Shown here in pieces: positions 1 through 64,000 of a stretch of DNA of 64,000 nucleotides. The DNA comes from Cohnella kolymensis. GTDB lineage: Bacteria; Bacillota; Bacilli; Paenibacillales; Paenibacillaceae. Both the position numbers and the translations under genes were made by a program. The first letter of the stretch is position 1; every line of letters begins with the position of its first letter. The stretch is taken from NCBI RefSeq assembly GCF_000829465.1, contig NZ_JXAL01000001.1, forward strand, positions 620,001 through 684,000, written 5' to 3'. The notes under the pieces are model-generated. The model saw only the letters and a program-made list of their open reading frames with translations. It did no database searches and had not been told where the DNA came from.

Positions 1-99
1 CGACTGATGAAACATGACCGGGCCGTGCTTCTCCTCAAGCAGGTTGATCAGCTCCAGAGCAGCATCCGTAGCCAGTACTTTGTGGACATCAGATGTCAT
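1..99 (-). CDS. DUF779 family protein (N-terminal part, cut by window edge)
   Basis: The minus strand encodes the first 33 residues of a protein beginning MTSDVHKVLATDAALELI and reaching EEKHGPVMFHQS at the window edge. This matches the N-terminus of DUF779, a small family repeatedly found beside NAD-dependent aldehyde dehydrogenases, where its job is unresolved. An AAGAGGCGG ribosome-binding site precedes the ATG, and the gene lies 13 bp downstream of the aldehyde dehydrogenase stop, so the two are probably one transcript. The rest of the gene lies outside the window. The family call rests on recognising the N-terminal pattern plus the context. Confidence 0.75.
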   Translation of the reverse strand, partial: MTSDVHKVLATDAALELINLLEEKHGPVMFHQS

Positions 100-112
100 G
101 GGAATCCGCCTC

Positions 113-1633
113 TTAGAAGAATCCCAGCGCGTCAGGGCTGTAGCTGACGAGCAGATTTTTGGTTTGCTGATAGTGGGAGAGCATCATTTTGTGGTTTTCG
201 CGGCCTATCCCTGAGTTTTTGTATCCTCCGAAGGCTGCATGCGCAGGGTAAGCATGATAGCAGTTGGTCCATACACGTCCGGCTTGGATACCGCGTCCCA
301 TACGGTATGCTGTGTTCATATCACGCGACCATACACCGGCCCCCAGTCCGTACAGAGTATCATTGGCGATGGCAAGCGCCTCTTCCTGATCCCTGAACGT
401 GGTAACAGCGACAACGGGGCCGAAAATTTCTTCCTGGAAAATCCTCATTTTGTTATGTCCTTTGAGAACAGTCGGCTGAATGTAGTAACCCTCGGAAAGT
501 TCGCCTTGAAGCGCAGTCCTTTCCCCGCCGATCAGGCACTCCGCGCCTTCTTGCTTGCCTATGCTGATATAGCTCATGATTTTTTCCATTTGCTCCGTGG
601 AAGCTTGCGCTCCGATCATCGTATCCGTATCCAGCGGATTTCCTTGTTTAATCGAAGCAACCCTTTTCAAAGCTCTTTCCATGAAAGAATCATAGATAGA
701 TTCCTGAATCAACGCGCGGGACGGACAGGTGCACACTTCCCCTTGATTCAGGGCAAACAGCACGAATCCCTCAATGGCTTTATTAAAGAAGGCATCATCT
801 TTCGCGATAACATCTTCAAAGAAAATGTTCGGCGATTTACCGCCCAGCTCCAGTGTCACCGGTATCAAGTTCTGTGAAGCATACTGCATGATCAGACGGC
901 CGGTCGTCGTTTCCCCGGTAAAGGCGATTTTCGAGATGCGACTGCTTGAGGCAAGCGGCTTTCCGGCTTCCAGTCCGAAGCCGTTCACGATATTCAACAC
1001 CCCGGGAGGAAGCAGGTCTTGGATCAGTTCAGCCAACACCAAGATGGAAGACGGCGTTTGTTCAGCCGGTTTCAGCACAACCGCATTGCCTGCGGCCAAC
1101 GCCGGGGCGAGCTTCCAAGTGGCCATAAGCAATGGGAAATTCCAAGGTATGATCTGTCCTACCACACCGAGCGGCTCGTGAAAATGATAGGCGACCGTAT
1201 TGTCGTCTATCTGGCTGAGCGATCCCTCTTGCGCGCGCACCGTGCCGGCAAAGTAACGGAAGTGGTCGATCGCAAGCGGAAGGTCTGCAGCCATCGTCTC
1301 TCGAACCGGCTTCCCGTTGTCCCAAGTTTCGGCAACCGCAAGCATTTCCAAATTCGCTTCCATGCGATCGGCGATTTTGTTCAGTATGACTGCGCGTTCA
1401 GCGGGTGAGGTGCGTCCCCAGGCGTCTTTGGCAGCATGAGCCGCATCTAGAGCCCGCTCGATATCTTCGGCCGTAGACCGGGGGATCTCGCAAAAAATAC
1501 GATTGTTTACCGGTGAAACGTTTTCAAAATACTCGCCCTTAACGGGTGCAACCCACTCGCCTCCGATGAAGTTCTCATACCTCTTCTTGAATGTGACTTT
1601 TGATCCGTCTTGCCCGGGTTGAGCATAGATCAT
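113..1633 (-). CDS. NAD(P)-dependent aldehyde dehydrogenase (AldB/ExaC-like)
   Basis: This is a full-length 506-residue ALDH-superfamily enzyme that oxidises an aldehyde to the acid with NAD(P). Visible signatures are [20 protein letters not shown] (cofactor fold), the catalytic general-base region LELGGKSPN and the nucleophilic cysteine in [13 protein letters not shown]. The double-cysteine active-site context and the DUF779 partner directly downstream are typical of acetaldehyde-type dehydrogenases of the AldB/ExaC group. GAGGAGG precedes the ATG. Acetaldehyde or a short-chain aldehyde is the likely substrate, but specificity cannot be read from the sequence. Confidence 0.9.
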
Positions 1634-1744
1634 ATACCGCCAGCCTCCTCAAAATAGACTTCATAATATATGTACACTCTATTTCTATAAAAAATGCAGA
1701 AAAAATGGATACTGAGAGACTTTCATTTTTGCGAATTTTTATGC

Positions 1745-1777
1745 ACAAAAAAGAAGAATGCACATTCGCATTCTTCT
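1745..1777 (-). terminator. Rho-independent terminator of the thioesterase gene
   Basis: A perfect 10-bp stem (AGAAGAATGC / GCATTCTTCT) with a 6-nt loop is followed on the minus strand by a run of Ts. It lies 20 bp past the stop of the minus-strand thioesterase gene. Confidence 0.85.
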
Positions 1778-1797
1778 AAGATTTTCGAACCTGCGTC

Positions 1798-2310
1798 TTA
1801 CTCCCAAGGATAGCTCTTTACCAGATGATCGGCAAATTTCTTGCTTTCTTCCCTGCGGCTTTTTCTCAATTGCTTACGATATTCAGCGGTTTCGTATAAT
1901 ACCTTCTCCTCTTCGCTCTCTGGCACGATTTCGGGCACGGGGACCGGCTTATTTTGTTCATCCAGCCCGACAAAGGTAAGAAAGGAGGTTGCTGCGATTT
2001 TCCGTTCCCCGCTTAATAAATCTTCCTTGATCACTTTGACGAAGACCTCCATGGAAGTCGTACCCGTTCTCGTCACATAGGATTCCAATGCTACGGCATC
2101 GGTGGGCCTGATCGGCTGCAGGAAATCCACGGAGTCCGTAGAAGCCGTAACCGCGGTTACGCGGCATAGTTTGGTAGCCGATATGGAAGCGATATTGTCG
2201 ATATCAGACATGAGTTTACCGCCGAACAACGTTTCATGATTATTCACATCTGTCGGGAAAACTCGCAATATTTTAAAACACCGGGTTTCTTTTGCGTACA
2301 TCTTGCTCAT
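1798..2310 (-). CDS. ykhA: Acyl-CoA thioesterase, YkhA-type hotdog
   Basis: A 170-residue hotdog-fold acyl-CoA hydrolase, similar in size and sequence pattern to B. subtilis YkhA. The segment NNHETLFGGKLMSDIDNIA contains the conserved N-H-x-x-x-F-G-G active-site motif of the acyl-CoA thioester hydrolase family. The C-terminal tail is charged and helical. An upstream ATG exists, but I chose ATG at 2310 because an AAGTGGTG ribosome-binding site sits before it and the family starts here. It is monocistronic, with a terminator on the far side. The likely role is hydrolysis of fatty acyl-CoA. Confidence 0.88.
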   Translation of the reverse strand: MSKMYAKETRCFKILRVFPTDVNNHETLFGGKLMSDIDNIASISATKLCRVTAVTASTDSVDFLQPIRPTDAVALESYVTRTGTTSMEVFVKVIKEDLLSGERKIAATSFLTFVGLDEQNKPVPVPEIVPESEEEKVLYETAEYRKQLRKSRREESKKFADHLVKSYPWE

Positions 2311-2385
2311 ATTCACACCACTTTCCGATAATTGGCATTCGCTTCGAACATTTTTCCCTCTTCGGTATTGCATTATGCTTATAAA

Positions 2386-2412
2386 GAAAAAAGCCGGTCT
2401 ATCAGACCGACT
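2386..2412 (-). terminator. Rho-independent terminator after the ArsB/NhaD permease
   Basis: AAGTCGGTCTGATAGACCGG folds into a stem of about 8 bp followed by CTTTTTT on the minus strand. It lies 23 bp past the permease stop and is the first good terminator below the acid-sugar operon. Confidence 0.85.
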
Positions 2413-2435
2413 TAACCAAATACATTAACAATTAA

Positions 2436-3719
2436 TCACATCAGATACCTTAAATAGATATAGATGCTCGACAGGACGATGGATATGAGCATTAACGGAA
2501 ACCCGTACTTGAGGAACTTAACGAACGTAATCGGGTATCCCTCTTTGGCGGACAGGCCGGCTGTGACCAGATTCGCACTCGCGCCGATCAGCGTTCCGTT
2601 GCCTCCCAGACAAGCTCCGAGAGCGAGACTCCACCATAGCGGCTCCAGGTTGCTCACGCCCATGTTGCCCATTTCCTGAATCAGAGGAATCATCGTCGCC
2701 ACAAAAGGGATGTTGTCCATGAATGCGGAGGCGATAGCGCTCATCCAGAGAATAAGCATCGAAGTTGCGACAAGGTTTCCGCCTGTCAGATCGATCGCTT
2801 GGACCGCTAAATCTCGGATAATACCGGTATCCACCAATGCTCCCACAAGTGTAAACAGACCTATGAAGAAGAAAATGGTGGTCCACTCTACTCGGGTCAA
2901 CGCTTCCTCCATTGTATGCTCGCCTGAGAGCAGCAAGAGCAGGAACGCGCCTGTAAGAGCAACGACAGAGGACTCGACATGCAGCACCTGATGCAGGAAA
3001 AAGCCTGCGATGGTCAATGCCAAAATAACCAAGCAGCGGATAAGCAGCGGACGGTCGGTAATTAAACCGCTCTGCTCCATTTCCATGATGCCCCGCTTAT
3101 TTTCCTCGTTTGTTTGCAGCTTTTTGCGAAACAGCAAAATGAAAAACGGAATATGGGCAGCCATGACCACAATTACAATGGGAGTCAAATTGTTGATGAA
3201 AGCCATAAACGTCAGCTCTTTCACTGCGCTGCCGATCATAATGTTCGGCGGATCTCCGATGAGTGTCGCTGTTCCGCCTATGTTGGAAGCCACAATTTGC
3301 GTAAATAAAAAGGGAAAAGGCTGTACCTTTAACTGACGGGCAAGGCTGAACGTTATGGGAACGATTAGCAGCACCGTGGTCACATTGTCCAGGAATGCCG
3401 AGACGACTGCAGTGATGACCGCCAATGAAACCATGATCCTCACCGGCTCGCCTTTGGCTCTTTTGGCAGCTGCAACGGCTATGTAACTGAAAAGGCCTGT
3501 TTTCGCGATGACATTCACGATGATCATCATCCCGATCAACAGTCCCAGCGTGTTGAAATCGATATGATGCTCGACGGCCGATTCCACATCAACAATACCC
3601 AATATAACGACCAACAGCGCGCCCAGCATCGCCAAGATCGTACGGTGAACCTTTTCCGCAATAATCATTCCGTAGGTGAACAAAAAGACGGCCAACGCCA
3701 ACCAAGCCTGCTGTTCCAT
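2436..3719 (-). CDS. ArsB/NhaD-family anion permease
   Basis: A 427-residue integral membrane protein with about 10-12 hydrophobic segments, of the ArsB/NhaD (ion transporter) superfamily. The two inverted halves show the typical paired motifs: FLDNVTTVLLIVP with GGTATLIGDPPNIMIG in the first half, and FMDNIPFVATMIPL with GGNGTLIGASANLV in the second. Members export arsenite or exchange sodium or carry organic anions, and this subgroup is not assigned. GAGGAGG precedes the ATG. It lies 58 bp after the aldolase gene with no terminator between, so it may be the last gene of the acid-sugar operon. In that case an organic-anion role would be more attractive than arsenite, which is inference. Confidence 0.82.
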   Translation of the reverse strand: MEQQAWLALAVFLFTYGMIIAEKVHRTILAMLGALLVVILGIVDVESAVEHHIDFNTLGLLIGMMIIVNVIAKTGLFSYIAVAAAKRAKGEPVRIMVSLAVITAVVSAFLDNVTTVLLIVPITFSLARQLKVQPFPFLFTQIVASNIGGTATLIGDPPNIMIGSAVKELTFMAFINNLTPIVIVVMAAHIPFFILLFRKKLQTNEENKRGIMEMEQSGLITDRPLLIRCLVILALTIAGFFLHQVLHVESSVVALTGAFLLLLLSGEHTMEEALTRVEWTTIFFFIGLFTLVGALVDTGIIRDLAVQAIDLTGGNLVATSMLILWMSAIASAFMDNIPFVATMIPLIQEMGNMGVSNLEPLWWSLALGACLGGNGTLIGASANLVTAGLSAKEGYPITFVKFLKYGFPLMLISIVLSSIYIYLRYLM

Positions 3720-3777
3720 AGGTCCTCCTCGCGTAAAGCGTGCTATCAGGATTTGTCTCTCTTATAAGAAGTATAAC

Positions 3778-4440
3778 TTATATGTTCCAATTTCTTCTCG
3801 GTTTGTAGCCGGCTCTATCAAGAAAATCACGTTCCTTTTCCACGGATAGACCAGAAATAGGGATATTGGCAGACTTCGATACGATTAGCATTTTACAGGC
3901 CATTTCTAATGTTTGCAGTGCCATACGCGCTTCTTTGATGGAAGTATCGTATACGAGAACGCCGTGATTTTCAAGCAGCAGGATGTTTGCCGATTTCGCT
4001 TTCTCGCGCACACCTTCGCCAAGCGCCTCGCTGCCCGGATGATAGTACGGCACTCGTTCTACCTTTTCGAGATAATACATCGTCTCAACGAACCAGTTCG
4101 TTGGGATTTCGATCTTGGAGCTGGCAACCAACGTGCTGTAAAACGGGGATGCATGCAAAACGGCACCGATTTCCGGCCGGTTCTCGTAAACAGCTTTATG
4201 CATCGGCGTTTCCTTGGAAGGTTTCCGAGCTGCCGAGCCATACGACTTGCCGTCCAGATCGCATTCAATCAGATCTTCATCGTCCAGTTCACCTAGAAAT
4301 GTGCCGCTTGCGGTAATAAGATAGCGATCCCCTTCCGTGCGGGCGCTGATATTTCCGGCATTTCCCCAAGCAAGCTCGTATTCCATCATATACTTTCCGG
4401 TATGCTGCAGCTCTTTCCGAACGGTCTCTATATTAGGCAT
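3778..4440 (-). CDS. Class II aldolase/adducin-family lyase
   Basis: A 220-residue member of the class II aldolase/adducin family (FucA, AraD, OtnC relatives). Visible motifs are GNAGNISAR (phosphate loop), TASG, the catalytic acid in KETPMHKAVYENRP, and a metal-binding histidine region AVLHASPFYST, with a further histidine in ENHGVLVYD. In the FucA type the metal site reads H-x-H; here it reads H-A-S, so one expected zinc ligand is absent or displaced. GGAGG precedes the ATG. It lies downstream of dctM after a hairpin. In context it should cleave or decarboxylate a phosphorylated 3-keto sugar acid, as OtnC does for 3-oxo-tetronate-4-phosphate, but the substrate is not proven. Confidence 0.82.
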   Translation of the reverse strand: MPNIETVRKELQHTGKYMMEYELAWGNAGNISARTEGDRYLITASGTFLGELDDEDLIECDLDGKSYGSAARKPSKETPMHKAVYENRPEIGAVLHASPFYSTLVASSKIEIPTNWFVETMYYLEKVERVPYYHPGSEALGEGVREKAKSANILLLENHGVLVYDTSIKEARMALQTLEMACKMLIVSKSANIPISGLSVEKERDFLDRAGYKPRRNWNI

Positions 4441-4479
4441 ATTTTATTTTTCCTCCGTTCTGTGATGGGCCCCGACAAA

Positions 4480-4505
4480 CGGAAAGGCCGCATCGCGGCC
4501 ATCCG
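4480..4505 (-). other. Intercistronic hairpin between dctM and the aldolase gene
   Basis: CGGATGGCCGCGATGCGGCC pairs with itself (GGCCGC/GCGGCC plus an outer CGGA/TCCG). No strong T-run follows, so mRNA stabilisation or partial attenuation is likelier than full termination. Confidence 0.55.
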
Positions 4506-4522
4506 TAGCAGAACAAAGTCTC

Positions 4523-5797
4523 TTATTTTAGAAGGTTCGGAAGAAACATAGTGATTTGCGGGATATAAGTGATGAGCAATAAGGTAAGCAGGAGTACCAG
4601 ATAAAAAGGTAACATCCCTCTTGTGATCTGCAGCAGGTTGATTTTCGCAAGTGAAGACGAGATGAACAAATTGATCCCGAGCGGCGGCGTACACATACCC
4701 AGCGCCAGGTTGACGATCATAATGATCCCGAAGTGAACCGGATCGATTCCTAGAGCTACCGCAACAGGCACAAGCAGCGGCGCCAAAATAATGATCGAAG
4801 CATTGGTTTCCATGAACATCCCTACAACCAGCAAGAACAAATTGACGAGAAGCAGGAACACCATCGGGTTGTCGGATATGCCCATGAAGAAGTTTGCAAC
4901 ATCCTGCGGGATGCCTTCACGCGTTAAGATCCAACCGAACAAACCGGCACTGGCAAGGATGAACATGATGGCCGAGGTTGTGACAACGGATGAGGTCAAA
5001 ATATTCATGATTTGCGTAATTTTGATTTCCCGATAGATCAGCATGCCGACGATAATGGCGTAAGCCACCGCTACTCCGGCTGCTTCAGTAGGTGTGAAGA
5101 AACCTCCGTAGATCCCGCCTAGAATGATAATCGGCATAAGCAGTGCAAAGAAAGAGTCCTTGAATGTCTTCCACAATTCTGCTCCGGATTTGCGTGTTTC
5201 TTTGGCATAGCCGCGCTTCTTAGCGATGATAAACACCGTAATGATCAAAGATAATCCGATTAATACGCCAGGTATGAAGCCCGCCATAAACAGATCGCCG
5301 ATCGACGTTTCCGTTGATATCCCGTACAGGATGAGCGGAATACTAGGCGGAATGATAACACCGAGTTCGCCGGAAGCTGATTGAACCGCACCGGCAAAAT
5401 TGCGATGATAGCCGCGGGCGATCATGGCCGGAATCAAGATACTGCCCAAGGCTGCAGTCGTTGCTGCGCTGGATCCCGAGATCGCCGCGAAGAACATCGA
5501 TGTAACGACCGTAACGATTGCCAATCCGCCGGAAAAGTGACCGGTCAGCGCATTGGCAAATGCAACGAGTCTCTTGGAAATGCCGCCGTACTCCATGAGT
5601 ATACCTGCCAGGACGAAGAACGGAATCGACATAAGCGGGAATGAATCGAGCGAAGTGAAAGAACGCTGCACTAATACGATGAGCGGTGTTCCGCCATCCC
5701 ACCAAATCGCAACAGCTGCTGCGAGGCCCATCGAGATTGCAATAGGCACCCCAAGTGCAAACAACAATAGGAGAACTCCGAAAAGTATGATACCCAT
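4523..5797 (-). CDS. dctM: TRAP transporter large membrane subunit (DctM)
   Basis: A 424-residue, very hydrophobic protein of the TRAP large permease family. It starts MGIILFGVLLLLFALGVPIA and carries the family segments SIPFFVLAGILMEYGGIS, AAISGSSAATTAALGSI and GELGVIIPPSIPLILYG. It forms the sodium-driven channel for the periplasmic-type receptor DctP together with DctQ. Its start codon shares one base with the dctQ stop (TAATG), so translation is coupled. In this operon the cargo should be a sugar acid. Confidence 0.95.
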   Translation of the reverse strand: MGIILFGVLLLLFALGVPIAISMGLAAAVAIWWDGGTPLIVLVQRSFTSLDSFPLMSIPFFVLAGILMEYGGISKRLVAFANALTGHFSGGLAIVTVVTSMFFAAISGSSAATTAALGSILIPAMIARGYHRNFAGAVQSASGELGVIIPPSIPLILYGISTETSIGDLFMAGFIPGVLIGLSLIITVFIIAKKRGYAKETRKSGAELWKTFKDSFFALLMPIIILGGIYGGFFTPTEAAGVAVAYAIIVGMLIYREIKITQIMNILTSSVVTTSAIMFILASAGLFGWILTREGIPQDVANFFMGISDNPMVFLLLVNLFLLVVGMFMETNASIIILAPLLVPVAVALGIDPVHFGIIMIVNLALGMCTPPLGINLFISSSLAKINLLQITRGMLPFYLVLLLTLLLITYIPQITMFLPNLLK

Positions 5798-6321
5798 TAC
5801 AGCTGTTCCCCCGCTTTCAGTGCTTCCGCAACTTCAGATGTTTCAATATCATCTTTAGTCAGAAAGTCAATAATGACGGCGATAGCGTTGACAATCATCA
5901 GTGCGGCGCCGATTGGAATGGCCATATAGGCATAATCCATTTCAAGGCCGAGACTCGGCGAATGCTGCCTTTTTACGATTTCAAGCATATCCATACCTTT
6001 TACGAGTAAAAGAATGAAAAATACAATGGAGATCAGCATAACCAAAACTCTCAGAAACTTGCGCACCTTCGGTTTCACTGTCTCAAGCAGGACCTCGATT
6101 GCGATCATTCTGTGATTGCGCAGAGCTAGAGGAGCGCCCAGAAACACTGTGTATACCATCAAATATCTTGCAGCTTCCTCAGACCAAGTCAGCGGGTTCT
6201 CTAGTACGAATCTGCAGATTACTTGAACGACAATCAGAATAGACATCGCGCCTAACATCAGGCCTACCAAGATGCCCACCAACTTGTTCAAGAAGTCTAT
6301 TCCTTTCATAACTGGCTGCAT
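5797..6321 (-). CDS. dctQ: TRAP transporter small membrane subunit (DctQ)
   Basis: A 174-residue protein with four hydrophobic helices. RFVLENPLTWSEEAARYLMV is the DctQ signature, and GAPLALRNHRMIAIEVL follows it. I chose ATG at 6321 because GGAGG lies eight bases upstream; a longer frame to 6390 has no ribosome-binding site and would run into the dctP-side hairpin. Coupled to dctM by a one-base overlap. Confidence 0.92.
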   Translation of the reverse strand: MQPVMKGIDFLNKLVGILVGLMLGAMSILIVVQVICRFVLENPLTWSEEAARYLMVYTVFLGAPLALRNHRMIAIEVLLETVKPKVRKFLRVLVMLISIVFFILLLVKGMDMLEIVKRQHSPSLGLEMDYAYMAIPIGAALMIVNAIAVIIDFLTKDDIETSEVAEALKAGEQL

Positions 6322-6371
6322 GCCGGTTATCCTCCTCTGGCGACGTAAATTACGTCCCGGTTGGTAAAACA

Positions 6372-6419
6372 GGAAGGCCGGTGTCCGCATGAAGACAGTC
6401 CCGCGAGCACCGGCCTTCC
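6372..6419 (-). other. Intercistronic hairpin after dctP
   Basis: A perfect 12-bp stem (GGAAGGCCGGTG / CACCGGCCTTCC) sits between the dctP stop and the dctQ start, followed on the minus strand by the weak run TGTTTTACC. Such hairpins behind binding-protein genes commonly raise the level of the binding protein over the permease by stabilising its mRNA or causing partial termination. Confidence 0.7.
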
Positions 6420-6433
6420 ATTACATTCTTTGC

Positions 6434-7468
6434 TTATTTTGTATTTATGATGCTGTCATACAGCTCCTGGCCGTATTTCTTGGCAAATTCGGCATGAACC
6501 GTTTTTGCTTTCTCGGCAAATGGCGCAGTATCCAGTTCTACAACTTCCATGCCGGAATCCTTAAGCGTCTTCAGCAATTCTTCTTCGTTTTTAGCTACCA
6601 GATCATTTTCGAATTGAGTTGCCTCTTTAGCTGCTTCCTCTACCGCCTTCTGTTGATCCGGGGAGAGCTTTTGATACGTCATATCGCTCATCGTCAACAA
6701 CACGTAACCGTATACATGATTGGTAAGCATCAGGTGTGATTGAACTTCTTGGATTTTATTGCTGGCGATTAGAGCAAATGGATTTTCTTGTGCGTCGATT
6801 ACGCCGGTTTGCAGGGATGAATAAACTTCGCCGAACGCCATCGGCGTCGGGGAAGCGCCCATCGCTTTCCATGCGGCAATGGAAGCGGGAATTTCAGGTA
6901 CACGGATTTTTAAACCTTTCAGGTCTTCGACTTTTTCGATTTTTTTGTTAGCCGTCAATTCGCGAGGACCTCTGACCCAGAACTCAAGGCCGCGAACCTG
7001 TGCGTTATCCAGCAGATCTTTTTTCAACTTCGTACCTACATCACCGTAGAGCACTTTTTCCAGATGGTCTTTGTCACGGAACAAGTAAGGGAGCTCCAGA
7101 ATCGAGTAAGGCTCATAGAAGTTGGATAGAACGCCGGCTACGAGTGCAAAATCAACGGAACCCATCTGCATGCCTTCAATCATGTCGCGGTCGTTACCAA
7201 GCGTGGAACTCGGATACACTTCAACCGTAACGCTGCCGTTGGACTTCTCTTTCACTAATTCAGCGAATTTCAATGCGCCTTTGTGCCAAGCATCGGATTC
7301 GCCTGTAATATGGCCGAGACGCAAAGTTACGTTCTTGCCCGTTCCGCCGGACGCAGCGGAACCGCCAGGTGCTGCGGAAGAACCGTTGTCTGGTTTACTG
7401 CTTCCACACGCGGCAACGCTTACAGCAAGCAATGCAGTCATGACTACACCGGTAATTTTCTTAAACAT
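6434..7468 (-). CDS. dctP: TRAP transporter solute-binding lipoprotein (DctP)
   Basis: A 344-residue DctP-type receptor. The N-terminus MFKKITGVVMTALLAVSVAA is followed by cysteine (lipobox VAAC), so it is a membrane-anchored lipoprotein. A Gly/Ser-rich linker comes next. The mature part contains the conserved FWVRGPRELTANKKI region and the ligand-binding stretch KGLKIRVPEIP, where an arginine normally contacts the carboxylate of the ligand. AGGAGG precedes the ATG. It is the substrate-capturing component for the operon, and the ligand is predicted to be a small sugar acid. Confidence 0.94.
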   Translation of the reverse strand: MFKKITGVVMTALLAVSVAACGSSKPDNGSSAAPGGSAASGGTGKNVTLRLGHITGESDAWHKGALKFAELVKEKSNGSVTVEVYPSSTLGNDRDMIEGMQMGSVDFALVAGVLSNFYEPYSILELPYLFRDKDHLEKVLYGDVGTKLKKDLLDNAQVRGLEFWVRGPRELTANKKIEKVEDLKGLKIRVPEIPASIAAWKAMGASPTPMAFGEVYSSLQTGVIDAQENPFALIASNKIQEVQSHLMLTNHVYGYVLLTMSDMTYQKLSPDQQKAVEEAAKEATQFENDLVAKNEEELLKTLKDSGMEVVELDTAPFAEKAKTVHAEFAKKYGQELYDSIINTK

Positions 7469-7519
7469 AGATAAAGCCTCCTAATTGGTTGTGTGCTCAT
7501 TTATCTCCCAAAGGCCTGG

Positions 7520-7550
7520 CCGGCTTCTCAGCGCAGCGGCTTGAAGCCGG
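7520..7550 (-). other. Intercistronic hairpin between dehydrogenase gene and dctP
   Basis: CCGGCTTC and GAAGCCGG form an 8-bp stem with a 15-nt loop in the 102-bp gap before dctP. There is no T-run, so it probably acts as an mRNA processing or stability element. Confidence 0.5.
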
Positions 7551-7570
7551 AACCATCCTCAGTGGACAGG

Positions 7571-8596
7571 TTATTCAAACGTGACGAGGACCTTAAGCGA
7601 AGAATCTTCTTTCTTGTCTACGAGCCGGAAGCCTTCAGCCGCTTGCTCGTACGGAAGTCTATGGGTAATGATGATGTCTTCTTTCACTGCTCCCGCAGCA
7701 ATCAGATCAATGGCGGTGATTGTGTCTTCGCGGTTATAGGTCATGCAGCCTACAATCTCTTTCTCCTGATTTTGCAGGTTGTGAATATCGAATGTCTGAT
7801 CGCCGTGGAACATAGCGATTGTAACAATACGTCCGCCCTTACGCAGCAGTTTAAGAGATTGATCGATAATGCCGGGAACCCCCGCAGCTACGAGCACCTT
7901 ATCGAATGTTCCGCCGATCAGCGCATTGGCTTCCTCTGTCCAATCCGGCTTGTTCATGATGTTCAGGGTGTGAGTCGCACCCATCTTCAGGGCGCTTTCC
8001 AGCGCATAATCCATTACATCAGTAACCAGCAGAGTCGTTGCGCCCGCTGCTTTAGCCGCCGCCATCGCAAGCAGGCCGATTGGTCCGGCGCCTAGAATTG
8101 CGACTTTGTCCCCGACTTGAATGCCGGCTTTGCGTACAGCATGAACGCCGACCGCAAAAGGCTCAACCAAAGCTCCCTGCTCGAAGTCCATTCCGTCCGG
8201 TAATTTGAATACCGTTTGTTCGGGCGTGGCGAAATACTCGGCCATTGTGCCGAACCACCCGCCGATACCGGGAGCACCGCGTTTTTCACAGTAATTGACC
8301 TTTCCGGACAAGCAGTATTCGCAGCTGCCGCATCCGGTTTGCGGTTCTACGGTTACCCGATCGCCAGGCTGAAACCGGGTGACGGATTGCCCCACTTTAA
8401 CGACTTCACCGGAAATCTCATGGCCGATAATGACCGGCGGCTTCCGGAAAGGATGGAGTCCTTTGTAAGTATGGAGATCCGATCCGCAAATACCGGCAAT
8501 TTTGACCTTGATCAACACGTCATTCGCTTTCAGTTCCGGTATCTCTACATCCTTGACGATGACTTTGTAGGCATCCTCTACATAAACGGCTTTCAC
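7571..8596 (-). CDS. Zinc-dependent alcohol/polyol dehydrogenase (MDR family)
   Basis: A 341-residue medium-chain dehydrogenase. The catalytic zinc ligands are in ICGSDLHTY and IIGHEISGEV; the structural zinc lobe is GCGSCEYCLSGKVNYC; the NAD fold is VAILGAGPIGLLAMAAAKA. It resembles sorbitol and threonine dehydrogenases. The frame can be extended 10 residues, but I prefer GTG at 8596 because GGGAGAGGA is spaced for it and MKAVYVED is the usual family start. In this operon it should oxidise a hydroxyl of the imported acid to a ketone before phosphorylation. That is inference from gene order. Confidence 0.88.
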   Translation of the reverse strand: MKAVYVEDAYKVIVKDVEIPELKANDVLIKVKIAGICGSDLHTYKGLHPFRKPPVIIGHEISGEVVKVGQSVTRFQPGDRVTVEPQTGCGSCEYCLSGKVNYCEKRGAPGIGGWFGTMAEYFATPEQTVFKLPDGMDFEQGALVEPFAVGVHAVRKAGIQVGDKVAILGAGPIGLLAMAAAKAAGATTLLVTDVMDYALESALKMGATHTLNIMNKPDWTEEANALIGGTFDKVLVAAGVPGIIDQSLKLLRKGGRIVTIAMFHGDQTFDIHNLQNQEKEIVGCMTYNREDTITAIDLIAAGAVKEDIIITHRLPYEQAAEGFRLVDKKEDSSLKVLVTFE

Positions 8597-8635
8597 TTGT
8601 TGTTCCTCTCCCATCTGTCTTTTCAAGCTGAGTCT

Positions 8636-9286
8636 CTATATAAAGAGCTTGGTCTTCGCCTGTTGAAGATGCTGCCGCATCCTCTCAATGCATTCCTTGC
8701 TGCCTTGCTTCAAAAGATTAAAAAACTCGATGTGATCCTGCAGGAATACTTGCATTCTGCGAGGGTCTTTCCGCAGGTGTCTCAGGGTAATTCGCAGCAA
8801 ATGATCCTGGTAGTTCAGCAGAACGCGATAGATTTCCTGGTTGCCGGTGAACTTGCAGATCAATAAATGAAAAGCATGATCCGCTTTCGCGAAAGCCTTC
8901 ACATCCAGCCGCTTCACGACCTCGGCCGTTTCATCAAGATTTTCTTGAAGCAGTGCCGTTTGTTCCTCCGTTAACCGGCCGAGCACTTGCCCGACATTAA
9001 ACGTTTCAAGCGCGGTCCTGAGGTCGTAGATGTCAATGATGCGATTGATCGCCAGATCGTTGATGATGATCCCTTGCTTGGAGAAGACCGTAACGAATCC
9101 TTCGGCTTCAAGACGGGTAAGCGCTGATTTGATCGGGGTTTTGCTCATGTCCAGCAGCTCGATCAGTTCGCGTTCCGATAAGAATCGCCCCGGCTCGAAC
9201 CTCTCGTCGAGAATCCGTTCCTTTATCTGCTCGTAGGCAATATCTTTCAGCAAAGGCGCCGACCCCGAAACTTTAGATTCGTTCAC
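8636..9286 (-). CDS. GntR-family (FadR/FCD) transcriptional regulator
   Basis: A 216-residue regulator with an N-terminal winged helix (IKERILDERFEPGRFLSERE then MSKTPIKSALTRLEAEGF) and a C-terminal all-helical FCD ligand-binding domain with metal-type histidines (KADHAFHLLI, DHIEFFNLL). It starts with GTG after AAGGGGA. Its position inside the sugar-acid operon makes it the obvious regulator of that operon. The four palindromes at 12039-12080 are the candidate binding sites, with the transported acid or a pathway intermediate as inducer. Confidence 0.9.
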   Translation of the reverse strand: MNESKVSGSAPLLKDIAYEQIKERILDERFEPGRFLSERELIELLDMSKTPIKSALTRLEAEGFVTVFSKQGIIINDLAINRIIDIYDLRTALETFNVGQVLGRLTEEQTALLQENLDETAEVVKRLDVKAFAKADHAFHLLICKFTGNQEIYRVLLNYQDHLLRITLRHLRKDPRRMQVFLQDHIEFFNLLKQGSKECIERMRQHLQQAKTKLFI

Positions 9287-9316
9287 GTTCCAATCCCCTT
9301 CTCTCTCGATTGCACA

Positions 9317-10681
9317 TCATTCCGATGCAGCGTCCCGTACTCTGGCGAAATAATCGGGACTGCCGAATTGTCCGCCCTTTAAGGCAAGCTCGATGCCATC
9401 CATGCTTCTTTCGTCGGAGTATACCTTGCATAGAGGTGCGCCAGGCGAAATGGGCAGAAGCATTTCCAACCCGTAAATGCCCATTTCGCTGGTCACGAAC
9501 CCCGAGGTATCCCCGCCCGCGATCACCACTCTTCGCAGATCCGCTTCCCGCATGATGTACTTCGTCCAGCGTCCCAGCTGCCGGCCGATAAATTCACCGG
9601 ACCGGGAGCCGTCAAAGCCTTTGGCTGCAAATGCCGACCTTGTCGCCGCAATCGCTTCGTCGTCAGGTCCCAACGCCGTATAGAGAACGACGCTTTCGCC
9701 TTCATTCAGTAAGCGGATGGCTTGCTCCAGCATCTGTTCGGGCAGGCAGTCTGCATTCACAAGAGACTCGACCGGAATGCGGATGCCATGGAATCCCTGT
9801 GCAATCGCCGTTTCGATTTGCCGCTGGCTCACCGGTGACGCGCTGCCGGATACGGCTAAGATGCGGTTGGCCGGCTCGATGCCCGTTGTACGCGCAATTT
9901 GTACCGGAGAAGTCTCTGCCTTTTCCCAAAATGCCGTTAACGCATATTCCACACCGGACGAGCCCACAACAAATTGAGGGCATTCAGCTGCAGTTTCCCA
10001 GATTAATTGGCCGCTAACCGCAAGTCTATCTTGATCCAGCACATCGAACAGGAGCACCGATGGCTTGTCATTCAGCTTCTGCCGGAAACGATCGGCCACC
10101 GACTCCGGTTTACCTTCGAGCTCAATAATACTCATTAAGGCAACCTCTTCACCCAGCTGCTTGTTCAGATGCAGCCGCAGATCCGCTTCGGCCATCGGTG
10201 TAACCGGATGACGGGACATCACCGGGTGACGGTCCAAGCGATAGACCTGCCCATCCATACGGGCGAAATGCTGGCCGAACACAGTGTATCTTCCCAGTGC
10301 AGGAGCTCCGACAAGAAGCGGCACCGTCTCCTGGCCCTTAAAGAAGGGGCGGGATACCCGGATGGCTTCGCCGATGCTGCCGAATTCAGGCGAAGAATCG
10401 AACGTCGAACATACTTTGTAGTGGACAATCGGCGCTCCGATGCTTGATAGGCGTTCCATCACCGGAGCCAGCTCCTTTCGCAGCTCGGCAGGCGCTTTGG
10501 CCCGGCTGGTGCCGGCGACACCGACGCACCGAATCCCGTCAAACCGCTGCAGCATGTCCGGCGTAGGCGCTTCCAGGAACAGCACCGTTCGATAACCGCT
10601 GAGGGTCAATGCTTCCATCGCATCGGTCGATCCTGTAAAGTCATCGCCGTAAAAGGCGAGAAGAAGCTGATTATCTTCCAT
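9317..10681 (-). CDS. DUF1537 (four-carbon acid sugar kinase family) protein
   Basis: A 454-residue two-domain kinase. The N-terminal substrate domain begins LLLAFYGDDFTGSTDAMEAL, the DUF1537 signature. The C-terminal nucleotide-binding domain contains VVIAGGDTSGFVTSEMGI. Characterised members (DtnK, LtnK, OtnK, OiaK) phosphorylate acid sugars such as threonate, erythronate-derived 3-oxo acids or 3-oxo-isoapionate. It lies 23 bp after the RuBisCO-like gene and has GGAGG before ATG. Pairing with a RuBisCO-like protein points to the OiaK type, but 3-oxo-tetronate kinase activity cannot be excluded. Confidence 0.88.
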   Translation of the reverse strand: MEDNQLLLAFYGDDFTGSTDAMEALTLSGYRTVLFLEAPTPDMLQRFDGIRCVGVAGTSRAKAPAELRKELAPVMERLSSIGAPIVHYKVCSTFDSSPEFGSIGEAIRVSRPFFKGQETVPLLVGAPALGRYTVFGQHFARMDGQVYRLDRHPVMSRHPVTPMAEADLRLHLNKQLGEEVALMSIIELEGKPESVADRFRQKLNDKPSVLLFDVLDQDRLAVSGQLIWETAAECPQFVVGSSGVEYALTAFWEKAETSPVQIARTTGIEPANRILAVSGSASPVSQRQIETAIAQGFHGIRIPVESLVNADCLPEQMLEQAIRLLNEGESVVLYTALGPDDEAIAATRSAFAAKGFDGSRSGEFIGRQLGRWTKYIMREADLRRVVIAGGDTSGFVTSEMGIYGLEMLLPISPGAPLCKVYSDERSMDGIELALKGGQFGSPDYFARVRDAASE

Positions 10682-10704
10682 TCTGTGGTGTCCTCCCGCC
10701 TAGA

Positions 10705-11967
10705 TTACTTGTTGCCGAAAACGCGAATCGCTTCTTGAAGCTCCGGGCGTGACTCGGCATAACTGTTCAAATCGATGCCTTGCACCGCAGCTTCCCAGCC
10801 TTGCTGCATACTGCGAACGCCTTGAGCGCTGCCGCCCGGATGGGCCAAAATGCCTCCGCCGGCTAAATGGATCACATCCAGGGAACGAACCGCCTTGTAC
10901 GTAGGAATGGCGCTTCCTGCCCATTGCGCCGAGGAAATGACCGGCATAACGGTATATCCGCCTAACATAGGAGTGAGGCAATCCTTAATGGATTGCGTTA
11001 CGGATTCATTGCTTTCCGTAAATTTGCTGTCCAGTCCGTTGGTGTGCAGATGGTCTACCCCGGCCATGCGATACAGCTTCTGGTAAGCGGTGAAGCTCAT
11101 ACCAAGCAGCGGAGACCGGGTCATAGCTCCCCATTGATTGCGGTGTCCATGAATCGGCAATTCAGTATACTCGCGAAGATAAGCGACTCCGGGCAATCCG
11201 ATACTGTTTACGCTGACCATCACACAAGTTCCGCCTGCGTTCAGCACGGTATCGTGATTTCGTTTCATTTCATCGATCTCGCCGGTAATGTTAAACGCAT
11301 ACATCAACTTCTTGCCTGAGCGGTCCGCCGCTCTTTCAATCTCTTCCATCACAACCCGCACACGCTGCTCGAAAGGCGCGGCCGGCGGGTTGGCGCACAG
11401 CTCGTCGTCCTTGATGAAGTCGAGACCGGCGTCCGCCAGATCTCTTACCAGAGGACCGTAGTCGGCCGGCGGCAATCCGATGCTCGGTTTGACGATTGTG
11501 CCGATCAGCGGCCGGTTATAGACGCCTGCCAGTTTGCGTGTGCCTTCAATGCCGAACTTGGGACCCTTATAGCGGGCGGCAAAAGCCTCAGGCAGTTCAA
11601 GGTCCACGAGCCGCAGTCCGGAAAACTCTCGCAGCTCATATAAATTGCCTGCAACTGTGGACAGTAGATTCGGCAGCGAAGGACCGAAGTTATGGAGCGG
11701 AAAAGAGAGCTTTACGCGTGCTCTGCGATACACCGGCTTGACCATCCCAGGCGCTAGGTAAACGCCCGGCAGCGAGGGTGAATCCACAGCGTCCAATTCT
11801 TCTATACTGACAACTTGCGCGGCATGGCGCGCTTTCAGCTCCGGCGTTTCCCCGGGAACTGCGATAAAGGTGCCGGTCGATTGCTCGCCGGCCATCACTT
11901 CAGCGGCCTTTTCCAAAGGGTATGGCGTCTCAATAAGATAAGTCGCATATACTCGCTGGTCTGTCAT
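10705..11967 (-). CDS. RuBisCO-like protein (RLP) of an acid-sugar pathway
   Basis: A 420-residue RuBisCO large-chain homologue. By pattern the key RuBisCO residues are kept: the first active-site lysine in IGTIVKPSIGL; the carbamylated lysine with its Asp and Glu in GLDFIKDDEL; the histidine in PIHGHRNQWGA; the loop-6 lysine in HTNGLDSKFTES; and the phosphate loop GGGILAHPGGSAQG. It is the first gene of the operon and is followed by a DUF1537 kinase. In known apionate routes such RLPs act on 3-oxo-isoapionate-4-phosphate (decarboxylase, or transcarboxylase/hydrolase OiaX). It is therefore expected to be a catabolic C-C lyase rather than a CO2-fixing enzyme; no Calvin-cycle genes are seen. 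Confidence 0.87.
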   Translation of the reverse strand: MTDQRVYATYLIETPYPLEKAAEVMAGEQSTGTFIAVPGETPELKARHAAQVVSIEELDAVDSPSLPGVYLAPGMVKPVYRRARVKLSFPLHNFGPSLPNLLSTVAGNLYELREFSGLRLVDLELPEAFAARYKGPKFGIEGTRKLAGVYNRPLIGTIVKPSIGLPPADYGPLVRDLADAGLDFIKDDELCANPPAAPFEQRVRVVMEEIERAADRSGKKLMYAFNITGEIDEMKRNHDTVLNAGGTCVMVSVNSIGLPGVAYLREYTELPIHGHRNQWGAMTRSPLLGMSFTAYQKLYRMAGVDHLHTNGLDSKFTESNESVTQSIKDCLTPMLGGYTVMPVISSAQWAGSAIPTYKAVRSLDVIHLAGGGILAHPGGSAQGVRSMQQGWEAAVQGIDLNSYAESRPELQEAIRVFGNK

Positions 11968-12038
11968 CGTTAAGACATCCCCTTTCGCATTGCTGTAGCA
12001 TTGCGATTTATGACAATCGGGAGGAACTCCATTACTGT

Positions 12039-12080
12039 TAGATCTATCTTAGATCTATGATAGATCTATTTGATATCTAT
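12039..12080. promoter_or_regulatory. Four tandem palindromic operator repeats upstream of the RLP operon
   Basis: Four copies of a 9-mer, TAGATCTAT three times and GATATCTAT once, begin at 12039, 12050, 12061 and 12072, exactly 11 bp apart. Each core with its flank (ATAGATCTAT) is itself a palindrome. They start at the -10 element and run over the predicted transcription start. Steric repression by the operon's GntR-family protein is the simplest reading. Confidence 0.75.
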
Positions 12081-12107
12081 CTTATGGGGAGCGCTTTCAA
12101 TTGTCAA
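12079..12107 (-). promoter_or_regulatory. Sigma-A promoter of the acid-sugar operon
   Basis: On the minus strand TTGACA (12102-12107) is followed after exactly 17 bp by TAAGAT (12079-12084). It lies about 110 bp upstream of the RLP start codon. Confidence 0.8.
12086..12099. promoter_or_regulatory. cre-like box inside the promoter spacer
   Basis: The minus strand reads TGAAAGCGCTCCCC. Its left part matches the catabolite-responsive element consensus TGNAANCGNWNNCA fully; the final CA is replaced by CC. It sits between the -35 and -10 elements, where CcpA binding would block the promoter. Confidence 0.5.
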
Positions 12108-12145
12108 CAGCAATTTCATCTTTTGTCGGCAAACTTCGACATGAT

Positions 12146-12187
12146 AAAAAAGAAGCCTAATCCGTTTCTATAACGGTTGGCTTCTTT
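12146..12187 (-). terminator. Rho-independent terminator after the LLM oxidoreductase
   Basis: AGAAGCC and a second block pair across TCTAT with AACGG and GGCTTCT to form a long stem, followed on the minus strand by six Ts. It separates the LLM gene from the acid-sugar promoter. Confidence 0.8.
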
Positions 12188-12204
12188 CATAGTAATTTGC
12201 TCTA

Positions 12205-13293
12205 TTAACCGTGTGATCGTCCCTTTCGGATCTCGCGTCGGACCACCGGCGCTACCTCGGCTGCCAGCAGATCAATCGCCGCCGCCACCTTGGAGAGCGG
12301 CTGCCCGCCGATATCAATCTGGGCGGTGAACCGGTGATGTCCGAATAGCTCATGCTGGTAAAGGATCTTTTCGATGATCTGCTGCGGACTGCCCACCGCT
12401 AAAGCGTGATTCGGGCCCGCCATTTGCAGCAGATCATTGCGGGAAAGCTGGAATTCGCGTCCCCGTTCGCGCATGAGTTTGCCGAAGTAGTTCATGTAAT
12501 AAGGATAGAATTCGGCGGCAGCCTGCTCGGTGGTACTCGCCAAATATCCGTGGCTGGCGACTGCAATTTTGAGTTCCGCAGGGCTATGCCCCGCTTCAGC
12601 GCCCGCCTTCTTGTATATGTCGACGAGCGGCTTGAACCGGGCCGGATCGCCGCCGAGCATCGCTATTGTCATTCCCGTTCCCAATGTCCCGGCGCGTGCA
12701 GCGCTTTCCGGCGTTCCTCCGACCCCGATCCAAACAGGCATCCGCTGCTGCAAAGGGCGAGGCGCAATCTCCGCATTTGACAGAGCCGATCGATGATGCC
12801 CGTTCCAGTTAACCCGCTCTTCTGCTCCCAGTTTCAGAAGCAGCCCGATCTTTTCGCTGAACAGGCCTTCATAGTCATTCAGATCATACCCGAATAACGG
12901 AAAAGACTCGACGAACGCACCTCGACCGGCAATGATCTCGGCACGGCCGCTGGAAAGCAAATCCAATGTGGCAAAGTCTTCGAATACCTGGACCGGATCA
13001 GCTGTGCTCAGTACCGTGGTCGCGCTAAACAAACGAATTCGCCGCGTTACTTGCGCGATTGCAGCCATGACCACCGCCGGCGAAGAGACAGCGAAGTCCA
13101 ACCTGTGGTGCTCACCGACGCCGAATACGTCCAGCCCGGCCTCATCCGCTAATTGGGCTGCAGCCACGATCTCCTGCAAACGTTCGTGGGCGTCAATCGC
13201 CCGTCCGGTCACCGGATCTCGCGCCAGATCACCGAATGTATACAAGCCAAACTCGAAATCCAATTCCTGGTCTTCGTTTATTGCTCCGGTCAT
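12205..13293 (-). CDS. LLM-class flavin-dependent oxidoreductase
   Basis: A 362-residue bacterial-luciferase-like TIM-barrel oxidoreductase that uses reduced FMN (or F420 in relatives). Recognisable stretches are DVFGVGEHHRLDFAVSSP, LSTADPVQVFEDFATLDL, SSGRAEIIAGRGAF and MPVWIGVGGTPESAARAG, all typical of the family. I chose ATG at 13293 because GGGTGGGG lies six bases upstream; a GTG four codons earlier is possible. The substrate is unknown. It is monocistronic, with its own terminator. Confidence 0.85.
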   Translation of the reverse strand: MTGAINEDQELDFEFGLYTFGDLARDPVTGRAIDAHERLQEIVAAAQLADEAGLDVFGVGEHHRLDFAVSSPAVVMAAIAQVTRRIRLFSATTVLSTADPVQVFEDFATLDLLSSGRAEIIAGRGAFVESFPLFGYDLNDYEGLFSEKIGLLLKLGAEERVNWNGHHRSALSNAEIAPRPLQQRMPVWIGVGGTPESAARAGTLGTGMTIAMLGGDPARFKPLVDIYKKAGAEAGHSPAELKIAVASHGYLASTTEQAAAEFYPYYMNYFGKLMRERGREFQLSRNDLLQMAGPNHALAVGSPQQIIEKILYQHELFGHHRFTAQIDIGGQPLSKVAAAIDLLAAEVAPVVRREIRKGRSHG

Positions 13294-13378
13294 TTTTTTC
13301 CCCACCCGAAGTAGAATATACGTTCACTCTATCAGATCACCCGGACACGTCAAGACTGTGCAAGTTGTGCAAGCATAA

Positions 13379-13405
13379 GAAAAAGGCCCAACAACATGTT
13401 GAGCC
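13379..13405 (-). terminator. Rho-independent terminator of the azoreductase gene
   Basis: GGCTCAACA pairs with TGTTGGGCC (one G-T pair) and is followed on the minus strand by TTTTTC. Confidence 0.75.
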
Positions 13406-13426
13406 GCTTGATAAGGTAAATCAGCA

Positions 13427-14083
13427 TTAAACCCGGACAGGATCCTTGGCGAATTCTTTCGCCGATTCCCGAGCACGCGCGATCGCCTTTTCCTTGATTT
13501 GATCAGCTTGATCGGGCATCTGTGCCATCCCTTCCACATAGACAGAGTCGACATCGGTAATGCCGATAAATTGGAAAATCGCACGTAAATACCGGTCTCC
13601 GAATTCCATGTCTTTGGCCGGGCCTTCGGAATAGACTCCACCTCGCGCCTGAATATGTACGGCTTTTCTATCGGGCAAAAGTCCAACCGGACCGTTCGCA
13701 GTGTACTTGAAGGTTTTGCCGGCTATACAGATGCAATCGATATACGCTTTGACTTTGGGCGGAAAGCTGAAATTCCATAGCGGTGTAACGAACACATACT
13801 TGTGAGCGGAAATGAACTGATCCGTTAACTCGTTGATCCGGGCCACCTTGGCTTTTTCGTCGGCCGATAATTCCTCGAATCCTTTACCTTGCTGCAGCTT
13901 GCCCCATCCGTTGAACACGTCCGTATCGATATGCGGAATTTCCGTTTGATAGAGGTCCAGCTCTACGATTTCGTCCTCAGGTTTCTCTTTGCGGTACGCC
14001 TCCAGAAATGCCCGGCCTACGGACAGGCTGTACGACTGTTCATCCGATTTAGGGTTCGCGGTGATGTAAAGTAACTTGGCCAC
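13427..14083 (-). CDS. azoR: FMN-dependent NADH:quinone oxidoreductase / azoreductase
   Basis: A 218-residue flavodoxin-fold enzyme of the AzoR family. [20 protein letters not shown] is the FMN phosphate loop, [16 protein letters not shown] the isoalloxazine-binding segment, and ARGGVYSEG a second flavin loop. It reduces quinones and azo compounds with two electrons and protects from electrophile stress. I chose GTG at 14083 because AAAGGTGG is correctly spaced for it and the product then starts MAKLLYITA like B. subtilis homologues; a GTG four codons upstream overlaps that site. Confidence 0.9.
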
Positions 14084-14310
14084 AAAGGTATCCACCTTTC
14101 ATCAAGTTCAAGATCAATCTGACACTGTGTCCGGAAAAATGTCTCTGCCATACTCGAATACATACTCAGCAGGCTCCACAGGTTGTCGCGCGCTGGAATC
14201 GACGCTTTCATTTATCGGTACATCATGCAAAGGAATATCTTGTCCATACACGAACACACGGGTCCCCCCTCATTCTCAGGATGAGGATAGTATCCCTTTA
14301 TTTTGAAAAT

Positions 14311-15483
14311 TTAATTTCGGCTGACTTTGACCTCACTGAACCGCAGCAAGACGATTGCCATCAATAACATAGTTCCCGACAACAACATAGACAACGAGTA
14401 CGAGCCTGTGTTCTCAGTTATTGCAGCAGCCGCGATCGGCCCGATAATCTGCCCGATACTGAACGCTGCGGTCATGTTACCGATTGTTCTGGCGCTTTGC
14501 CCGGGCGAGGCTTGTTTTCCGATTGTGAGAGCAATTGTGGTAATCCCCATAAAAGTACCGCCGAAAAGAATCGAACCGATCAACGCAGATGTGACCCCGG
14601 GAACTAAAGCAGGCAGCATCACACCGGCGGCTTGTGCAAAATAAGCGAGATAGGCTGCTCTTCTGAGGCTCCATCTGTGAGCGGCGGCAGTCCATAGTAA
14701 TGTCGAAGGAATGGCAGCTAAGCCGACAAGCGTCCAGCTTGCGCTTCCAAGCCAAGATAATGTGGAAACTTCCGCAAAATACACGTTCACGAAAGTACCC
14801 ATCACAATATAGCCCAGACCTTCAAGTCCATAGGCTAATGTAATGCCCCACAGAGAGAACGGGGAATGAGCTTTCACGGGAAATTGCTGCTGGGGATGAG
14901 TTTCGTGTTCGTCTTTTGGAATACCCGATAGCAAGAAAAAAGAGCAGGCGCCGGCTACGATGCTTACCAAACCAAGACCATACCATCCTGCCTGCCAATT
15001 GCCGATATGAGCCAGCCAAGGAACGGCGATTCCGGTTAAAGCGATACCGAAGCCTACGCCGGAGTAGAAAATGCCGATTTTGGCCTGCTCTTCGCGGCGG
15101 GACAACCAGTCCATGATCAAGCTTGAACTCACGACGAGAATGATCGCGCTGAATACACCGCTTAAACCGCGGAGCATCGACCATGCCCAATGGGACACGG
15201 AAACCGCCATTGCGCAGGTCGTCAAAGCACTGGCCAACAGGCACAAGGCGATAACATGAATTCGCTGTCGGTCTCGCCGCAGAGGCAGCCAAGCTGCCGT
15301 CAAAGCGCCGATAAAATAACCGATATAATTTAGGGAAGCAAGCATGCCGGCCGAAGTAACGGAAAGACCAAGCTCCTTCTCCATAACAGGCAGCATCGGG
15401 GTATAAGCAAATCGTCCGATGCCCATCGCTACCGTGAGCGCAAGCACTCCCCCAAGAAGCGGTTTGTATATTCGGGAACTCAT
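14311..15483 (-). CDS. MFS transporter, YbfB/YjiJ family
   Basis: A 390-residue, 12-helix major facilitator. The start segment AMGIGRFAYTPMLPVME is the hallmark of the YbfB/YjiJ group, and the between-helix loop WLPLRRDRQRIHVI follows. AGGAGAG precedes the ATG. It lies 20 bp after the LrgB-type gene, so it may share that transcript. The exported or imported compound is unknown. Confidence 0.85.
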   Translation of the reverse strand: MSSRIYKPLLGGVLALTVAMGIGRFAYTPMLPVMEKELGLSVTSAGMLASLNYIGYFIGALTAAWLPLRRDRQRIHVIALCLLASALTTCAMAVSVSHWAWSMLRGLSGVFSAIILVVSSSLIMDWLSRREEQAKIGIFYSGVGFGIALTGIAVPWLAHIGNWQAGWYGLGLVSIVAGACSFFLLSGIPKDEHETHPQQQFPVKAHSPFSLWGITLAYGLEGLGYIVMGTFVNVYFAEVSTLSWLGSASWTLVGLAAIPSTLLWTAAAHRWSLRRAAYLAYFAQAAGVMLPALVPGVTSALIGSILFGGTFMGITTIALTIGKQASPGQSARTIGNMTAAFSIGQIIGPIAAAAITENTGSYSLSMLLSGTMLLMAIVLLRFSEVKVSRN

Positions 15484-15502
15484 CCGGTCTCTCCTCTGAC
15501 AA

Positions 15503-16183
15503 TCAGATAAAAAATCCGATGACCAATGATACTGTCATAAAAGTGAAAAAAGCCGTTAGAATCATGGCGATGCTCGAGATCGAGCCGGCTGCCGAACCGA
15601 ATTCGAATGCTTTGGATGTCCCTGCCGCATGGGCACCGGTGCCGAACAGCACACCTCTGGCTACATCGTTACGGATTCCAAAGAATCGGATGACAAGCGG
15701 TCCCAGCACAATGCCGAGCACACCTGTCAAGAGCACGATAACCGCAGTTATAGTCGGTATTCCTCCCGTTATTTTGGACACTGCCATAGCGATTGGAGTT
15801 GTGGCTGAACGGGGCGCCAGACTCTCGATCAATCGCGCATCCAAATTTAACGCTTTGGCGATCCACGCAGTAGTAACGATGGCAATCGTCGATCCGAAAA
15901 GCACACTGGAGACAATGACGAACGCATGCTTTTTGAGGATCGGCAGATTTTTGTATATAGGCACAGCCAACACAATGGTGGCAGGACCGATCATATCGGT
16001 GACCCAATGCGCTCCTGCATCGTACGTGTTATACGGGATGTTTGTCCAGACTAATAAAAGGACGAGAATCGCCGGCGTAACGACCAGCGGAGTAAAATAG
16101 ATTTTCGGATATTTCTTATAAAACCTTTTCACAAACCCATAAATCGCAATCGTCAATACAAGGCAGACAGCAGGCAGGATCAT
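15503..16183 (-). CDS. cidB: LrgB/CidB-family membrane protein
   Basis: A 226-residue LrgB-family protein with several hydrophobic helices. Family motifs are LAPRSATTPIAMAVSKITGG and RGVLFGTGAHAAGTSKAFEFG. Together with the CidA/LrgA partner it forms the membrane system implicated in murein hydrolase control, overflow metabolism and pyruvate transport. Its ATG overlaps the cidA stop by four bases, so the two are co-translated. This is the same arrangement as ywbH-ywbG in B. subtilis. Confidence 0.9.
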   Translation of the reverse strand: MILPAVCLVLTIAIYGFVKRFYKKYPKIYFTPLVVTPAILVLLLVWTNIPYNTYDAGAHWVTDMIGPATIVLAVPIYKNLPILKKHAFVIVSSVLFGSTIAIVTTAWIAKALNLDARLIESLAPRSATTPIAMAVSKITGGIPTITAVIVLLTGVLGIVLGPLVIRFFGIRNDVARGVLFGTGAHAAGTSKAFEFGSAAGSISSIAMILTAFFTFMTVSLVIGFFI

Positions 16184-16551
16184 GATGCGTTCGTCTCCTT
16201 CGCTTTAGCCAAATTCTCGGCCATCAGCCCTGTGGCAGCCATTACGACCAATATACTTACGACAACAACGACCAAAATACGCAAGCCGCTGGCTAACATC
16301 AAATCTTTATATTGAACGATGCCGACTGCTGACGGAATAAAGAAAAGCAGCATCTCCGCAAGCAGCCATTTGGCGCCCAAATCAATCCATTCGAGCTTGA
16401 CGACTTTCGTTTGCAGCAGCACGAACAAAACAACGATCCCGACAATGCTTCCAGGTATATTTAAATGGCAGATTTCCATGATCAGATTCATGAGCCACGA
16501 GAAAGCAATGAGGAATACGACCTGTGCGGCGCTTTTGAGCCATGTTGACAT
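16180..16551 (-). CDS. cidA: CidA/LrgA-family holin-like protein
   Basis: A 123-residue, four-helix holin-like protein. The stretch NLIMEICHLNIPGSIVGIVV is the CidA/LrgA core and LLFFIPSAVGIVQY the second conserved block. ATG at 16551 is chosen because AAGGAGGAATG lies directly upstream. It is divergent from the LysR regulator and forms an operon with the LrgB-type gene. Confidence 0.9.
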   Translation of the reverse strand: MSTWLKSAAQVVFLIAFSWLMNLIMEICHLNIPGSIVGIVVLFVLLQTKVVKLEWIDLGAKWLLAEMLLFFIPSAVGIVQYKDLMLASGLRILVVVVVSILVVMAATGLMAENLAKAKETNAS

Positions 16552-16574
16552 CTTGCATTCCTCCTTCAAGAGGA

Positions 16575-16603
16575 ACAGTATACAACAATTCCCGTCATGG
16601 GTA
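16575..16603 (-). promoter_or_regulatory. Promoter of the cidAB-type operon
   Basis: On the minus strand TTTACC and TATACT are separated by 17 bp, 24 bp upstream of the cidA ATG. The rest of the 133-bp divergent region should hold the LysR-type binding site, but I could not single out a convincing T-N11-A box. Confidence 0.6.
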
Positions 16604-16684
16604 AAATGAATAGATTGCATGCTTATTATGCCATTTGTCTATAGTTGATGCAGCATGGTGGTGAGATAAGCGGGAGGTGTAAAA

Positions 16685-17578
16685 GTGGAAATTCGCGATT
16701 TGCAGTATGTGGTGGAGTTGGCTCGTTGCGGCAGTTTCACGAGAGCAGCGGAGGAGCTGCATATCACGCAGCCTACACTCAGCAAAATGATCAAAAAGCT
16801 GGAGGAGGAGCTCGGCGTTCAGCTCTTTACCCGGGCCGGCAAACGCGTGGAATTGACAGATGCGGGAAACGTCCTTGTGGAGCAGTCGCAGAACATTCTG
16901 GACTCCTTTCGCAGCCTTACGTCGGAGCTTGACGATCTCACTAATTTCAACAAAGGCTCAATCCGGATCGGACTGCCTCCGATGGTAGGGGCGAACTTTT
17001 TTCCGAAAATCATGAGCCGCTTCCGCGAAAAGTATCCGGGGCTGGTCATTGACTTAGTAGAAGCGGGTTCGAAAAAGGTAGAGGCCGAAGTGGCCGGCGG
17101 GCATTTGGATATGGGGGTTGTATTGCTGCCGATCGATGCGGATGTTTTTGATTCGTTTACGATTGTGAAAGAAAAATTAAGGCTGATCGTTCATCCTTCA
17201 CATCCGTTCGCCGCAAGAGAAGAGGTTGCGTTATCGGAACTTTCCCGCGACTCGTTCATCCTTTTCCGCCAAGAGTTCGCCTTGCATGACAAGATCATCA
17301 CCGAATGCAGACGGGCGGGGTTCGATCCATTGATTCTGTATGAAAGCTCCCAATGGGATTTCATTGTGGAAATGGTTGCCGCGGACTTAGGAGTCGCCTT
17401 GCTTCCGGAGGTCATCTGCAAGACACTGAGGCCCGACCGCGTTCGTGTTCTAAGCTTGGTCGAGCCTGAGATTCTCTGGCATCTCGCGATGGTGTGGCGC
17501 AAAAAAAGCTACCTCTCGTTTGCGGCGAGAGAGTGGATTCGATTTACACAGAAAGTATTTGAGCAAACGAACCATTAA
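16685..17578 (+). CDS. cidR: LysR-family regulator (CidR/YwbI-like)
   Basis: A 297-residue LysR regulator. The helix-turn-helix is RCGSFTRAAEELHITQPTLS followed by KMIKKLEEELGVQLFTRAGK; the C-terminal part is a periplasmic-binding-like effector domain. It starts with GTG after CGGGAGGTG. Divergent placement next to cidA/cidB matches B. subtilis ywbI-ywbHG and staphylococcal cidR-cidABC, so it is expected to control that operon. The effector is not readable from the sequence. Confidence 0.85.
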   Translation: MEIRDLQYVVELARCGSFTRAAEELHITQPTLSKMIKKLEEELGVQLFTRAGKRVELTDAGNVLVEQSQNILDSFRSLTSELDDLTNFNKGSIRIGLPPMVGANFFPKIMSRFREKYPGLVIDLVEAGSKKVEAEVAGGHLDMGVVLLPIDADVFDSFTIVKEKLRLIVHPSHPFAAREEVALSELSRDSFILFRQEFALHDKIITECRRAGFDPLILYESSQWDFIVEMVAADLGVALLPEVICKTLRPDRVRVLSLVEPEILWHLAMVWRKKSYLSFAAREWIRFTQKVFEQTNH

Positions 17579-17583
17579 CGGTG

Positions 17584-19023
17584 TTAAAATTGATACTTGC
17601 GGATCAGTTCCATCTTCAGCTTCCATAGCTCAGCGCTTAGATGCACACGATATCCTTCGGGATTTAACTTGCGAAGATATTCGGGCCAGAACGCTTTCAG
17701 CTGATCCTGATGATATTGACGGATCTCTTCGAGCGTCGGCAACTGATACACCAATTCTCCAGCTTTGAAGATCGTCTTCAGGAGAGGAATGGCGTCGTAA
17801 TCCGTCACTTTCTCTTCTAAGTACGAGTGTACGGGGTCGAACAACCGGATCGATTCGCCGTTCCGTATATCCGTTTCATGCGGCAGCGCCATATAATCGG
17901 CTTTCGCTTTGCCGGTCTCCCGTATGATGATACGGTAAATATCCTTCACACCCGGATTGGTTACCTTCTCCGGGTTGGCGGAAATCTTGATAACGGGCTC
18001 GTAATACCCGTTTTTCTCGCGTGCGACCAGCTTGTAAACACCGCCAAGCGCAGGCTGATCCGCCGCTGTGATGAGCTGTGTGCCGACACCCCAAACGTCG
18101 ATGCGCGCGCCTTCTGCCTTTAAGTTAAGGATAATGTTCTCATCCAAGTCGTTGGTGGCGACAATTTTAACATACTCAAACCCTGCATCATCAAGCATCT
18201 TCCGCGCTTTCTTCGACAGATAAGCCAGATCGCCGCTGTCCAGACGGATCGCGTTCATTCGCTTGCCGCGGGCTTCAAGCTCCCTGCCGATACGGATTGC
18301 GTTAGGCACTCCGCTCTTCAAGGTGTCATAGGTGTCCACCAAAAGCGTCACTTGATCGGGAAGCACTTCTGCATATTTGCGGAAAGCTTCCTCTTCCGAA
18401 TCATTGATCTGCACCCATGCATGTGCATGCGTCCCGGACACGGGGATGTCGAACATCTTGCCCACCCGCAGGTTGGAGGTTGCATCAAACCCCGCAACAT
18501 ACGCAGCTCTGGCTCCCCAAACAGCCGCATCCGCTTCTTGCGCGCGCCGCGTTCCGAATTCCAGCAGTGTATCGTTCGGAGCCACCTGCTTCACCCGCGC
18601 GGCCTTCGTTGCAACCAGCGTCTGGTAGTTTACGAAGTTAAGGATCGCCGTTTCGAGAAGCTGCACTTCGAAAATGCGCCCCTGAACACGAAGGATCGGC
18701 TCATTCGGAAATACGACGGTCCCCTCCGGTACGGCATGGATGTCGCCGCTGAACCGGTATCCCCGCAGCGCGTCCAGAAACTCTTCCGGATAATTCTCCT
18801 CTTGTGTCCGAAGATATGCGATATCTTCTTCAGTGAAGTGGAGCTGCTCGATATAGCGAATAACGCGCTCAAGTCCTGCGGCCACCGCGAAGCCGTTGCC
18901 GAACGGCAGCTTCCTGAAATAAACGTCAAATACGGCCCGCTGGCTATCCGTACCCTGCGCCCAATGAACATACATCATGTTTATCTGGTACTTATCCGTA
19001 TGTAATGCCAGTTGCTCGTTCAT
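17584..19023 (-). CDS. pncB: Nicotinate phosphoribosyltransferase
   Basis: A 479-residue enzyme converting nicotinate and PRPP to nicotinate mononucleotide in NAD salvage. Landmarks are LHTDKYQINMMYVHWAQG at the N-terminus, LEFGTRRAQEADAAVWGARA, the active-site histidine region MFDIPVSGTHAHAWVQ, and IRLDSGDLAYLSKKARKMLD. ATG at 19023 is chosen because GGAGAAAAGAAG precedes it; 27 extra upstream codons are unlikely. The stop is only 5 bp from the LysR gene stop (convergent), with no obvious terminator. Confidence 0.95.
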   Translation of the reverse strand: MNEQLALHTDKYQINMMYVHWAQGTDSQRAVFDVYFRKLPFGNGFAVAAGLERVIRYIEQLHFTEEDIAYLRTQEENYPEEFLDALRGYRFSGDIHAVPEGTVVFPNEPILRVQGRIFEVQLLETAILNFVNYQTLVATKAARVKQVAPNDTLLEFGTRRAQEADAAVWGARAAYVAGFDATSNLRVGKMFDIPVSGTHAHAWVQINDSEEEAFRKYAEVLPDQVTLLVDTYDTLKSGVPNAIRIGRELEARGKRMNAIRLDSGDLAYLSKKARKMLDDAGFEYVKIVATNDLDENIILNLKAEGARIDVWGVGTQLITAADQPALGGVYKLVAREKNGYYEPVIKISANPEKVTNPGVKDIYRIIIRETGKAKADYMALPHETDIRNGESIRLFDPVHSYLEEKVTDYDAIPLLKTIFKAGELVYQLPTLEEIRQYHQDQLKAFWPEYLRKLNPEGYRVHLSAELWKLKMELIRKYQF

Positions 19024-19141
19024 CTTCTTTTCTCCTTCGCCGATCCGTGCACTATATATCTTGTCCAAGCGTGCAATAAACCTTATTCTAGAACCAAACA
19101 GCATTCCTTAATTAGTCATTATAACAAATTGAAAGAGGTTG

Positions 19142-19600
19142 ATGAGCGTGATCGTGTCAAACGAGGTTTTGAGTGCCTATCGGATGGAAAAGCCGGCTTT
19201 TATCCAGCACATGAATGAGATAAAAAAAGACACTGCGATGGAAGCTCTGGATATCGAATACGTAGAGTTGTCTCTTGACCGCGTCGTGCTGCAGATGCCG
19301 GTCGGTCCCAAAACGCGTCAATATGCAGGCATTCTGCACGGTGGCGCCTCGGTGCTGTTGGCTGAAACAGCGGCATCCCTGGCTGCGGCGCTCAATGTCG
19401 ATCTGCAAAAGTACGCTGCGGTAGGCCTTGAAATCAACGCGAATCACCTAAGAAGCAAAAGCGGCGGCATGGTAACCGCTGTAGCAACTCCGCTTCACAA
19501 GGGCCGCAGAACGATGGTCTGGGAGGTCAAAATTTCCGACGAAGAGGACAAACTCGTCTGCATCTCCCGCTGCACCGTCGCGATTGTGGAGAAAGGCTGA
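19142..19600 (+). CDS. PaaI/YuxO-family hotdog thioesterase
   Basis: A 152-residue hotdog protein with the family motif GILHGGASVLLAETAASLAA, where the His-Gly-Gly and the following Glu are the active-site elements of PaaI/MenI-type thioesterases. The N-terminus is about 20 residues longer than the compact YuxO proteins. ATG at 19142 follows GAAAGAGG. The substrate is an aryl- or acyl-CoA; DHNA-CoA hydrolase of menaquinone synthesis is possible but unproven. It stands alone, divergent from pncB. Confidence 0.85.
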   Translation: MSVIVSNEVLSAYRMEKPAFIQHMNEIKKDTAMEALDIEYVELSLDRVVLQMPVGPKTRQYAGILHGGASVLLAETAASLAAALNVDLQKYAAVGLEINANHLRSKSGGMVTAVATPLHKGRRTMVWEVKISDEEDKLVCISRCTVAIVEKG

Positions 19601-19640
19601 ACACATGGGCATCTCATGAAATGAATCATCGCCTGCGCTC

Positions 19641-19736
19641 ACCTGTACCCAGTATTGAACCTATACCCGAACTATCGAAATTGCACCCAACTATCGCACC
19701 TATACCCAACCTTCGCACCTGTACACCAACGCTTAG
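19641..19736. repeat. Degenerate ~19-bp tandem repeat
   Basis: Five imperfect units with consensus close to ACCTATACCCAACTATCGC start at 19641, 19659, 19678, 19698 and 19717. They occupy the convergent gap between the thioesterase and GNAT genes (19601-19909). The remainder of that gap holds two similar CCCGCT...GGACTAA stretches and a terminator; no coding frame is apparent. Confidence 0.6.
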
Positions 19737-19859
19737 CAGGCCTAGCGCCCGCTATTTGTATCTGGACTAACTAACACTTCGTTAATCCGATGCGTGCCCG
19801 CTGGACTAAACAAAAAACGATGAAAAACATTGTTACACGGTGCGGTAAATGCTGCCTAA

Positions 19860-19895
19860 AAAATAAAACCGCCCAGTCCCAAAGGACTGAGCGGT
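19860..19895 (-). terminator. Rho-independent terminator of the GNAT gene
   Basis: ACCGCTCAGTCC and GGACTGGGCGGT form a 12-bp stem, followed on the minus strand by TTTTATTTTTT. Confidence 0.85.
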
Positions 19896-19909
19896 GTGCT
19901 TAACACGTT

Positions 19910-20407
19910 TTACCGGAGCATCCCGCGATAGATACCCGGTGACGATCCGGGGATCTCAACAGCGCCGACGAGTTTGGCATAGAAGTCTGCTGGTCCTGCT
20001 GAGCCGATGATTCCATACGCGTAGCCTTCCGCTCGCATCGCATGCAGCGCTGCTATAAGCAGTTCCTTACCGACGCCCAATCCGCGAGCCTCAGGGTCGA
20101 CCCCTGTCGGTCCGAAAAAAGCTTTGGCTGTCGCGTCATAGCAGGCAAACCCGATCATTTTGCGCGTGTTATTACCATCAGCGTCGGCCCGTGGGGCCGT
20201 TGCTATGTAACAGGACACCGGCTGTCGGGAGAATGCCGCTTCACATTCGCTTGCCCAATGGGAGTTGAAAGTGGAGCGCACCCACTCCACAACCACATGT
20301 TTCTCCGGTGGTATGGCCAGACGCACCTCAATTCCGGCATTTTGCAAACTCGGCAGCAAGGCCTCTCTTTCCGGCAAATCATAGAGCTTCACCAGCATAT
20401 CAGACAT
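19910..20407 (-). CDS. GNAT-family N-acetyltransferase
   Basis: A 165-residue GNAT protein. The acetyl-CoA loop is GVDPEARGLGVGKELLIAAL, preceded by the beta strand KMIGFACYDATAKAFFGPTG. The N-terminal half is shorter and less typical. AGAGGGGG precedes the ATG. The acceptor is unknown. Confidence 0.82.
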   Translation of the reverse strand: MSDMLVKLYDLPEREALLPSLQNAGIEVRLAIPPEKHVVVEWVRSTFNSHWASECEAAFSRQPVSCYIATAPRADADGNNTRKMIGFACYDATAKAFFGPTGVDPEARGLGVGKELLIAALHAMRAEGYAYGIIGSAGPADFYAKLVGAVEIPGSSPGIYRGMLR

Positions 20408-20449
20408 CGCGCGTTTCCCCCTCTTAGAAAATGGTATGTAATATTAACC

Positions 20450-21357
20450 TTATAAACGGTTCAACGCCATAATTACCGCGCCATAAGAAGCATCCCTCTT
20501 CGCAGTGATACATGTCAGCTGGGGATAGCTCTCTTTCAGCTTCTGCTCAAAAGCTTCCCGAACAAAAGCATTGCGCAGCAGAACACTGCCCGACATTGCA
20601 AGCACGCCTTCCTGCAGTGACAACTTTTCGACTACGGGAACCACCAGTTCGAACAAAGAGTGAGCACTTTTGGCCGCGATGATCAGAGCCGCTTTGTCCC
20701 CCATCGCACAGGCTTCAGACAAGATGGGAGCCAGCGCAGCAATGTCCTTTTTATTCGTCTGCTTGTCGTAGACAAAGCCTATAATCTGCTGAACCGATTC
20801 CACTTGAAGCTGCCGATACACCATTCCGGTAATTGCCGTTTCAGCGGAACGGCCATCGTGCGCCTTCACAACAGCTGTGAGCAAGTCCCGGCCGATACTG
20901 TATCCGCTGCCCTCATCATCAATCAGGTAGCCGAAACCGCCCGCGCGGTGAGATACACCGGATTGATTTTTACCGTAGCAAATGGACCCTGTACCTGCTA
21001 TAAGAATAACGCCGAACTCATCTTCTTGCGCGCCGCAAAGAGCCGTTTCCTGATCGCCGACGATCAGCAAACCGCCCACGTATCCGAATTCCCTGACATT
21101 CGATGTCAGCCGATTGATGTTGCTCGGATTGCTAAGCCCCGCCGCGCTATACAGACCTGTGCGCAGTGCTCCAATCCGTCGCATGCCTCTCCTATGGCTG
21201 CAAAAATCTCTCGGAAACTGCCGCGGATGCTAGCCTCGTCCTGTCCATTATAGTTGATGGCACCGGACGTAAAGGTTCGCACGACAACACCATTCTCATC
21301 GGCAACCATAACCGCGGTTTTGGTGCCGCCGCCATCTAAACCGGCAACGTATCTCAT
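20450..21357 (-). pseudogene. murK: N-acetylglucosamine/MurNAc kinase, MurK-like, frameshifted
   Basis: Two overlapping frames together encode one BadF/BadG-type ASKHA kinase of about 301 residues. The first (to 21106) starts MRYVAGLDGGGTKTAVMV, the phosphate-1 motif. The second runs from about 21145 to 20450 and carries GVILIAGTGSICYGKN (phosphate-2) and GGFGYLIDDEGSGYSIGRDL. Homology passes from one frame to the other around 21141-21147, where one base seems to be missing in a GC-rich stretch (ATAGCGCGGCGGGG). In Clostridium, MurK phosphorylates GlcNAc and MurNAc released from muropeptides. It is the last gene of the MurNAc cluster. It is either inactive or the reading has an indel error. 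Confidence 0.85.
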
Positions 21358-21371
21358 CTGTCATCACATCC

Positions 21372-22931
21372 TTATTCCAACAAAGCAATACTAACTTTTC
21401 CCGCAGGCTGTGCGGCGCCGCTCAAAATTTGTATGACCGAATTCAGCGCCAATGGAGTGTACTCAAACGCGGCCAGTCCGCAGATATCCCCTTGCAGCGC
21501 CTCCAAGTCATAAGGTTTGCCGAGCGCTACGGCAGTGACCTGATGTCCATTGCCGTAAAGCCGGTTGACAAGCTCCAGCTGGCCGGAATTATCAAGCGCG
21601 TTAAACATCCCAACTACTACTCTTGAGTATCCCTCTGCCTTTTTCAATAACTCATCAATTTCTGCCTCTTCAGGATCAATGTTAATGATCAGATGTGCCG
21701 CAGCAAACGCCTCAGCCATCACCGCCGGAAAACAGAGTCGCGCATTCACCCTGCTGGATGCCTGATCGGCCCGGTAAGGATAGCTTCCAACGAAGATCGT
21801 ATCCTTGTCGTTCTTCTCAATCGTTGCCAGCTTCCCGCGCACATGGCAAATGCTTTCCACGCTTATCGCCGTTGCTGCGCGTAGATGAACCGCACCTCCC
21901 ACGACAGATAACTCCGTTTCCGCCAGAATGCCATATTTGTCCTTATAAAATAATACTTTTTCCACCGCATCGTCCAATAGGCTCATAGACAGTTCCCCGG
22001 ACTGTACCGCCTGCTCGATGACTTCCACTGTCTCCTTGACCAGCGATGGGGTATGACTGACAAAAATCAGATGAACCCCGGCCTTTAGCGCACCTAGAGC
22101 CCCCTTTGCGGTGCCGTAATACTTCCTAACCGCCTCCATCTCCAGACAATCCGAGATGACCAGTCCCTTATAGCCCAACTTTTCTTTTAACAACTCAGTG
22201 ATGATCGTTCTGGACATTGTTGCGGGAACTCGTTCTGCATCAATCAACGGAAACAGAATATGAGCAGTGGTGATCGCTTCCGCTCCGCTCTCAATAGCAG
22301 CGATAAAAGGCTTCAGCTCAAGTTCCATCAACTGTTCGATCGATTTCTCAATGACCGGCAGCCCTAAATGAGAGTCTACGGCTGTGTCGCCATGACCGGG
22401 AAAATGCTTGATAGACGCCAGAACGCCTCCATCCTGCAATCCCCGCATCATTTGCAGCCCGTATTCTTCGACGGTTTCTGCGGTGTCTCCGTAAGAGCGC
22501 ACATTGATAACCGGATTTTCTTTGTTATTGTTAATGTCCAGCACGGGGGCGAGATTGAAATTAATCCCGAGCGCGCACAGCTCGCGAGCCGTGATGCGGC
22601 CGGCTGCATAAGCGTTCTCCGAACGGCCGGTGGAAGCAATAGCCATAGCCCCAGGCACATTCGTTGCATCCGCAGGCAAGCGAGTCACCCTGCCTCCCTC
22701 CTGGTCAATAGAGATAAGCGCCGGATGTCCCGTTTGATCCGTAATCAACCGCTGTAAATCCGCACACAAGGCTCTCAGCTGGGCGGCATTCTCCACGTTG
22801 TGGCTGAATAAAATGATGTTTCCGATTTTGTAATCCCGGGCCAAGCTTCTAAGATCATCGGTAATGTGAGGCGCCGGAAATCCTGTAACGATTAACTGAC
22901 CGATTTTTTCTCTCAACGACAGATTCTCCAT
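21372..22931 (-). CDS. nagZ: Beta-N-acetylglucosaminidase NagZ (family GH3)
   Basis: A 519-residue GH3 enzyme. Diagnostic segments are ISIDQEGGRVTRL, KHFPGHGDTAVDSHLGLP (the NagZ Asp/His loop) and the nucleophile aspartate in KGLVISDCLEMEAV. A C-terminal alpha/beta domain of about 180 residues follows, as in Gram-positive NagZ. No signal peptide is present, unlike secreted B. subtilis NagZ, so it should act in the cytoplasm on imported muropeptide sugars, removing non-reducing GlcNAc. It lies between namZ and murK in one transcription unit. Confidence 0.93.
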   Translation of the reverse strand: MENLSLREKIGQLIVTGFPAPHITDDLRSLARDYKIGNIILFSHNVENAAQLRALCADLQRLITDQTGHPALISIDQEGGRVTRLPADATNVPGAMAIASTGRSENAYAAGRITARELCALGINFNLAPVLDINNNKENPVINVRSYGDTAETVEEYGLQMMRGLQDGGVLASIKHFPGHGDTAVDSHLGLPVIEKSIEQLMELELKPFIAAIESGAEAITTAHILFPLIDAERVPATMSRTIITELLKEKLGYKGLVISDCLEMEAVRKYYGTAKGALGALKAGVHLIFVSHTPSLVKETVEVIEQAVQSGELSMSLLDDAVEKVLFYKDKYGILAETELSVVGGAVHLRAATAISVESICHVRGKLATIEKNDKDTIFVGSYPYRADQASSRVNARLCFPAVMAEAFAAAHLIINIDPEEAEIDELLKKAEGYSRVVVGMFNALDNSGQLELVNRLYGNGHQVTAVALGKPYDLEALQGDICGLAAFEYTPLALNSVIQILSGAAQPAGKVSIALLE

Positions 22932-22946
22932 ACCTCATCGACTCCA

Positions 22947-24085
22947 TTAATAAAGGTGGTACTGCTGTTTGAGCTTTGCAAACTCCCGGCTTTCCTCACG
23001 AAATTGTTCCAACACTCCAGCAAGATCCGCCGAATCATCCCGGAACAAACTGTCACCGCATAACAAATCGATAAAAGGCCTGGAATTCTCCTTCACCGGC
23101 GGCAGGAAAGCAAACTCTTCATGGTTTTGCTTAATTGTATACAGCAGAGTCACACCGGTGTCCACCGCTCGAACGGCCCGGGTATCCGTAATATGGACTT
23201 GCACGCCGCGGCACAGCTCTCCCTGGAATTTGGAAGCTGCAGGCTTAAAATAGACCGGCCGAAAAAACACCCCTGGCAGCTTCTTACCGTTCATCTCATC
23301 CGCCAGCCGCCCAGCATCGATAAACGGTGCCCCGATAATTTCAAAAGGACATGAGGTGCCTCTTCCTTCCGATACATTCGTGCCTTCAATTAAGCAGGTG
23401 CCGGAGTATAGCAACGCCGTTTCAAACCGCGGTATGCCGAGAGACGGCTGCACCCAGAAGCGGCCGAGATCCGGGAACTGCATGTTCCGCTCCCAGCCTT
23501 CGCAGTGAACCACATGGAGCGTGCAATTCCAGTTCATCTGGCTGTTGGCCATCGAAGCCACTTCGCCGGCAGTCAACCCATACCGCATACAAAGAGGATA
23601 ATTGCCGACAAAAGATTGATAGCCCTCTTTTAAAATATTGCCTTCTACCGTCAGCCCATCCAGAGGATTGATCCGGTCGAGAACGACGAATTCTTTGCCC
23701 GCCTTAGCGCAGTCTTCCAAAGCATAGAGCATCGTGTAGATAAAAGTGTAATACCTGACTCCCACATCCTGAATATCGTAGACAATGATGTCTACCTGAT
23801 CCAACATTTCCTGACTGAGACGCTTGGATCTTTACGATACAAGCTATATACCGGCACTCCCGTATAGGGATCCAGATAGGAGTCCACCAGAGCGCCGGCC
23901 TCTTGATCGCCTCGTACTCCGTGCTCCGGCGAGAACAATGCGGCCAGGTTGAAATTCTCATGCAGAATCTGAATTGTGGATACGTAATCCCGGTTCAATC
24001 CCGTAGGCGCCGTAATGAGTCCCAACCGTTTGCCTTTGAACAAATGTGCGTATCGCTCGATGTTGTCGATGCCGTTCCGGACCAT
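22947..24085 (-). pseudogene. namZ: Exo-beta-N-acetylmuramidase NamZ (DUF1343), frameshifted
   Basis: The frame starting at 24085 encodes MVRNGIDNIERYAHLFKGKR and then ALFSPEHGVRGDQEAGALVD, the N-terminus of DUF1343. After YRKDP the homology jumps to another frame giving KRLSQEMLDQVDIIVYDIQD and continues to 22947. The break is at 23825-23827, where one base appears missing. Restored, the protein would have about 380 residues, which is normal for NamZ (B. subtilis YbbC), the GH171 enzyme that removes MurNAc from the non-reducing end. No signal peptide is seen, so it is probably cytoplasmic. GGGAGG precedes the ATG. Confidence 0.88.
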
Positions 24086-24127
24086 TGCCGCCGCCTCCCA
24101 AAACGAGGATGATATAAAAATCGGGAT

Positions 24128-25321
24128 CTAGTAAGAGATTTTCCCCATAATCACAGGACGCTGAGCTCCCGTCGCAGAAGGAAGGTTGTTCGGCAGCTTG
24201 TTTATCGTATAATCGGCAAGCAATGCGAAAGCAATAGCTTCTTTAGCGTCGCTGTTGTGCCCGACCTCTTCCTGGGTGCGCACTTGTACGTCCATAGGAG
24301 CCATCTGTTGCTTGAGGAATTGCATCAGCACCGGATTATAGCTTCCTCCACCGCCTACTATCATCAGTTGTGACGGATCGCGGTGCCGAATAAAGCGGCG
24401 ATAAGCGTCTCCGATGGACCAAGCGGTAAGCATGGTGACGGTTGCGACCAGATCCTCCGCAGAGATACCGTGTTCATGCTTGTAACTAAGAAGCCTATCG
24501 ATATATGAGGAGCCGAAGAGCTCCCGGCCGGTAGATTTCGGCAAAGGCAGCCCGTAATATGCCTCTTGCTGCAGCAATTGAAGAAGGTCGGCATTAACAC
24601 TGCCTTTCTGCGCAATGGCGCCTCCCGTATCCATCGTTTTCTCGCCGGGGTAGAGACGCGAGACCAGCCCATCGATCAAAACGTTGCCCGGACCGGTGTC
24701 AAAAGCATACACCTGCTCCGGCGTGCAGCCTGCAGGAATGACGGTCACATTGCCGATTCCGCCGATATTCTGCAACAGCAGCGTATGCTCCGCCTCCCTG
24801 TACAACAGGTATTCCGTAAACGGAACGAGCGGCGCACCCTGTCCGCCGACAGCCATGTCGGCGACACGGAAGTCGGATACGCACGTAACCCCCGTTCTGG
24901 CAGCGATCACGGCGCCTTCTCCGATCTGCACTGTATAATGCAGATCATAACCGTCGGTATGTTGAATCTCCGGCGAATGATAAATCGTTTGTCCATGAGA
25001 GCCGATGACCGCTATATTGCGGCGATCAAGCCCAGCCTTCGCGATTACGGACAAAGCTGCCTCAGCATACAGCTCGCCCAGCCACACGTTCATCCGGCCG
25101 ACTCTATCTACTGTTGCTGTCTTCGGGTCAAACAGTGAAAAGATTTCTTCCCTAACCTTGGCGGGATAGGGTGTATTCTCGAATGCGATCAGTCTGACAT
25201 GAGGCGGCTGGCCAGAGACACCGTTAAATTCGACGAGCGCGGCATCGATGCCGTCCACCGAGGTTCCGGACATTAAGCCCACGGCATAACGGCGATTATA
25301 TACATTAGCGCCGGCCATCAT
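24128..25321 (-). CDS. anmK: Anhydro-N-acetylmuramic acid kinase
   Basis: A 397-residue AnmK. Family motifs are RYAVGLMSGTSVDGIDAALV at the N-terminus, IGSHGQTIYHSP, the metal/sugar region RVADMAVGGQGAPLVPFTEY, and NIGGIGNVTVIP. It opens and phosphorylates 1,6-anhydroMurNAc to MurNAc-6-P. The annotated ATG pair (25321, 25318) has no ribosome-binding site. The same frame stays open upstream for 29 codons without a start, and a good GGGGAGG site with ATG lies at 25410 in another frame, so the true start is uncertain. AnmK is unusual in Gram-positives. Confidence 0.88.
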   Translation of the reverse strand: MMAGANVYNRRYAVGLMSGTSVDGIDAALVEFNGVSGQPPHVRLIAFENTPYPAKVREEIFSLFDPKTATVDRVGRMNVWLGELYAEAALSVIAKAGLDRRNIAVIGSHGQTIYHSPEIQHTDGYDLHYTVQIGEGAVIAARTGVTCVSDFRVADMAVGGQGAPLVPFTEYLLYREAEHTLLLQNIGGIGNVTVIPAGCTPEQVYAFDTGPGNVLIDGLVSRLYPGEKTMDTGGAIAQKGSVNADLLQLLQQEAYYGLPLPKSTGRELFGSSYIDRLLSYKHEHGISAEDLVATVTMLTAWSIGDAYRRFIRHRDPSQLMIVGGGGSYNPVLMQFLKQQMAPMDVQVRTQEEVGHNSDAKEAIAFALLADYTINKLPNNLPSATGAQRPVIMGKISY

Positions 25322-25411
25322 CGGTGAGAAATAAGTCGTGTTCGCAAACCGGAAATTTGCCGGGCCGAAAGGTCTGCCGCTGCCGTTAATACAATCGATC
25401 TTCTTTTCATA

Positions 25412-25804
25412 TTAGAATATTCCTCCCCAAAGGAAATCGTATAATCTTGCCTCGAATCCTTCAACCGCCAATCTTAAAGCCAAATCGCCTCCGGCAATAT
25501 GACCTTGCACCAGCGTAGGGTCAACACCGAAAGTGGGCGGGCATTCCGATGCGTCAAGCACACCGATTCTGCCTGAGGTCCCAGCCCCTATGTAGAACAT
25601 CCTGCCGCCTTTTTTGAGAACATGGTGCAAGACTTCAACCGCTTTCACAATTTGCGGAATTTCCGCGGCAACCGCTTCCGGAACCTTGGCATCCTCCTGA
25701 TTGAGAAGTCTCAGCATCTGCTCAGTGGAACTTTCATCGATCATCTGAGTGTCCTGGTTAATCTCCTCCGTCGTCAATCCCGCAAGGTATTCATTCATCG
25801 TCAT
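25412..25804 (-). pseudogene. murQ: MurNAc-6-phosphate etherase MurQ, truncated
   Basis: The 130 residues match MurQ from its start ([15 protein letters not shown]) through [20 protein letters not shown] and [17 protein letters not shown]. The sequence then changes abruptly to an unrelated tail ([11 protein letters not shown]) and stops. MurQ is normally about 300 residues with a SIS fold, so roughly 60% including the second half of the active site is gone. The lost stretch is too long for a sequencing indel. MurQ converts MurNAc-6-P to GlcNAc-6-P and D-lactate; this copy cannot work. AGGAG precedes the ATG. Confidence 0.9.
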
Positions 25805-25839
25805 TCTCCTACCCTGTTTTTTAATACTTATTTCCGGTA

Positions 25840-25876
25840 AAAAAAGAGACCGTCCGTTATTGGACGATGTCTTTTT
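25840..25876 (-). terminator. Terminator or attenuator between murR and murQ
   Basis: GACATCGTCC and GGACGGTC form an imperfect stem around AATAAC, followed on the minus strand by CTTTTTTTACC. It lies directly behind the murR stop and only 36 bp before murQ, leaving little room for a separate promoter. Confidence 0.7.
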
Positions 25877-25877
25877 T

Positions 25878-26741
25878 TTACTTTCGATGCTTGCTTGCTA
25901 AAATATTGTGCGTTTTGGACAAGTACTTCTTCACATTCTGGTATTCCGCACTGGCTACCCCTGCAAAAAGAATATCGATGACGGTGAGCATGGCGATTCG
26001 CGATCCCATGGCACCGCTTCGAATGGTAACCTCCGGTGTTGAAATACTTAACAGGATGTCGGATTTGTCCGCTAACGGGCTCTTATTATATTTGGTAATC
26101 GCAATAATCGATGCGCCGTTCTTTTTGGCAATTTCCAGCGTTTCGAGAATTTCCACCGTATCCCCGGAATTGGAAATAAAGATCGCGACATCGCCTTTGC
26201 CTAACAGCGTTGCGGCTGTCAGTTGAATGTGGCCGTCCGTATAGGCATGGCACATCTTATTAATCCGCGAAAATTTCTGCTCGGCATCTTTACACACCAG
26301 ACCGGAAGCGCCGATTCCGAAAAAGACGATTCGATTGCTGGCGCGGAGAGCTTTGACGGCACGCGCCACTTCTTTCCGATCGATGACACTCAGCGTGTCT
26401 TCAATGGATTTACTGTTGTTGCGGGCAATATTGGAAATGATGACGGACAGGTCATCTCCGGGTTGAATATCGGTGTACTGATCCTTGTGCTCCTCATCCA
26501 TGGAACCGAGAGAAGCCGAAATGCTCACGATAAAACTGCGGTAACCGTTATAGCCCAGCGTTTTACAGAATCGAAGCACGGATGCATCGCTGGTTTTGCT
26601 CAGTTGCGCGAGATTTTTGATCGAGAGATGGGGGATTTCCTCCATATTAGCCAGAATATATTCCGCGACCATTCTCTCGACGGGCGTCAAGCTGTCCTTC
26701 ATATCCCGGATCTTGATCAAAATATTATCATTAATCGCCAT
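25878..26741 (-). CDS. murR: RpiR/MurR-family regulator
   Basis: A 287-residue regulator with an N-terminal RpiR helix-turn-helix ([20 protein letters not shown]) and a C-terminal SIS sugar-phosphate domain ([35 protein letters not shown]). In MurNAc clusters the SIS domain senses MurNAc-6-P. Its place upstream of murQ-anmK-namZ-nagZ-murK on the same strand supports MurR. It starts at ATG after a GTAGGGAA site. Confidence 0.9.
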
Positions 26742-26883
26742 TTGTGTTCCCTACTCATCGTATCGGACTGAAAATCAACTCTATATTAAGCCCAGTTTTC
26801 CTAAAACACAATGGCTATTTGAAATTTAATTTCGGAACTAATTTGTCATAATGAAAATTATTTACAATCCGATCGCATTTGCT

Positions 26884-27921
26884 TTAGGAAGCGGCGGACC
26901 CGTTAAACTTCGTTTCCGTGCGGTTTTTACCCAGCCTCTTCGCCTGATATAACAGCTTGTCCGCTTGCCGGAACCAGCTCTCCTTATCCATGCCCGGCTC
27001 CAAGCCGGTCAGTCCGATGCTTACGGTAACCGTACGGCCCTTCAGCTCCGGATGCTCGGATGCCGAAATCGCGGTACGGATTTCTTCACAGAGCATGTAC
27101 GCCTCCCGCTCCGTCCGACCGGTCAGCAGCAAAGCAAATTCCTCGCCGCCATATCGGGCGGCAATATCCTCGCCTCCCATGTAACTGCTCAATATGTCCG
27201 CGGCGCCGCGAAGAACCATGTCCCCGGCCCGATGTCCGTAGACATCGTTGATACATTTAAAATCGTCGAAATCCATAACAGCCAGCATGACAGGCTCTTT
27301 GCGTCTTCGGCCGCGCTCATACCATTGCTGCAGGTGGTCATGGAATGTCATGTGATTGGACAGACCGGTCAGCGCGTCATGCTTCAGGTTTTGCAGAATA
27401 TCTACTCCGCGGTCCATAATCTGCGCAGCGATATAGGGTCCGGCGACACCGACAACGAGAATGGTCGTGAATAGCTCCATTGCCGTCGTTTCTAAACGAA
27501 GCTCAGGCTGGATCAGATACATGATGATCAGGGAAGCTAGATTCATGAAGCTTACCTTGTATACATAGCTTTTTTTGAAATAGAACACGGAGACGAGCAG
27601 CGGCAGAAAATACACGCCGAGAATGCTGTCGATATCCGCATGGGCATACACGATAACTCCGGTCAACAGAATACCGGTGAGAATGGTTATCTCCGGGCTG
27701 CTTGAATTGATTTTACGATAGAAAAACTCGGACACACCCATAAGAGCTAACAAGACGCTGAGAGGAGCCAATAGAGAATAGATAATGAACTGCTGATAGC
27801 TACTTTCCGATAGAAACAGATTGCCGATTTCCCCAACGGTTGTCACTAAAATACAAAACCAGTACATGTTCAGCAACTTGCGGTTCCAACGCGCTACACC
27901 GATGTCCTCTAATCTCTCCAT
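26884..27921 (-). CDS. Membrane diguanylate cyclase (GGDEF)
   Basis: A 345-residue protein with about six transmembrane helices (residues 17-175) and a C-terminal GGDEF domain. The active-site loop reads ARYGGEEFALLL; the upstream metal aspartate is in LAVMDFDDFKCINDVYGH. It should make c-di-GMP from two GTP. The inhibitory I-site RxxD expected just before the loop is replaced by GGED, so product inhibition is probably absent. GGTGG precedes the ATG. Confidence 0.9.
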   Translation of the reverse strand: MERLEDIGVARWNRKLLNMYWFCILVTTVGEIGNLFLSESSYQQFIIYSLLAPLSVLLALMGVSEFFYRKINSSSPEITILTGILLTGVIVYAHADIDSILGVYFLPLLVSVFYFKKSYVYKVSFMNLASLIIMYLIQPELRLETTAMELFTTILVVGVAGPYIAAQIMDRGVDILQNLKHDALTGLSNHMTFHDHLQQWYERGRRRKEPVMLAVMDFDDFKCINDVYGHRAGDMVLRGAADILSSYMGGEDIAARYGGEEFALLLTGRTEREAYMLCEEIRTAISASEHPELKGRTVTVSIGLTGLEPGMDKESWFRQADKLLYQAKRLGKNRTETKFNGSAAS

Positions 27922-27995
27922 TAGCCCACCACCCTAGCGAGTCTTGAAGCTGTGTTTAGTAAATTCTACACGTATTTCCAGATTCCTTCTAGGTC

Positions 27996-28925
27996 TTATA
28001 TCCTATTAACGGATGATGTCGGATTTTTTTGTATGAAGTCGAGAACCTTGTCTAACTGCTGATTTAATCGCACTTCTTCACTGGAAACGAAGCGGAAAAG
28101 GTCACCTACCCTCCCGATTCGGTCTGTCATGTTCGCGATGGTGAAATCGGCCGGCACAAAACCCCTCGCCGCCTCTTCCCAGGTAACCGGAGCCGATACC
28201 GTAGCTTGAGGCTTCGCTCGAACGGAGTAAGGCGCAGCCATCGTTCGACCTCGCCATAGCTGCAAGTAGTCGAAATACAGCTTGCTGCCCCGGCGCTCCA
28301 CCACCCGCTCCAGCGTGATTATATCCGGCAGCTGCTGAAGCATGTATTTCGCAATGAATTCATTGATTTGCCGCGCTTGTTCAAACGTATATTTAGGCTC
28401 TACCGGCACAAAGATTTGGAGCCCCGTCGCTCCCGAGGTTTTCGGAAAGCTGTGCAGCGATAAGGAAGAGAGCACCTCGTGCAGCTTCAGCGCCACCTGC
28501 AAAACAACGCCGAAATCCATATCCTCTGCCGGATCGAGATCAAACACAAGCTCAGTCGGATATTCTTTGCGGTAATGTTTGTCGAAAGGAACGTGCAGCT
28601 CGCATCCTCGGCGATTGGCCACCCAGACGAGAGCAGCCCGGTCATTCAACAGTATCCGTTCTTTCCCGCCGTAGATAACGCGAGGCAGCCATTCCGGCGC
28701 CGTGCCGTGTATGGACCTTTCCTCGACTCGCCGGCCTGTTATGCCCTCAGGGTATCGCCATATCATGAGCATGCGATCCGTGGTGTAAGGCAGCATGAAC
28801 GGAGCGATTTCCATCAAGTATTGGATATATTGAAACTTGGTCACACCCGCATCAGGCCACAGGATACGTTCGGGGTGGGAGATCGAAATCTCCTTATTCT
28901 CAATGGTAACGACTGTGTTCGTCAA
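27996..28925 (-). CDS. ligD: LigD-type NHEJ polymerase/primase domain protein
   Basis: About 309 residues covering a complete archaeo-eukaryotic primase-type PolDom. Motifs are HPERILWPDAGVTKFQYIQY, YRKEYPTELVFDLDPAEDMD (the catalytic Asp pair), HSFPKTSGATGLQIFVPVE and WEEAARGFVPADFTI. It fills gaps with ribonucleotides during end joining. I prefer a TTG start at 28925 because GAGGAGC is correctly placed before it; ATG at 28940 has no such site. It stands alone, divergent from a separate ligase gene, where Bacillus fuses both domains. No Ku gene is in the window. Confidence 0.9.
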   Translation of the reverse strand: MTNTVVTIENKEISISHPERILWPDAGVTKFQYIQYLMEIAPFMLPYTTDRMLMIWRYPEGITGRRVEERSIHGTAPEWLPRVIYGGKERILLNDRAALVWVANRRGCELHVPFDKHYRKEYPTELVFDLDPAEDMDFGVVLQVALKLHEVLSSLSLHSFPKTSGATGLQIFVPVEPKYTFEQARQINEFIAKYMLQQLPDIITLERVVERRGSKLYFDYLQLWRGRTMAAPYSVRAKPQATVSAPVTWEEAARGFVPADFTIANMTDRIGRVGDLFRFVSSEEVRLNQQLDKVLDFIQKNPTSSVNRI

Positions 28926-29015
28926 TGAAATGCTCCTCATGTGAGAAAAATGAATTATTATTTTGCTTACAACTGCCCAAAATATGTATTAAACGAGTTT
29001 TGTAAGGGGATCAAC

Positions 29016-29963
29016 ATGGAGCTTATTTTTCCGTTCGAGCCGGTCATCAGCGATGAAATACCGCAAGAAGACTTTTGGAGATATGAAATCAAGTGGGACG
29101 GCACCCGCATTCTAACCTATCACGATCAAGAGGGAACAAAGCTTTTTAACCGCAAGCAAAATGAACGCACCTGCCACTATCCGGAGCTGCTGCAAGTTGG
29201 CTCTTACTGTGATGCGGATTCCGTCATTCTAGACGGTGAAGTGATTGCCCTCGCCGAGAACGGCAAGCCTTCGTTTCATGAAGTCATGCGGCGCGATCTC
29301 ATCCAGAGGCTGGAGAGAGTCAGTGAAGTCCGGCGTCTCGTGCGTATTACTTACATGATTTTCGATATCGTCTATTACAACGGGGAATGGGTCAACGGCC
29401 GCCCTTTGTCAGACAGGATAGAGCTTTTGCATAAGATCATCTCTCCTAACGAGAATGTTCAGTTGGTGGCCTCGCACGATAACGGTGACACCCTATTTCA
29501 AGTAGTGCAGCAGCAAGGGATGGAGGGCATTGTCTGTAAAGATCTGCGCAGTTCCTACTCCTTAGGCGGAAAAGATGACAGGTGGAAAAAGGTTAAAAAC
29601 TACGGCGACGTTATAGCGGTGGTCGGAGGATTTACACTCAGTGGCGGGTTTGTTAATGCCGTCCTGCTCGGCCAGTACGACAACGAAGGCAAGCTTTGGT
29701 ATATCGGCCATACGGGCACCGGCAAGTTAACCAAAGCCGAATGGCGGGAGCTGACACAGCTGCTTGAACCTTTAAAAGTTGAAAAACACCCTTTCGCGAG
29801 AAAACCCGAACGCCACAGGGACGCTTTCTGGGTGAAACCGGTAGTCACTGCCAAAGTCCAATACAGCGAATGGAGATGGCAGGAGGGCCGTGCGCTGAGG
29901 CAGCCGTCGATTCAATCTTTCGTGAACATCCCTCCTGAAGAGTGCAAACTTCCCTGGGTTTAA
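29016..29963 (+). CDS. ATP-dependent DNA ligase (LigD-type ligase domain)
   Basis: A 315-residue ATP-dependent ligase. The adenylation lysine is in YEIKWDGTRIL (motif I, KWDG), with DGEVIAL (motif III), GIVCKDLRSSY (motif IV) and DRWKKVKNY (motif V). A C-terminal OB fold follows. ATG at 29016 is chosen after AAGGGGATC. It is divergent from the PolDom gene with a 90-bp shared promoter region; together they make up the two catalytic parts of bacterial NHEJ LigD. Confidence 0.92.
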   Translation: MELIFPFEPVISDEIPQEDFWRYEIKWDGTRILTYHDQEGTKLFNRKQNERTCHYPELLQVGSYCDADSVILDGEVIALAENGKPSFHEVMRRDLIQRLERVSEVRRLVRITYMIFDIVYYNGEWVNGRPLSDRIELLHKIISPNENVQLVASHDNGDTLFQVVQQQGMEGIVCKDLRSSYSLGGKDDRWKKVKNYGDVIAVVGGFTLSGGFVNAVLLGQYDNEGKLWYIGHTGTGKLTKAEWRELTQLLEPLKVEKHPFARKPERHRDAFWVKPVVTAKVQYSEWRWQEGRALRQPSIQSFVNIPPEECKLPWV

Positions 29964-29976
29964 ATGTCCGTAGAAA

Positions 29977-30009
29977 TAAAGAGCACTCATTCCAAATCGG
30001 AATGAGTGC
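29977..30009 (-). terminator. Rho-independent terminator between ligase and collagen-like genes
   Basis: A perfect 11-bp stem (GCACTCATTCC / GGAATGAGTGC) is followed on the minus strand by TCTTTATTTC. It mainly serves the minus-strand gene but could also stop convergent ligase transcripts. Confidence 0.75.
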
Positions 30010-30019
30010 CTCTGACAGG

Positions 30020-30733
30020 TTAAGATAACACTTTTGTAAAAGAATAGGTCCTGCCCTCATGATTGATGAAGATCGTTTCTTCTGATCCCGGCTCTTCCGT
30101 GCGCCGTATATCCAGATCCTGATACGGTCTGAATGTTCCGTCGCTCATTATAAGGTTCACTCTGATTATATAGTGATAAATTGTGGGTTTTCCAATTATG
30201 AATAGCTCTTCATAGTCTACAACCGTGAGACGAATGTCCGCAACGGTCGGATTGGGACTCAGTCTCTGTACCGTGACGGTCAGCGGGTAATAGCCTCCGT
30301 TATAAGTTGCGTTGAATGAGTGCTGCTTTGAAGTTTCCTGATAGGCAAACGATACGCTCTGGCGTTGGCCGTAGGGCACTGTCGTACCGTCGCTCAAGTT
30401 AAGCTGGACATCGTAGGTAACATTGTATCTGCCGTCGATCCATACTTGATTGACCGGTGTGAACTCCGCTCCGGTTACGATAACCAGGCCCGGCGCGTTT
30501 TCCAATTCTCTGACGCGGGTATCCAGAGCGGCGATCTGTGCGTTCTGATTTTCTATCAGCGCCTGCAGCTGTGATAACTGCGCTTCCAATGCCTCAGTTG
30601 AACCCGCCGGACCTTGCGGACCTTGCGGGCCAGGGTCGCCTTTCTCCCCTTGATCTCCCTTATCACCTTTCGGTCCTTGCGGACCGGTGTCGCCCTTGTG
30701 CCGGCGGTCGAATCGCTTTATATTCGTTATCAT
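30020..30733 (-). CDS. Collagen-like repeat protein with coiled coil and beta-rich C-terminus
   Basis: 237 residues. After a short basic N-terminus (MITNIKRFDRRHK) comes a run of about ten G-x-y triplets (GDTGPQGPKGDKGDQGEKGD then GPQGPQGPAG). A heptad-like coiled coil follows (LEAQLSQLQALIENQNAQI). The last 150 residues are beta-rich with two similar blocks, LNLSDGTTVPYGQ and NLIMSDGTFRPYQD. Collagen plus coiled-coil trimerisation is typical of Bacillales spore-surface filaments. There is no signal peptide, consistent with a spore-coat location, but this is inference. GGAGAAG precedes the ATG. Confidence 0.8.
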   Translation of the reverse strand: MITNIKRFDRRHKGDTGPQGPKGDKGDQGEKGDPGPQGPQGPAGSTEALEAQLSQLQALIENQNAQIAALDTRVRELENAPGLVIVTGAEFTPVNQVWIDGRYNVTYDVQLNLSDGTTVPYGQRQSVSFAYQETSKQHSFNATYNGGYYPLTVTVQRLSPNPTVADIRLTVVDYEELFIIGKPTIYHYIIRVNLIMSDGTFRPYQDLDIRRTEEPGSEETIFINHEGRTYSFTKVLS

Positions 30734-30769
30734 CAATCCGCTTCTCCGTCGGAAGCAAAAGAGACTCAT

Positions 30770-31612
30770 ATGGCACAGCTGATCCGGCAAATTTGGAAGG
30801 TTGATCCTTCTTCCTTCATCACAATCTGGAAACATGATCAGTTAATCGCATCGGTCGGTAAAATCCCTTTACACGATACAATGCTTCACGTGTTGGCCTG
30901 CGAACCTTTATTGCAGCCTTTCGTCAGCGCATGGAAGCCTGTCCCGATGGCGTTTTTGCTCTCGTTTATCGGGATTGATCCCGAACTGGAAGACAAAACA
31001 CGCGCATATATCATCCATACCTTGATCAACCATTTTTCCCCGTCGGAGTGGATCCTCGACTTCACCTGCTTAAGAGAATGGTTTCCCGTCTTTGAGCTGT
31101 GCGGATTCGAACGCGCGCCTTGGGCCGATGCGACGACATCCTTGGGGACGGAATACAGAGCTTTCGTGCTGGACCTCACAAAGGAAGATTTTCTTACCAA
31201 ATTGGATAGATCGCTGACAAAGGGCCAGGCGGAACAGACCGTGGATCAGAACCAATCGTGCTCGAACCTTCAAGAGTTAAAGAAAGTGCTCAACCATTGG
31301 AACGAGCTTCCCCGGGATCCTGCATGGTCCGAGGCATACACCCGGCTATTCCCGAATAGGAGGACACTAGCAGGTTCTAGTGAGTGGACCGGCCAGGACG
31401 TTCGGGAAGACGTTTCCGGAGCCATACAGAACCTGATGCAAGGAGAAGAGAGGGAAGCGATCCTCGGAAAATTGTTAATGTACACTTATATACAAGGGAT
31501 AAGACCGCATGACCGGGTGGCGGAGAGGCTGGGCTTGTCGGCGGCTTCTTATTACAGGCATTTGAATAAGGCATTAGAACTGCTTTGCCGGTGTTTATCC
31601 CATGCTAATTAG
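30770..31612 (+). CDS. Uncharacterised protein with C-terminal helix-turn-helix-like segment
   Basis: 280 residues, not recognised. The start MAQLIRQIWKVDPSSFITIW is chosen because upstream in-frame codons overlap the divergent collagen gene. The C-terminus (DRVAERLGLSAASYYRHLNK) resembles a helix-turn-helix of the kind found in sigma-like or transposon regulators; the rest is mixed alpha/beta without obvious motifs. The 36-bp gap between divergent start codons suggests shared control with the collagen-like gene. The product could be its regulator, but that is speculation. Confidence 0.7.
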   Translation: MAQLIRQIWKVDPSSFITIWKHDQLIASVGKIPLHDTMLHVLACEPLLQPFVSAWKPVPMAFLLSFIGIDPELEDKTRAYIIHTLINHFSPSEWILDFTCLREWFPVFELCGFERAPWADATTSLGTEYRAFVLDLTKEDFLTKLDRSLTKGQAEQTVDQNQSCSNLQELKKVLNHWNELPRDPAWSEAYTRLFPNRRTLAGSSEWTGQDVREDVSGAIQNLMQGEEREAILGKLLMYTYIQGIRPHDRVAERLGLSAASYYRHLNKALELLCRCLSHAN

Positions 31613-31637
31613 ATCGGCAATGCAGCTTCAAAAGCAG

Positions 31638-31671
31638 AAATGGCGGCCCGCACACGGGTCGCCATTTTTCC
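31638..31671. terminator. Bidirectional terminator between the HTH-like gene and DUF1641 gene
   Basis: AAATGGCG and CGCCATTT with inner CCCG/CGGG pairs form a 12-bp stem, followed by TTTTTCCTTTT on the plus strand. Confidence 0.75.
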
Positions 31672-31682
31672 TTTTAACTTAG

Positions 31683-32192
31683 TCAATGCCTGACAGCGCC
31701 TTTATCCGCATCCGTATCGTGCTCGCTCAGTCCCGCACCCATTCCCTGCAAGAAATGAAGCGCTGTGCTCACCGATGCTTTGACGTCGGGATCCCGCAGC
31801 ATGCCAAGCAAGCCGAACATGCTCTTATGTTCCTTGTCCGGCTGGCCGGCTTGCTCAATCCCTTTGGACAGGCTATCCATCAGCATTTGTGTTTTCTTAG
31901 GATCGAGGCGGCCCAAGAATTGGACTCCGATAATCAGGTTCTTGAGAATAATGGGGATGTTAGCCACTTTAATGAATTCAAATCCGACCGCTCCCAGCTG
32001 GGCTCTATTCTTCATAACTCCTTGGGCGATATCCAGCACGCCGGATTTATGCAGCTCGCCTAGAATATCGAGAAACTGCGTAATCGCCTCGCGGTTGTCG
32101 GACATTACCTTCAGAATCTCACCCATCGACTCCGTCTGCTTCTCCGACTTAGTCTGTGTTTTCTTCTCAATTAAGCGAATGGCTCTGGCCAT
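31683..32192 (-). CDS. DUF1641 protein, formate dehydrogenase partner (YjgD/YrhD-like)
   Basis: A 169-residue protein with a DUF1641 core (LGRLDPKKTQMLMDSLSKGI) and a hydrophilic Lys-rich N-terminus. It overlaps the 3' end of the formate dehydrogenase gene by 26 bp with its own GGAGGGGG site inside that gene, so the two are translationally linked. In B. subtilis the homologues YjgD and YrhD are encoded directly behind YjgC and YrhE. A structural or electron-transfer accessory role is assumed for this family. Confidence 0.85.
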   Translation of the reverse strand: MARAIRLIEKKTQTKSEKQTESMGEILKVMSDNREAITQFLDILGELHKSGVLDIAQGVMKNRAQLGAVGFEFIKVANIPIILKNLIIGVQFLGRLDPKKTQMLMDSLSKGIEQAGQPDKEHKSMFGLLGMLRDPDVKASVSTALHFLQGMGAGLSEHDTDADKGAVRH

Positions 32193-35148
32193 GCTCTTCC
32201 CCCTCCTTCCGGATGGTGTCCATGACCGGCTCGAAATCGGGCCGTTTCCATTTGTCCTCTACCCGTACACCGATTTGCGGATTCCGCGTGGCAAACCGGT
32301 GATTTACACGCGGCAGCGGCTTCTCGCCGTCCTTCTCCAGCACTTCCATGCGTACGTTCATTTCCTTATAGTTCGGAGTATGAGTGACGATATCGAACAG
32401 ACTGCTGGTGAGCCGGTTAATCGCTTCCTCCGGATCCGGCGTATTCATCGGCAGGTACAATTCTTTGCCTTTGACACGGTCGGTGACCAGCACCCGAACC
32501 TTGACTTGTCCGAAGGGCGACACCAGGCGGACAAGCGATCCGTCTTTCACGCCTCTTTCCGCAGCCAGCTCTTCCGATACCTCCAACCATGTGCCGGGCA
32601 CTTTATGACGGATGCCTTCCGACTTATACGTCAGGTTGCCTTCGTGGAAATGCTCCAGCAGACGTCCGTTATTGATGTGCAAGTCATATTGCTCTTCCGG
32701 CTTGTACGGCGGCGTCCATTTGACCGGGAATAAATTCGCTTTGCCGTCCGGGAAGTGGAAACGGTCCGTATACAGAATCGGTGTGCCTGCACCATCCGGC
32801 CCTACCGGCCACACTTGGCTTTTCCAACCTTCGAGCCGCTCATAGGATACACCCGAGAACAGCGGCGCAAGGCTTGCAGCTTCAGCCATAATCTCGGAGG
32901 GGTGAGTATAGTTCCATCCTGCGCCAAAACGGTTCGCGACTTCCTGGATGATCACCCAATCCGGCTTGGATTCGCCAAGCGGCTCGAACACTTGGTAGAA
33001 CCGTTGAATCCGCTTCTCCGTATTGGTGAACGTGCCTTCTTTTTCAAGACTTGGCGACGCCGGGAGAACTACATCCGCATACTGTGCAGTACGGGAGAAG
33101 AACACATCCTGCACTACGAAAAATTCCAGCTTTTCGAACATCTCTTCGACGAAATTCGAATTGGCGTCTACAAGCGCCATGTCCTCGCCGTACAGGTACA
33201 GGGCTTTGAGATCGCCGTTCTGTATGCCGTCCACCATCTGGTGGTTGTCATAGCCGGCTTGCTCCGAAAGTTTCACACCCCAAGCCTTTTCATATCGCGT
33301 TCTCACTAACGGATCACTTATTTTTTCGTAGCCCGGCATGTAGCTAGGCATCGTTCCGAAGTCGCACGCACCTTGCACGTTGTTATGTCCGCGAAGCGGA
33401 TAAGCGCCGGTGCCCGGACGCCCGAAGTTACCCGTAATCAGCAGCAGGTTGCAGATCGCGGTGCTGGTATCGGTCGCACCCATATGCTGAGTGACCCCCA
33501 TCGCCCAGAGGATACAAGTGGATCGGGATTCATGAACCATTTCGGCGACACCGATGATCTGCTGTTTGCTGAGCCCGGTCACCTGTTCCGCATAATCAAG
33601 CGTAAAGATATCCAGGGATTTCACATACTCCTCGTACCCGTTGACGCGCTTGTCGAGAAAATGCTTCGCCGCCCATCCTTGATCGATGATGTATTTGGTT
33701 ACCGCGGAAATCCAAACCAGATCACTCCCTGGCTTAGGATGCAGATGAACATCGGCACGCTCCGCCATCTCGTTCTTCCGAAGATCCGCGACAACGAGTT
33801 TCTGACCGGTCAGCTTATGTGAACGCTTGACCCGCGTTGCCAGCACCGGGTGGGACTCCGCCGGGTTGGCGCCGACGATGATCACCAGCTCGGACATTTG
33901 GATGTCGACCATCGTTCCGCTATCTCCTCCCATCCCGACCGTGCGCATCAAACCTGAGGTAGCGGGGGATTGGCAGTAACGGGAGCAGTTGTCGACGTTG
34001 TTGGATCCCATGACGGCTCTCGCAAACTTTTGAAAAATGTAATTTTCCTCGTTGCTGCATTTAGAAGAGGAAATATAACCGATCGAATGGGGGCCGTGGG
34101 TCTCTTTGACATTTCCTAATTTACTCTGGATCAGATCGAGCGCTTCTTCCCAAGTTGATTCAACGAACCGGTCGCCTTTACGGATCAATGGTTTCGTGAG
34201 CCGCTCTTCGCTGTTTACGAAATCCCACCCCCACTTGCCTTTTACGCAGGTGGACACTCCGTTTACGGGCGCATCGACGCTAGGTTCTATTTTCAAAATT
34301 TCGCGCCCTTTGGTCCACACTTCAAAGCTGCAGCCGACACCGCAGAACGTACAGACCGTCTTCGTCCGCTTGATTCGCGATTCCCGCATCGCAGCCTCCA
34401 TTTCGGAAACCATGAAGATTTCCCGGTAACCCGGCTCAATCTCCTTGGTCAAATCGATCATCGGCTCAAGAATGTTCGCACCGATGCCGGTCAAGTAACC
34501 CGCTTCTCCGAGCATCGATTTTTCCATGAGCGCATTACAAGGGCAGACAGTCACACAATGCCCGCAGGAAACGCAGGAAGATTGGTCGGCCGGTACGTCA
34601 GTGTCCCAAATGACACGGGGAGCCTCACGGCTCCAGTCAATGGAGAGCGTTTCATTCACCTGCAGATCCTGGCAGGCTTCCACACACCGCCCGCACAGGA
34701 TACATTGGTTAGGATCGTATCTGTAAAAGGGATGAGAAAAGTCAACTTCGTATGGCTTTTTGCGGAACTCGTATTTCTGATGGGCCATCTCAAGGCGTTC
34801 CGTTGTATTATGAACGATGCAATTGCCGTTGTTGTTATCGCATACCGTACAGTAGAGCTCATGATTTTTAAGGATCCGCGACATCGCTTCCATCTGTGCT
34901 TCCTTTACCAACTGCGATTCGGTGGATACCCGCATACCCGGTTCAAGCGGTGTACTGCAAGCCCGTACAAGCTCGCCGTCCACTTCCACCATACAGGTGT
35001 CGCAGGTGCGGATGGGTCCCAGCTGCGGCTGATAGCAGATGCTCGGGATGAATTCCCCCTGCTCCGTCACCGCTTGAAGAATCATCTGGCCAGCCTCGCC
35101 GGTTACCTCTTGTCCATTGATCTCGACGGTTACGCGTTCAACTATCAT
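32167..35148 (-). CDS. fdhA: NAD-type molybdenum formate dehydrogenase, alpha subunit (YjgC/YrhE-like)
   Basis: A 993-residue fusion-type subunit. The N-terminus is a [2Fe-2S] domain (CYQPQLGPIRTCDTCMVEVD). Next come a His/Cys cluster motif (CTVCDNNNGNC) and two [4Fe-4S] ferredoxin motifs (CILCGRCVEACQ, CVSCGHCVTVCPC), then a CTFCGVGCSF cluster before the molybdopterin domain. The active-site residue is cysteine (NCSRYCQSPATSGL), not selenocysteine. It oxidises formate to CO2. I chose ATG at 35148 because GAGGTGG is spaced for it; a GTG four codons earlier overlaps that site. Cofactor genes are not in the window. Confidence 0.93.
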   Translation of the reverse strand: MIVERVTVEINGQEVTGEAGQMILQAVTEQGEFIPSICYQPQLGPIRTCDTCMVEVDGELVRACSTPLEPGMRVSTESQLVKEAQMEAMSRILKNHELYCTVCDNNNGNCIVHNTTERLEMAHQKYEFRKKPYEVDFSHPFYRYDPNQCILCGRCVEACQDLQVNETLSIDWSREAPRVIWDTDVPADQSSCVSCGHCVTVCPCNALMEKSMLGEAGYLTGIGANILEPMIDLTKEIEPGYREIFMVSEMEAAMRESRIKRTKTVCTFCGVGCSFEVWTKGREILKIEPSVDAPVNGVSTCVKGKWGWDFVNSEERLTKPLIRKGDRFVESTWEEALDLIQSKLGNVKETHGPHSIGYISSSKCSNEENYIFQKFARAVMGSNNVDNCSRYCQSPATSGLMRTVGMGGDSGTMVDIQMSELVIIVGANPAESHPVLATRVKRSHKLTGQKLVVADLRKNEMAERADVHLHPKPGSDLVWISAVTKYIIDQGWAAKHFLDKRVNGYEEYVKSLDIFTLDYAEQVTGLSKQQIIGVAEMVHESRSTCILWAMGVTQHMGATDTSTAICNLLLITGNFGRPGTGAYPLRGHNNVQGACDFGTMPSYMPGYEKISDPLVRTRYEKAWGVKLSEQAGYDNHQMVDGIQNGDLKALYLYGEDMALVDANSNFVEEMFEKLEFFVVQDVFFSRTAQYADVVLPASPSLEKEGTFTNTEKRIQRFYQVFEPLGESKPDWVIIQEVANRFGAGWNYTHPSEIMAEAASLAPLFSGVSYERLEGWKSQVWPVGPDGAGTPILYTDRFHFPDGKANLFPVKWTPPYKPEEQYDLHINNGRLLEHFHEGNLTYKSEGIRHKVPGTWLEVSEELAAERGVKDGSLVRLVSPFGQVKVRVLVTDRVKGKELYLPMNTPDPEEAINRLTSSLFDIVTHTPNYKEMNVRMEVLEKDGEKPLPRVNHRFATRNPQIGVRVEDKWKRPDFEPVMDTIRKEGEEHGQSHSLN

Positions 35149-35207
35149 TTCATTTACCACCTCTTGATGCAGGATAGTTCAGACAGTAAAGATTAACCGA
35201 ACATAGG

Positions 35208-35244
35208 GTAAACAGAAACGCCGCCTCCCTGTGTGGAGACGGCG
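35208..35244 (-). terminator. Rho-independent terminator of the HSP20 transcript
   Basis: CGCCGTCTCC and GGAGGCGGCG form a stem of about 10 bp with one mismatch, followed on the minus strand by TTTCTGTTT. It lies 200 bp past the HSP20 stop, so the tandem repeats lie in the 3' untranslated region. Confidence 0.65.
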
Positions 35245-35293
35245 CAGTGGGAGTGCATCGCAAGCGTGCACTTTGAGTTACAGTGTCAACTGG

Positions 35294-35452
35294 GCTCATT
35301 TAAACCGCTGGCAGCGGCTTATTTGGTCATTGAGCACAGGTTGAGCTCATTTAAACCGCTGGCAGCGGCTTATTTGGCCATTGAGCGCAGATTCTGCTCA
35401 TTTAAACCGCTCGCAGCGGCTTATTTGACCTTTAAGCACAGGTTCAGCTCAT
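35294..35452. repeat. Three 51-bp tandem repeats plus a partial fourth
   Basis: Units begin (GCTCATTTAAACCGCT) at 35294, 35345 and 35396, with a partial fourth at 35447 that touches the HSP20 stop. Each unit carries a short palindrome, CCGCTGGCAGCGG or its one-base variant. 51 bp equals 17 codons and one plus-strand frame stays open through the array, but I see no start signal or family, and read the array as noncoding 3' UTR. Confidence 0.85.
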
Positions 35453-35883
35453 CTCTTGCTTTTATTAGAAAACTCCAACGATCGCCATCCATCTTGATCA
35501 AATCCCCGCTGCTTTTCGAGAACGATTGTAACGCGTCCGTCCGAGTAATGAACCGAGCTGGGGTTGCGATGTACGGGCGCAGGCAGTGGAATGACTGTAG
35601 TAAATTGTTCGCTCATCCGCTGGCTAAATCTGTTTCCCCGATCACCGGTTACCGATTCCTGAACATCCAGCTGCCCGCGAAGGTGCAATTGTCGGTCCTC
35701 AACGCGGAACAACCATTGGTGCCTGTTTCTGTCCAGTCCAGGCGCATCAATAATCACTTTCAGCTTATTCCCCTGCTCTTGTACGTCTGTTTTGGGATAC
35801 TGCCTCCAAAGTTCATTGAACTGCCTGAACAGTTGATCCCCCGACTGAAGCAAATGCTTGATCTGCTCAAGCATGTCAGACAT
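35449..35883 (-). CDS. HSP20/alpha-crystallin-like small protein
   Basis: A 144-residue protein with a helical N-terminus (MLEQIKHLLQSGDQLFRQF) and a beta-sandwich centre reading KLKVIIDAPGLDRNRHQWLF, which fits the alpha-crystallin domain of HSP20-type proteins (similar to CotP/YocM-like spore variants). The C-terminal IXI motif is not clear. ATG at 35883 follows GAGGTG. The chaperone role is inferred from fold pattern only. Confidence 0.7.
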   Translation of the reverse strand: MSDMLEQIKHLLQSGDQLFRQFNELWRQYPKTDVQEQGNKLKVIIDAPGLDRNRHQWLFRVEDRQLHLRGQLDVQESVTGDRGNRFSQRMSEQFTTVIPLPAPVHRNPSSVHYSDGRVTIVLEKQRGFDQDGWRSLEFSNKSKR

Positions 35884-35977
35884 CCTGAACACCTCGCACC
35901 GTAGCTTTGTTTATTAACAAATTACGTCTGCGTGCGCCTATCGGTGTGGGCTGATGCGTAGTCGAACGGCCCTAAGC

Positions 35978-36259
35978 CTATTGATCCCGCTTCCAAACAT
36001 CTTGGTATTCGTTATGTCTTTTGAATTGCGCGTGAGCGTAAGAACAAGAAGGTACAACCATCTTATTCGCTTCCCTGGCATGTTCGACCACCCGCCTCAC
36101 CAAATCCTCGGCTAATTTCTGTCCTCGCATGGCGGGTGAGACATATGTATGATCGATGACGATCATGTCTTTGGCAGCCGGCTTGTACGTGATCTCAGCT
36201 ACCATTTCGCCATTGTCCTTCACTACAAAGCTATTCCCTTCCTTTACCGTTTCTCTCAT
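35978..36259 (-). CDS. Small GNAT-like acetyltransferase (COG2388)
   Basis: A 93-residue single-domain protein of the small YidJ-like GNAT group. The acetyl-CoA segment is IDHTYVSPAMRGQKLAEDLV and the conserved PSCSYAHAQFKRH follows. ATG at 36259 is chosen because GGGGGG precedes it at nine bases. The target is unknown. Confidence 0.85.
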   Translation of the reverse strand: MRETVKEGNSFVVKDNGEMVAEITYKPAAKDMIVIDHTYVSPAMRGQKLAEDLVRRVVEHAREANKMVVPSCSYAHAQFKRHNEYQDVWKRDQ

Positions 36260-36300
36260 TCCAGTCATCCCCCCGTTAATTGTTATTGCCGGAAATAATA

Positions 36301-36341
36301 AATAGTCCCCGTTTATTTACGCCATAAACGGAGACTATTTC
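36301..36341. terminator. Long hairpin, probable terminator
   Basis: AATAGTCCCCGTTTAT and ATAAACGGAGACTATT form a 16-bp stem with one mismatch, then TTTCTT on the plus strand and TTATTATTTCC on the minus strand. It could end the leftward hybrid-kinase transcript or act in front of the GNAT gene. Confidence 0.55.
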
Positions 36342-36384
36342 TTACGCCTGCTATTCATTTATGAACTTCCCTATCCTTTCATCC

Positions 36385-36440
36385 GACATGCGCCACATGT
36401 CTTAAATACTTTACATTCATAGTGACATGTTCGGCATGTC
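36385..36440. promoter_or_regulatory. Two identical inverted repeats GACATG-N5-CATGTC
   Basis: GACATG and CATGTC separated by five bases occur at 36385-36401 and again at 36424-36440, start to start 39 bp. The arms are identical and the loops differ (CGCCA, TTCGG), the pattern of a pair of protein-binding sites rather than an RNA hairpin. The nearest downstream gene on the minus strand is the small GNAT gene. Confidence 0.55.
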
Positions 36441-36814
36441 CAACCGTCTCACTTGCCTGAGTTCCCACATGCCCACAGCTTACAAGAAAAAGTTGTCACC
36501 GACTTTTTCCTCCTGATGCAAACTGATTACAGCATGTTTCGCTAACCCTGTTCCATTGGACTATCCCCTTTGAACAAGTGATTTTATTTTAAACAGCTCA
36601 CAGGCGATAAATGAATGATTGGTGAAATGTCCTCTGTATAGGGAATCATTGTCACCCTTATATGCCTGGAGTCTGATTAAAAAACCATTTCGTCGAAGGT
36701 ACAGTAATGAGAAACTCGTTGGTTAAGCCGTCTTTGTATTATTTTATTAACCGTTTACAAAGAAATTAAAACAGCTCCTGAGCCAAAAAATACAACATGC
36801 GCTGACCGTGAACT

Positions 36815-39535
36815 CTACTGTTCGGAACCCCATTTTTGAAGCATTGTGTTCACGTCGTTTAAGGTAATCGGTTTGCCTAGAAAGTCATTCATTCCAGCTT
36901 CAAGACACATCTTTTTGTCCTCATCACGAGCGAATGCGGTGACCGCGATGATGACCGGCAATCGGTCCGGCGGAAGCATCTCATGGATCCGCTTGGTTGC
37001 GGCGATTCCGTCCATAACAGGCATTTGGAAGTCCATGAAAATAATATCGTATTGCTGCCGGGATACGGATTTCACGACTTCGGCGCCATTGTCCACACCA
37101 TCCGCGTCATAGCCCAATTTTGCCAGAATTCGCTGCAGCAGCTTTAATTCGACCGGCTGGTCCTCGGCAATCAAGATCCGCAGCGGCTTACCTTCCGGAT
37201 GAACGGGACGGTCCGGATTAAAGTGTCCATCAGGCTGCCGTCCCAGGTCTACATCTGCGGATGCGCCTGCAATACCTAGAGGAAGACTGAATCGAAAAGT
37301 GGAGCCCAAGCCCTCCTCACTTTCCGCTGAGATCGTTCCACCCATCAACTCAACTAACCTTTTGCAGATGGCGAGGCCTAATCCCGTTCCCCCGTATTTG
37401 CGGTTGATTGCCGGATGAAGCTGCGAGAAGGATTGGAAGAGCTGATCAAGCTTGTCTGCGGGAATGCCGATTCCTGTGTCTTCGACAAGAAACTCCACCG
37501 CAAGAAAATCAGGATCTTTAATCTGCTTGTTATGTATGGAGATTCGGATATGTCCGGTTTCGGTAAACTTAAGAGCATTGCCGATCAAGTTAACGAGCAC
37601 CTGCCGGATTCGACTCCCGTCTCCCATCACATACTCGGGAATGTAATCATTGATCCGTGAGGTCAGCGCAAGCCTCTTCTCCTCCGCTTTGCCGCTGAAA
37701 AGCTCAAGTACGGATCCCATGATCAAACGTAAATCGATCGGTTCAATATTGAGATCGAGCTTTCCTGCCTCAATTTTACTGAGATCTAATATATCGTTCA
37801 AAATGTGTACGAGAGCGTCTCCGCTTTTGAGGATAATTTCGAGATAATCCTTCTGTTCATCCGTTAACGGGGTGTCCAGCAGCAGCTCCGTCATCCCGAT
37901 TACACCGTTCATCGGGGTGCGAAGCTCGTGGCTCATGATTGCGAGAAATTCCGACTTGGCGGAATCCGCCCGTTCAGCCGACTCTTTGGCTTTAATAATT
38001 TCGCGCTCGTTCGTAATATCGTTGAAAACGACAACGGCACCCCTGATCTGCCCTCTGTCCATAATCGGCGTAACCTGATATTCCGCGAGAAAGCTTGAAC
38101 CGTCTATTCTCCAGAAGATTTCTTCCTTCACGTTGCGCGGCAAGCCATCCCTTATCGTTTTGAAAATAGGGGATTCCGCCACCGGGTAGGGTGATCCGTC
38201 GGCTCGAGTGTGCTGTATGATTTCGTGATAGTTTCTTCCTTGAAAATGGTCCGCGTCGTAGCTCAGCAGTTCGGCGCCCGCCGGATTGATGAACATGGTA
38301 CAGCCTCGGTGATCCAGGCCGAATATACCCTCCGAGACCGCATTCAGAATCAAAGAGTGTTGATAGCTTAATTTTTCTATCTGTGCCACATATCTTTTGC
38401 GTTCCGTAATATCGACGGCAATGCCATATACACCAACGACCCGGTTGTCCACTATGATCGGCACATTCGTGACACTGACTTCCACCCGATGCCCATTTTT
38501 ATGGATGATCGTAATTTCGTAATTTTGAGGGATTCCTTGTTTGGCAAGCTCGAAATGAGCGATCGTCTTCTCTAGATCATTGGGGTCGATGACCGGCAGG
38601 AAAGTCATGTGGACAAGCTCTTCCTTGCTGAAACCGGTGAGCGCTTCTAAGTTCGTGTTAGCAGAGAGATATTTGCCGTCGAGGTCGAAGGAATACACGC
38701 TTGCCGGGCTGTACTCGAAAAGAGACTTGTAGCGTTGCTCGCTCTCCTGGAGAAGTTTCTCGGCCTCCTTTCGTTCCGTAATATCGCGTGAGATCGCAAT
38801 GATTTCTTTGACGGCTCCGGTGTGCTCATCGTAAGTGTACCGCCCGGTGCTTTCAAACCAAATGTATCTTCCGTCCTTGTGCCGAATCCGGTAGGCGACA
38901 GTGTAAGCTCCCTTTTCCTGGATGGCAGCCAAATACTTGTTAACGACAGGAATGTCGGCAGGATAAAAGAAATCGAACGCGCTTTTACCGACCATCTCTT
39001 CCGGATCATATCCGAGTAGGTTTAGTGCGGACGGAGAGGCGTACAAATAAGCCGCCTGTGCATTCGCAGCATGCCGGGATATCAGATCCAGCGAATTCTC
39101 GGAAATGAGGCGGAATTGTCGTTCGCTCTCTTTCAGGCGTTCTTCTATTAGCTTTCGTTCGTTATCTTCTACTTGAGCGATGTAATACAACGGCTCGCCG
39201 CTGTGTTCATTGCGGACCACACTCATATGTACACGAGCCCAAATGAGGCGCCCTTGTTTGTGAATAAATGTTTTTTCGAACTCGATCGTGGACGAATCGC
39301 CAGTAAGAAGCTCGTTAGAATCGCAGCCGCTTCCCCTTGCCGGATCAGCCGTATGAGACACTTGGGAATACAGTGATCCCAACAGCTCTTCTTCGGTATA
39401 TCCGAGCAGCTCGCACAATGCCGGGTTAACCCTGATCCAGGATCCGTTCGCGGGAGATAAGATGCCCATTCCAATCGGAGAGCATTTGAATATATGCTCA
39501 TATACCGAATGGTTTTGGTGGTCGGTATGCGTCAT
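36815..39535 (-). CDS. Four-PAS hybrid sensor histidine kinase with receiver domain
   Basis: 906 residues, no transmembrane segment. Four PAS domains (about 10-125, 137-256, 265-375, 385-505), several with PAC tails (GAVKEIIAISRDITERKEAE), precede a HisKA domain with the phospho-acceptor in FLAIMSHELRTPMNGVIGM. The HATPase boxes are NLIGNALKFTETG, VEDTGIGIPADKL and GGTGLGLAICKRLVELMGG. The C-terminal receiver (from about 785) has acidic residues IAEDQP and the phosphorylatable Asp in IIFMDFQMPVMDG. It is a cytoplasmic sensor, with no response regulator gene beside it. AAAGGGG precedes the ATG. Confidence 0.93.
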   Translation of the reverse strand: MTHTDHQNHSVYEHIFKCSPIGMGILSPANGSWIRVNPALCELLGYTEEELLGSLYSQVSHTADPARGSGCDSNELLTGDSSTIEFEKTFIHKQGRLIWARVHMSVVRNEHSGEPLYYIAQVEDNERKLIEERLKESERQFRLISENSLDLISRHAANAQAAYLYASPSALNLLGYDPEEMVGKSAFDFFYPADIPVVNKYLAAIQEKGAYTVAYRIRHKDGRYIWFESTGRYTYDEHTGAVKEIIAISRDITERKEAEKLLQESEQRYKSLFEYSPASVYSFDLDGKYLSANTNLEALTGFSKEELVHMTFLPVIDPNDLEKTIAHFELAKQGIPQNYEITIIHKNGHRVEVSVTNVPIIVDNRVVGVYGIAVDITERKRYVAQIEKLSYQHSLILNAVSEGIFGLDHRGCTMFINPAGAELLSYDADHFQGRNYHEIIQHTRADGSPYPVAESPIFKTIRDGLPRNVKEEIFWRIDGSSFLAEYQVTPIMDRGQIRGAVVVFNDITNEREIIKAKESAERADSAKSEFLAIMSHELRTPMNGVIGMTELLLDTPLTDEQKDYLEIILKSGDALVHILNDILDLSKIEAGKLDLNIEPIDLRLIMGSVLELFSGKAEEKRLALTSRINDYIPEYVMGDGSRIRQVLVNLIGNALKFTETGHIRISIHNKQIKDPDFLAVEFLVEDTGIGIPADKLDQLFQSFSQLHPAINRKYGGTGLGLAICKRLVELMGGTISAESEEGLGSTFRFSLPLGIAGASADVDLGRQPDGHFNPDRPVHPEGKPLRILIAEDQPVELKLLQRILAKLGYDADGVDNGAEVVKSVSRQQYDIIFMDFQMPVMDGIAATKRIHEMLPPDRLPVIIAVTAFARDEDKKMCLEAGMNDFLGKPITLNDVNTMLQKWGSEQ

Positions 39536-39660
39536 CTGAATCCCCTTTCGCTAGCAATGCCAATGTTATAGAATAACCGGCAGCGTTATGCTTTAAACGA
39601 ACGGAAAAGTCAGGCTTCCCGCGTTAACGGCAGACTGACTTCTAGAATATGGATCAGCTA

Positions 39661-39996
39661 TCATTCTCGGCGGACATCCTTTTCTTGCAGTTCCCGCAGA
39701 TAATCGTCCATGCGATCGAATCTCCCGCCCTACAAACGGCGGAACGAATCAACCCAAGCATCCAGCTCATCGAACGGCTCGGGTCGAAGCTTGTAGATAC
39801 GCCGGTTGGCGCTTGGATGCACCTCAACGAGCCCGGAATCGCTAAGAACACGAAGATGTTTGGAAACTTGCGGCTGGTGGAGCCCAAGTCGTTCGGCTAT
39901 TTCACCCACTGTAAGGGGTCCGTCCCGCAAGAGCTCGACAATGTGTAAGCGGTTGGGCTCGGCAAGTACACTCAAAGTTGTTATTTTCACGCCCAT
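39661..39996 (-). pseudogene. ArsR-family regulator interrupted by an in-frame TAG codon
   Basis: ATG at 39996 after AAGGAG opens an 88-codon frame with a winged helix (LSVLAEPNRLHIVELLRDGP; QPQVSKHLRVLSDSGLVEV). It stops at TAG (39730-39732) after WVDSFRRL. The same frame continues past the TAG with GGRFDRMDDYLRELQEKD and ends at TGA (39661), exactly the C-terminal helix that ArsR proteins of this type carry, usually with Trp or Tyr at the TAG position. The short product keeps the whole DNA-binding domain and may still work. No effector cysteines are visible. If the short form is preferred, the CDS is 39730-39996. Confidence 0.8.
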
Positions 39997-40122
39997 ATAA
40001 AGTTTCTCCTTCCCACCAAAATATACCAAATAAGGAATATGCCCGTAAAGGAATATTTAAATTAAAGCATTTCCCAATTTAAGTCTTTCTATCCATCCCC
40101 GCCTATATACAGTTTCGCGTTA

Positions 40123-40159
40123 ACAAACAAAGAGTGCAAACTGCTGCCAGTTTGCACTC
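40123..40159 (-). terminator. Rho-independent terminator after the penicillin acylase gene
   Basis: A perfect 12-bp stem (GAGTGCAAACTG / CAGTTTGCACTC) with loop GCAG is followed on the minus strand by TTTGTTTG. Confidence 0.85.
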
Positions 40160-40186
40160 GATTCTTGTATCTATTGCGGGTCCGCT

Positions 40187-42608
40187 TTACTGCGGAATGA
40201 GCTGCAAGCGGTACCCTGCCCCACGATATTTGCTTTGTTCCATATTCGTTTCGTGGTAGCTTCCCGTTGTCCACTCGTCTATCTGGTCGTGATACCAACG
40301 ACTGAGCAGATGTCCGGATTGGCCTGGCCCTACCACATTATACGATTTCATCGGGTTAGCCAGATCGATCACGGTGCGCCAGGCTCCGCCATGAGTCACT
40401 TCGCCCGTTTCATTATCCCAGCCGGCTGCTCCGACAGTGACCCGGCTGCCGCCCATAGCGACGGCTTTCGCATTAAAAATCAAATCCAGCGGTTTGACCG
40501 CACCAAGCGGGTGGGCGAACTTAACCTGATGGAACTTTCCCCACTTCCACTTTGCCGGTTTCTTACCCTGGCGATCAACCGCCTCATCTACCGCTAATTG
40601 AAAGGCAAGATAGGCAACCTGCTCGATACCGCCTTTGTTGCTAATCCACGGACCAGGCTTACCCTCCAGCGCCTTACGCAGCAGCTCATCCCGAACGATC
40701 GCCTTGTCTTCGAACATTTTCATCATATCGTCGGTCACTTCAGGCTTGAACACAACCTCTTCAAGCTGAGCGATCCAAAGGGCGAACAGAAGGGGACCGC
40801 CTTGATCCGGATCATCTTGCTTATTCCAAGCCTTCAACAGCTTCACAGCTTCCTGGTCCAACGGACGCAGAGAACCGTTTTTCTCAACCGCTGACAGCAT
40901 CCCCGGCAGAAACTCCTCCGCCAATAGATTATGCCGGTCGAATTGAAGCTTTTGGAGATCTTCCATCTGCAGCACCGGCTTACTATCCAGAACTTGCTGT
41001 ATGCGCGTCTGACGGTACGGCTCTGCCCAACTGTTGGAGATGTGGTACGGATAGCTGTCATCGATAACCTTATTATTAGCGGTGGAAATATACCCTTTAG
41101 GCGGATTTACGGTGGTGGGCAGCTCTTCCCATGGAATAAATCCTGTCCACTCATATTCATCCGTCCAACCAGGCACGGGAACCATGCTGTCGCCTTTTTT
41201 TTCGGATCGGGATTTTGCCGTTTGCTCTGTAAGCAATGGTTCCGTCTTCCGAGGCAAAGACGAAGTTCTGTGCAGGAGCCTCGAAATACGTCAACGCCTC
41301 TTTAAACTCCTCCCAATTGCGTGCTTTGCCGAACCGTTGCACGGCTTCAAGCTCGGTCGTCGCATCAAGTGCTGTCCATCGTAACGCTAGGGCCGTGTCT
41401 TGTTGATTATCCTTGGCGAACTCCGAAATAATCGGACCGTGCCTTGTCACAGCCACTTGATACTCAACCGCGGCCGCGCCTTTAACCTTGATTTGTTCGT
41501 TATAGAGAGTAGCCGGCTCCCATTTGCCCATATATTCAAATTCATTGGGATTGTTCGGATTCCGTTTCTCGATATACAAATCCTGAACATCCGGCCCCAC
41601 ATTCGTGACGCCCCAGGCGATATGCTCATTGTGGCCAACTATAATACCGGGGACCCCGGCGAAAATCACACCGCTCACATTCAGCTCAGGAGCTTGAAGA
41701 TGCGTTTCGTACCAGATAGACGGCGTGCTCAAGCCCAAATGGGGGTCATTGGCAAGCATAGGCTTACCGGATGCGGATTTTTGTCCCGAAATGACCCAGT
41801 TGTTACTGCCGTTGAACGGGTCCGGGATCGCGGCGGCCGCAACCGTCGCTTGCAGATCAACCGGATTGTCCTTTGCTGCTTGAATGATTGTGGCTCCATC
41901 TGCAGGGTATGAAGGAAACAGGTCAAGAGCCATGTCCTCAGACACAGTCTGTAAAAGCTGATAACGAAAAGCCTGGCCTTGCCAATGCCCGCCCAGATCG
42001 TACGCCATATATTTACCGATCGCAAGAGAGTCCACAGGCTGCCACTCCGCAGGTTTGTATCCCAATATACGAAACTCGACCGGCAGAGAGCCCGACTCAT
42101 TCGCTTGTTGTATGTAGTTGTTAACGCCTTGGGCATACCACTCCAGAACATTCTTCGCCTCGGTAGAATACGCCGCCAGAGAAGCTTCGGCCGCACGCTT
42201 CAAGCCGAACGCGCGGAAAAACTTGTCGCGTTCCAAAGTTTGCTCCCCGATTACTTCACTTAACTGACCCGATGCTTGGCGTCTGCTCAAATCCATCTGA
42301 AACATGCGGTCCTGAGCCGTCACAAATCCTTGTGCCAAATATAAATCGTGCTCATTCTGCGCCTCGATATGCGGAACTCCGTTCTGATCACGCCATACGG
42401 AAACCGGATGCTGCAGTCCTGCGATTTCCACTTTCCCTTCGATTACAGGAAGGCTGCTTCGTACGATCCAATAGGCAGCGCCGCTTGCAATCCCAAGCAA
42501 AAGCAGCAGTATCAATCCACTTACCCATAAAATTCGCCGCCGCCGCTTTTTCTTGTTGGGAGCCGTACTTGGAGCTGGATTTATTACCGGGGTCGCTTCC
42601 ATGGCCAC
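40187..42608 (-). pseudogene. Penicillin acylase-family Ntn hydrolase, frameshifted in a poly-A tract
   Basis: Two frames together give a protein of about 806 residues. It has an N-terminal anchor helix (WVSGLILLLLLGIASGAAYW), an alpha-subunit region (NGVPHIEAQNEHDLYLAQGF), and the predicted autocatalytic serine at the start of the beta subunit in DPFNGSNNWVISG. The homology leaves the first frame at ANGKIPIRKK and resumes in the second at GDSMVPVPGWTDEYEWTGFI. The junction is a run of eight A/T bases (41195-41202); seven would restore the frame. Relatives cleave beta-lactam side chains or acyl-homoserine lactones. The active enzyme would be membrane-anchored outside the cell. Confidence 0.88.
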
Positions 42609-42756
42609 ATTCCCTTAAAAATGGATTTAAATGCGTTTACATTATATTAATATATTAGAAATTCGTATAGTACATGACGAATAATAGTCTGCGAAAGGTG
42701 ATATTCCGATCAAATCAGGAGACTCCATCTCCGCTCATCTGATCACTGAACTGGCT

Positions 42757-43395
42757 ATGTTCATTGCGGCTCAGGATACCGAATTTCTTTATGTCGTGTC
42801 CAGACCCTTCTTCCACAACTACAGCAGCGTCAATCAGGAGTTACTGGAGCTCGCAGTTCGTATTGAGGAGAAAGACGGATACACATCAGACCATTGTGAA
42901 CGAATCAAAGCTATATCCATGATGGTCGGGGAAGAGTTAAAGCTGCCTTCACATGAGATGTTTATTCTGAATTTGGCCGCATTTTTCCATGATATCGGTA
43001 AGACCAAAGTTCCTGAACACATTTTAAATAAACCCGGCAAGCTGACCTCTGAAGAGTTTGAGATTATGAAATCTCATACGATTCACGGCAAACAATTATT
43101 GTATGACAAAGGATTGCCTGATCTGAAAATTGTCGGTGATGTCATTGAGCAGCATCATGAGAAATTTGACGGACAAGGCTATCCTCACGGTTTACAAGGC
43201 AAAGAGATATCTATGCTTGCTTCCATAATCGCAGTAGTGGATTCATTCGATGCGATGACCTCAGATCGCGTATATCACAAAGGAATACCTGTTCAAGAAG
43301 CTCTGGAGGAAATCATGCGATGCAGCGGAACACATTTTAACACGGAAATTGTGTCCGCTTTTCTCAGGATTGCAGATAAATTGCATAACAATTAG
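42757..43395 (+). CDS. HD-GYP domain protein
   Basis: At least 212 residues. The HD metal motif is in FFHDIGKTKVPEHILNKPG and the GYP motif in EQHHEKFDGQGYPHGLQGKE, so it should bind two metals and may hydrolyse c-di-GMP. ATG at 42757 has no ribosome-binding site. The frame stays open back to TAG at 42685, and GAAAGGTG at 42693 would suit a start at ATT 42703 or ATC 42709, giving SGDSISAHLITELA in front. The true start may be non-standard or hit by a substitution. It precedes the small secreted gene by 18 bp. Confidence 0.88.
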   Translation: MFIAAQDTEFLYVVSRPFFHNYSSVNQELLELAVRIEEKDGYTSDHCERIKAISMMVGEELKLPSHEMFILNLAAFFHDIGKTKVPEHILNKPGKLTSEEFEIMKSHTIHGKQLLYDKGLPDLKIVGDVIEQHHEKFDGQGYPHGLQGKEISMLASIIAVVDSFDAMTSDRVYHKGIPVQEALEEIMRCSGTHFNTEIVSAFLRIADKLHNN

Positions 43396-43413
43396 CCTAA
43401 GGAGGTGAAACCA

Positions 43414-43698
43414 ATGAGACGAGTTCTTACATTAATCGGTGTTGCATTTATTGCACAAATGTTAATTGCCGGAGCTGTCAGTGCGGCTTATAAACCACAG
43501 AACGATTGGACGATCAATCTGAGTGTACCGGTCTCCGTGCCGACTGCGGATACGGCCGCACTCACATTCACTACTCAGCAAGCCGTTCACAGCACCTTGT
43601 TCCAAGCGACCGGCGCTTCCGTAGACTATTACTACATATGGTTGAACGTTAATGGTGAACCTGTTGCAGCCATTGACCCGGCGAAATTCTGTTTCTAA
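43414..43698 (+). CDS. Small secreted protein of unknown function
   Basis: 94 residues. A clear signal peptide (MRRVLTLIGVAFIAQMLIAG, then AVSA before the cleavage site) is followed by a short Thr/Val-rich mature part with YYYIWLNVNGEPVAAI. GGAGGTG precedes the ATG. It is 18 bp behind the HD-GYP gene and likely co-transcribed. No family recognised. Confidence 0.75.
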   Translation: MRRVLTLIGVAFIAQMLIAGAVSAAYKPQNDWTINLSVPVSVPTADTAALTFTTQQAVHSTLFQATGASVDYYYIWLNVNGEPVAAIDPAKFCF

Positions 43699-43714
43699 CT
43701 CTTTCTTAATCAGC

Positions 43715-43751
43715 AAAAAAAAAAACTGACCTCATGGTCAGTGTTTTTTTT
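43715..43751. terminator. Bidirectional Rho-independent terminator
   Basis: ACTGACC and GGTCAGT pair around TCAT, with an A-run of about ten before and eight Ts after. It serves both the secreted-protein gene and the convergent gluconokinase gene. Confidence 0.85.
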
Positions 43752-43765
43752 AGCGGAGAGGCCTC

Positions 43766-45306
43766 TCACCATGTCTTCTGCTGAAAAGCCGCTATCGCTT
43801 CATATTCCTCTTCAAACTTGCGGGAAATCGAGATATAAATCGGCAGCAGCTCATGGTAAATCTGAGCATTCCTCTTAATCGGCTTGTGAGCATGAGTCGC
43901 CCCGACCATGTCGGCAACAATCTCCAGGCGGTCGGTCTTTCCCACCGCATACAGTCCCAGCACCGCTGCGCCCAGGCAGGAGCTTTCATAGCTCTCGGGG
44001 ATGACCACTTCCTGATCGAAAATATCCGCCATCATCTGCCTCCACAACGCAGAACGGGCGAATCCGCCGGTGGCATGAATTTTCGCAGGACGTCCCATCC
44101 TTTCTTCCATTGCCAACAATACGGTGTACAGATTAAAAATGATGCCCTCCAGCACGGCGCGTATCATATGTTCCTTCCGGTGTTGCAGCGTCAAACCGAA
44201 AAAGGAGCCTCGGGCATGCGCATTCCATAAGGGAGCCCGTTCTCCCGTCAAATAGGGGTGGAAGATCAATCCGTCCGCGCCCGGTTTTACTTTCTCGACG
44301 ATCTGCATCAGCAAATCATATGAATCCAAGCCCAGACGGCCGGCGTCTCCACCTCCGCAGCCGCAAACTCGTCCCGCACCCACCGGAACAGAATTCCTCC
44401 GTTGTTTACCGCTCCTCCAATGACCCAATGCTTTTCCGTTAACGCATAACAAAAAATTCTACCCTTAGGATCGGTCATCGGCCGGTCAACGACTGTCCGA
44501 ATGGCGCCGCTGGTTCCGATTGTGACCGCAACGACCCCCGGTTCAATTGCGTTGACGCCGAGATTGGAGAGAACACCGTCACTGGCTCCTACAATGAATG
44601 GAGTAGACTGCGCAATCCCCATTTCTGCCGAGAATGCCGGGTTCAGCCCCTTTAATGCATAAGTCGTCGGTACGAGCGTTGACAGTTGGTCCCTTCTAAC
44701 CCCCGCCAAGGTCAGCGCTTCTTCGTCCCAATCCAATTTCTCCAGGTTCATCATCCCGGTCGCCGATGCAATGGAATAGTCCACGACATATTCGTTGAAA
44801 AGCTTGGCCAGGACATATTCTTTTATCGAAATAAACTTGCTCGCCTGTTGAAATAAATCCGCGTGTTCGTGGCGCAGCCACATTAATTTGGGCAGCGGGG
44901 ACATCGGATGAATCGGGGTACCTGTCCGCAAATAGATCTCATGGCCGCCCATGTCGCGTTTCAACCGCTCAGCCCATTCAGCACTGCGGTTATCTCCCCA
45001 AGTGATGCATCGGGTCAGCGGTTTGCCGTCAGCATTGACAGCAATCACACTGTGCATCGCCGAACTGAAGGAGACAAACATTACTTGATCGGCTCTCGCC
45101 TCACTCTGAATCATTACCTGCTTTAACGTACGGACGACCGCGTGAAAAATTTCGTCCGGGTCCTGCTCCGCCGTAGATGCGGTAGGTGTATATAACGGAT
45201 ATCCGGCATCCGCCTTAGTTACAACCTTACCGTCTTCTTCGAACAGCACGGCTTTCGTGCTGGTTGTCCCAATATCAACGCCAATCATATATAAACCTTT
45301 GCTCAC
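43766..45306 (-). pseudogene. gntK: Gluconokinase (FGGY family), frameshifted
   Basis: Two frames together make a complete FGGY kinase of about 513 residues. The first starts MIGVDIGTTSTKAVLFEEDG (phosphate-1) and includes WGDNRSAEWAERL, VGASDGVLSNLG and VTIGTSGAIRTV. The second carries FHPYLTGERAPLWNAHARGS and HATGGFARSALWRQMMAD. Homology switches at about 44345-44352, where one base appears missing after FAAAEV. It phosphorylates gluconate to 6-phosphogluconate. It follows gntP by 39 bp and is controlled by GntR. Either an assembly indel or loss of the gluconate route. Confidence 0.9.
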
Positions 45307-45345
45307 TGATAAACCCCCTCGCTCTCCTGACGAGCTCTTTACCCC

Positions 45346-46707
45346 TTACATTACGGTGCTGAGGAGAAGAATAAAGATCAATGCCGTCACAGACAAAATG
45401 GTTTCCATAACGGTCCATGATTTTAACGTTTGCGGAACGGTCATGTTGAAGAACTCCTTGACCATCCAGAATCCCGCATCGTTCACATGCGACAGCACAA
45501 GCGACCCGGCACCTGTCGCAAGTACCGTCAGCTCAATATTGGCATCGGGATTAAGCGCAAGTACCGGAGCGACAATACCGGCCGCCGTTGTCATTGCCAC
45601 GGTTGCCGAACCGGTTGCGACGCGGATTAACGCAGCTACAAACCAGGCGAACAAAATAATATTGATATTAGCTTGGGTTGCGATCTCGGCAATCGCTCCG
45701 CCTACGCCGCTTGTTATCAATACTTGTTTAAACGCTCCGCCGGCTCCGATAATCAAGATGATCGTTGCGGTAGGCGCCAAGCACTCGCTTGTGAAACGGG
45801 ATATGTCTTCTTTATTGAAGCCCCTTGCAAACCCGAGTGAGTAAAAGGCGAACACAACGGAGATCAGCAGCGCAATAATCTCATGGCCGATAAATTGGGC
45901 GAACTGTGTAAAGCCGTTAGTCGCATCCGGATCAGCAATGATAGCCACCGACCCTACTAACATCAATATAACGGGCAGCAGTATCGTAAACAACGTGATT
46001 CCGAAGCCCGGAAGATCACGTGTAGCCTTGGAAGCGAACTGTTCGGCCAGCTCGGCCGGAGGTTCAACCTGGATTCGCTTGCCGATGTATTTACCGAAAA
46101 GAGGACCTGCAATAATCGCGGTCGGCAAACCGATAAGAATCGAATACAGAATCGTGCGGCCAAGATCCGCACCGTATGCTTCAATGGCAATCATTGGAGC
46201 CGGATGCGGCGGCACCAGCCCGTGAACGGTAGATAGGCCGGCTAATACCGGTATCCCGATCTGCAGCAAGGACATCTTTGTTTTACGCGCTACGATGAAC
46301 ACGATCGGAATTAACAGAATGACACCGACCTCGAAGAACACCGGTATCCCTACAACAAATCCGACGATCATCATCGCCCAATGGACACGCTTCTCGCCGA
46401 ATTTATCGACGAGCGTGGTGGCGATCCGTTCGGCTCCGCCGGACTCCGCCATCATTTTACCGAGCATGGTACCGAGTCCGATTACGATGGCAATTGTGCC
46501 TAATGTGCCGCCTAATCCACTGGTTACCGCTTTAATAATATCCGGTGAGCTCATTCCGGCTAGAAAACCGAGAAGGAGCGAAGAGATCAGCAATGTAACG
46601 AACGGGTTCCATTTGTATTTGGCGATAAGTACGACAAGAAACACAATACAGACCAATGCCCAAATAATTAACGTCAGATTATGACTGAGGCCGAAAATAC
46701 TGTTCAT
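45346..46707 (-). CDS. gntP: Gluconate:proton symporter GntP
   Basis: A 453-residue GntP-family permease with about 12-14 helices. Family stretches are LGTIAIVIGLGTMLGKMMAE, GLSTVHGLVPPHPAPMIAIE and SHVNDAGFWMVKEFFNM. It imports gluconate. A GntR operator lies 97-110 bp upstream and gntK follows, so gntP-gntK form a transcript regulated by gluconate. Confidence 0.93.
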   Translation of the reverse strand: MNSIFGLSHNLTLIIWALVCIVFLVVLIAKYKWNPFVTLLISSLLLGFLAGMSSPDIIKAVTSGLGGTLGTIAIVIGLGTMLGKMMAESGGAERIATTLVDKFGEKRVHWAMMIVGFVVGIPVFFEVGVILLIPIVFIVARKTKMSLLQIGIPVLAGLSTVHGLVPPHPAPMIAIEAYGADLGRTILYSILIGLPTAIIAGPLFGKYIGKRIQVEPPAELAEQFASKATRDLPGFGITLFTILLPVILMLVGSVAIIADPDATNGFTQFAQFIGHEIIALLISVVFAFYSLGFARGFNKEDISRFTSECLAPTATIILIIGAGGAFKQVLITSGVGGAIAEIATQANINIILFAWFVAALIRVATGSATVAMTTAAGIVAPVLALNPDANIELTVLATGAGSLVLSHVNDAGFWMVKEFFNMTVPQTLKSWTVMETILSVTALIFILLLSTVM

Positions 46708-46803
46708 GATTAATCTTCTCCATTTCTTCTGTTAATGTCATAGGACGTTTACTAGTGTGCCCGATTTTGGAAAAAACCGATACTTAATTTCGATAACTGG
46801 TAT

Positions 46804-46817
46804 ACTTGTCGACAAGT
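46804..46817. promoter_or_regulatory. GntR operator upstream of gntP
   Basis: ACTTGTCGACAAGT is a perfect 14-bp palindrome. It differs only in the two central bases from the site at 47551-47564 and matches the B. subtilis GntR operator (ATACTTGTATACAAGTAT) in both arms. Confidence 0.85.
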
Positions 46818-46850
46818 TAAGCGCGAATAGGGACGAGTTGCCTGCTCGAC

Positions 46851-47525
46851 TCATGACAAACTGCTGTGCAGGGTGACTTTCGAATCCGCGAAGTAATCTT
46901 GGACAACATTCCGGATCACGTTTACATCCTTTGTCTCAAGACCGCTGACAATCTTGCGATGCTTATCGATCACCATGCTCAGCTTGGCTGCCCCCTGGGA
47001 GAACACCTCCTCGGTAGTAATCAGCATCACAGTAAGAACGATTTGACGGATGCTTTTCCACAAATGCTGAATTCTTGCGTGTTTGGCTTCGATAATAATG
47101 GCTTCATGAAAACTAAAGTCCAGGTTCGAGAATGCAATCATGTCCTCGTGCTTTACGGCGAGCTCCATCTTGTCAATCATTTGCCGCAATTTTTCAAGCA
47201 ACTTGCCGTTGTCCACTGCCGCCAGCCGCTGTTGAGCAAAGCTCTCGATGAGAAAACGGACATCATACAACTCATCAAGGTCCTCGTCACTTAGGCCCAG
47301 CACAACCGCACCCATTCTCTCCAGACGGATCAGGCCCTCATTTGCTAACGCTTTCAGAGCTTCCCTGACCGGTGAACGACTTGTGCCGAACACCGCAGCC
47401 ACCCGGTTCTCTGAGATGACTTCACCGGCTTTAATCGTGCCGTCAATGACATGAAGCCTTAGCTCGCTGGCAATCCTGTCTCCCAGGGATGCTCCGTGCA
47501 GCCATTCTGAAGGATAATGCAGCAT
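46851..47525 (-). CDS. gntR: Gluconate operon repressor GntR (FCD-type)
   Basis: A 224-residue GntR regulator. The winged helix reads AAVFGTSRSPVREALKALAN, and the FCD domain has the acidic/histidine pattern ELYDVRFLIESFAQQRLAA and FSNLDFSFHEAIIIE. ATG at 47525 is chosen after AAGGAG; the frame extends upstream but without start signals. The palindrome at 47551 sits just upstream of its ribosome-binding site, which indicates autorepression, relieved by gluconate in B. subtilis. Confidence 0.93.
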   Translation of the reverse strand: MLHYPSEWLHGASLGDRIASELRLHVIDGTIKAGEVISENRVAAVFGTSRSPVREALKALANEGLIRLERMGAVVLGLSDEDLDELYDVRFLIESFAQQRLAAVDNGKLLEKLRQMIDKMELAVKHEDMIAFSNLDFSFHEAIIIEAKHARIQHLWKSIRQIVLTVMLITTEEVFSQGAAKLSMVIDKHRKIVSGLETKDVNVIRNVVQDYFADSKVTLHSSLS

Positions 47526-47550
47526 GCAGCAGGATCTCCTTAAATAGTGT

Positions 47551-47564
47551 ACTTGTATACAAGT
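47551..47564. promoter_or_regulatory. GntR operator upstream of gntR
   Basis: ACTTGTATACAAGT, a perfect palindrome identical to the core of the B. subtilis GntR operator, 26 bp upstream of the gntR ATG. Confidence 0.88.
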
Positions 47565-47622
47565 TAGCAAAAACATAATAACGATTTCACAAGAATCTGT
47601 AAAGAGCAGGTTCTTGAAAAAT

Positions 47623-47859
47623 TCAGGTCCATCCCCAGAAGAAGCCGTCCCGATCCCAAGCGACTTTACCGCCATGCAGCTTTCGGAACGCCTTTTTCAC
47701 CTCTTTGGACAGCGACGCATTCCCCTTCTCATTCACAAAAACAAACTCTTCGCCGAAATGATTTCTTATGTATTCAATCGCATCAGCTTGATGAAGGATC
47801 CCTCTGAATTTGATTTCTTGTACCATCCACTCGGCGACCTGCTGTTCTGTAATTTCCAA
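47623..47859 (-). CDS. Small conserved protein, DUF6953-like
   Basis: 78 residues with the pattern QQVAEWMVQEIKFRGILHQA, then YIRNHFGEEFVFVNEKGN and KAFRKLHGGKVAWDRDGFFW. I recognise this as resembling a small Bacillales family (DUF6953) of unknown function. It sits 15 bp downstream of the ZIP transporter stop, probably in one transcript. Confidence 0.7.
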   Translation of the reverse strand: MEITEQQVAEWMVQEIKFRGILHQADAIEYIRNHFGEEFVFVNEKGNASLSKEVKKAFRKLHGGKVAWDRDGFFWGWT

Positions 47860-47874
47860 GCGCTGCTCACTCCT

Positions 47875-48606
47875 CTAGCCAAATACAAAACTGATATATA
47901 CCATCGCTAACAGCCCCACAATAAACGAATAAGTGGATACCCGTTCGTACCCGTGACCATGGCTTTCCGGAATCAGTTCCTTATATACGATGAACATCAT
48001 GGCGCCTGCCGCGAAAGATAATCCGAAGCCGATCACCCATTGAATGTAACTGGCCGTAAAATATCCGACGAACGCAGACAGCATCTCCATTAAGCCTGTC
48101 AGGGCAACGATCAGTAAAGATTTCAGCTTACGTTGACCCGAGTTCAGAAGGAATACGGCCAGCACCAGTCCTTCCGGCATGTTCTGAGCGCCGATCGAAA
48201 TCGCCACCATCGGGCCTAATCCTGCATTGTTGCTGGCATAACTGAAACCCGTACTCAGCCCTTCCGGAATGTTATGGATGAATAACGCTATGATGACCAG
48301 TAAAGATTTGCTGTCAAAAGAGCTCAGCCCGGAGTCATTCTCCACATCGATGTGCGGAATGTTTCTCTCTATGATATCCAGAGTAATAATCCCGATTAAA
48401 AATCCGACGGTCAGTCCGATAATACCGCCTTCTTTAATGGACTGAGGCATAAGCCCGAATGTCGATGCGGACACCATGATCCCCGCCGTGAAAGCGATGA
48501 GGACGTCCTTCCACTTTTCGGACAGCTTCTTAATAAACAGCAAAGGAACCGCGCCCAGAACGGTGGCCATCGCCGATATAAAACTACCCAGTAATGCAGT
48601 CTCCAC
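47875..48606 (-). CDS. ZIP-family divalent metal transporter
   Basis: About 243 residues and eight helices. The metal-site motifs of ZIP helices IV and V are ALFIHNIPEGLSTGFSYA and SIGAQNMPEGLVLAVFLL. It probably imports or exports Zn2+ or another divalent cation. Three possible starts (TTG 48612, TTG 48609, GTG 48606) follow AAAGGAG; GTG at 48606 has the best spacing. No Zur-like box was identified upstream. Confidence 0.9.
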   Translation of the reverse strand: METALLGSFISAMATVLGAVPLLFIKKLSEKWKDVLIAFTAGIMVSASTFGLMPQSIKEGGIIGLTVGFLIGIITLDIIERNIPHIDVENDSGLSSFDSKSLLVIIALFIHNIPEGLSTGFSYASNNAGLGPMVAISIGAQNMPEGLVLAVFLLNSGQRKLKSLLIVALTGLMEMLSAFVGYFTASYIQWVIGFGLSFAAGAMMFIVYKELIPESHGHGYERVSTYSFIVGLLAMVYISFVFG

Positions 48607-48711
48607 CAACAAAGCTCCTTTAAAAATGAAAGTGTCGTTTGAAGTATACCATATTAACCTTTTATGTTATTACCCGCCAATAACAGTCGTGATCATTTCT
48701 TTTGTTTCAAA

Positions 48712-48744
48712 TCAAAAAAACGCTGACCTCTTGCGGTCAGCGTT
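48712..48744 (-). terminator. Rho-independent terminator of the small gene at 48762
   Basis: AACGCTGACC and GGTCAGCGTT form a perfect 10-bp stem followed on the minus strand by TTTTTTTG. Confidence 0.85.
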
Positions 48745-48761
48745 TTATAACGAGCAGCTTC

Positions 48762-48944
48762 TTAATTTGATTGGTTTCTCACGGCATTCAGTTGATATTC
48801 ATTCTGATGAAGCTCTTTAATCATCGATTGATATAAATTGCTCTCTTGTCCACCCAATCCGCATCTGTTCTTTTTCAACATCAAATGGCTGATATTCCGT
48901 TTCAATATTTCACTCCGTCGCCCGAGGATCTCGATGTAAGTCAA
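48762..48944 (-). CDS. Small hypothetical protein (possibly Spo0E-like)
   Basis: 60 residues from a TTG start preceded by GGAGG. The sequence starts MTYIEILGRRSEILKRN and contains SNLYQSMIKELHQ. Length and amphipathic helical character resemble Spo0E-type aspartyl phosphatases, but the SQxLD motif is not present in its usual form, so I do not assign it. It has its own terminator. Confidence 0.5.
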   Translation of the reverse strand: MTYIEILGRRSEILKRNISHLMLKKNRCGLGGQESNLYQSMIKELHQNEYQLNAVRNQSN

Positions 48945-49203
48945 AACTAGAAAACCTCCAATTTTGTTCTGATCATCTGTCTTCTTAAGTATAACGAACA
49001 CGAGTTGTGAGGGAAAACAGCATATGAAGGCGATTGCCGTTATAGGTCGTATTATAGTAACAATAACATTCCGAGACCTTACGGCGTTCGAAATGTTCCT
49101 TGCCTATGCTCCGAATAACTCGTTTTTTCAAAAGTAATACCCGGTAATACAAAACGGCCGCTTCCCGGTATGATGCCGAAAATGGCCGCTTCTGCTCATG
49201 CTA

Positions 49204-50621
49204 TTAGAAAAGTGTGAACGACGTCAATGCTGAGCTGGAAGTATAACCGGTCTTGCTAGCTGTTGCTTTTACCCTATAGGTCCCTGTCGCACTGTAAATC
49301 GTTGTTCCCATGCTGAAAACGACTTGTCCATTCGTGGAGGTGGCTGCGCTGCCTGTAAGGACAGAGCCGGTCGGCGTGGTAATGTTAACCGTTACGGAAG
49401 CTCCGGACAAAGCAAGGCCATTCGCGTCCTTAACATTTACCGTAATTAATACCTTCGCCTGTTATATAAAGACTTTTGTTCGTGGACACTTTCGTGCTCG
49501 TCGTCATAGCAGCCGGCGGAGATGTGACTGAACCATATGGCGCCTGAATCAAACCATAGCCGTACCATGTATCCCTGCCGGCCGCACCGAGGTCAACGAC
49601 GGTTTGATCAAGCTTCGAGCGAAGTGCCGTATACGAGAGTGTCGGATTCGCCTGCTTGATCAGCGCAAGGTTTCCCGTCACGTAAGGCGTAGCCATGGAA
49701 GTCCCGCTCATTGTCGCATAGCTGTTGTTCAAGTAGGTGCTTGTGACGTTAACACCTGGTGCGGCCACTTCTACCTTACTTCCAGTTGCCGAGAAATACC
49801 CCCTTTGGTTAGTGGAGTCAATAGCAGCGACAGCGATAGCCGATTCATAACGAGCCGGGTATTCCAACGTGTCTCCGCTTCCGTTAGCCGTACCGTTGTT
49901 GCCGGCGGCAGCGACGACCAGTATTCCGTTGCTATAAGCTTTATCGACGACTTGATGCAGCGTCAATGAATCCTGCGGACTGCCGAGACTGAGGTTAATC
50001 AGATCCATGCGGTTCGTAATCGACCAGTCGATTCCTGCAATGATATCCGACAGATAACCGGATCCGTCGTAGTCGAGCGCTTTTACCGCATAGATACTGG
50101 AATCCGGAGCAATGCCGACTACGCCAATGGTGTTATTCCGGGCTCCAATGATGCCGGCCACGTGTGTGCCATGGCCGTTATCATCGGCATACGAAGCGGT
50201 ATAGGAAACAAAAGATGCGCCACCCGTAACGCTCAAATCTTCGTGCGGGGCGATTCCTGTATCCACTACCGCAATTTTAACGCCTTTTCCCGTGTAGTTC
50301 GATGACCAAGCCCTTCGGTGCCTTCGTTTGAGCGATGCCCCAGTCCGCGGTCTGGCTTTGCACGTGCACGATCAGATCTTTTTCAATAAATTGTACATTC
50401 GGATCGTTGGTCAAGCTTTGAATGGCTTCCGCAGTCAAGGACACGGACATCGCTTCAACATTTGCAAATTCCCGATGAATCTTACCGTTTTTCTTCAATA
50501 TCAGGTCTTTGTCTTTCTTATGTTTAAAATGAACGATAACTCTCTCGTCCGGGGATGACGCTTGAGCGGTGAAGGGAAGCGTGCTTACTGCCAGAATGGC
50601 GAAGAACAGCAGATAGCTCAT
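49204..50621 (-). pseudogene. Subtilisin-family serine protease, two frameshifts
   Basis: Three frames together encode an exported protease. It has a signal-like N-terminus (YLLFFAILAVSTLPFTAQAS), an I9-type propeptide ending VQFIEKDLIVHVQSQTADWG, and a peptidase S8 domain with the Asp in MDTGIAPHEDLS, the His in DDNGHGTHVAGIIGA and the Ser in TMSGTSMATPYVTGNLALI. A C-terminal beta-sandwich follows (GASVTVNITTPTGSVLTGSA). Extra bases shift the frame at 50311-50313 (GGG where GG is expected) and at 49452-49453. Removing each gives continuous homology, KAWSSNYTGKGVKIAVVDTG across the first. Inactive as it reads, unless these are assembly errors. Confidence 0.88.
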
Positions 50622-51047
50622 TCATATTAGAAGATTTTTCCTTAGGCGACATGAGCAAGATTTCATAGGACCTGAAGAGAGGGACTTTTTTATCATAGAT
50701 GAGCAGTTAGTCACAGAAAAATCCACTAGGGCCACGCCATTCGGATGATATTAACGAGCATAAGGAGGCGCCAATTACAGCCCGTTTAGTTTTAGATCTT
50801 TGTGCTCAGGTGAAATAGAAGTATAAAGGAGGAATTTGGGGATAGTTTATCAAATACATATATTGCTGGGGCACTACTGTTCTATTGCGAAAGCGCATAC
50901 ATCGCACCTTTAAAATTTTACTTCCGTGGCTTTTCTGCTTACATTGGCTTTTTATGTCAATTTTGCGTGAAAGGAGCTGATGGGCCGGTCTCTTTACATG
51001 AAATTGTCTAGCGAACGGGCATCTATATTAATTCGGTTGGGAGTGTT
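50622..51047. other. Gene-free divergent region between protease and metP
   Basis: No coding frame. It should hold the promoters of both divergent genes. I looked for a SAM or T-box leader in front of the methionine-type transporter and did not find one. The plus strand is AT-rich after 50820 with GGAGG-like islands that have no following frame. Confidence 0.5.
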
Positions 51048-52597
51048 ATGGAGATGGAACGTGAACAGTGGGGCAGCAGAGTCGGGTTTATACTAGCGGC
51101 TTCAGGCTCGGCTATCGGTCTGGGAAATATATGGAGATTCCCTTATGTGGCGTATGAGAACGGCGGCGGAGCATTCTTGATCCCCTATTTCTTTGCGCTT
51201 TTGACTGCGGGAATCCCGATCCTCTTGTTGGAATTCGGCATCGGTCGTCTGGGTGGCGGATCCGCACCGTATTCCCTCAGAAGTCTGTCTAAGAGATTTG
51301 AATGGTTAGGTTGGCTGCAGTCGTTGATCTGCTTCGTTATCACAACTTATTACGTGGCCGTTATCGCATGGGCATTCGCCTATTTCTTCTATTCGTTTAA
51401 CTTGGCTTGGGGCGATGATACTCAGGCGTTTCTATTCGGCACTCATCTGGGTCTTCCCGATGACGTGGTCACAGCAAGCGGATGGAACTTTGGCGGCATT
51501 CAATGGCGCGTATTGTTACCACTGCTGGCTGTATGGGTTTTACCTACTATGTGCTGTACAAAGGCGTTAAAAAAGGGATCGAAAAGCTAAACGTTATTTT
51601 CATGCCTATTTTGTGGGTCATCATGATCCTTTTCGTCATCCGTGCTGTAACGCTTGAAGGGGCTGCCGAAGGATTGAATCACCTGTTCACGCCTGACTTT
51701 GCAAAGATTCTTCCCGGCTTCCTCGGCGGAACAAACCCGGAATGGTATAGCGTGTGGATTGCGGCTTACGGTCAAATTTTCTTCAGTTTATCGGTAGCGT
51801 TCGCGATTATGATAACCTATAGCAGCTACATGAACAAAAAGATGGAGGTTAACAATAGCGGCTTTATCATGGCTTTCAGCAATAGCGGCTTTGAATTTCT
51901 CGCGGCGATCGGGGTGTTTGCCGCTATCGGCTTCATGGCTGCAACGAGTGGAAGCGATGTTAAAGACGTTGCCGCGGCCGGCGTAGGACTGGCGTTCGTC
52001 GTATTCCCAAAAATCATCAACGCTTTCCCCGGGATGAATGGATTTTTCGGCGCATTGTTTTTCTTGTCCTTAATTATCGCGGGATTCACTTCGCTCGTTT
52101 CCATTATCGAAGTTTTGATTGCCGCAGTTATGGATAAATTCCGCATGACACGTAAAGCTGCCGTCAATTGGGTAGTAGGCATCTGCGCGTTTGTCAGTTT
52201 GATCTATGTAACCGGTGCGGGGCTTGTGGTTTTGGACATTGTAGATCATTTCATCAACAGCTTCGGTATCGTCATTTCGGGTCTATTGGAGGTTCTCATG
52301 CTCGGTTGGCTCTATAAATTGAGCCGAATTCGGGAGGAAAACAATCTTGTATCCGATTATCGGATCGGAGCCTGGTGGGATGTGATGATTAAATTCGTCA
52401 CGCCGCTGTTTCTATTGTTTATGACCTATAAGAACTTTGAGTTGGAGTTCTCTAAGGCGTATGAAGGATATCCGGATCACGCGCTGCTGACATTCGGGTG
52501 GGGCAGCCTGATACTTTCTGTTATAGCTTGTGTGATCTTAACGTACGGTTTCTCCTGGCACAAGGAGCCACATGAACGGGAGGTATTCAAAGCATGA
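51048..52597 (+). pseudogene. metP: Sodium:neurotransmitter-symporter family transporter MetP-like, frameshifted
   Basis: Two frames together encode an NSS transporter of about 516 residues. The first frame has REQWGSRVGFILAASGSAIG and LGNIWRFPYVAYENGGGAFL, the sodium-site unwound helix 1. It runs to LLAVWV, and homology continues in the other frame with TYYVLYKGVKKGIEKLNVIF. The break is in a TTTT run (51538-51541) that seems to lack one T. The small metS-type gene overlapping its stop identifies it as a MetPS-like methionine (or alanine) importer. GGGAG precedes the ATG. Confidence 0.85.
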
Positions 52598-52698
52598 GCG
52601 GCGGCGCGATCGGTATGTTTCTCTTTGGAGCCATCCTCCTGTGGGGCGGAATGGCGGTAACTATTGCAATAGCAATTAAGAAGAACAAGTCATCATAA
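52594..52698 (+). CDS. metS: MetS-family NSS transporter small subunit
   Basis: A 34-residue membrane peptide, MSGGAIGMFLFGAILLWGGM followed by AVTIAIAIKKNKSS. It is one transmembrane helix with a basic tail, matching the small MetS subunit of bacterial MetPS transporters. Its ATG overlaps the metP stop (ATGA), so translation is coupled. Confidence 0.88.
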   Translation: MSGGAIGMFLFGAILLWGGMAVTIAIAIKKNKSS

Positions 52699-52720
52699 CC
52701 TGCGAGTGATGTAAATGCGG

Positions 52721-52760
52721 AATGGCGTTCAAATTGGCTGACAATTTGAACGCCATTTTT
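52721..52760 (+). terminator. Rho-independent terminator of metPS
   Basis: A perfect 16-bp stem (AATGGCGTTCAAATTG / CAATTTGAACGCCATT) with loop GCTGA, followed by Ts. It also faces the minus-strand gene end at 52795. Confidence 0.9.
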
Positions 52761-52794
52761 GTGATACAGCGGGTCAACTAAACATCCCTAATTG

Positions 52795-53106
52795 CTACAT
52801 TAAATGTACACCATCGGAAGATACCCAATAGTCTTTGAATTTGCCACGCTCTAGAAGAAAAATGTAGGGTCCATCTACAATTGGACCTACCTCGATATCC
52901 ATTTTTACATCTTTGAAAAACGCACAACCATCCGAGATTATTCCCTTTAATGCTTCTGCTCCTTTTCGATCATCCTTAGATTTACCATCGGTTCTTGCCT
53001 GATGGACAGCACAATCGGGAGCGGTCACTTTATCGAGTACTGAAGCATCCTCATTCCAAGCTTTTACCCATAATTGATAGGTTTGTGCTCCTTCTCGTTC
53101 AGTCAA
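52795..53106 (-). CDS. SnoaL/NTF2-like small protein
   Basis: 103 residues resembling the N-terminal two thirds of SnoaL-type ester cyclase or NTF2-fold proteins (YQLWVKAWNEDASVLDKVTA; APDCAVHQA). The C-terminus ends early at VSSDGVHLM, where family members usually have another strand or two, so it may be slightly truncated. Function unknown. Confidence 0.6.
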   Translation of the reverse strand: MTEREGAQTYQLWVKAWNEDASVLDKVTAPDCAVHQARTDGKSKDDRKGAEALKGIISDGCAFFKDVKMDIEVGPIVDGPYIFLLERGKFKDYWVSSDGVHLM

Positions 53107-53344
53107 TTTAAATACCTCCTAACCTAATAGTTTGACAAAAAATATGACTTCTCTCTCTCTATTTTTGATAAACTTGCCACATATAATTTCTACTTCGTTA
53201 TACAACTATCCCACCCTTTTAGTTTATTGAAATGTCGTACCCGTTTAAAGTAGGATTTCTTTCTGCATGCCGCAGCAAAAAACGTCAAGAACCCCCCGGG
53301 GATACATGTTACATTTAGTCCACGAAAGGAGGGGAACACGTCAA

Positions 53345-54250
53345 ATGGGCTATCACAAAAGCATCCAGAAGACGATTGAGCACATCGAGCTCCATTTGGG
53401 GGATTCGCTGTCGCTTCATGAGCTCGCGGAAATCACCGGCTTTTCCGACTATCACTTTCATCGCGTCTTCCAAACCATGGTGGGAGATCCGGTAATGGAA
53501 TATGTCCGGAAAAGAAGGCTTGCGAGAGCAGCAAGGGAGGTCGCGAATCTGGACAAGAGAATCGTCGACATTGCGCTGGATCACGGCTTTCAAACCCATG
53601 AAACGTTTACCCGCGCTTTCAAGAAGCTGTTCGGCATGACGCCAGGAGAGTATCGGAAGAGCGGGATCCGCACACCCGCCTATCCGAAGGCCGACGTTCT
53701 GAGCCGCAGATTCAATCCATACTTGGGAGGAATTCGAATGGATTACCGTATCGTCACCAAACCGGCATTCAAACTGATCGGGTACGAGCTCCGCACTACG
53801 AGTGAGGAAGGACAGAACAACAAAGAAATTCCGGCGTTCTGGCAGCGCTATTTGGAAGAGAGAAAGGGAGAAAGAATACCGAACGCGGTTCACAAAGACA
53901 GCGTGGTGGAACTCGGACTGTGTACGGATTTCGAAATGGATACCAGCCGCTTCTCTTACATCATCGGGATGGAGGCCGAGCATTTCGGCAATGTGCCGGA
54001 GGATTTGGTATGCAGGGAGTTCCCCGAAGCGACCTATGCAGTCTTCACGACGCCAAAAGCGAGGCATGAAGATTTCGTTTCGTCGATCCAGTCGACCTGG
54101 ATGACAATATTCGGGGAATGGTTCCCGCATTCGGGATACGAGCACTCCGGCGGGCCGGAATTCGAATGGTACGACGAAAGATGCCATCAGGACAAACATG
54201 AGCTTCTGCAGATCGACATCTACATTCCGGTGAAGAAAAAAGAAGGGTGA
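53345..54250 (+). CDS. AraC-family regulator with GyrI-like effector domain
   Basis: 301 residues. The N-terminal AraC double helix-turn-helix includes LSLHELAEITGFSDYHFHRV and VDIALDHGFQTHETFTRAFK. The C-terminal half (from about 140) is a GyrI/SOUL-like small-molecule-binding domain starting MDYRIVTKPAFKLIGYELRT. This matches Rob/BmrR-type regulators of multidrug responses. ATG at 53345 follows AAAGGAGGGG. No transporter target lies beside it. Confidence 0.9.
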   Translation: MGYHKSIQKTIEHIELHLGDSLSLHELAEITGFSDYHFHRVFQTMVGDPVMEYVRKRRLARAAREVANLDKRIVDIALDHGFQTHETFTRAFKKLFGMTPGEYRKSGIRTPAYPKADVLSRRFNPYLGGIRMDYRIVTKPAFKLIGYELRTTSEEGQNNKEIPAFWQRYLEERKGERIPNAVHKDSVVELGLCTDFEMDTSRFSYIIGMEAEHFGNVPEDLVCREFPEATYAVFTTPKARHEDFVSSIQSTWMTIFGEWFPHSGYEHSGGPEFEWYDERCHQDKHELLQIDIYIPVKKKEG

Positions 54251-54258
54251 TACCACAG

Positions 54259-54284
54259 AGAGCTGCCGCGCCGGCGGCTTTTTC
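54259..54284 (+). terminator. Rho-independent terminator of the AraC gene
   Basis: AGCTGCCG and CGGCGGCT pair in an 8-bp stem, followed by five Ts and CTT. Confidence 0.8.
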
Positions 54285-54293
54285 TTATTTCTC

Positions 54294-54437
54294 TCATTCG
54301 ATGAAATAAATCAAACCAGCAATCGCAAACGAAACGACCCCCGCTAATGCTGACCACGTAGCTACCTTATTTTTTAATGGGCGATCTTCCTCAGATTCTG
54401 AATAAAAATTGCCTCGTTGTTGGTAGTAATCAAAAAC
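54294..54437 (-). other. Open frame for a small membrane protein, no start codon (possible remnant)
   Basis: A 47-codon minus-strand frame encodes DYYQQRGNFYSESEEDRPLK and then a hydrophobic helix (WSALAGVVSFAIAGLIYFIE). The composition looks coding, but there is no ATG, GTG or TTG at a plausible place and TAA precedes it, so it may be a degraded or frameshifted gene. Confidence 0.35.
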
Positions 54438-55037
54438 TTAATTACGTTTATTTCCAGCAAGGGTTACAGACGCATGGCTTGGAATGAAGCTCCTCCTCTT
54501 TCAAGTGGTTAGTTGCACAAAAAAAGTGTCGCCGAACAGCCGTGTATTCCAGTATTGTGCCCGTTAGCTTAATACAAAAGAGGTGCCTATTTGCACCTCA
54601 GGCCTAATCACATGTTAAGTTGAAGTTTCAGGTAGTTCGCTTTGATGTAGTTGTAACCTGAAATATACAAGGCAGCAGCCCTACGTAGTTTATGCTATCG
54701 CCGTTAGTGCAGTAACTTTATAGTCGAACCATTTTCTTTCTATGATTTCCGAAAGTTCATCAACTGTTTTTTCTAAGTATACTTTCCGAAACATATCATG
54801 AATTTCATGATATTTCGCTTGGCAGTGTTTCCTATTGTAACGTTTTTTATCAATGGAACTTCCTGCATCTTAGGTTACCCAAAAGAAGTGATATTTATCA
54901 TACCGGGTGCTCACCTTGTGGTTGGTGCCAATATAAAGAACGCCCTTGCACTTCCTGTTAGGGCGGGTGAAAGGGCGCTCAAAGCTTAAGTTTTTCTGGT
55001 TATAGAATAGAGACTTATATCCATCAGATCTGTATTT
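54438..55037. other. Gene-poor region with a possible gene remnant and hairpins
   Basis: On the minus strand a frame open from about 54887 to 54690 encodes KHCQAKYHEIHDMFRKVYLE and TVDELSEIIERKWFDYKV, which looks like the tail of a real protein but has no recognised start or family. An ATG at 54794 would give only 34 residues. A perfect GAGGTGC/GCACCTC hairpin followed by TTTTG on the minus strand (54576-54599) could be its terminator. A second inverted repeat (CGCCCTT / AAGGGCG) spans 54940-54978. Confidence 0.4.
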
Positions 55038-55244
55038 TTAAAAACCTTTATATTGAGGTTCTTGGTTTTCTATTTGTGAAACACGGTTTTCCACTTGTTG
55101 AAGGATTTCTTGTGTTTGCTGCGCTGCATTTGTAAAAAGATTTTTAGCTTCCTGATTTTCCGTTTCCAGAGCAAACTGTTCAAGGCTAGCTTGCGCACTT
55201 TTTAAAGAAGCCATGCATGTTTTCACCTGAGATGCTACAGTCAT
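55038..55244 (-). CDS. DUF1657 protein
   Basis: 68 residues, MTVASQVKTCMASLKSAQAS then LEQFALETENQEAKNLFTNA and a Gln-rich helix, matching the DUF1657 family. DUF1657 genes accompany spoVA operons of the spoVA-2mob type. ATG at 55244 is chosen because GAGGAGGTGAG lies eight bases upstream. It is divergent from the DUF421-spoVA operon. Confidence 0.85.
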   Translation of the reverse strand: MTVASQVKTCMASLKSAQASLEQFALETENQEAKNLFTNAAQQTQEILQQVENRVSQIENQEPQYKGF

Positions 55245-55502
55245 TGCTACGCTCACCTCCTCTGCTGCTAAATGCCTAACTCACCACTCGCTAAAAAGTA
55301 ACAAAAATAATATGTTCGTTTTAATCATGATGATACAAGGTAATTTCAGTAAATCTAATTACGCATTCCCATTTGTCAAACCGTTATGCGTTGTTAAACC
55401 ATTCCTGCTTCCATTCGTGGGAAAACATTTCTCGGCTTATACAGGGCATTTCGGCACACAATCTTGATGCGGAGGTAATGTTGACTAAAGGAGGATCGTA
55501 CC

Positions 55503-56363
55503 GTGCCCACTGGATTGGAAGTTGCTTATCGAACGTTAATAGCGGTAGTTGTTCTTTTCGCTATGACTAAGGTCTTGGGTAAAAGACAAGTATCCGAGCT
55601 GTCGATGTTTGAATACATCACCGGTATTACGCTCGGCAGCTTGGCAGCTTACATTTCTTTAGATACAGACGCGTCTTGGTATTTAGGAATAATCGCTATA
55701 GGGGTTTGGGGTCTTGTTACTTTGGGCATTGAATTCCTCCAGATAAAGAGTAAAAAAGCACGGGATTTTATTGACCACAAAGCAACTGTATTGATAAAAG
55801 ACGGCAAAATAATGGAAGACAATCTGAAACAAGTAAGGCTGACCACCGATGAACTCATGGAGCAGCTGCGAAAGAAAATGGTATTTAAAGCTGCTGACGT
55901 CGAGTTTGCGATCATGGAACCCAGCGGTGAGATTAACGTTCTCTTGACGCGTGATAATCAACCGCTTACCCCAAAGCATCTTGGAATCAAAGTGGCGCCC
56001 GAGCAGGAGCCTCAAACGGTTATTATGGACGGAAAAATAATGGACGAGCCGTTGGCCACAATCGGGTTAAGTCGGCAATGGTTAAATACGGAGTTAAACA
56101 AGTTGGGTGTGCCGATTGAAAATGTGTTTCTTGGGCAAGTCGATTCATACGGTCAATTGTATGTGGATTTATTTGACGATCAAATTAAAGTGCCTTTGCC
56201 GCAAAAAAAGGCAGCTCTGTTCGCCATATTAAAAAAATGCGAAGCCGATCTGATGTTGTTTGGGTTGACAACGAGACATAAAAAGACAAAAGAGATGTAC
56301 GAGCAGTGCGCGAAACAAATGGAGCGCGTCATCGCGGAGCTGAAACCCGTACTTCATCGATAA
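55503..56363 (+). CDS. DUF421 (YetF-like) membrane protein
   Basis: 286 residues. The first ~85 are three membrane helices (AYRTLIAVVVLFAMTKVLGK, GITLGSLAAYISLD, WYLGIIAIGVWGLVTLGIEF), followed by two DUF421 soluble repeats with the typical KATVLIKDGKIMEDNLKQVR and VIMDGKIMDEPLATIGLS. GTG start after AGGAGG. YetF-type proteins are found in spoVA-2mob operons and affect spore properties; the mechanism is not known. It lies 12 bp before spoVAC. Confidence 0.9.
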   Translation: MPTGLEVAYRTLIAVVVLFAMTKVLGKRQVSELSMFEYITGITLGSLAAYISLDTDASWYLGIIAIGVWGLVTLGIEFLQIKSKKARDFIDHKATVLIKDGKIMEDNLKQVRLTTDELMEQLRKKMVFKAADVEFAIMEPSGEINVLLTRDNQPLTPKHLGIKVAPEQEPQTVIMDGKIMDEPLATIGLSRQWLNTELNKLGVPIENVFLGQVDSYGQLYVDLFDDQIKVPLPQKKAALFAILKKCEADLMLFGLTTRHKKTKEMYEQCAKQMERVIAELKPVLHR

Positions 56364-56375
56364 AGGAGAATTGTC

Positions 56376-56861
56376 ATGGCGAACAACAAAAGGAAGAACC
56401 TGACTGCCGTGCAGCAGGAATATAAAGAACTGGCCAAAAAAAGAGAACCGGCCAGACCGGTTTCTAAAAATTGTGTTCGTGCCTTTCTGGTGGGTGGAGC
56501 GATCTGTTTGTTGGGTCAAGGGATCCAGGAGATTTTTGTCCATTATGCCGGTTTTAATGAGAAAGAGGCAGGCAATCCTACGGTTGCAATATTAATCCTG
56601 ATTTCTGTCATTTTAACCAGCTTGGGTGTATACGATAAGATCGCTCAATTTGCCGGTGCCGGATCTGCTGTACCTGTTACCGGTTTTGCCAATACGATGG
56701 CTTCGGCTGCTATAGAACACCGAAGTGAGGGACTTGTCTTAGGCGTTGGCGGGAAAATGTTTAAAGTTGCCGGGCCTGTCATTGTTTACGGTACTGTCGC
56801 CGCATTTATTGTGGCTATCCTGCATCTGCTGTTCAATCCAAACGCTTTAGGAGGGAAATAA
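56376..56861 (+). CDS. spoVAC: Stage V sporulation protein AC
   Basis: 161 residues with a hydrophilic N-terminus (AVQQEYKELAKKREPARPV) and four helices. GGAICLLGQGIQEIF and AGAGSAVPVTGFANTMASAA are SpoVAC signatures. It forms part of the inner spore membrane channel for Ca-dipicolinate; B. subtilis SpoVAC is mechanosensitive. AAAGGAG precedes the ATG. Confidence 0.95.
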   Translation: MANNKRKNLTAVQQEYKELAKKREPARPVSKNCVRAFLVGGAICLLGQGIQEIFVHYAGFNEKEAGNPTVAILILISVILTSLGVYDKIAQFAGAGSAVPVTGFANTMASAAIEHRSEGLVLGVGGKMFKVAGPVIVYGTVAAFIVAILHLLFNPNALGGK

Positions 56862-56863
56862 GC

Positions 56864-57883
56864 ATGCTGCAAGGATACCAAAGCTGGACATTTGAGAATC
56901 GTCCGATCATACGTGCTGCCGCAACCGTTGTCGGTCCATTTGAAGGACAGGGACCGCTCGCGAACGATTTTGACATAATCCATGGGGATTTAATGTTAGG
57001 CCAGGAAAGCTGGGAAAAAGCGGAGAAGACGTTGCTGGAGGAAGCGTCGAAGCTGGCTGTGGAGAATGCAGGGTTGACCAAGGAACAGATTAATTTCTTT
57101 ATCGGCGGGGATCTAATGAATCAAATCATAAGCACCAGCTTCGCTGCGCGCACGTTGGCAATTCCTTATCTAGGGGTGTTTGGAGCATGCTCTACTTCAA
57201 TGGAAAGTTTGGCGATAGCCGCAAATTTGATAAATTCCCGTTCAGCTAAGTATGTGCTCGCTGCTGCTTGCAGCCATAATTCCGCTGCAGAAAAACAATA
57301 CCGTTATCCGACGGAGTATGGTTCTCAGAAACCGCCGACAGCGCAATTTACGGTAACGGGGGCTGGTGCATCTGTTGTTTCGCAAGAAGGCGAAGGTATG
57401 GCCGTCACATCAGCGACAATTGGCAGAGTTATCGATATGGGCCTTACTGATCCATTTAATATGGGCGCTGCCATGGCACCCGCCGCTGTCGACACGATTC
57501 AAGCTCATCTACGGGACCTGCAAATACAACCCGGGTACTATGACCTTATTGTTACCGGAGATCTTTCCAAGGTAGGCTACGAAATTGCATGTGACTTATT
57601 TGAAAAACATCATGTACCGATCAAACAAACCGAATATTACGACTGCGGAATGATGATTTACGACTACCAAAAACAGTCGGTACAAGCAGGCGCAAGCGGC
57701 TGTGGGTGTTCTGCGGTTGTTACTTATGGACATCTGCTGAAACGAATGCGTAAGGGGGAATTAAACCGAATTTTGATCGTGGCTACCGGTGCATTATTAT
57801 CCCCAATTTCTTTCCAACAAGGTGAAAGCATTCCTTGTGTTGCTCATGCGGTATCCATTGAGAATGGAGGAGGCTACAAATGA
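56864..57883 (+). CDS. spoVAD: Stage V sporulation protein AD
   Basis: 339 residues, thiolase-like fold. [20 protein letters not shown] and [20 protein letters not shown] are conserved, with the nucleophile-region cysteine retained. SpoVAD binds dipicolinic acid for uptake into the forespore and is a soluble partner of the SpoVA channel. GGAGGGA precedes the ATG; it overlaps the spoVAE start by four bases. Confidence 0.95.
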
Positions 57884-58230
57884 TCTTTTTATGGGCTTTT
57901 ATTATTGGCGGAGCCATCTGTGTTTTCGGACAAATATGTTTCGATGTGTTTAAAATGGATCCAGCGCATACGATGACGCTGCTGGTGGTGCTAGGAGCCG
58001 CCTTTGATGGGCTCGGACTTTATGACCCGCTTATCAAATTCGCAGGTGCTGGCGCAACTGTACCCATTACAAGCTTTGGTAATTCACTTGTACATGGGGC
58101 TTTGCAGGAATTACAAAGTAATGGGTGGATTGGGGTTATAACGGGGATATTTGAAGTTACCAGCGCAGGGATTTCCGCCGCGATCATCTTTTCATTCCTT
58201 GCAGCTGTGTTTGTAAAACCAAAAGGATAG
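57880..58230 (+). CDS. spoVAE: Stage V sporulation protein AE (SpoVAEb)
   Basis: 116 residues, four helices, homologous in layout to Spo[23 protein letters not shown] and [20 protein letters not shown]. This is the short SpoVAEb form. GGAGGAGG lies inside the spoVAD end, so the two genes are translationally coupled. The operon ends here with no further spoVA gene. Confidence 0.94.
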
Positions 58231-58369
58231 TGAACAAAAAAATAAGTTACCCCGGATTTCGCCAAGCCATGTCATTCGGCATATTTGGACCGATGACCGC
58301 CATGAGTCGCCATCCGATACTGAAAACCGCCTGCGCTCGCATCACTTTTTGATCCGCACAAAATCGACA
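58231..58369. other. Gap after spoVAE with open but startless frames
   Basis: Two plus-strand frames stay open across parts of this stretch (one encodes YPGFRQAMSFGIFGPMTAMS from a GTG at 58231). Neither has a ribosome-binding site or a family, so I treat the interval as noncoding or as a remnant. Confidence 0.35.
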
Positions 58370-58504
58370 ATGATATTCGCTGTTTTGACTTTGCTGGTTT
58401 CGTTCGTTTTGTTGATTAGTGTTGTCTGTGTTATTTTCGTCGTTCTGCGTTACATCCTGGACAAGGTTTTGCAGGGCATGATCTCATTAGTGAAGGCTGT
58501 CTGA
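58370..58504 (+). CDS. Small hydrophobic peptide (possible gene)
   Basis: 44 residues, MIFAVLTLLVSFVLLISVVC and then VIFVVLRYILDKVLQGMISL: one long membrane helix and an amphipathic tail. The same frame is open upstream for about 40 codons of hydrophilic sequence without a start. No good ribosome-binding site. It may be a real small membrane protein or a fragment. Confidence 0.35.
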   Translation: MIFAVLTLLVSFVLLISVVCVIFVVLRYILDKVLQGMISLVKAV

Positions 58505-58594
58505 ATAGACCAAGACCGAAAGCAGCAGGTTCCGTCACCCTTCACTTACCCGTGCCCTTCCGCAACGATGAGATGGCAAAGAAGTGAGTAAACA

Positions 58595-58840
58595 TCAATA
58601 GACATGTGGATAATAATATCCCGGGGTTATCTGAAAAGGAGGAAATGATTCACTAACTTCCCATGATTCAACGATACGACGAGCGGTAAGAAAGTTGTAT
58701 CCCCTGCCCACCAAAAAACTGGTGGCCGCAACTTCGAACATGGCGTGAGAGGGCGAGGTAAGTGACATTTCATATAATCCATGACTAACAATCGGTTCAA
58801 CCGAACTAAGCACGTAATTTCTAAATGCAAGTTGCGGCAT
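58595..58840 (-). CDS. Hypothetical 81-residue protein
   Basis: MPQLAFRNYVLSSVEPIVSH then FEVAATSFLVGRGYNFLTAR and an aromatic Pro-rich tail (PPFQITPGYYYPHVY). It is soluble with no signal peptide. The Tyr/Pro-rich tail recalls small spore coat proteins, but no family is recognised. AAAGGT lies upstream of the ATG. Confidence 0.5.
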   Translation of the reverse strand: MPQLAFRNYVLSSVEPIVSHGLYEMSLTSPSHAMFEVAATSFLVGRGYNFLTARRIVESWEVSESFPPFQITPGYYYPHVY

Positions 58841-59247
58841 TTATTTCACGGACCTTTCATGAAATGTTGCTTAAAGAGCCCTTAAGTTACATTTTTCATT
58901 TCTGTTTCATTACTGCACAATCGTAATCCGTTAATTTAACAAGACCCAATAATATGTTACATATTCGCCGAATTTGTTCACAGTCATTAATGTTATTAAT
59001 GGTGCTCGTTTATCGTTTTCAACGGTTTTGACTAATTGAGCAAGCTATGAATGTAAGCGATTACAATACTAAACAATGTTGACAGCTTCAAATTAGAGAA
59101 TAATAGATTCAAAAAAATAATGTGTAAAGATTGAAGAAGAATGCTAGATCAATTATGACGATGCTAGTTACTAATAGAAGAAAAATCCACTTCTTTCATA
59201 CACCTTCAAGCAACTCTGGTTCTTCAGGTGAAGCTTTTACAATTGCC
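58841..59247. other. Gene-free AT-rich region
   Basis: No frame, terminator or clear repeat seen on either strand. It contains the promoter side of the 58595-58840 gene and the 3' side of the 59248-59466 gene. Confidence 0.5.
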
Positions 59248-59466
59248 TCAATAATTTGATACAACCAAAAAAAAAGATACAAAAAGTAACAACCCTAGCA
59301 TAGGGAACATAAAAAATAGCCAATGTATACTAAACAATAGATACAATAAGCAACAAATGAATGGAATTATTACATACTTGAAGCCCTTTTTGAATTCTCG
59401 CTTATATATCTGTCCTAATCCTGGGTGAAGCACTGACATTGCACCTGCTAAAAATTTATGCTTCAC
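59248..59466 (-). CDS. Small TM2-like membrane protein
   Basis: 72 residues. SVLHPGLGQIYKREFKKGFK is the GQxY-type turn of TM2/DUF5683-like proteins, followed by two hydrophobic helices. GTG start after AGGAG. Function unknown. Confidence 0.65.
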   Translation of the reverse strand: MKHKFLAGAMSVLHPGLGQIYKREFKKGFKYVIIPFICCLLYLLFSIHWLFFMFPMLGLLLFVSFFLVVSNY

Positions 59467-59549
59467 ATTGTTTACTCCTAACTAATTAAATGGTTTATTC
59501 CCGCCTCTCGGATGATGAATTCAATTTTTGTGTTGTCAGATAGCCCTCT

Positions 59550-60020
59550 CTACCTATCCATCTCCGCAAGCCCCGTGATTTCCTTATATCTAGGTGCTTG
59601 TATCGTCTCGGATACAGTTATGGTTTTCGTCAGCCCCGCAAAAACAACAAATTTAACTGTCGCTTCTGCGTGAAGTTGAGATATGTAGTCAGTATCCATT
59701 TTAAGGCTTTCCATCTTGGAAAAAGGGGACGTTTGGCTTTGCAGCCCCTCAAACATGACTAAGTTAAGTCTTGAATATACGCTAGACATGAAGTGGGAGT
59801 TATTTAAATCGGGCCCGTAAAATTCTTTACCGTTATTCATCACTTTAACACGGGGAGTGTCAGTCGCCGCTTTCTGTAATGCTGTGCCCAGCAGTCCCTT
59901 TACTCTGGCTTCCATCTTGTGAGTTTGTGAAGATTCAATGAAAAGCCAACTAAACCACCCAATGAAGAAAATAATCAAAATAGCAGAGTATAAATACTTT
60001 TTTTTGAGTTGTATCTGCAA
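59550..60020 (-). CDS. Membrane-anchored hypothetical protein
   Basis: 156 residues with an N-terminal signal anchor (YLYSAILIIFFIGWFSWLFI) and a soluble domain outside the membrane (GTALQKAATDTPRVKVMNNG; ATVKFVVFAGLTKTITVSET). TTG start after AAGGAGAG. It lies 83 bp upstream of the TM2-like gene on the same strand, so they may be co-transcribed. No family recognised. Confidence 0.6.
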   Translation of the reverse strand: MQIQLKKKYLYSAILIIFFIGWFSWLFIESSQTHKMEARVKGLLGTALQKAATDTPRVKVMNNGKEFYGPDLNNSHFMSSVYSRLNLVMFEGLQSQTSPFSKMESLKMDTDYISQLHAEATVKFVVFAGLTKTITVSETIQAPRYKEITGLAEMDR

Positions 60021-60240
60021 CCGTATCTCTCCTTATGTTTTTATAACAGGATATTTAGCAAATACTCCTTTCAATAAAGACACGCAGAAAGAGAAAAAGT
60101 TGCATCTGCTTCAATGTAACTTAGAAAACGCTCACGGTCTGTGTTTTTTTTGCAGGTCATCTCAACCTATAGGTTAATGTTGAATTCACAAGCATGTTAT
60201 GAAAACTGCAGTCTTGTTATATTCTCATTGGGTGATAACT

Positions 60241-60570
60241 GTGAGTTTCGATAATCAGATGATCGGCAATCGAATTAGAAAGGCTCGCGAAGATAAAGGG
60301 ATCACACAAGAGATTTTGGCTGAGTCAATGGACGTGTCCAATGCCTACATAAGCAAGATTGAAAGAGGAAGAACCCCTGTAAATCTTGATAATCTGGATA
60401 AAATATGCGCTGTACTGGAGACCTCTCCGGAATACATTTTGCACGGAACCAATACATCAACCGACGAATATATGCGAAACGAAATAATAGATATGCTTCA
60501 AGGCTGCTCCGCAGAGAAAATCAAACTCATCGCGCAAGTGATCAAGCCCATCGTCGAATACAAAGGATGA
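60241..60570 (+). CDS. XRE-family helix-turn-helix regulator
   Basis: 109 residues. The Cro/CI-type helix-turn-helix is GNRIRKAREDKGITQEILAE with VSNAYISKIERGRTPVNLDN. The C-terminal ~45 residues are helical. GTG at 60241 after GGGTGAT is preferred over an ATG 14 codons upstream. Its stop overlaps the start of the next gene. Confidence 0.85.
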   Translation: MSFDNQMIGNRIRKAREDKGITQEILAESMDVSNAYISKIERGRTPVNLDNLDKICAVLETSPEYILHGTNTSTDEYMRNEIIDMLQGCSAEKIKLIAQVIKPIVEYKG

Positions 60571-60884
60571 TATTGTCCGGGAGGCCGCATCCATTGAGTC
60601 TGGCTTTGCATTGGGCACATACGCTCATACAAAAGAAGCTCCACGCACTCTCATTCACGCACCTCTCAGTTCGCATTCACGACAGCAATCTAGTGATCTA
60701 TTCCATTGAACATGAAAATGAAGCTTATCGTGCCATTCTAACCCGGTTTCGAAGCAACGAATTCATGCTTTGCATCGCGAACCATCGCGGCAGCTGGCAG
60801 CCGACTCCATTCATCGGAACACCGTCCGAGATGATAGCTATATTGACCGGGCGTCTGGCATTTGTTTTGGCAAGATGGCATTGA
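60567..60884 (+). CDS. Hypothetical protein coupled to the XRE regulator
   Basis: 105 residues starting MILSGRPHPLSLALHWAHTL, with its ATG overlapping the XRE stop (ATGA), so it is translated from the same mRNA. It ends at TGA 60882-60884. Alternating strands and helices (HLSVRIHDSNLVIYSIEHEN) suggest a small alpha/beta domain. No family recognised. Confidence 0.55.
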   Translation: MILSGRPHPLSLALHWAHTLIQKKLHALSFTHLSVRIHDSNLVIYSIEHENEAYRAILTRFRSNEFMLCIANHRGSWQPTPFIGTPSEMIAILTGRLAFVLARWH

Positions 60885-60910
60885 AGAAATTGTCCATGTC
60901 ATGCTATACT
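60881..60910 (+). promoter_or_regulatory. Predicted promoter of the 61005 gene
   Basis: TTGAAG, 18 bp, TATACT. The -10 is followed by about 30 bp and then a terminator-like hairpin before the ribosome-binding site. Confidence 0.55.
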
Positions 60911-60939
60911 CTAGTCACAAATTAAAACAAACACGGAAG

Positions 60940-60985
60940 CACCGTGCCTGCAGAGAATTCGACTCTGTATGCGCGGTGTTTTTTT
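60940..60985 (+). terminator. Leader terminator (candidate attenuator) or terminator of the XRE operon
   Basis: CACCGTGCCTGCAGAG pairs with CTCTGTATGCGCGGTG (15 of 16 positions, two G-T), followed by seven Ts. A short competing hairpin (CACGG / CCGTG) starts just upstream. It lies between the promoter at 60881 and the ATG at 61005. Confidence 0.75.
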
Positions 60986-61004
60986 GTTGCGGAGGAGGAT
61001 GTTT

Positions 61005-61517
61005 ATGTACAAGAAAGTAGTCACTCCTAAGAAAATCACACAACAATGGCTGGATCGGGCATTTGCCCCTTTGCGGAATTACTTGAACAGCCATCACCCA
61101 GAACATGCTGAACGGATCATTGGGCTCATCATGTTTATGGCTAATCAGGACGATCGGTTCTTTTACAAACACAGGGTTACCAAGGGATACATCGTTTTCG
61201 ATCAAGCAGGACAATTGGTTTCATGTGATGAATCGGCTCTTGAATATGAGTTTGATTGGATGTCTGAGATGCCGGCAATCCGGCCATTTGAGGAACGCTT
61301 TATTCACCCGAATGTAAGCGGCTGGGTTCGGGACAACTTGCGCAAAAAAGATACCGAGACGTATGGAGAAGAGGTTTCTATATTTTTGCAGGAATTATGG
61401 GGACCGACCGTGAACTACGATTTCACGAATTTGGCCGTGGGCTGTCCGCCGAGAAATGGATCTCACCTTTATGAGGGATCGTTTGGCGCAGTTGTTGAAA
61501 GCTGCGCATTAATATGA
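61005..61517 (+). CDS. Hypothetical 170-residue protein
   Basis: Starts MYKKVVTPKKITQQWLDRAF after GGAGGAGG and contains NSHHPEHAERIIGLIMFMAN and LGPTV-like aromatic segments near the end (FLQELWGPTVNYDFTNLAV). It is soluble with no signal or known motif. It stands alone between two hairpins that share the ACACCGTG sequence. Confidence 0.6.
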   Translation: MYKKVVTPKKITQQWLDRAFAPLRNYLNSHHPEHAERIIGLIMFMANQDDRFFYKHRVTKGYIVFDQAGQLVSCDESALEYEFDWMSEMPAIRPFEERFIHPNVSGWVRDNLRKKDTETYGEEVSIFLQELWGPTVNYDFTNLAVGCPPRNGSHLYEGSFGAVVESCALI

Positions 61518-61518
61518 G

Positions 61519-61562
61519 AAAACACCGTGCAGCAGGAAAGATCCCGGCTAACACGGTGTTTT
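61519..61562. terminator. Bidirectional terminator
   Basis: AAAACACCGTG and CACGGTGTTTT form a perfect 11-bp stem with Ts on both strands. It separates the 61005 gene from the convergent Ala-rich gene. Confidence 0.85.
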
Positions 61563-61592
61563 GGTTTGCTATTTACTCAATAGGTTGTGCAT

Positions 61593-62697
61593 TTAAGCTT
61601 CGGTACTGGATTGGCCGCTGAACTCAGCATTTGCCTGTGCGTCCGCTTCGAATGCAGCTTCGCCGCTAAAGTCTGCTGTGCCTTCGACACTGGCTTGAGC
61701 ATCCGCTCCGAATTTCGCATCACTGCTCAAGTCGGTCGTCAACCGGCTGTTGCTTTCAAGCTGACCATTGACGTCGGCTTTACCTTGCACATCAGCCTGA
61801 ACATCCGTGTCGATTGACACATTGGCGTTGAAGTCAGCTTTGAAGTCAGTTGTGAATTCGCTGCTGCCCGCGATATCAGCATAGGCTTTTGCCTCGCTCG
61901 CGACCTTAGCATGAACCGCTGCATCAATTGTTGCGTAGTCGGTGAGGTCGACAGCGAATTCACTGTCGCTCCCCAACTCGGCATTCGCATTGGCCCCAGC
62001 AGTTGCCTTAGCATCTGCTGTCGCATTGAGAGTGGCACTTTTAGTGAGCTTGGCAGTTAATTTTCCAAAGCTTCCAACGTTTGTTACAGCATTAGCATTA
62101 GCTTTAGCTTTAGCACTAACATTAGCTTTGCCTTCGACTGCAGCTTGTACTTTCGTGTCACCTGCAACAGCGGAGGTCAGACCAGCCATAAGTTGGCTGT
62201 CAGCGTTCATCTCCACGCCGGCATCAACTTTGTTTTCTGCCGAAGCTTGGATGACCCCATTGGCCGCTGAACCCATCATCAGGTCGGCCGCCATCCCGCT
62301 GCCGATTTTAAGATCAGCTTGAGTATCTGTCTTACTTTCGATTGCAGTATCAACGTTGCCGGCGACTGCAGTGTCGGAGCTGGAGCTCACATCAGCCTTC
62401 AGTTCGCTGACGTTTGTCAGCGCGGCATTCGCATCAGACTGTGCAGCAAGCGTAGCAGCAAGCGCCTTATCAATCGCAGCATCAACGGTACTTTGAACCG
62501 CGGCTTGTACATCCACTGTAGCTGCGGATCCCGTTGCCATCGAAGTACCGACCTTCGTTGCCGCTTGAACTTCGTGGTTCAAGCCCAAGCTGAGGCTGCC
62601 CTCGCCGGCAGCATAGCCGACTTGGCCGGCAGCAAACAATCCCAATACTTGCACCAGAGAACACCGAAACCTTCACCCATTGACTTACTTTATTCAT
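61593..62697 (-). pseudogene. Exported Ala/Asp-rich repeat protein, frameshifted behind the signal peptide
   Basis: GAAGGAG precedes an ATG (62697) encoding MNKVSQWVKVSVFSG, a signal-peptide start. Homology of composition then continues in another frame with QVLGLFAAGQVGYAAGEGSL and runs 350 residues; the shift is near 62652-62656 (one extra G). The mature part is almost only Ala, Asp, Ser, Val, Thr, Lys, Asn and Gly, with no Cys or Trp. The C-terminal 150 residues repeat a unit of about 36 residues beginning S-x-F-x-x-D-L (SEFAVDLTDYATIDAAVHAK, SEFTTDFKADFNANVSIDTD). The alternating A-x-A-x pattern suggests beta structure. Not recognised. It follows the 62731 gene by 33 bp. Confidence 0.7.
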
Positions 62698-62730
62698 TTG
62701 GAAACACTCCTTCTCATTTTTGAGTTTGTT

Positions 62731-63720
62731 TTAATCATCAAAATGTTGAGAGAAGAAGTGTGCCATTGGAGGATGTTCCGGTGGAGGCTGACACCACTGG
62801 TCGAACCCCAGCAGATAGCCGCTGAAGATTTTTCGTGCCGAGTCATTCGGATTGCCGTCTGCTGATGTGTCCGCCAACGCCATCCACCCGCCGGCCGGCG
62901 ATGCTGAACCGGATCCGGCAGGTTGTCCGCCGCCGGCTCCGGATGCCAGTGTGACCTGTGAAGCATTAATTGCTTGTTCCGGAAATGGCATCGGCCTTTT
63001 AGACGCTGGATTTATCGGACTGTCTTGCGATTGTGTTCGTTTATGCGAAGCTCCGCTGTAATTCTTCGTTGCCGAAGCAATACCGATAACAACCGTTTCC
63101 TTCTGCACCGAACCTGCCTGCGCATTGGACAAATCCTCATCGGACAACACCGTCTCCGGCAGATCTACATTCGAGTTTTCATCCTTGGGCAAATCTATTT
63201 CCGCCAACACTTCTTCGGGATCCGGCATGTCATCAACCAGCGGCTTCGTTACCGTGGCCGGTTCCACTGCCGTATCCCGGATCGAGCGGATCGGCTTACT
63301 TACGTCCTTTGGGTCAACCTTAATGGCGGGTGCCTCTAACTTTCCCGCCGCTGTTTCCACCGTCAGCGGCGGCACCTCTGCAACTGGCTGCGAGGCAACC
63401 GGATCCACTATTCTATCAATCGTATTGTCTACAATTCCGGTAGTTTCCGGTACGCTTTGCTCAGAAATAACGGAATCTGCGGGATTCGTCAGTTCTGTGC
63501 TATTCGCCAGCTTGTCGACGGTCTCTCCGGATGCGATCTGATCCATACCGCCTTCGATCGGGTTAAGTACTTGCTGCGATCCGTTCGGTACCGCTGCCTC
63601 TTGCAGCATTGCGGATACTTTCGGCGGCTGGATAACAAGGATAAGCATTCCAAACAAAGCCATCAGAATGATGACCAACGTCATTTGTATCCAATCACGG
63701 CCTCTTACGCCTTTACACAT
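62731..63720 (-). CDS. Membrane-anchored low-complexity protein
   Basis: 329 residues. One N-terminal anchor helix (MTLVIILMALFGMLILVIQP) is followed by a long acidic, Pro/Ser/Val-rich disordered region, a Gly/Ser-rich hinge (GAGGGQPAGSGSASPAGG), and a short aromatic/His end (FDQWCQPPPEHPPMAHFFSQ). AAAGGAGGTGA gives a very strong ribosome-binding site. It is the first gene of a pair with the Ala-rich exported protein. No family recognised; a cell-envelope scaffold role is only a guess. Confidence 0.7.
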   Translation of the reverse strand: MCKGVRGRDWIQMTLVIILMALFGMLILVIQPPKVSAMLQEAAVPNGSQQVLNPIEGGMDQIASGETVDKLANSTELTNPADSVISEQSVPETTGIVDNTIDRIVDPVASQPVAEVPPLTVETAAGKLEAPAIKVDPKDVSKPIRSIRDTAVEPATVTKPLVDDMPDPEEVLAEIDLPKDENSNVDLPETVLSDEDLSNAQAGSVQKETVVIGIASATKNYSGASHKRTQSQDSPINPASKRPMPFPEQAINASQVTLASGAGGGQPAGSGSASPAGGWMALADTSADGNPNDSARKIFSGYLLGFDQWCQPPPEHPPMAHFFSQHFDD

Positions 63721-63826
63721 TTGAATTTCACCTCCTTTCGGAGAACCGATTGGAGTCGGTTAGTAATCGCCTGCTATCCGCCCTTAAACTATCAGCAGTT
63801 ATTAAACGCTTTCTGCAATATTTGAA

Positions 63827-64000
63827 TCACAATGCCCTGCTCGAACTGACCGCCGGATCCAATGGCAATTCAGGCCGCTTCCACAACCGTACCCATTTGC
63901 CGATGGCGGTGACAATAATAACGACCCCGAGTACCATCATGATTAAGGACAACACCGCATTCAGAACACTGTGTCCCGGGCCGGGACCAAGATAAACCTT
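63827..64000 (-). CDS. C-terminal end of a membrane protein (possibly CstA-like), cut by window edge
   Basis: The last 57 codons of a minus-strand gene: KVYLGPGPGHSVLNAVLSLI, then MMVLGVVIIVTAIGKWVRLW and a Pro-rich tail ending SSSRAL. One terminal helix followed by a basic tail is the pattern at the end of CstA carbon-starvation/pyruvate transporters, but the piece is too short to be sure. Its gene end is 107 bp upstream of the 62731-63720 gene. Confidence 0.5.
   Translation of the reverse strand, partial: KVYLGPGPGHSVLNAVLSLIMMVLGVVIIVTAIGKWVRLWKRPELPLDPAVSSSRAL

Follow-up and report, generated by a model that had tools for sequence, protein, structure and literature searches.

Which sugar acid does a RuBisCO-like protein (RLP) serve when it is encoded beside a DUF1537 kinase, a dehydrogenase and a TRAP transporter, and what does it do to that acid? 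The question is raised by a locus of Cohnella kolymensis, which we analysed within a 64,000-nucleotide stretch of contig NZ_JXAL01000001.1 (hereafter the window, to which all positions refer). As far as sequence can tell, the probable role of the operon is the uptake of a branched sugar acid and its cleavage by a relative of RuBisCO; it seems to represent not the known apiose pathway itself but a new variant of that pathway. In the open-access literature searched, no title or abstract opening describes this operon.

Gene content, promoter and conservation

Open reading frames and domain searches placed nine minus-strand genes at 2436-11967, downstream of one predicted promoter; neighbouring genes overlap by 1 bp at the closest and lie 102 bp apart at the widest. 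The series begins with an RLP of the OiaX/OiaT-type family (10705-11967; 420 aa; PF00016/PF02788), a DUF1537 four-carbon acid sugar kinase (9317-10681; 454 aa; PF07005 and PF17042), a GntR-family (FCD) regulator with a GTG start (8636-9286; PF00392 and PF07729) and a zinc-type MDR dehydrogenase of the polyol/sugar-acid kind, with a TTG start as listed (7571-8626; PF08240 and PF00107). It continues with the TRAP components DctP (solute-binding protein, 6434-7468; PF03480; nearest solved structures 4pc9/4pcd), DctQ (small permease, 5797-6390; PF04290) and DctM (large permease, 4523-5797; PF06808), and ends with a class II aldolase/adducin-family protein, in which HAS replaces the usual HxH zinc motif (3778-4440; PF00596), and a CitMHS/ArsB-type permease (2436-3719; PF03600, PF02040). 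By eye, the listed start of DctQ makes this protein probably too long. All nine genes were thus found in one direction on the minus strand, as the preliminary description had claimed, and their domain content supports its reading of an operon of the acid-sugar type, with an RLP and a DUF1537 kinase at its core. Read from its DNA, the nine-gene operon is real.

The single promoter proposed earlier was also borne out. Its -35 hexamer TTGACA (12102-12107, minus strand) and -10 hexamer TAAGAT (12079-12084, minus strand) form, as TTGACA-17-TAAGAT (12107-12079), the best promoter match within the 16 kb scanned. The scan alone is uninformative (11 promoter-like sites versus 15.6 in shuffles); the promoter is credible because it is conserved in 10/10 genomes with the gene set, window included, all of which keep the TTGAC of the -35, a GAAA(A/G)CG spacer core and two to four TAGATCTA boxes (counted at ≤ 1 mismatch and 11-bp spacing). 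The window has three such boxes at this spacing (12039-12046, 12050-12057 and 12061-12068), a putative GntR/FCD operator. At ≤ 3 mismatches, the paired box matched three times in the window with 0.07 matches expected; the rest of the genome has no perfect pair and one place with two mismatches (C25:2618). The promoter spacer also holds TGAAAGCGCTCCCC (12086-12099, minus strand; ≤ 2 mismatches in 8/10 loci), which resembles the cre consensus of CcpA-type sites and suggests catabolite repression of the operon.

At the distal end lies a terminator-like hairpin followed by a T-run (2391-2413, minus strand), and a weak GC hairpin in the gap between dctM and the aldolase gene (4486-4500, minus strand) could attenuate transcription; terminator-like sites overall were not above shuffled counts (15 versus 17.0).

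Counting the window, ten genomes of the family to which it belongs have the gene set, and in each of them the MDR, RLP, kinase and aldolase genes stand together with the TRAP importer. Eight of the ten carry all nine genes, and the permease had no match in the examined stretch of the other two loci (L026 and L107). A second arrangement was found in Pullulanibacillus (L032), where the RLP, MDR, DUF1537 kinase and class II aldolase accompany an MFS transporter. The MDR and this aldolase occur jointly in only 7 of 81 mapped loci.

Catalytic residues of the RLP and the TIM-gene contrast

The RLP reached 462 bits against the NCBIfam model of OiaX (NF042437), whose cut-off is 700, and has E/N/H where OiaX has D/G/Q; we therefore rejected its identification as OiaX. 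The preliminary description had named membership of the MtnW clade as a finding that would speak against its proposal. Although MtnW of methionine salvage is likewise a Type IV RLP, the window RLP fell far under both MtnW cut-offs (209 of 409 bits for NF007095 and 176 of 513.6 for TIGR03332), and MtnW was rejected on these scores. A separate MtnW-like gene lies elsewhere in the genome; the RLP that it encodes is 34% identical, and the cluster around it resembles methionine salvage.

Alignment to the form III RuBisCO 2cwx, from residue 85 onward, and the family rows showed that the RLP keeps E28, N108, K160, K186, D188, E189, H275, R276, H308 and K315. In spinach numbering, these are the equivalents of E60, N123, K175, K201, D203, E204, H294, R295, H327 and K334; K177 is replaced by Ser. 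The E60/N123/H327 equivalents are kept in 141 of 154 non-MtnW rows, the window among them, while 12 rows have D/G/Q and one is aberrant; some of the 154 rows are repeats of one gene, and the D/G/Q signature is defined here from those 12 rows, which include all three PGAP-named OiaX proteins fetched. In the tree, the 12 D/G/Q rows group together (SH-aLRT 100), as do, separately, the 12 rows of the window type from 10 genomes (SH-aLRT 99); with a very long MtnW branch as sole outgroup, the D/G/Q group nests inside the window-signature set, which is thus not one clade. Residues separating the window group from apionate-linked RLPs were not found at the thresholds set; there are weaker preferences, for instance at positions 278, 309 and 317, and the RLP sequence therefore hardly constrains the substituent R of the substrate proposed below.

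By these alignments, then, the RLP falls outside OiaX, in a larger set whose members retain more of the RuBisCO catalytic residues. According to a review (PMC6302742), 3-oxo-isoapionate-4-phosphate is decarboxylated by one RLP and transcarboxylated and hydrolysed by another, OiaT of Xanthobacter. Since an OiaT-type reaction would presumably require the RuBisCO carboxylation residues that the window RLP retains, these residues point to OiaT-like transcarboxylase/hydrolase chemistry over plain decarboxylation; we infer the likeness from the retained residues and from the second TIM-family isomerase gene that operon genomes mostly lack.

If L-erythrulose-1-phosphate arises and needs isomerising, such a second TIM gene is expected. 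It was present in 22/22 genomes with an OiaX-type RLP, in contrast to 1/24 with a window-signature RLP, all 24 being Hyphomicrobiales (Fisher p 6e-12, a contrast that may be confounded by lineage), and in 0/12 background genomes. One genome (G437) has the gene order OiaX, kinase, TIM, RpiB-like, ApnO. Seven of eight operon genomes have a single TIM gene; the eighth, the window's own, has a second one adjoining an RpiB-like gene on contig C3, and may therefore be capable of isomerising L-erythrulose-1-phosphate.

The domain of the apionate oxidoisomerase ApnO (PGDH_C, PF16896) was found in none of the eight operon genomes tested, of the ten, whereas the same search matched 3/3 positive controls and none of 14 well-known genomes. 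Canonical apionate catabolism was rejected on this result. Of the two options offered by the preliminary description, another sugar acid, probably a branched one, is consequently favoured, and a variant apionate route is less so.

Candidate pathways

The remaining enzymes resemble known families at some distance. The kinase exceeds the Pfam cut-offs for its SBD_N and NBD_C domains (171 and 117 bits) and is closer to OiaK (NF042436; 480 bits, cut-off 700 not reached) than to OtnK (180 bits). Nearest to the MDR enzyme among solved chains are ketose reductase 1e3j, 5vm2 and sorbitol dehydrogenase 3qe3. The aldolase has the OtnC-type NF043034 as its nearest NCBIfam model, at 125 bits with a cut-off of 250. 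In all nine aligned copies its second zinc His is Ser, while the Glu and the other two His are kept; it thus lacks the full set of three zinc histidines and Glu73 of FucA-type enzymes (H92, H94, H155 and E73). A mediocre structure model of DctP (mean pLDDT 64) retrieved TRAP receptors at the top of a Foldseek search, led by 4pcd; the ligands bound in 4pc9/4pcd are presumably D-mannonate and L-galactonate.

We propose that a small acid would enter through the TRAP transporter; its most likely identity is a 2-C-branched tetronic acid, HOOC-C(OH)(R)-CHOH-CH2OH. The MDR enzyme would turn its C3 alcohol into a ketone, giving a 3-oxo scaffold like that from ApnO but without hydroxymethyl migration, and the DUF1537 kinase would phosphorylate the terminal CH2OH. 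An OiaT-like RLP, fed here by the MDR enzyme and not by ApnO, would decarboxylate the 3-oxo acid phosphate, re-add CO2 on the adjacent carbon in RuBisCO fashion and hydrolyse the product to 3-phosphoglycerate and R-COOH (glycolate if R = CH2OH), the products of the OiaT reaction. The GntR protein would repress the single promoter via the phased boxes. Against this route stands the class II aldolase, left without an obvious job; it probably acts, much as OtnC does, on another phosphorylated compound made by the DUF1537 kinase, which is the weakest part of the scheme. From import to 3-phosphoglycerate and a small acid, we give the route an even chance of being correct. If the RLP yields 3-phosphoglycerate, linkage to enolase and pyruvate kinase genes is as expected; Cupriavidus (L113) and Haloterrigena (L130) have both of them at most 10 kb from a window-signature RLP. 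These are 2 of the 103 window-signature loci of at least 9 kb, and the first could owe the linkage to the otnK-otnC genes that it also carries. GlcD-like genes occur in 8/8 operon genomes, above the family cut-off in only one.

Were the RLP instead a plain OiaX-like decarboxylase, the aldolase would replace the LerI/DerI isomerases and split the resulting ketotetrose 1-phosphate into dihydroxyacetone phosphate and an aldehyde, either formaldehyde or a different one. Every enzyme would then have a job, the aldolase as a member of the FucA/OtnC-type family, and the single TIM gene in 7/8 genomes would be accounted for. This is nevertheless unlikely given the absent OiaX signature and the N123/H327 equivalents kept; moreover, 23/24 window-signature Hyphomicrobiales genomes do without a second TIM, the MDR-aldolase combination is as rare as noted above, one zinc histidine of the aldolase is gone, and its relatives in L190-L193 adjoin DUF1537 kinases, the stretches examined there containing no RLP. 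Those same pairs, the best NCBIfam match of the aldolase and the position of otnK-otnC near an RLP-DUF1537 pair in L113 would suit a division into two branches behind a common importer, MDR and kinase: the aldolase, working as a 3-oxo-tetronate-4-phosphate decarboxylase like OtnC, would take the linear tetronates (threonate/erythronate), and the RLP would deal with a branched acid by either known RLP reaction. The aldolase reaches only half the OtnC cut-off and has Ser as second zinc ligand, and one kinase would have to accept two substrates; we doubt this division about as much. Least probable of all is an apionate route in which the MDR enzyme is a non-orthologous oxidoisomerase replacing ApnO and the remainder is standard. 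The pathway may contain a non-orthologous oxidoisomerase, the kinase and RLP are of the families used in apionate catabolism, and no residue at the thresholds set distinguishes the RLP from apionate-linked copies; but ApnO, ApnL-like, GFO (ApsD-like) and apiosidase genes had no match in the mapped stretches around the ten operons, and we know of no MDR enzyme that performs hydroxymethyl migration.

Relation to known systems and wider reading

Carter et al. in 2018 reportedly described D-apionate catabolism via ApnO, OiaK and OiaX. The operon shares with it the RLP-kinase pair and the logic of a 3-oxo acid phosphate, but has no lactonase or apiose dehydrogenase nearby and contains the MDR and aldolase genes instead, with a TRAP importer. 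Tetronate catabolism by OtnK/OtnC, said to have been reported by Zhang et al. in 2016, likewise uses a DUF1537 kinase and then a class II aldolase-family enzyme; here, in contrast, the kinase is nearer OiaK, the aldolase has an HxS motif and falls under the OtnC cut-off, and an RLP is added. The yia/ula 3-keto-L-gulonate pathway combines a dehydrogenase, kinase, decarboxylase and aldolase-family enzyme in one operon, with a TRAP importer (yia), a comparable set in which the kinase and decarboxylase families are unrelated to those found here.

The RLP-kinase pair recurs beside differing feeder enzymes (ApnO, MDR, SDR, VOC). In one group of loci it accompanies a GH127-like enzyme, GH2 or rhamnosidases and an Asp/Glu-racemase-like enzyme, which suggests catabolism of L-aceric acid. 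The ketose form of this acid, HOCH2-CO-C(OH)(COOH)-CHOH-CH3, matches the scaffold with no need for a redox step, and the open-access literature searched gave no description of a pathway for this acid of rhamnogalacturonan II. Tentatively, RLP and DUF1537 kinase might together handle 2-C-substituted 3-oxo-tetronic acids in general, across phyla: within heterotrophic catabolism, true CO2 transfer by the RuBisCO-like enzyme would give 3-phosphoglycerate and R-COOH, and the feeders would vary with the branched plant sugar acid, a route for L-aceric acid from rhamnogalacturonan II included. If so, the catalytic signature together with the TIM-gene count would predict decarboxylating versus transcarboxylating RLPs from sequence, a sugar acid substrate would be exposed with a ready protein set for screening, and L-aceric acid would gain a concrete candidate route. 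RuBisCO-type CO2 transfer would then be widespread in catabolism rather than a peculiarity of a single apiose pathway.

The operon and its control region

Domain searches recovered all nine genes that the preliminary description had placed in the operon, on the minus strand at 2436-11967: those for the RuBisCO-like protein (RLP), the DUF1537 kinase, a GntR/FCD regulator, an MDR enzyme, DctP, DctQ, DctM, a class II aldolase and a CitMHS/ArsB-type permease. The window sits on contig C1 of a 4.34 Mb genome. Of 245 genomes sampled from the family, 30 gave RLP hits with E values no higher than 1e-70, and the operon was found in ten distinct genomes (that of the window and those of loci L022, L023, L024, L025, L026, L106, L107, L182 and L183); five genomes that share it and have a taxon assigned belong to the Paenibacillaceae (Paenibacillus and Cohnella). 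All nine genes occur in the same order in eight of the ten, no permease match being present in the mapped stretches of L026 and L107. Two operon genes of L024 each appear as two pieces, so this assembly may hold frame errors. In contrast, the Pullulanibacillus locus L032 differs from the window operon in both arrangement and importer, with aldolase, MDR, RLP, an MFS transporter and the DUF1537 kinase in one run. The operon is real and conserved.

Its promoter region is conserved as well. The TTGAC -35 element and a GAAA(A/G)CG core within the promoter spacer are kept in 10/10 operon loci; the spacer match, which we take to be cre-like, has at most two mismatches to the consensus in eight of them. 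The promoter is followed by two to four TAGATCTA boxes per locus (at most one mismatch, 11-bp spacing), with a perfect pair in nine of the ten loci and imperfect boxes in L182. Perfect pairs occur in the window genome at the operon only, and one further place matches with two mismatches. We infer that these boxes form a putative operator read by the operon's own GntR protein; the operon is very probably co-regulated.

A YciA-like thioesterase gene (1798-2373) adjoins the operon on its downstream side. Such a gene is adjacent in four of the ten genomes, lying upstream in L022, L023 and L182.

The RLP and the aldolase

The window RLP scored 462 bits against the NCBIfam OiaX model (cut-off 700). 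It matched 301 plasmid records; among the 40 best and 60 spread rows of these, PGAP-named OiaX proteins were 41.7-45.9% identical to it. A tree of 151 rows, from which the RLP of locus L173 and three duplicates were removed and in which a few repeats of one gene stay, placed the window-type RLPs in one group (12 rows, 10 genomes, SH-aLRT 99) and the OiaX-type RLPs in a separate group (12 rows, SH-aLRT 100) nested inside the remaining rows. Residue positions were matched to RuBisCO, an alignment with 2cwx verifying those from residue 85 onward and E60 being a motif reading. Among 154 non-MtnW rows, the equivalents of E60, N123 and H327 are kept in the window and 140 others, and are replaced by D, G and Q in 12; the single L173 RLP has lost the E204, H294, H327 and K334 equivalents.

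The RLP of locus L028 is 70% identical to the window's, but the DUF1537 kinase found with it is distant (22%); the locus also has a different MDR (32%) and a permease of the KdgT type. The window genome encodes a second RLP (L204, contig C26; 33-34% identity) near an aldolase-family gene, and by eye this pair fits MtnW and MtnB of methionine salvage.

The second zinc histidine of the aldolase is replaced by Ser in 9/9 aligned sequences (eight of the ten operons and L032). Aldolase relatives with 39-56% identity adjoin DUF1537 kinases at four loci, L190, L191, L192 and L193, whose mapped stretches hold no RLP; the HxS motif is found in three of these and HxH is kept in L192. Because these stretches have such pairs without an RLP, the aldolase seems to be tied to the kinase product, and less to the RLP as such. 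In L190 (by Pfam) and in L192 (by eye), the gene upstream of the aldolase resembles class II FBP aldolases.

Feeder genes beside RLP-DUF1537 pairs

We surveyed 81 loci, namely the window and the best 80 of 313 relatives found when each species was represented by a single genome, so that the map covers near relatives. A DUF1537 kinase is present in 74. ApnO occurs in 31, of which 18 also hold ApnL-like, GFO or apiosidase genes, and a GH127-like gene in 23, with a racemase-like gene alongside in 21; both types meet in a single locus, L030. MDR plus aldolase accounts for seven loci and the racemase-like gene alone for two, while 19, some of them short contigs, have none of these types. In the survey, apiosidase and ApnL matches were confined to loci lacking the GH127-like gene, and GH2 matches to loci lacking ApnO. 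The ApnO domain (PF16896) was found in 0/8 window-operon genomes tested and in 3/3 positive controls. SDR-, VOC- and KdgT-linked versions of RLP loci were also found. A VOC-family gene, possibly a further feeder type, immediately precedes RLP-DUF1537 in L123, L132, L133, L179, L180 and L181, with a TRAP transporter in all except L123 (a short stretch).

The GH127-like loci (L035:7533-9974 and 22 others, 21 of the 23 with the Asp/Glu-racemase-like protein) have RLP-DUF1537 nearby, often together with GH2, GH78, GH106 or GH42 genes; GH2, rhamnosidase or GH42 genes are present in 18. In the Paenibacillus/Cohnella loci the GH127-like protein has 575 residues, and its Pfam matches fall under the cut-off (E of 5e-5 in one of four members, 0.007-0.12 in the others). 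The 21 best Foldseek matches to its structure model (mean pLDDT 64), at 12-16% identity, comprised beta-L-arabinofuranosidase (GH127/GH146) entries and, in position 21, BT_1003. PMC5698469, PMC10850190 and PMC11739564 describe BT1003 as an aceric acid hydrolase and galactosyl-beta-1,2-aceric acid as the target of the GH2 enzyme BT_0993. These loci are a candidate pathway for L-aceric acid from rhamnogalacturonan II; the ketose isomer of this acid would offer the scaffold required by kinase and RLP. MDR-family, GFO and SDR matches lie near five, three and two of the 23 loci, respectively, which counts against a redox-free route.

TIM-family genes and the RLP product

OiaX yields L-erythrulose-1-phosphate, which requires a TIM-family isomerase next. 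Consistently, the OiaX-type operon of genome G437 encodes OiaX, kinase, a TIM-family protein, an RpiB-like protein (by eye) and ApnO consecutively. We counted TIM genes in 46 of 67 Hyphomicrobiales genomes matching the RLP, omitting 21 with several RLPs or single copies at 49-52% identity. All 22 OiaX-type genomes (RLP identity 43-46%; D/G/Q signature in 14/14 checked) have at least two, whereas 23 of 24 window-signature genomes (E/N/H in 24/24) have one, the exception being G455 with two; the two rows of G376, pieces of a single gene, were counted as one. Twelve background genomes, taken from 330 without an RLP match, each have one. Lineage may confound this contrast. By coordinates, a full-length second TIM gene lies within ~8 kb of the RLP in 9/22 OiaX-type genomes. 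Among fetched stretches of at least 9 kb, a TIM or RpiB match was found in 0/103 window-signature loci and 1/12 OiaX-type loci; six further OiaX-type loci with such a match, chosen for a nearby TIM gene, were counted apart.

One TIM gene is present in seven of eight window-operon genomes, and two in the window genome. The second and an RpiB-like gene after it lie in L203 (contig C3, 9882-11188); by eye, the genes around them resemble PduL-type, aldehyde dehydrogenase and DeoC genes, which may point to a pathway of tetrose-phosphate or microcompartment type. GlcD-like glycolate oxidase genes, a common family, occur in 8/8 operon genomes, above the cut-off in one. The operon is a novel version of the RLP-DUF1537 catabolic kind, with a predicted substrate and reaction.
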